A stretch of 20,603 bases of DNA, from positions 1 to 20,603 of the forward strand of contig JALLBK010000197.1 in the NCBI GenBank assembly GCA_036940085.1, in the 5' to 3' direction. Shown in pieces: positions 1 through 20,603 of this stretch. Position numbers and translations under genes: made by a program. The notes under the pieces are model-generated. The model was not told the origin of the DNA. It was given only the letters and a program-made list of their open reading frames with translations, and made no database searches. This DNA comes from Discostella pseudostelligera. Lineage: Eukaryota > Bacillariophyta > Thalassiosirophyceae > Thalassiosirales > Thalassiosiraceae. Position 1 is the stretch's first letter, and each line of letters starts with the position of its first letter.

Positions 1-13
1 AACACCCATCACC

Positions 14-1735
14 ATGGTGCGCCGCCGGAGCGCTCGTGGTGTAGTAGCATTGACATCAACTCTTCTCCTCATATCCATTAGCATCCAATCATGCATCTTC
101 CTACTCCTCCCTGCCATCTCTTCTGCCATCGAGGTGTCCTTCACCCCCAATCCTAACGACTCTGTCGAAAATGGCGGAAGCGGCGGCCCACTCCCGGCCA
201 GTACACAGCAACGACGACAACTCCTCGAACTTGAGGTGACCATACTCAACTCTCAAGATCCATTAGCGACGTTGGATCATGTAGCCAAGACAAATGGACT
301 GTCACGTGAGGAATTAACGGGTATGTTGGATCGAAATCGACGTGATTTGGAAGAGAGTGGTCAGTTGGAGGGAATGTTGGGGGAGATGCATGAGGCCATG
401 CAATCCCAGGGAGGAGGAGTGGCTGGCGCTGGCGGTGGCGGTGGGCAACGACGATCCATGGCAGAGTCATCGCTACCACGACGATTACTAAGTTTGATAT
501 GTTCCATCGTCCTTTCATTGATGAAAACTGCCTCCATCCATATATCACGAAATCCCAAACAAAGTACAATACTTGCCACCATGCTGACATGTGCATTTCT
601 CGCAATACACAACGCACCAAGGAATGGTATTGTTATTTCATCGATCTTGCCACCATTTTTGAGTAGTGGGCATACGACATTGCTTGAACCGCCAGTCGAC
701 TACTTGGAACGGTATTGTTTGAATTCATGGATGAAGGGCGGGGATGGTTGGAAATGCAGTCTACCTGAACCGAAGAAAGTTGACGTCAAGCCCAAGTCAT
801 CAAAGGGTAAAAAGAAATCTACCACCCAAATCATTGGAGGAGTGGGAATGACTCGTTCCTTACGGATTGACACATCATGTGCAGTGGAAGGAGAAGTCAC
901 TGTTGAAACAATGCGTCGAGGAGCCAAGTTGATGGATGGATTTACATTGATAACCACAGCACAAACAATGATACGTCCTCATCGCAACGAGAAAACACAA
1001 CGCAAGAACGACAAGATCGACAGTGAACAACAACAACAAGAAATAGAGTGCATGATTGAATCTGCAAAATCGATTCTCGGTGAGAGGAAATTCACTGAAT
1101 TTGTTCAAGGAAATTCGCGGTCATTGAAATTTCGTTCCATCTTTGTGACCGCTACATCTGACGATGGTGAGGAGGACGAAGAAGCTGTCATCGAGGGGGG
1201 TGTAATAGCGATGAAGTTGTTGGGAGACTTTCGAAGGTATGGTGTGCAGCCGTTGTGCTTTTCCTATGAAACGGAAGAAGACGACGACGGTAATGAAGAG
1301 GATGACCGCGATCCAATGACTCATTGTGTTGCGTTTCACACACTCAAGGGGGGTCATTTCGATGGAGAACTACGATTCCTAGTAGAAGAAAAAGAGAATG
1401 GCGGTCTTGTCATAAGCGTCACCCTTGCAATACCTGATGGCGGTCGAGTTCCAACAGCACGTCTCGCCGAGGCAATGGTCTCGTCGATTGCACACTCCAT
1501 TGCGCAATCTACTTTAATACGAACGAAGCAAACATTATCGAGGAGGATGCAAAGCAAGACATACCGTGCTCGGGCTAGTAGTAGGGCAGTTTTGAAGAGG
1601 CATTTGCAGTTCGACCAGCTGAAAGCTCAGGAAGAGATGGCCGCTGAGAGGAAAAGGAAGTGGAAAAGGAATAACCCCGATGCAGGCCATTATCGACCTA
1701 GCGGCCATCGTTTGAAGAGCCCTAATAACTGTTGA
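14..1735 (+). CDS. Uncharacterised secretory/membrane protein, 573 aa
   Basis: Single open frame with ATG at 14; the promoter lies outside the window. I do not recognise the family. Residues 1-39 look like a signal peptide: an Arg-rich start, a long hydrophobic core (about 10-35), then a small-residue cleavage region near AISSA. There is no clear plastid SAF motif. A Gly-rich linker lies at about 133-145, and a second hydrophobic stretch at about 184-200 could be a membrane helix. The middle (about 255-275) is Lys/Ser-rich and 340-440 is Glu/Asp-rich. The C-terminus (about 508-573) is strongly basic, containing AERKRKWKRNNPDAG and ending SPNNC; its crispness suggests a conserved domain. Inference: a diatom protein entering the ER, with its basic tail facing cytosol or lumen depending on the second helix. 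The reading frame is confident, the function unknown. Confidence 0.75.
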   Translation: MVRRRSARGVVALTSTLLLISISIQSCIFLLLPAISSAIEVSFTPNPNDSVENGGSGGPLPASTQQRRQLLELEVTILNSQDPLATLDHVAKTNGLSREELTGMLDRNRRDLEESGQLEGMLGEMHEAMQSQGGGVAGAGGGGGQRRSMAESSLPRRLLSLICSIVLSLMKTASIHISRNPKQSTILATMLTCAFLAIHNAPRNGIVISSILPPFLSSGHTTLLEPPVDYLERYCLNSWMKGGDGWKCSLPEPKKVDVKPKSSKGKKKSTTQIIGGVGMTRSLRIDTSCAVEGEVTVETMRRGAKLMDGFTLITTAQTMIRPHRNEKTQRKNDKIDSEQQQQEIECMIESAKSILGERKFTEFVQGNSRSLKFRSIFVTATSDDGEEDEEAVIEGGVIAMKLLGDFRRYGVQPLCFSYETEEDDDGNEEDDRDPMTHCVAFHTLKGGHFDGELRFLVEEKENGGLVISVTLAIPDGGRVPTARLAEAMVSSIAHSIAQSTLIRTKQTLSRRMQSKTYRARASSRAVLKRHLQFDQLKAQEEMAAERKRKWKRNNPDAGHYRPSGHRLKSPNNC

Positions 1736-2128
1736 GTCGAGCACGACAGTGATAATGATAAATCAACTATTGCTAAAAGATTATCTCTTATGCTGACGCC
1801 GACCGCCGCATACCATAAGACCAGACATGTGGAAGCGAGCAACGCATACATCAACGTGTGAAGCTCCACTCTGCAGCTAACGTGGCTGGCTCTTCCTTCG
1901 TCCATATGGTAGGCGAGAATTCACAATGAGCGACCATATACTAACTAACACGGGCCATCGTCGCATTCGTAGGCTATTGTCGGTGTAGTAATTTCTGAAT
2001 TGACCCATCGATGGTCGACGGCCGACCTCCGTTTTCGTATTAAGTCTTTTGACAGTGTGTGGCGGCAATAGGCGGCACCCATCGCCAGACAGACCAAAGA
2101 TCCAATATCTTTCTTTTGGCGGGGAAAA
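1736..2128. other. Intergenic region upstream of the phosphatase-like gene
   Basis: About 390 bases between two plus-strand genes. I see no credible coding frame or RNA gene; the open frames on the minus strand are short and unlike any family. The right edge carries an E2F-like site, listed separately. It probably holds the 3' UTR of the first gene and the promoter and 5' UTR of the second. Confidence 0.6.
2114..2128 (+). promoter_or_regulatory. E2F-like site, ttttggcggggaaaa
   Basis: Seen: ttttggcggggaaaa, directly abutting the first ATG at 2129. Known: E2F/DP factors bind TTTSSCGS (S = C or G). Being this close to the first ATG, the site is more likely promoter or 5' UTR, which favours a later ATG (2192) as the start of the downstream gene. 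Similar sites recur upstream of other genes in this window. Confidence 0.4.
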
Positions 2129-3703
2129 ATGGTAAAAAGCCGACACATGTCGATGACCAGCAATAGGAATAGAGCGGAACTATCTACTGCGATGAAGCTG
2201 ACGATGAAGACCTTTCCTGCTGTGCTCGGATTCATTTCTAGCCGCGATGCTCGCCTCGACCTCAGGCATCGCTTCATGTCACATAGACATAGGTCTGAAA
2301 TACGATGTACCGATGAAGACGATAATATCTTCGCCTGCCATGGAACTAATGTTAGCAGACGGTCACTGTTGCATTCAGCAGGGACGTCCCTCGCTGGTGT
2401 GGTGTCAGCTGGTCCGCTCGCAAAATTATTTGGAAGTCAATATGTAGATGTCAATACGGTCAGTGCCATGGGCCTTGTCCAATTTCCATGCGAGCCGGGT
2501 TATCTTGCCAACACATATAATATGATGAGGGCGGGGGAAAGTCGTCTGGAGGCAGAAGGCATACTCAGCACCAACCCGCTATTTCTGACAAACCAAGACG
2601 ACTCCTTAAGTGACTTGGGGAAAATTCAGGTAGAAGCATCATGCAATGAAATGCTTGTATTGGGAATCAACCCTAGTGTTGTCAAGTACTCACTAGCGTC
2701 GAAGTGTATTGAAACGGCAAATATTGTTGCCTCGAAGCTCATGGTCGGGAGGAATAGAATTGTTCCTGAATTTACATTCATGGATCAGCGAAGCGTAGGC
2801 CTATGGGACGGTAAATCCCTCAACTCAACTGAAGCTGCTGTTTGGGCAATGGATACCGACGAAGGTGGGGACGAAGGTCGGGGTGGCAAACCTCCTCCGA
2901 ATGAGGATGGGACACCAAACGAGACGCTCTTTGAGCAGGTCACGAGGTTGCGTCAGCTAATGTCAATTCTCGAAACTCAGTACTCTGGTGACGACATACT
3001 ACTCATTTTTCCTGACGGGACTAGCCCCGCTCTTCTCTCGTGTCTTATTTCGGGCATACCATTGAAGGAGGTGCACGCACTCAATTTTTTACCAGGCGAA
3101 TTACGAGCAGGGGTCAATATGAAGAATACTCGTCAGCTTTTGAAAGAAAGAGTTTCATCGCCTGAGTATTTAGCCACACTTGCTAGAGGACGAGACGAAC
3201 TAAAGACCTTACGGAGGGAACTTGATGAATATCTCTTAGCAAAAGAAGGGTCGAAAACGTTATTGATTCCTGGACCGGAGAGCCGTGGAGCTGTTGAATC
3301 GCAAACAAATGGTCGGCGCTCATATGCAAGAAAGACTAGATTTACTCCAGACATACTTGCGACAGGTGCATTACTTGCGATTGGTAGCCTCGCCATGTTG
3401 AGGGTCGACAAAGATGGAGATGAGAACCGCAGAATGTCTGACTTTAAGCCAGTGCCATCCACTGCTGAATTAGATCCTCCACAAACTACCCCGTTCACAA
3501 CCGACACTACTGAAACGGTTGCTATTCAAGTTTCTGACTCCGCCGACGGAATTATAGATCCAAATGTTTTCCAGGACATCCCGGTGTTGTCCAAGGAGGA
3601 CCGTGTCAAAGCAGCTGAGCTTGCGATGGAGGAATACCTTTCTCAAGATGATGGAGGTGACGCATGGTTATCATCGATGCTGGAAATAAGAGACGAGACA
3701 TAG
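2129..3703 (+). CDS. Histidine-phosphatase-fold (phosphoglycerate mutase-like) protein, plastid, catalytic residues lost
   Basis: Uninterrupted frame of 524 codons. ATG at 2192 (residue 22, MKLTMKTFPAVLGFISS) is the better start: it gives a signal-peptide-like N-terminus and clears the E2F-like site, leaving about 503 aa. Residues 76-99 form a twin-arginine signal (SRRSLLHSAG, then a hydrophobic stretch and AGPLA), as in thylakoid-lumen proteins. The fold follows histidine phosphatases: MRAGES at 133-138 where RHGES is expected, LFLTNQDDSLSDLG at 151-164, YSLASKCIETA at 187-197, and ILLIFPDGT at 290-298 where a distal His is expected. The first catalytic His is Ala135, the second Arg is Lys192 and the distal position is Asp296, so catalysis is unlikely. 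From memory, plants and algae have chloroplast relatives with similar RAG/FPDGT changes. A helix at about 406-425 could anchor it in the thylakoid membrane. Confidence 0.8.
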   Translation: MVKSRHMSMTSNRNRAELSTAMKLTMKTFPAVLGFISSRDARLDLRHRFMSHRHRSEIRCTDEDDNIFACHGTNVSRRSLLHSAGTSLAGVVSAGPLAKLFGSQYVDVNTVSAMGLVQFPCEPGYLANTYNMMRAGESRLEAEGILSTNPLFLTNQDDSLSDLGKIQVEASCNEMLVLGINPSVVKYSLASKCIETANIVASKLMVGRNRIVPEFTFMDQRSVGLWDGKSLNSTEAAVWAMDTDEGGDEGRGGKPPPNEDGTPNETLFEQVTRLRQLMSILETQYSGDDILLIFPDGTSPALLSCLISGIPLKEVHALNFLPGELRAGVNMKNTRQLLKERVSSPEYLATLARGRDELKTLRRELDEYLLAKEGSKTLLIPGPESRGAVESQTNGRRSYARKTRFTPDILATGALLAIGSLAMLRVDKDGDENRRMSDFKPVPSTAELDPPQTTPFTTDTTETVAIQVSDSADGIIDPNVFQDIPVLSKEDRVKAAELAMEEYLSQDDGGDAWLSSMLEIRDET

Positions 3704-3890
3704 CTTGCAATGGCGTACAACTACGACAACGGCATTGATCAACAGATCAGATCTAACTTATGGTATGTATCACGACGGCTGCTTCATCAATACGAATTTA
3801 CTTCCGATCTTCAATCAGCTGTCGGTTCTCCTGCAATCGACTTTAGAGGCGGTTCGATTCATAATCTCATTCAACATTTACTTCCAAGCT
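3704..3890. other. Tail-to-tail 3' intergenic region
   Basis: Short gap between convergent genes, probably both 3' UTRs. It holds the first copy of the 80-base-spaced imperfect repeat described separately. No gene is supported here. Confidence 0.6.
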
Positions 3891-3910
3891 TCAATCAGAT
3901 ACCGGCTCCT
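3796..3910. repeat. Imperfect direct repeat, two copies 80 bases apart
   Basis: Copy 1 starts at 3796 (atttacttccgatcttcaat) and copy 2 at 3876 (atttacttccaagcttcaat). About 28 of the first 35 positions agree by eye. Copy 2 spans the stop codon and last codons of the DUF6824 gene. Read on the minus strand, copy 1 also gives Glu-Pro-x-x-Asp-stop, matching the real gene end (EEPVSD-stop). This looks like a decayed local duplication of the gene's 3' end. Confidence 0.5.
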
Positions 3911-5387
3911 CTTTGATTTTCTTTCGAGGAGGCTCGAAAACTTTTGGATAGTCAATATCAGGTAGAGTCGGTGCTGGCTTTCCCGCGGCATCGTTGCCTG
4001 CCACTGATGCCTCTCCGGCACTTTTCGCATTTTGTTTCCTTAGCTTCGCTGCGCCCTCTCGAAGAGCTTGACTTGCTGCAATAAGTCAATGAAAGTGATG
4101 CGAATTTCGAAGTTAGAATACGGGGTCAAAGAGACAGAAGCATCATGTTGTATCTATCATGTCGCACCTTTCTCACGCGCACGATCGTCACCACACTCGA
4201 GATAGCCTCTGGGGTACTTCACGAGGAACCTGTGTAAGCGAAATGTGAAAGATGAGAGAACACAGTACTGGTCAGCGACGTCAGTTACAAAACAATAAAA
4301 GCACCACACACCTCTTTCATACCTTCCAGGTGGGGTTGCGTTCTTCACTGCCTCAAGGACGCGCATGGCAACGGAGGGCTTGCTCTGCTTTGTTTCCATC
4401 ATGTACTGGTGCTTGAACTCATGAATGAATTGCCGGAATCGTCTGTTGCCTGGGTGGTTGTTGACGGCCCCGCCGCGTCTGAAAATCCGTTTAAAGTTAG
4501 ATCCAACCGACGACAATTACAAGATGTGATCAAGCACAGTAAACTCACCCGCAAATTACATCGTTCACAGTAACCTCGGTGATGTACTCGAGCTGGGGAT
4601 GATCAGCCATGAAAGGATTACCAAATTCGTCGCAGGGTGGAAGATGATATGGATGATGATACGGACCATACTGCGACTTTGGATACAACGGAGGAAACGA
4701 GTGCCTCGGATGATTTTGCTGGTCATCCCGAGCAGCACGAGGATGGTGGTAACCGTAGGGGTACTGCTGATACCAGAAATAAGTCGGAGGAGGATACATT
4801 GGCCAACCGGAATGATGATGATACGCAGGATGTGCCTCCGGATGAACGTCTCCATGGGGTGGATGATTCTTCGTCTCGTGAGTTTTGAGATCATGCCCCG
4901 GGCTTCCGAAGAAATCGTTGCTCAGAATGCTTTCAGGTAGTTCCTTCAACGGAGACAGTTGCTTTCCAAAGATTTGATTCGAATCGCTCTCTTTAGGAGG
5001 GGACGTTGCATCGTCAGTATTGGCAGTAGCCTTTAGCGGAGAGCAGACAAGTTGCCAAAAGATTGGACTAATCGACCTTTCCGCGTCGTCGCAAGTGTAC
5101 GAAAGAGGCTCGAAATCGCTGTCGACGGTGGTTTTGACCGGAGAGTGTGGTAGGGTCTCTGGCCTATAACGCAAAGGAGCTATGGAGCTGGAGTTCTGGA
5201 TCGGATTCGCCGCGGGTAGTTCGTTGGTATCTTTGGGTGGAGTGATGAGGGCAAACGCACCGCCGGTAGGCTCCTGACGGGATATCATGAAGGCAATAGT
5301 AAACGAGCAACGGCATTGATCAGAATTCCGAGAAAAAATGAGCATTATTGGTGCATCATTCCTCAAACGTACCTCTTCGAAGCTCAT
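3891..5387 (-). CDS. DUF6824 domain protein, five exons, about 380 aa
   Basis: Joined exons on the minus strand: 5387-5373, 5273-4549, 4478-4323, 4229-4168, 4075-3891. All introns are GT-AG (99, 70, 93 and 92 nt) and the phases agree. An in-frame TAA lies upstream of the ATG. The domain at about 243-333 is assembled across three junctions: DVICGRGGAVNNHPGNRRFR, then KPSVAMRVLEAV, PPGRFLVKYP and EKASQALREGAAKLR. This matches the DUF6824 pattern (D-V-x-C-G-R-G-G ... N-N-H-P-G-N) that I know from large diatom families. Ahead of it is a low-complexity tail rich in His, Tyr and Pro (about 170-235); after it a short basic, Pro-rich C-terminus (PPRKKIKEEP) that could be a nuclear localisation signal. 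The molecular function of the domain is not established to my knowledge; a nuclear regulatory role is inference from the composition. The first intron is a multiple of three without a stop, so a reading through it is also open. Confidence 0.85.
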
Positions 5388-5888
5388 GATGAAAGGGCAA
5401 TGGTTGAATTATGATGCCGAGGTATTGATGATCGAGGTCAATGAATGCGAATCATGCCCAGTCCGAGGGATTATGAGCATGTCTGGTCTGGGCATTGTTG
5501 GTGGAGGTGGGCCTGTGATGCCGTGAATGTAATCAAGCGCGAATTCTGCATTAAGAATTGATTGAAAATGTTATGTGTGAAGGTTTTCGACGGACAACTC
5601 ACCCTACAAAAATACACTCGAGTTTCATGACCCGCATTCAACTCAATACACGTGTCTCGGACGTGCTTGGTGTCATGGGTTGAGGGCACCACCAATGCAT
5701 CAATCTACGACGAGGGGACATGTTGAAACAGAAAAGATCGTCTGTTTTAATGCAATAACAAGCTTCGATCATTGAGTGGACACAATCAATGCTGATAAGC
5801 TTACATTTTAGCATTATTCATTCTCGGGTAAATCAGCAGCAGGTGGTATTGTAGCAAACAAGTTAAAATAGCATCACACTGCCCTGTA
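5388..5888 (-). other. 5' region of DUF6824 gene and 3' region of the fusion gene
   Basis: About 500 bases without a credible gene. On the minus strand a possible 57-base 5' UTR intron runs from GTGAGT at 5602 to AATGCAG ending at 5546. It is shorter than the coding introns and supported only by its splice signals. An AATTCGCGCTTG stretch around 5533-5545 is a weak E2F-like match. The rest probably holds the UTRs and the promoter. Confidence 0.35.
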
Positions 5889-8800
5889 CTATTCATGTTG
5901 GGCTGACGCATACATCGCAAATGCGACTTGGCTTCCAAATCCTGCGGCAAATCTTAAGGCGTACCTGCAGGCATAAGCCCCGCCATTCGAGATTTTGATG
6001 TCGCCTAGGTAATCATCTTTCTCCTTGTAGTTCGGGATCGGTGGCACGACCTGTCGCATAAGCACCTCCACTGCTGCCACATCCTCGAAGGACACGCCCA
6101 TCGGGTGACCAGTGAAACCCTTTGTATTAAGAATCAACAACTTAGACAGGAGACCATCTCCGAACGCGGATCGAAGTGCAGCCACTTCATTTCCCGAACA
6201 ACTTGCTGCAGGCGAAGCATGAGTTGACGTTTCATGTGAAAAATATACTCCATGGGTGGCGATTTCGGCTTTACTGATACCGTGGATGAGTTCAATATCA
6301 TTCAAGAACCGCTTCAATTCGGATGCAATGTGTTTTCTGTCTAATGCGGCGCCATGGAAGGCTGAATTGGAATATTGAGTTGCCAACAAGCGAGCACGGA
6401 TTTGGCATGGTTGACATCCTGGGATTGCAGGAAGTTTCATGCGCTCTTGGCAGCTCGATTCGGTTTCCAACACCATGCCAATTCCTCCAGCACCAAGGAC
6501 CATACCTGAACGCCGTTTGTCGAAAGGACATGCAGCATCCTCAACTGCCTCTTGTATGGTCGCGGCACCTAAAGCTCGGAACCCAGATCCTGGAGTTGAC
6601 AAAAGAAGTATGAGTTCGAACTCATGTAATTGGATAAGTAAATCATACTCTTTTACAATTCTCACCTAGCCATGGTAAAAGAGTTGCCCCCGAACCGTTA
6701 TCTCCAGCGACTACCACCACACGCTCAGCGCGTCCAGATATCAGCATATCCTTAGAGTTGGAGACGAAGGCAATACATATCAGTATCTATCGTTGTGAAT
6801 AACAAGTGACAACAATTGCACCGAATTCTTGAACTTACCTGAGCCATGCCGATGGCCTGAGTGGTACCCGCACAGGCTGCATTCGTCTGTGTGTTGGGAC
6901 CACGACAACCAGCCAGCTGCGCCAATTGAGCATTACCCAACACAAGCACCCGAAACAGGAACTTGCGATCGAATTCGTACGGACCCGATGACGCTGTGGA
7001 TGCTGTCGAGGATGATTCACTGGCATCATCTCCACCGCTGCTATTACTACTCTTACCACCTTCCACTTCTCGCACGCGAGATAATAGTCGAGCAAACGCC
7101 GCCTCGTCATCATCCGCCAATTGTCGATCAGGCGATGCACGAAGCAGACGGTTCCGAAGCGTAAACACAAGACGCTCCGCGGTTTGAGCACCAACCGTCT
7201 TGGATTGTAGGAACCGCATAACTTCGCCAACGGCAGCATCCATGGCGGGGAAACTCGATGCGTAGACAACACCCGTCGTATCGCGGTATTGCTCAGGCAA
7301 CATCCATTCCGTTGGATCGTTGGATTTGCCAGATACTAAACCAGCAGATTTGAGTGCCTCCAAACCTGCTGCCACGGCAACCTGCGCTGCAATATCCATA
7401 GTCTCTGCCAAGCCCTCCGGAACACCGTAGTTGGCATTCAAATCGAGTGGACCAAGCTGAGCAGCCACCTTAATAACATCTTTGTCCGAGGTAATGGGGA
7501 TACGCTCCGTCTTCCCTCCAGGATGCTTCTTCACCTGCACCACATTCTTATCCACCATGGCCATTTTCAACGATCCACTTATAGGACGAATGCATTGCAC
7601 TTTCCCCTCGACCAATCTCTGCAAATTGGAAGCATCAAATACATTCATGTCCCCGTCTCCATGGGGCAACCCCGCCGATGTTCCAGTAATCACACACGCT
7701 ACGCGATGCTTGGCCTCGGAATAGGTATCAATTGCATTCTCGTGAGAATGTGTCAACACATCTAACATTCCAGTGGCGGGGGTGGAGACCGAATCACGCT
7801 GTGCCAAGCGTAGTACAATGGGAGGCGCGAGCATACCAGCCTTGCCCGGTAGTTCTGGTTCCGAATCGAGTGGCACGCGAGAGTACGATCGGACCCATTT
7901 CGAGTCGATACCGTTGAGAAAGTATGTTCCTAAAAGAAATAGAAAGCGAAGTTATGTGAGCCAAATTTCATTCGACGATGCACATTATGAACGCAACGAA
8001 CACAAAATGCACCATATTATGACATACCGGGAAACATCCTCCCCACCGTAGGATAGACCGGAGAATACGGAGCACCACAACGATGCATTCGTGCACGTGT
8101 TTCCAGTGCCAAATCGAGCTCCTGCGGATGGACTTCCTCACGAGTAGCCAGCCGTGCTGAAAAATTAAGTTTCTGTGCCATATCTTCAATGGTGAATATC
8201 CTCTCATTACTGCCACCATTAGCAGTAGAGGAGGCGGAGGTGGGTGTCCGGACGTGAAGACGGTACATGGTTGCCAGGGCACCACTTCCATAACTAAACA
8301 CCACGGCAGTTTTGCCAGGCGTCAAATCTCCTCGACTACCCGCCTTATCGATCATGGAGGCAAGGCCAAGGAAGACACTTGCCGTGTAGGTATTGCCCAC
8401 AATCTTCGAGGCGGCATTGGCATCAGTAAGACGTTGACTGTAGGAAGCTTTGGAGATGGATTTGAGTGCATCTTCAAGATCCTTATCGGAGTAAGTTTCT
8501 TCAATGGGTTTGGTGAGATCTTCGTCGACAAATAGAACACTTTGGGGTGCTGCTTCTGCTGCTGTCGAATGAGTACTACCCTCCTTCTTCTCTTCCGAAT
8601 CTTTACTCATCATTCGTTCCCTGGCATGACGACGACGTGCATCTATGAAATACATGCGACCATAACTCTTTTGCACCAATTTGTTGTACGGTGCATGAAA
8701 GACAAAGTAGTCTGCTGCCTCGGCATGAAAATAATGCTGCTGCTCTTCCTCGTCATCTTCTCCACCACCAGCAACACAATGATTATTCAATCGATCCACC

Positions 8801-9684
8801 TTGTCACAAAACTTGGAATAACAATCTTCCAACGCTCTATAATAACAAAGCTGACTCAATGCTCCATCCACCACCGGATATTCTACCGTATGATCTGGTT
8901 TGAAAAAGTCATAGACATTCGAAGCATGGGTGGCCCGTTCTCGTGGATCGACCATTGCCAAGGGTGCATTCCGCCCGACTAGTACGGCCACAGCGCCGGC
9001 ACCACAGGTAGGACGGGCAGGACCACGTGCATAGGTGGCAATATCTACGGCCACGACAACAGCGTACCGACCATCCCAGGAATCGGATTCTACCCAATTG
9101 AAAGCGTTGAGCAATGCGGAGGTGCCGCCATAACAGGCATTGATTACCGTGGCACCTTCAATATCTGTATTACCGGGGAATAAATCCATGAGTACAGTTT
9201 TGGTAGATTTGGATTTATCCACGAGTGTTTCAGTGCCGACCTCTAATCGCCCGACAGATGAGGGATCAATATTGTACTTCTCGAGAAGGGAGTGTGTCAC
9301 TGTCAATGCCATGGAATTGACATCTTCGGCATCACCAGTAACGGCCATACCGTCTTGGCCAAGACCGAGTGTGTACCGCCCGGCAGAAACGCCGGTATGC
9401 TCCTCGAATGCAGATTGGGAGATGAAAGTTCGGGGTGTGTAGACTTCCATGGCGAGTATGCCAATGTTCTTCCCGTTGCCTGACGGGGTGGTGGCACCCG
9501 ACGACGATGACGTCGAGGACGAGTTGGCGGCGGCATCGGCTGCTAAATTCTCACGACTGAGGGAGGAGGTGCGATGATGATGTTGTAGGACGGCTGTGGA
9601 GGCAATGGCTCCGGCGACGGCGCCGACAGCCATGGCGTGGCTTGTCATTGTTGATGGTAATAATAATTGGTTGGTATGATACAA
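5889..9684 (-). CDS. HMG-CoA synthase / beta-ketoacyl synthase fusion, four exons, 1177 aa
   Basis: Minus-strand exons 9684-8028, 7929-6839, 6750-6666 and 6589-5889; introns of 98, 88 and 76 nt, all GT-AG, total 3534 nt in frame. ATG at 9648 (residue 13) is an alternative start. Residues about 14-33 are hydrophobic (AMAVGAVAGAIASTAVL), a possible signal or anchor. HMG-CoA synthase spans about 72-570: LEVGTET (catalytic Glu152), INACYGGTSA (Cys184), FVFHAPYNKLVQKS (His330), and the C-terminal FPGTYFLNGIDSKWVRSYSR, which is completed only by splicing exon 1 to exon 2. It condenses acetyl-CoA with acetoacetyl-CoA to HMG-CoA in the mevalonate pathway. The frame then runs into a ketosynthase (about 603-1177): ITGTSAGLPHG, TNAACAGTTQ (Cys905), SHETSTHAS (His1063), NTKGFTGHPMG (Lys1101, His1106), RFAAGFGSQ. 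The GHP(M/K)G and HxTST forms recall fungal-FAS-like or bacterial megasynthase ketosynthases. A Ser/Asp-rich insert (about 830-865) precedes the active-site Cys. Domain identities are confident; the fusion depends on the splice at 8027/7930. Confidence 0.88.
7930..8027 (-). other. Intron joining the HMG-CoA synthase and ketosynthase parts
   Basis: Donor G|GTATGT at 8027, acceptor CTTTTAG ending at 7930, 98 nt. Read through, it gives a stop three codons after FPG. Spliced, the split Gly codon (G|GA) leads straight into TYFLNGIDSKWVRSYSR, the expected end of HMG-CoA synthases. This one junction decides that the two enzymes form a single reading frame. Confidence 0.85.
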
Positions 9685-10189
9685 TAATATCTAGTGACCT
9701 CTTGATAGTTCATCGTCGCTTTTGCCCTCTTCACTTGCCGCCACAGTCAAAAAATCAGCCCACCGCGAGACCGACACCGCCCGAGCTTGCCACACCATTG
9801 CTTTTCTCGCACCTCCCACACACATCCCAGAAATGGAACTTGACGGGCAGACGACCTCTTGTAATTTCAGAGAATTCACTAAATTCGCCTGTCCGTCGTA
9901 GTGCTCTTCTTCTGGGGAGGCTCACACACGACACCAAAAATGCCGATGCGACGTCAGCAAGATCGGTTCGCGCCATTTCCTTCTTTCCCGCCAAAACTCG
10001 CCTATCTTCGTCTTCCCGTCAAATTTCGCCACTCCGCTCGTGGTCTGTCTGGCGTCGGTCCATCAGTTTGCGCCCACATACAAAGATCCTTCATTCGACC
10101 AACCAGTGCATGGAGCATGAACCACGAAGATCAGCGGCAGCGGAACACCGTAGTAGCAACACTCAACCCTTCACCTACACCCCATCATC
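9685..10189. promoter_or_regulatory. Bidirectional promoter between the fusion gene and plastid gyrA
   Basis: 505 bases separate two divergent start codons. No conserved protein is seen in any frame. The region carries an E2F-like site (9984-9996) and a CRE-like ctgacgtcg on the minus strand (9949-9957). CRE/bZIP control by CO2 or cAMP is known in diatoms, but one near-match is weak evidence. Confidence 0.5.
9984..9996 (-). promoter_or_regulatory. E2F-like site, ttttggcgggaaa
   Basis: On the minus strand this reads ttttggcgggaaa, a full match to the classical E2F/DP site. It sits about 190 bases from the gyrA ATG and 300 from the fusion-gene ATG, inside their shared promoter. Cell-cycle control is expected for a gyrase; its effect on the other gene is open. 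Confidence 0.5.
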
Positions 10190-13142
10190 ATGAAGGAACA
10201 ACAACAGCAGAGGCGACTTCTTCGTCCATCGCAGCTATCCACTTCAGTGCTGGTCGCTCTCTACTGGATAGTACTAGGAGCTCGGGATCATCATCACAGT
10301 GCTTTCAGTTTCACATTGCCTCAATGGCAAAGGGATGGGCAACATCACATCACAACACTGAAGCGACAACGCATCTCCACCATCCTCTATGCACAGTCCA
10401 CCGATGAGGCTGGCTCCTACGATCCAACATTAACATTCAACTCCGAAGCTCAAATCGCCTTACAAGCCAATGAATTCCTATCTTCGTCCACTACTACCGC
10501 CACATCCACACGAAAAAATGTCATTGACTTGCCCGAAGAAGTCTCCAACTCCTTCATGCAATACTCTCTAAGTATCATCTTAGGTCGGGCCTTACCCGAT
10601 GCAAGAGATGGGATGAAGCCAGTCCACCGACGGATATTGTATGCGATGAATGGTTTGGGATTATCATCGAGTAGTTCATATCGAAAGTGTGCACGAGTTG
10701 TTGGGGAGGTGTTGGGGAAGTAGTAAGTTCTTGTGTGTAGATATTGCTGAGATGCTGGTACATTGTTGATTCAAATTGTTGTGTATTTACCTTAACTTCT
10801 TGATGGTCTTTCTAACCACTCTACATCAATCGACGATGCATTTGGTTCATCTTAGCCATCCACATGGAGACACCGCCGTCTACGATGCTCTTGTCCGTCT
10901 TGCCCAACCATTTTCCACCAACATGCCACTCATTGATGGTCATGGAAACTTTGGATCCATCGATGCTGATCCCGCCGCGGCAATGCGTTACACGGAATGT
11001 CGATTGTCACGAATGGCCGCAGAGTCATTACTGGAAGATATCAATATGGATACAGTCGAATTCTTACCAAACTTTGACGGTAGCGAGTATGAACCAAGTG
11101 TATTGCCCGCAAAGGTGCCCATGTTGTTGCTCAATGGTGGAGCGGGAATTGCCGTGGGTATGGCGACGAATGTACCCCCGCATAACTTGGTAGAGTTAAT
11201 GGATGCATGTGTGGCACTAACGAAAGGTAGAAACGAGGGTGGGAAGGAGGTTACTGATGCCATGTTACTAAGGATTATACCTGGACCAGACTTTCCGACT
11301 GAGGCATGTATCATTGGTACCTCTGGATCAAGAAAATTATACACCACTGGCAATGGAGGTGTAGTTATGCGAGCGGTTATGCATTTGGAGCAAGTAGCTT
11401 CGGGGAAGAAAACGACACGTAATGCAATCATTGTGACGGAACTTCCGTACCAGGTGAACAAAGCTGCTCTATTGGAACGGATTGCCTCATTAGTCAATGA
11501 GAAGAAGTTGGATGGTATAGCCGATCTACGAGATGAAAGTGATCGTGATGGAATACGAATGGTTATTGAATTGAAGAGAGATGCAGTAGCAGCCGTCGTG
11601 CAGAACAACTTATTGAAGAAGACATCGCTGCAAACTACCTTTTCGGGAAACTTCTTGGCCCTATTTGGCAGTGGAACTGTCCCACAGCGATTTACACTGC
11701 GTGAGGCATTGGATTGCTTCCTTGACTTTAGGTTTCAGACGATACGCAACAAATGTGTGTTCCAATTGGATAAGGTCGAGAACCGGGCGCATATTGTAGA
11801 TGGGCTATTGATTGCTCTTCAGTATACAGATGAGGTTATTGAAATAGTTCGGAATGCTCCCGATCAGTCTAGTGCTCGTGAAGCTCTCATGAACGAGGAG
11901 AATCCTCGTTTCTGTTTGTCGAGTGCCCAAGCTGATGCAGTGTTGAAGTTGCAACTTGGTCAATTAACCCGCTTGAATGGAGACAAGCTTGCCGATGAGA
12001 AGAAAACCCTATCTGAAAGCAAGGCGAACCTCAGCAACCTACTCACAAATGATGCCGCAGTGAGAGAGGTCATGGTGGATGAGTTCCAGGCGATGAAGAG
12101 CAAGTATGGAACACCACGCAAAACGAAAATACTTCCTGATGAAGATGAGAAAGCTGAAATCGAGTTGATTCAAAACGAACGTTCTGTTATTGTAGTAACG
12201 AGGGGAGGTTACATCAAACGAATGCCGTTGACGACATTTGAAAGCCAGAACCGAGGTACTCGCGGCAAGAAAGGCACGTCGAACGCTAACGCTGATGACA
12301 ATGAAATCGCCCATTGCTTCACCTGTAATGACCATGACACTGTGCTAATGACTACGCAGACCGGTATTGCGTATGGACTGAGAGCCTATCAGGTTCCAGA
12401 GGGAGGACGGATGGCAAAGGGTACTCCCATCCCGTCAGTCTTGCCTGTCAAAGCTGATGATGTTATCACCTCAGTTCTTCCTGTGTCGCAATTCTCGAAG
12501 GATGAATACATCGTTCTGGCGACAGAGTTTGGATGGATTAAGAAGACTCCACTAGCTGTATTTGAGAAACTCACTTCTCGCGGACTCATTATTGCCACCC
12601 TTGCTGATGGCGATCGGTTGAACTGGTGTGAAAAATGCACTGACGAGGACGATATTTTGGTATGTTCCACTCGAGGGCAAGCAACTCGATTTGCTGCAAG
12701 CAGCATGCGGCCTACGGCGAGAACGAGTCGCGGCGTGAAATCAATGACGCTGAAAAAGGGCGACACAATTGCTGATATGAACATATTGAAGGGAAAGGGT
12801 GACGAGTCACTGTTGATAGTGACCAAAGAGGGCTATGGCAAACGAGTTCGGAACGACGAGTTCCGGACAACTGCTCGAGGTGGAGTGGGCGTTCTTGCCA
12901 TCAAATTCAAATCTGGTAGAGTCAATGATAGAGTGAGCACAGTGCGCGTAGTAAAGGAAGATGACGAGGTTTTGATAATAACGTCGCAAGGTGTTATTGT
13001 AAGGCAAGCGGTGAAAGACATTCCATGTCAGGGGCGTGCTGCAACTGGTGTGCTAGTTCAGAAAGTTGACACTGGCGATAGCATCAGTACAGTCAGTATC
13101 GTTCCCGAGGAAGATGTAGCTGATATCTCTGGTGACTCATGA
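10190..13142 (+). CDS. gyrA: DNA gyrase subunit A, plastid-targeted, two exons, 939 aa
   Basis: Exons 10190-10722 and 10856-13142, with a GT-AG intron of 133 nt; splicing restores [13 protein letters not shown] across the junction. Residues 15-31 form a signal-peptide core followed by HHHSAFSF, with cleavage expected at Ala38/Phe39 as in diatom plastid presequences. The breakage-reunion domain starts near 112. The catalytic tyrosine is Tyr223 in MRYTECRLS. The quinolone-region residues equivalent to E. coli Ser83 and Asp87 are Thr184 and Asp188. The C-terminal beta-pinwheel (about 620-930) has a GyrA-box-like [10 protein letters not shown] at 642-651 and further blades, seen at GWIKK, GQATRF, GYGKRVR and GVIVRQ. 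Full length for the family plus a presequence. It pairs with GyrB to supercoil plastid DNA; dual targeting to mitochondria cannot be excluded. Divergent from the fusion gene and convergent with the next one. Confidence 0.95.
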
Positions 13143-13346
13143 TAATACATAATATTAAGCAGATGATGGATACTCTTTAAAAACAGGTATCGAAAGTGTG
13201 CCCAGTGATTTGCCAGATATTGTCACTCCGCTGTCCGACAGATGAGTAACTGGTTGCCATTCACGTTCATTTACTGTTGCCTCGACATCTTTCTCTCAAT
13301 GCATCGGACAAACACAGACAACACGAATATACCATAACAATTCCAA

Positions 13347-15206
13347 TTACTTTCGCTCTGCTCTTTCCAACGCTAGCCGCATTGCATTCTTGCATCCATC
13401 ATACAACCCAATTTTGTTATTGTCATTGATTGATTTATTCATCACTTCCAACAAGTTCGTAGTCAAGAAAAGATTGACATACTTCACTGCCAACGGGACT
13501 TCACGAACCTCCAATGTGCCATCGCCAAGTTCTGAAGCACGCAAGGCCGAGTATGCCTCGTGGTCGCCGACGCGACGAATCATGAGTTTGGGAATGGGGT
13601 AAAACGCCAACTCACTTGGTTTGCATGCCAACACATCGGCAACATTGCAGAGAATGTCAGTGGTGGCCACAGCTGTGAAGTAATCCTCGTAGGTGAACTG
13701 CAGGGACGATACCATGTGAACGGATCAGTACAATTTCGGGCTTCAAATGGGCAACATTTGATTGATTGAAAAAGAGACTCACCAACGTCACATTCTTTGA
13801 AGGCTCTTGTTTCATCATTTTCTCTTTGAATTCCTGAACGCCCTTCATATCCACAACTTTATCATACTCCATCCCATTCGATTCCAATGCACCCACAAAT
13901 GCTTCCTTCATATGTTCATGATCGCCAGCATTCAAAAACAGCTGCACCTTCCCTTCCTTGACCAATCCAGAAAGAGCACCGACCATACTAACAATGAACT
14001 TTCTCTGCGCTCCCGCCCCTCCCACAGGCACAATGATACGCAATGGCTTCCCCGCCTTTCTACGCGCCACTCTACGAGAGCATGCATCAGGAATACCCTC
14101 GACCAAATCACGTGGAATCCAATGTCCAGCCAATGCCAAGTCTTTCTCCGGCACGCCCATCTTTAGGAAGGAGTGGTAGTTCGATGGACCTTGGACTAAA
14201 TTGAGTGCTCCTGGAACGACCACGAACCATTGAGCATGATTATCAATGACAAGATTAATTACGTTGGTGAATCCGGCCTCCACGGCAGCACATGCCACCA
14301 TGGAGTGTGTCGCGATGATGGGAGAGTTTTTATCAAGCCCATTGATCAGGGGGAGCATGTGTTGAGCAAATTGGTAAGTGACACGAAGGGAGTCTTCATC
14401 GCCGGATTTGGTAAGTTTGCCCCAGAATTTTTCAGCCATTCCACCGAGCTAGTCAACAACAATAGTTGATTGAATATATGAATGCATATCATGCATCATT
14501 GTCGGAGTTAGTGAGAAGGAATATTAGCCTGATTTAGGTATCGGAAAAACAGGAATATGCTTAGTGCATTAATTACCTCAGATGCCAACCTCGATCCTTT
14601 GGAATAAAGAGCATCAGCATCTTTGATCATCTGAGCCTCCTCCGACTCAATGTTAAGAAAATCATGAAACCTAGCAATAATATACACAATTCAATGATGT
14701 GATGGGCATAATCAATGAAAATAGAGCATGAGCAAGGTGAATGTAGCGTACCATGTTTCCCTATCATTTCTACTGCCACGACCAACACCCCACGAAGTAG
14801 CGGCATAAGCAATACGATGATGTCCAAATCCCATCCGAATAGTGCCCACAATGACGGGAGGTTTCTTGTTGTTGTTATTATTGACTTTTCCAGATTCTTC
14901 TCCCTCGTTCCTCGATGTGACTTTCAGTCCAGGAACTTTATCACTATCTTGCGTCTTTAACGGATATCCCTCCTTCTTCGCCACGCGATTCCTCACATTG
15001 AGCCAGTTCAATAGCCAAGATTTGAATGCCGACGCCGGCTCGGGGGGGCCACCCACGAAGTCATCTACACTCACGGCGTTGCTCTCGACCATGGAGCGAT
15101 ACCATCGAGGTGACAAGAGGAGGATGATTCGCCATAGGAAGTACAGGGCAATGAAAGAGGCGGCCAAGGCGATCAGGGCAATCGCCCAGGGTTGCAGAGA
15201 TGCCAT
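13347..15206 (-). CDS. Membrane-anchored GT-B/MGDG-synthase-like putative glycosyltransferase, four exons, 521 aa
   Basis: Minus-strand exons 15206-14752, 14670-14577, 14448-13783 and 13697-13347; introns of 81, 128 and 85 nt, all GT-AG, frames agree. Residues 7-31 form one strong N-terminal helix, so the protein is probably a signal-anchored membrane protein. The first soluble motif is GTIRMGFGHHRIAYAATSWG (121-140), shaped like the Gly-rich loop of MurG/MGDG-synthase-type enzymes. Then come THSMVACAAVEAG (about 231-243), VIDNHAQWFVVVPGA (about 250-264), GHWIPRDL (291-298) and VPVGGAGAQRKF (323-334), at the spacing of a two-lobed GT-B protein. An Asn/Lys run (109-115) lies before the first motif. 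I recall bacterial proteins of unknown function (DUF6938-like) with a similar RMGFGHxRI motif, but cannot confirm the match. Donor and acceptor are unknown; a glycolipid role is inference. Confidence 0.8.
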
Positions 15207-15428
15207 GTTGTCGAGTACTCCAAGAGAGAGGGAAGTATGGAGGGGATGATGGCAGCCGAAATAGCAGTGCTCCTACAAAGAGGAGTATGGGAGTATGATT
15301 GATACTGGTATTTGGACTGGTGCGGGATGGTCATGGTCGGAGAGGAGAAGAAGCTGCGCGATGATGGTTGAATCTTTGGATTTGGATCTTTCGATCTTGA
15401 ATTGATTCCTACGAAGCGTTCATGTTAC

Positions 15429-15440
15429 TTTTGGCGGGAA
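15429..15440 (+). promoter_or_regulatory. E2F-like site, ttttggcgggaa
   Basis: Full match to the E2F/DP core TTTSSCGS with the common GGGAA extension. It has a second, weaker copy ten bases downstream. Confidence 0.5.
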
Positions 15441-15450
15441 GTTGGCTCAT

Positions 15451-15464
15451 ATTTAGCGGGAAAT
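15451..15464 (+). promoter_or_regulatory. Second E2F-like site, atttagcgggaaat
   Basis: TTTAGCGGGAAA differs from the consensus at one position (A for G/C). It is 22 bases start to start from the better site, about two helical turns, so both would face the same side of the DNA. Confidence 0.35.
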
Positions 15465-15568
15465 TAATGCGCCACCGCTGTGTTGCGTTGGAGTTGACGA
15501 GTTGACGGTGACATGTCGCATGTCGGACGAAGCCGACACTTGATACATCTACCACTACCTACTGAACG

Positions 15569-16705
15569 ATGAATGTTTACCGTGCATCATCACGATTGGG
15601 TGTCGGGCAGATAGTCAATACTTACTATTGCCGGTTTCCTCGCCACTGCTCTCTATCTATCTCTCCATGCCTCAAAATTGCCGAGCTTGTCGATGGTGCA
15701 GCAACGAGACTGGCGTCGTCGTCGTCGTCGTCATCCAACATTGATGATGACCAGTCAGCGTCGTTGAATCAGGAAGAGTTCGAAAGAAAATGGAAGCTCC
15801 TCTATCATCGCAATCCTTCAAGAAATACCTCTCCTCAAGCCTTCTTTGGGATATCCACCTTCAACCTATTTTACTGGACGTGGTACGTTGTGGATTTCAC
15901 CCCTGCCATCAACTCGTCAGCACAATTGAAGTTCGAGTTGGGTAAAATTGATACGGAGACATTAGAAATGCTACTGATTGACCCAAATATGGGATATATT
16001 GGACTGGGTGTATCATCTATTATTTGGTTAGGCGCGTTTTTGTATTCTAGGCAATTGGTCTCCGCGATTTGGGCAACACAACATACCGAATCAGGTGGGG
16101 AAGAGGACAGTCGATTGGCTGTGGCAACTCTCAGACTGCCGTTTCTGACACAGCCAAAAATTCTTCTAAAAACTGTCTATGATCCGGAAAGTAATAATTT
16201 CGATGGCAAGGTGGAAGATATTCCTTTCAGTGAATCCGAGATCACATCGACACCCTCGGTACACATTTTTGCGACAGGAGACCTTGCCCTTTGTGAGGAT
16301 AAAATACAACATGACGCCATTGTGAAATACGACGGAGATTTCAGCAAGCTGAGAGGTCATATTGCGTTGAAAAAAGCAGATGGGAATGATGAGAAGAAGG
16401 GTCCACTTGCGGCCTTGCTTGATCAAAATTATCTATTGGACATAAGCTCGATAGAGGAAGTCATGCCGAATGCAAGCTCAACCTTGGGATATCACCTTTT
16501 CAGTAGAGATTATCGTTTGTCAAGTATGAGGAGAGGGGGGCGTATTGGTACAAAGAAAACGGGCATTTCTAATGGCAGTGTAGCAACAGAGAGGAAGGGG
16601 AGGCGCCCCAGCACTGGTGATTTGCAGCGTCCAGTATCTCAGCTTGAAATGTCTCGAGGCATACTCAATGAATTAGTGAAACGTAAAAACGAACAAGGAA
16701 AGTGA
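15569..16705 (+). CDS. Probable mitochondrial two-helix membrane protein (TMEM223/TMEM186-like?), 378 aa
   Basis: Single open frame from ATG 15569. The N-terminus (1-37) has several Arg, many Ser and no acidic residue, like a mitochondrial transit peptide. A poly-Ser run (50-56, coded by a GTC repeat) follows. Hydrophobic helices lie at about 91-110 (FFGISTFNLFYWTWYVVDF) and 141-160 (MGYIGLGVSSIIWLGAFLYS), linked by about 30 residues; this hairpin followed by a beta-rich soluble part recalls the TMEM223/TMEM186/TMEM70 group of respiratory-complex assembly factors. That link rests on topology and composition only. The C-terminus (from about 310) is basic and probably disordered. It shares its promoter with the GT-like gene. 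Confidence 0.75.
   Translation: MNVYRASSRLGVGQIVNTYYCRFPRHCSLSISPCLKIAELVDGAATRLASSSSSSSNIDDDQSASLNQEEFERKWKLLYHRNPSRNTSPQAFFGISTFNLFYWTWYVVDFTPAINSSAQLKFELGKIDTETLEMLLIDPNMGYIGLGVSSIIWLGAFLYSRQLVSAIWATQHTESGGEEDSRLAVATLRLPFLTQPKILLKTVYDPESNNFDGKVEDIPFSESEITSTPSVHIFATGDLALCEDKIQHDAIVKYDGDFSKLRGHIALKKADGNDEKKGPLAALLDQNYLLDISSIEEVMPNASSTLGYHLFSRDYRLSSMRRGGRIGTKKTGISNGSVATERKGRRPSTGDLQRPVSQLEMSRGILNELVKRKNEQGK
15715..15732 (+). repeat. GTC trinucleotide microsatellite
   Basis: Six GTC units read in the TCG frame as a poly-Ser run inside the membrane protein gene. Length variation would only change the Ser linker. Confidence 0.8.
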
Positions 16706-16859
16706 TCATGATAACAAGGCAGTTATTATTCAATTGCGTGCTCCGAACGACTATCATAGAGAGGCCGGTGCAGTGCTCCCGCCAAATCTTTCCTCATTTT
16801 GTAGGGAGAGATAGCAAGTCAGCGACTGGCGCCGGACAGACGGGCTAAGGCTTCATTTT

Positions 16860-16869
16860 TTTTGGCGCC
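16860..16869 (+). promoter_or_regulatory. E2F-like site, ttttggcgcc
   Basis: After a T run, TTTGGCGC matches TTTSSCGS exactly. It lies 66 bases before the first ATG of the coiled-coil gene, in the 229-base gap after the preceding gene. The flank (16895-16923) is GC-rich, made of short GGC-type repeats. Confidence 0.45.
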
Positions 16870-16934
16870 TCGAGCCATCTCGCACGTTGCTGGGTTCGGC
16901 GGCGGGCGGCTGCCGGCGGCGGCACACAGAATGA

Positions 16935-19109
16935 ATGAAGGCAGCAATGGCTGGCAATGGCATTCATTCAAATTATTGCAGCAACTCATCATTCGCCACC
17001 ACCATCATGTCAAGCAACAATGACGACGTTGGCGGCTTGCCTCCCGTTATTGCCGCGGAAGAAAGTGCGGAGGTAGAAAACCAGCAGAGCAAACCAGAGA
17101 CGAGCAGAAACAATGACGACGATGGCATGGAAGATGCGGAGGATGCTGGCTACGATAGCGAACGCGTGGCCATTGTGATGTCTACAACCGAAGACGCATC
17201 GGATAGTCCGACTGATGATGAAGGAGAAGATATAAATGATAGTGAAAGAATGTATCGCAAATCTATCACGGATGAGCACTACAATTACAATGGGGTCGAA
17301 GAGTCGGCGACTACGAGCAGTTCTGGTGCAGGTAGAAGAATGAATTCTTCGGGAAGTAAAGTTGATAATTTCAAAGCCAATAGCAATATCAGCCGTTCCC
17401 AGCAATCTAATTCCCAACTATCGATGGCAGAGCGCTGTACCTCGATTAGAAATCTAAAGCAAGACGAATTTGTCAAGAACGGAGCCCGCGTCAAAGCCCT
17501 GATATCCGATGTTGTTCGAATTGTGGCTAATGGTATGATGCCTACCGACGCGACGGGAGATTTGTGCAGTGATGGAAAGGAGAGGAATGATTCCAGTGTG
17601 GTTACAATCATGGATAGCGACAATCTTCCTGTGAAGACGCGGCATACGGATGCTGATTACGCTCATGTTCGGACAGTGGCAAGGGAACGATCAGAAGAGT
17701 GTTTGGCTCTGAAGAGGGTAAGAATCGTGTTCAAATTTGGCTTGATCTATTCTCTTATTTTCATCATTTCACCCGCTTGTCAACTGATTCTACAGAGACT
17801 CGAAGGATTACAATCTCAGATCGACTTCTTTCAAAATGAAATCTCGATCTCTCATCAAACCAACACTCAACTCAAGGATAAGATTGACCATACACTCGAA
17901 GCCCTCCGACATGCCGGTGTAAATGCTGCTAACGCTCGCGCCGAAGCCGATGCCTCCAATGCACGTGCTGATTCACTATCGAGCCAGTTGAATGATCTGC
18001 AATCTGTGATCGAGGAAACAAAGCGTGGTATGGAAGAGGTTCGCAGGGAACACGACGAGGTATCTCGCGCAACTCGTACTGTCGAAGGACGATTGATTCA
18101 AGTGGAGTCGGAACTAGGTCGAGCCAAACGAACGAAGAGAGATGCAATAAAGGATCGAGATCACTTCAAAGCACGTGCGGAAAGCTCAGAGAAGATCGCA
18201 AGAGAACTTCAGGATAACGTCGATGATTACCATAATGAAGTTCGTCTGCTGAAGAAGGATTTGATTGAGAAGGAAGAGTTGGAACAGATTAGAGCTCAGA
18301 GGACCCGTTCCATTGAAACTGAGGTTGAAATCGCTCGAGCCAGCTTGCTAGAGGCTACTTCTGCAGCTGTGGAGGCTGAATCTACAGTCGCATCTCTCCG
18401 AAGCGTGATCGAGGTCTTGCAGAGAGAGAACAAAACCCTGCACAACCAAATGAATGAATGCCGTGATTGCTTCGCCAAAGATCGATCGAAGCTCAACGAA
18501 GCTCTTATTACGGCGGAGAGGGAAGCGCAGAAATGGAAAATGAAGTGCGAAGAAGTAGACGAGGAGATTAGGAAATTGACCCTGGACAAGTCATCAGCGG
18601 AGAAACAGGTTGAGCAACTGAGGAGTCGATTGGAAAGCAGGAGGCTAAATGATTCAAGCGAACAAGTCTCACAATTGAATACGACGACGCCGGCCGTGCA
18701 GGCAGTAACTCCTCATGTTACAAACAACCTCGGCTTTATCAACTCTTTTGGTGCCAAGGATCCTTCCATTGTTACTAACGAGAGCAAAAAGCGGACATAC
18801 ATAACCGAGCTCCCGATGCGTGACTCTTCTTCAAATGCGCAGCTCAGTTCATCATCTCGGCAGCTGAATTACTCCTGCCAAAAGGAAGACCAAGACAGCG
18901 CGTCGCTCCACAGCCAACCAAAGCGTCCAGGGGATAGGATCAATATCTGCTGCCTTTGCTCAAAAGAGGGAGGAATGATTTTGAAGTGTCAATGCGACAA
19001 TATCAATTGTGACAAACGTGCTCATGCTATTTGTATTGGAAAGTTCCGCTCGTTCGCAAAGGAGGACTCCAGCCGTACTATTTTGTGTAAAAAGGTCAGA
19101 TGTGGTTGA
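16935..19109 (+). CDS. Coiled-coil protein with C-terminal C4HC3 (PHD-like) zinc finger, about 698 aa
   Basis: Exons 16935-17717 and 17796-19109. The 78-nt intron is in frame and stop-free, with donor AGG|GTAAGA and acceptor TTCTACAG. ATG 17007 (MSSNNDDVGG) is an alternative start. Residues 1-170 are acidic, Ser/Asn-rich and look disordered. A small folded-looking part (about 165-200, ERCTSIRNLKQDEFVKNGAR) follows. From about 262 to 585 runs a long heptad-patterned coiled coil rich in Glu, Arg, Lys and Ala. The last 56 residues hold Cys646, Cys649, Cys661, Cys666, His671, Cys674, Cys692 and Cys697, the order of a C4HC3 PHD finger, although the last pair is spaced CxxxxC rather than CxxC. Inference: a chromatin- or scaffold-associated protein. 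The C-terminus could differ if a further intron starts at the AAG|GTCAGA before the stop. Confidence 0.8.
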   Translation: MKAAMAGNGIHSNYCSNSSFATTIMSSNNDDVGGLPPVIAAEESAEVENQQSKPETSRNNDDDGMEDAEDAGYDSERVAIVMSTTEDASDSPTDDEGEDINDSERMYRKSITDEHYNYNGVEESATTSSSGAGRRMNSSGSKVDNFKANSNISRSQQSNSQLSMAERCTSIRNLKQDEFVKNGARVKALISDVVRIVANGMMPTDATGDLCSDGKERNDSSVVTIMDSDNLPVKTRHTDADYAHVRTVARERSEECLALKRVRIVFKFGLIYSLIFIISPACQLILQRLEGLQSQIDFFQNEISISHQTNTQLKDKIDHTLEALRHAGVNAANARAEADASNARADSLSSQLNDLQSVIEETKRGMEEVRREHDEVSRATRTVEGRLIQVESELGRAKRTKRDAIKDRDHFKARAESSEKIARELQDNVDDYHNEVRLLKKDLIEKEELEQIRAQRTRSIETEVEIARASLLEATSAAVEAESTVASLRSVIEVLQRENKTLHNQMNECRDCFAKDRSKLNEALITAEREAQKWKMKCEEVDEEIRKLTLDKSSAEKQVEQLRSRLESRRLNDSSEQVSQLNTTTPAVQAVTPHVTNNLGFINSFGAKDPSIVTNESKKRTYITELPMRDSSSNAQLSSSSRQLNYSCQKEDQDSASLHSQPKRPGDRINICCLCSKEGGMILKCQCDNINCDKRAHAICIGKFRSFAKEDSSRTILCKKVRCG
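17718..17795 (+). other. In-frame intron that imitates a membrane helix
   Basis: 78 nt, GTAAGA to CTACAG, a multiple of three with no stop. Read as protein it gives a 26-residue hydrophobic segment (VRIVFKFGLIYSLIFIISPA...) between two strongly charged helical stretches. The strong splice sites and pyrimidine-rich 3' half make an intron far more likely than a membrane helix. Confidence 0.8.
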
Positions 19110-19161
19110 AAGAATGCGATATGGTCCACAGTACGGTGTCAATCATCGCGACATATGCACG

Positions 19162-19209
19162 TTGATTAGAACATTGATTAGAACAGTCCANTTGATTAGA
19201 ACAGTCCAT
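19162..19209 (+). repeat. 18-base tandem repeat, about 2.7 copies, containing the N
   Basis: Units: ttgattagaaca (19162-19173, partial), ttgattagaacagtccan (19174-19191) and ttgattagaacagtccat (19192-19209). The N at 19191 lies at the end of a unit where the next copy has T. It sits just after the coiled-coil gene's stop, in its 3' UTR or the convergent gap. The N suggests the assembler could not settle the copy number. Confidence 0.85.
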
Positions 19210-19272
19210 TTGTTGTTCCGAGGGTCTGACAGCAGATGAGTGCATTGAAATGCAATAAAATAAAGTTCCGAT

Positions 19273-20595
19273 TCATTTTTGAAGAAGGAAGCTTGCCGTC
19301 AGACGTGATGCCTCCTTTTGCTGCAACTCCAGTGAAATATGTCGCGGCCCATTCACCGACATCGTGCCACTCTTGTTACTTGCATCATCGTAGGAGGCAA
19401 AACCTGAATGATTCCCTCCATTTATCTTGATGAGTCTAGTCCGTTTTGGAAGTTTAGATAAGAGTTGTTGCTTTTGTTGCGGTGATGAAATGCTCGCGAT
19501 AGAATCATTGGACGCCGTCAGAATTAATACTCGGAGTAACGTTGCATCACGAAGATCGGGAAAACTCTGCGCATTAGTACCTGCCGCCCAAGCAACGATT
19601 TTTGCTCCTAATCTCGATATTGATCCATCCTTCAGTGAGACCGAATTCACCTGCCCATTGCTCGCTTGCAATACTTCTGCAAGTTGTAATGCATTGTATC
19701 CGCCCATGCTGTGACCACCGAGTGCCCATTCAATTACGACTTTTTCATCCAAGTGCAATCGTTTGTAGTGCATCACCAACTCTTCTCCCGCTAACCAAAT
19801 CAAACGTCTGACATCATCCATACCCCCACCAAGTTTTTTGTGGGCGAGACGAAGCGGCTCAAGAGAGGCAACTGCAACTGGAATGCCATAATCTGAAATT
19901 CGTGATGCTACATCTGCATAGGAACTATGATGCACTCCGAACCCAGGAAAGAAGAGAAGCGACGGGATGAAATCTCTTCTCGTATCACCTGCATCATTGG
20001 GTGGAAAATACAAGTCGAATGCCTGCCTGCGTACTGCTCTTCCCATTCGAACTCTTTCACCGAGAGCTTCTTTTGTGCTGTCATCTGGGCTCTTGCGACT
20101 GAGTAGAACAGCTCGAAGACGAGACAAGGTCTGGATCAGTATTGGAGCAAAGTAGTGTAGTAGTAAATCAATCGCAGTGGGAGAGATTACGGATAGTATC
20201 ATACATCGCATGAAATAACTCGGATCAAAGTCCAACATGAAAGAAAGTTGTTGAGCATCTGAGGGCGGAGATGAAAGCGCCAATGAATGATAGGTGTACG
20301 GAGAGAATGCACCTATAAGCGGAGGAAGTCCACTAACAGGGATCATTTTATCCACAGTTTGAGATGTCGGCAGCAGTGAACCAACGAGGCTTAACAGAAG
20401 CGCAGGGAGTAACATATCCACACCAACTTTGATGCCCCTGTCCAACAATTCCAGGTTCGCATTCCATGTCGATGCATCGTAGAAACGAAAACACTCCACT
20501 ACATTCCTCAAGCTCCTCAGAGGCCTGAACAGGAGAGGAGGCCAGGATCGTGTACTTGATAATATGCTCGAATAGATCGGGGTAGGGGACATCAC
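19273..20595 (-). CDS. Alpha/beta hydrolase with N-terminal membrane segments, possibly 5' partial
   Basis: Open minus-strand frame of about 440 codons. The listed first codon is GTG; the first ATG is at 20592, and the frame stays open to the window's right edge, so the N-terminus may lie outside. Numbered from the GTG: hydrophobic segments at about 57-76 (GVDMLLPALLLSLVGSLLP) and 129-156, then the hydrolase fold from about 190. FFPGFGVHHSS (215-225) looks like the oxyanion-hole loop, GGHSMGGYNA (293-302) is the nucleophile elbow with Ser296, SNDSIAS (362-368) offers Asp364 and GGNHSGF (393-399) offers His396, so a complete Ser-Asp-His triad. Substrate is unknown; a lipid ester or pigment ester is possible given the membrane segments. 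Convergent with the coiled-coil gene. Confidence 0.8.
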   Translation of the reverse strand: MMSPTPIYSSILSSTRSWPPLLFRPLRSLRNVVECFRFYDASTWNANLELLDRGIKVGVDMLLPALLLSLVGSLLPTSQTVDKMIPVSGLPPLIGAFSPYTYHSLALSSPPSDAQQLSFMLDFDPSYFMRCMILSVISPTAIDLLLHYFAPILIQTLSRLRAVLLSRKSPDDSTKEALGERVRMGRAVRRQAFDLYFPPNDAGDTRRDFIPSLLFFPGFGVHHSSYADVASRISDYGIPVAVASLEPLRLAHKKLGGGMDDVRRLIWLAGEELVMHYKRLHLDEKVVIEWALGGHSMGGYNALQLAEVLQASNGQVNSVSLKDGSISRLGAKIVAWAAGTNAQSFPDLRDATLLRVLILTASNDSIASISSPQQKQQLLSKLPKRTRLIKINGGNHSGFASYDDASNKSGTMSVNGPRHISLELQQKEASRLTASFLLQK

Positions 20596-20603
20596 TACAT
20601 CAT

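What the first reader, a model, noticed from the sequence alone, without database searches (positions are those of the whole stretch)
5889..9684. HMG-CoA synthase fused in frame to a complete ketosynthase
Both halves keep all catalytic residues (Glu152, Cys184, His330; Cys905, His1063, His1106). The junction is strong: the conserved end of HMG-CoA synthase is completed only by splicing into the exon that carries the ketosynthase. HMG-CoA synthases I know are stand-alone, about 450-520 aa; I do not recall this fusion being described. The two families share the thiolase fold but are different subfamilies, so this is not a simple tandem duplication.
Basis: partly seen in the sequence, partly recalled or inferred. 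Interest (0 to 1): 0.88.

Follow-up and report, generated by a model that had tools for sequence, protein, structure and literature searches.

The report
Mevalonate enzyme fused to ketosynthase
A diatom's HMG-CoA synthase, an early enzyme of sterol and isoprenoid synthesis, is fused to an intact fatty-acid-type condensing enzyme of bacterial kind; the same fusion occurs in other diatoms, brown algae and oomycetes, and what the added half does is untested.

Summary
A four-exon minus-strand gene (9648-5889) encodes 1165 aa: a complete eukaryotic HMG-CoA synthase (HMGS) plus a complete KAS-II-fold ketosynthase (KS) with Cys-His-Lys-His intact. It is not a model artefact: the fusion recurs in other diatoms (transcript-derived proteins among them), brown algae, Phaeothamnion and many oomycetes. 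In this assembly it is the only HMGS found, and no second copy of its KS type was found. The KS half is as conserved as the HMGS half. It is not FabF: it groups with the second ketosynthase (KS') of bacterial KS-AT-ACP-KS'-ACP-KR-DH megasynthases encoded beside acyl-CoA-carboxylase-type genes. Its existence is not new: a 2009 oomycete paper lists it in one table row (P. sojae, T. pseudonana, P. tricornutum). My searches found no paper on its function. Best mechanism, unproven: the KS makes an acetoacetyl thioester from acetyl and malonyl groups for the tethered HMGS, a malonyl-driven entry into the mevalonate pathway. A conserved Phe that should shorten the acyl pocket fits; an acetyl-CoA-acetyltransferase-like thiolase in the same genome and the lack of an ACP count against.

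The parts
5889..9648 (-). whole gene, ATG to stop, four exons, 1165 aa HMGS-KS fusion protein
   Evidence: full-length homologues from 82% (P0001) to 46% (P0116) identity
8028..9648 (-). exon 1: N-terminal extension (aa 1-59, hydrophobic stretch near the start) and HMGS up to codon 541
7930..8027 (-). intron 1 (98 nt, GT-AG, length not a multiple of 3), splits codon 541 inside the conserved end of HMGS
6839..7929 (-). exon 2: last 18 aa of HMGS, linker, first part of KS with the nucleophile Cys893
6751..6838 (-). intron 2 (88 nt)
6666..6750 (-). exon 3 (KS)
6590..6665 (-). intron 3 (76 nt)
5889..6589 (-). exon 4: KS C-terminal part with His1051, Lys1089, His1094 and stop
7877..9471 (-). HMGS domain, aa 60-558 (interrupted by intron 1); Glu140 9229-9231, Cys172 9133-9135, His318 8695-8697
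   Evidence: TIGR01833 491 bits against a cut-off of 286; coordinates
7703..7876 (-). linker, aa 559-616; 21-198 residues long in 127 homologues (median 56)
5907..7702 (-). KS domain, aa 617-1160 (interrupted by introns 2 and 3); Phe767 7250-7252, Cys893 6872-6874, His1051 6234-6236, Lys1089 6120-6122, His1094 6105-6107

Best explanation
SHOWN by sequence: a bifunctional stramenopile protein in which the only HMG-CoA synthase found in this genome is fused to an intact ketosynthase of the KS' family of bacterial megasynthases; its presence in oomycetes and ochrophytes is most simply explained by one fusion before they split. INFERRED: the HMGS half does the normal mevalonate-pathway step. The KS half is a working decarboxylating condensing enzyme with a short acyl pocket; it loads acetyl on Cys893, condenses it with a malonyl thioester (CoA, or an ACP in trans) to acetoacetyl, and this is used by the tethered HMGS to make HMG-CoA. 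This would add a malonyl-driven, irreversible entry beside the reversible thiolase. Confidence: fusion and both intact active sites about 0.97; KS catalytically active about 0.8; acetoacetyl supply to HMGS about 0.4.
For: Fusion in diatoms, brown algae, Phaeothamnion and oomycetes. Catalytic residues in 236 retrieved relatives, counted over rows with a letter there: KS Cys 235 of 235, His 233 of 233, Lys 226 of 230, second His 226 of 227; HMGS Glu 130 of 132, Cys 134 of 136, His 133 of 134; most of the rows with a departure are cut short or split, several at what looks like an exon end. KS half at least as conserved as HMGS: median identity to the window 64.7 against 59.6% in 127 rows, KS higher in 104. 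One PF01154 match in the genome, one HMGR, and beyond this gene only weak matches of its KS. Tree of 26 rows: fusion KS one group (99/100), within a KS' cluster cut off from FabF and KS1 (100/100). Bacterial KS' sits in KS-AT-ACP-KS'-ACP-KR-DH megasynthases with carboxylase-type genes next door. Phe767 aligns with E. coli FabF Ile108: Phe in 230 and Tyr in 3 of 233 relatives, Phe in 9 of 9 distinct bacterial KS' loci read; I108F in B. subtilis FabF puts a residue in the acyl pocket (PMC3996569, one passage). NphT7 makes acetoacetyl-CoA from malonyl-CoA and lies in a Streptomyces mevalonate gene cluster; the reaction is more favourable than thiolase's (PMC5432608 passages).
Against: The same genome has a thiolase whose first exon (167 aa searched) is most like acetyl-CoA acetyltransferases (G000:C59, best PDB match 6aqp), and two oomycetes are listed with acetyl-CoA C-acetyltransferase (PMC5289490 passages), so the KS is not needed to replace thiolase. 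The KS' relatives lie in ACP-carrying proteins; the fusion has no ACP domain, and use of CoA substrates is unproven. Of 10 bacterial genomes with KS' that I checked, 9 have no HMGS match and one has it on another contig, so KS' is not tied to HMGS in bacteria. Linker length varies from 21 to 198 residues, against a fixed channel. The single-chain model has pTM 0.56, so domain packing is not known. In yeast, a pathway relying only on the NphT7 malonyl bypass was detrimental, and two KAS III enzymes tested did not help (PMC5432608 passages). No activity of the fusion has been measured in anything that I saw.
Confidence: 0.42

Rival explanations
1. The KS half is active but serves another path: it starts or extends a fatty-acid or polyketide chain with an ACP in trans, and the fusion only co-expresses or co-localises it with HMGS.
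For: Its relatives are lipid or polyketide megasynthase domains with ACP in cis; linker length is unconstrained; an acetyl-CoA-acetyltransferase-like thiolase already exists.
Against: No ACP, AT or KR in cis. The order HMGS-KS recurs in diatoms, brown algae and oomycetes with both active sites kept, which favours a shared substrate or product (inference).
Confidence: 0.33
2. The KS half is a regulator or dimerisation partner (for example a sensor of malonyl or acyl thioesters) and its chemistry is not needed.
For: HMGS is complete by itself. Gain of inert thiolase-fold partners is known (chain length factors; recalled).
Against: Cys, His, Lys and His are kept in nearly every row that reaches them, diatoms and oomycetes alike; an inert partner would be expected to lose them somewhere.
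Confidence: 0.14
3. The HMGS half works in beta-branching of a polyketide, like the PksG/CurD cassettes, with the KS as partner.
For: Such cassettes pair an HMGS-like enzyme with a KS (recalled); CurD and PksG appear in the PDB lists.
Against: The HMGS half is the eukaryotic type (TIGR01833 above cut-off; in the PDB search Brassica HMGS 374 bits, CurD and PksG 50-59 bits) and the only HMGS found, beside an HMGR. The KS keeps its Cys, whereas the cassette's decarboxylase KS has lost it (recalled).
Confidence: 0.05
4. Artefact: two neighbouring genes wrongly joined by a predicted intron.
For: No transcript of this species was available.
Against: GT-AG intron completing the conserved HMGS end; 11 fused proteins with MMETSP transcriptome labels; named oomycete fused proteins of about 950-1050 aa.
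Confidence: 0.02

Closest known systems
HMGS-KS protein listed by Morris et al. 2009 (P. sojae Ps128154, T. pseudonana Tp260768, P. tricornutum 16649; PMC2705460)
   Same: same two activities in one protein, in an oomycete and two diatoms; this window is very probably an orthologue
   Different: only a table row in the passages seen; KS family, conservation, pocket and function are not treated in those passages
Eukaryotic HMG-CoA synthase (TIGR01833; Brassica HMGS1, human HMGCS1)
   Different: stand-alone proteins of about 450-520 aa (recalled); no KS
KS' (second ketosynthase) of bacterial KS-AT-ACP-KS'-ACP-KR-DH megasynthases
   Same: 43% identity over the aligned KS with L015 and with Nonomuraea; Phe at the FabF Ile108 position; SHET, NTKGF and AAGFGSQ motifs shared with both, FDRKFL with L015
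   Different: embedded in a megasynthase with ACP in cis; the window protein has a longer insert before the active Cys and no ACP
Archaeal acetoacetyl-CoA thiolase/HMGS/DUF35 complex
   Same: a thiolase-fold partner that supplies acetoacetyl to HMGS
   Different: separate chains, a thiolase, DUF35 scaffold and shared CoA site (described in PMC12329534 passages); here one chain, a KS, no DUF35 match
NphT7 acetoacetyl-CoA synthase
   Same: proposed chemistry: acetyl + malonyl to acetoacetyl for mevalonate
   Different: KAS III type with Cys-His-Asn (PMC5432608 passages), stand-alone; here KAS II fold with Cys-His-Lys-His
PKS beta-branching cassette (PksG, CurD)
   Same: HMGS-type enzyme beside a KS
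   Different: bacterial ACP-dependent HMGS; KS there lacks the active Cys (recalled)

Membership tests
Eukaryotic HMG-CoA synthase | passes the family model over its whole length | tested here: met
   TIGR01833 491.1 bits, cut-off 286.2, model positions 3-456 of 457
Eukaryotic HMG-CoA synthase | Glu-Cys-His catalytic triad | tested here: met
   Glu140, Cys172, His318; which residues are catalytic is recalled
Eukaryotic HMG-CoA synthase | HMG-CoA-forming activity | not testable with these tools
   no assay; only HMGS match in the assembly
KAS I/II ketosynthase superfamily | complete KAS II fold | tested here: met
KAS I/II ketosynthase superfamily | Cys-His-His with active-site Lys | tested here: met
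   Cys893, His1051, Lys1089, His1094
FabF (KAS II equivalog) | passes the FabF family cut-off | tested here: not met
   TIGR03150 94.1 bits, cut-off 493.75; outside FabF in the tree
KS' of bacterial megasynthases | groups with KS' apart from FabF and KS1 | tested here: met
   100/100 branch with 4 KS' rows (the branch is long and the program warns of long branches); 43% identity
KS' of bacterial megasynthases | lies in a megasynthase with ACP, KR and DH in cis | tested here: not met
   no such domain in the fusion
PKS beta-branching cassette | KS partner without nucleophile Cys (recalled) | tested here: not met
   Cys in 235 of 235 rows with a letter there
NphT7-type acetoacetyl-CoA synthase | KAS III family with Cys-His-Asn | tested here: not met
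   KAS II fold, Cys-His-Lys-His; the ACP_syn_III hit covers only 890-925
NphT7-type acetoacetyl-CoA synthase | makes acetoacetyl-CoA from malonyl-CoA and acetyl-CoA | not testable with these tools
   needs an assay
Archaeal thiolase/HMGS/DUF35 complex | thiolase and DUF35 partner | tested here: not met
   fusion partner is a KS; no DUF35 match in the protein; the rest of the genome was not searched for DUF35

The most novel reading that the evidence does not exclude
Stramenopiles can run the start of the mevalonate pathway from malonyl thioesters: the HMGS-KS fusion makes acetoacetyl by decarboxylative condensation with a KS captured from a bacterial lipid megasynthase, and converts it to HMG-CoA on the same protein, so that acetyl-CoA carboxylase drives sterol synthesis. 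The same KS' would be the chain-initiating ketosynthase of the bacterial megasynthases.
Probability: 0.3. Interest if true: 0.78.

Novelty: new variant of a known kind. Interest (0 to 1): 0.52.

Why it matters
In the diatom papers of which I saw passages the gene is named simply HMGS, while the protein carries a second conserved active site. If the KS half feeds HMGS, fatty-acid and sterol synthesis in diatoms, brown algae and oomycetes share malonyl units, which changes flux models and engineering plans. The question is directly testable with one purified protein.

Tried and rejected
Gene-model artefact: rejected. KS as a replacement for a missing thiolase: rejected in that strong form, because an acetyl-CoA-acetyltransferase-like thiolase is present. 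Non-fused second copy of HMGS or of this KS in the assembly: none found; the assembly is 963 contigs of unknown completeness. Bacterial HMGS-KS' linkage: not found in 10 genomes. Beta-branching: rejected. Truncated KS in some relatives: the 16 of 135 rows without all seven catalytic residues all have a gap at one or more of them; several stop or change at what looks like an exon end. The first KS tree used a wrong reading frame for the Nonomuraea row and is replaced. That tree holds 4 of the 9 distinct bacterial KS' loci at hand, because my pattern missed L022-L026; one own-genome row (L012) dropped out; the program flags long branches between the FabF/KS1 rows and the rest. The genome-contig scan confirmed 2 of 220 matching stretches, one of them (L016) a FabF-like gene with 30% identity. 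The N. oceanica paper (PMC10989085 passages) says four mevalonate genes from HMGR on are lacking; whether its HMGS is fused could not be tested. Phages: no KS' match. Literature searches for the fusion; only led to the fusion itself.

Full report

2. It is not an artefact. A full-length search gave 282 proteins at E <= 0.001; of the 120 listed, 86 have HMGS-N, HMGS-C and ketoacyl-synthase Pfam domains together, and 11 of those 86 carry MMETSP (transcriptome) labels. A second search from a distant member (P0114) listed 120 of 196; all but one (P0203) carry the three domains, and the named ones include Phytophthora, Pythium, Globisporangium, Lagenidium, Saprolegnia, Aphanomyces, Peronospora, Hyaloperonospora and Plasmopara, the brown algae Scytosiphon and Ascophyllum, and Phaeothamnion.

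3. Both halves are under constraint. Aligning all 236 retrieved relatives, the KS Cys is present in 235 of 235 rows with a letter there, the two His in 233 of 233 and 226 of 227, the Lys in 226 of 230; HMGS Glu, Cys and His in 130 of 132, 134 of 136 and 133 of 134. Of 135 rows with letters at both Cys columns, 119 have all seven residues; the other 16 all have a gap at one or more of them, several ending at what looks like an exon end. In 127 rows covering both halves the KS is closer to the window than the HMGS in 104 (medians 64.7 and 59.6%), while the linker varies from 21 to 198 residues. In the own assembly (23.0 Mb, 963 contigs) there is one HMGS-N match, this gene, one HMGR, and, beyond this gene's exons, only two weak matches to its KS (E 1e-12 and 9e-6), on contigs that hold ordinary ketosynthase matches. 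So as far as the assembly shows, this fused protein is the HMGS of the mevalonate pathway.

4. Where the KS comes from. A scan of bacterial and archaeal genomes with a KS alignment found a proteobacterial MAG (L015, 43% identity); a second relative lies in Nonomuraea (48% to the L015 KS; 43% to the window). In an even draw of 282 genomes from L015's phylum, 63 have a match to the L015 KS at E <= 1e-40, in reading frames of 1121 to 4141 aa. Four bacterial proteins read in full or part (L015, L017, L027, L028) show the general order KS1-AT-ACP-KS'-ACP-KR-DH: L015 begins at KS', and Pfam did not place every ACP in every protein. A phosphopantetheinyl transferase domain is found in L015, L027 and L028, not in the Nonomuraea frame. 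Genes with carboxyltransferase or biotin carboxylase domains lie next door in L017, L027 and L028 by Pfam; in L015 I judged them by reading the translations only. In a tree of 26 rows the stramenopile KS is one group (99/100), inside a cluster with four KS' rows that is cut off from FabF and KS1 (100/100, a long branch), and oomycetes form a group (99/97) beside the ochrophytes (91/88). This fits one capture of a bacterial KS' and one fusion before the oomycete-ochrophyte split; the order among bacterial KS' rows is unresolved. Of 10 bacterial genomes with KS' checked for HMGS-N, one has a match, on another contig.

5. How it may work. Aligned with E. coli FabF, Phe767 falls on Ile108 (109 counting Met). 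It is Phe in 230 and Tyr in 3 of the 233 relatives with a letter there, and Phe in 9 of 9 distinct bacterial KS' loci read; the KS1 and FabF rows have Ile, Leu or Met. In B. subtilis FabF the I108F change puts a residue into the acyl pocket (PMC3996569, one passage); that it favours short chains, and that it is the same site as in E. coli, is recalled. A short-pocket, active KS would suit the first condensation, acetyl plus malonyl to acetoacetyl, which is the substrate of HMGS. NphT7 does this reaction with CoA substrates and relieves the unfavourable thiolase step (PMC5432608 passages). The archaeal thiolase/HMGS/DUF35 complex is a precedent for handing acetoacetyl over within one assembly (PMC12329534 passages). 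So the best-supported guess is a tethered malonyl-driven acetoacetyl supply. Steps shown: fusion, intact active sites, KS' kinship, pocket residue by alignment. Steps inferred: KS activity, substrate, transfer to HMGS.

6. What speaks against it. A thiolase whose first exon is closest to acetyl-CoA acetyltransferases is present, as such enzymes are in the lists for two oomycetes (PMC5289490 passages). No ACP is in the protein. The linker is loose, and domain packing is not resolved. In yeast, relying only on the NphT7 bypass was detrimental (PMC5432608 passages). A KS serving a separate ACP-dependent path remains almost as likely.

7. What is known. The fusion is in print as one row of Table 2 in Morris et al. 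2009 (PMC2705460; passages seen). PMC6330534 calls P. tricornutum J16649 HMG-CoA synthase, and the passages seen mention no ketosynthase; PMC12168105 has the abbreviation HMGS and no occurrence of 'ketoacyl' (passages). A Plasmopara protein is named in its source 'putative hydroxymethylglutaryl-CoA synthase, beta-ketoacyl synthase, thiolase', so annotators have seen both domains. My literature searches found nothing on the role of the KS half; the library lacks most subscription journals. I therefore rate it a variant of a known kind: its existence is listed, its KS class and function are open.

Noticed in passing
window 10190-13142, + strand: DNA gyrase A gene (PF00521, PF03989 on the main exon) lies head to head with the HMGS-KS gene, about 540 bases between the two ATGs.
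   Followed up: partly
window 9645-9713, - strand: A 22-codon upstream reading frame ends in a TGA that overlaps the main ATG (ATGA); whether it is in the transcript is unknown.
   Followed up: partly
protein P0052 (1521 aa): Relative with an extra, apparently partial HMGS copy in front of a full HMGS-KS, perhaps a tandem duplication read through.
   Followed up: no
window protein aa 1-25: Short hydrophobic N-terminal stretch shared by several diatoms and absent from others, which start almost at the HMGS domain; possible membrane anchor or targeting signal.
   Followed up: no
window 13660-14439, - strand: Gene piece matching DUF6938 and DUF6937 (domains of unknown function).
   Followed up: no
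window 2129-3703 (+) and 19276-20595 (-): A weak histidine-phosphatase match and an alpha/beta hydrolase match.
   Followed up: no
L017, L027, L028: Bacterial megasynthases carry two different ketosynthases; the second (KS') shows Phe at the FabF Ile108 site in the loci read and may be the chain-initiating one.
   Followed up: partly
PMC6330534 (passages): The same gene id, Phatr3_J16649, is given for both HMGR and HMGS; one is evidently a slip.
   Followed up: no
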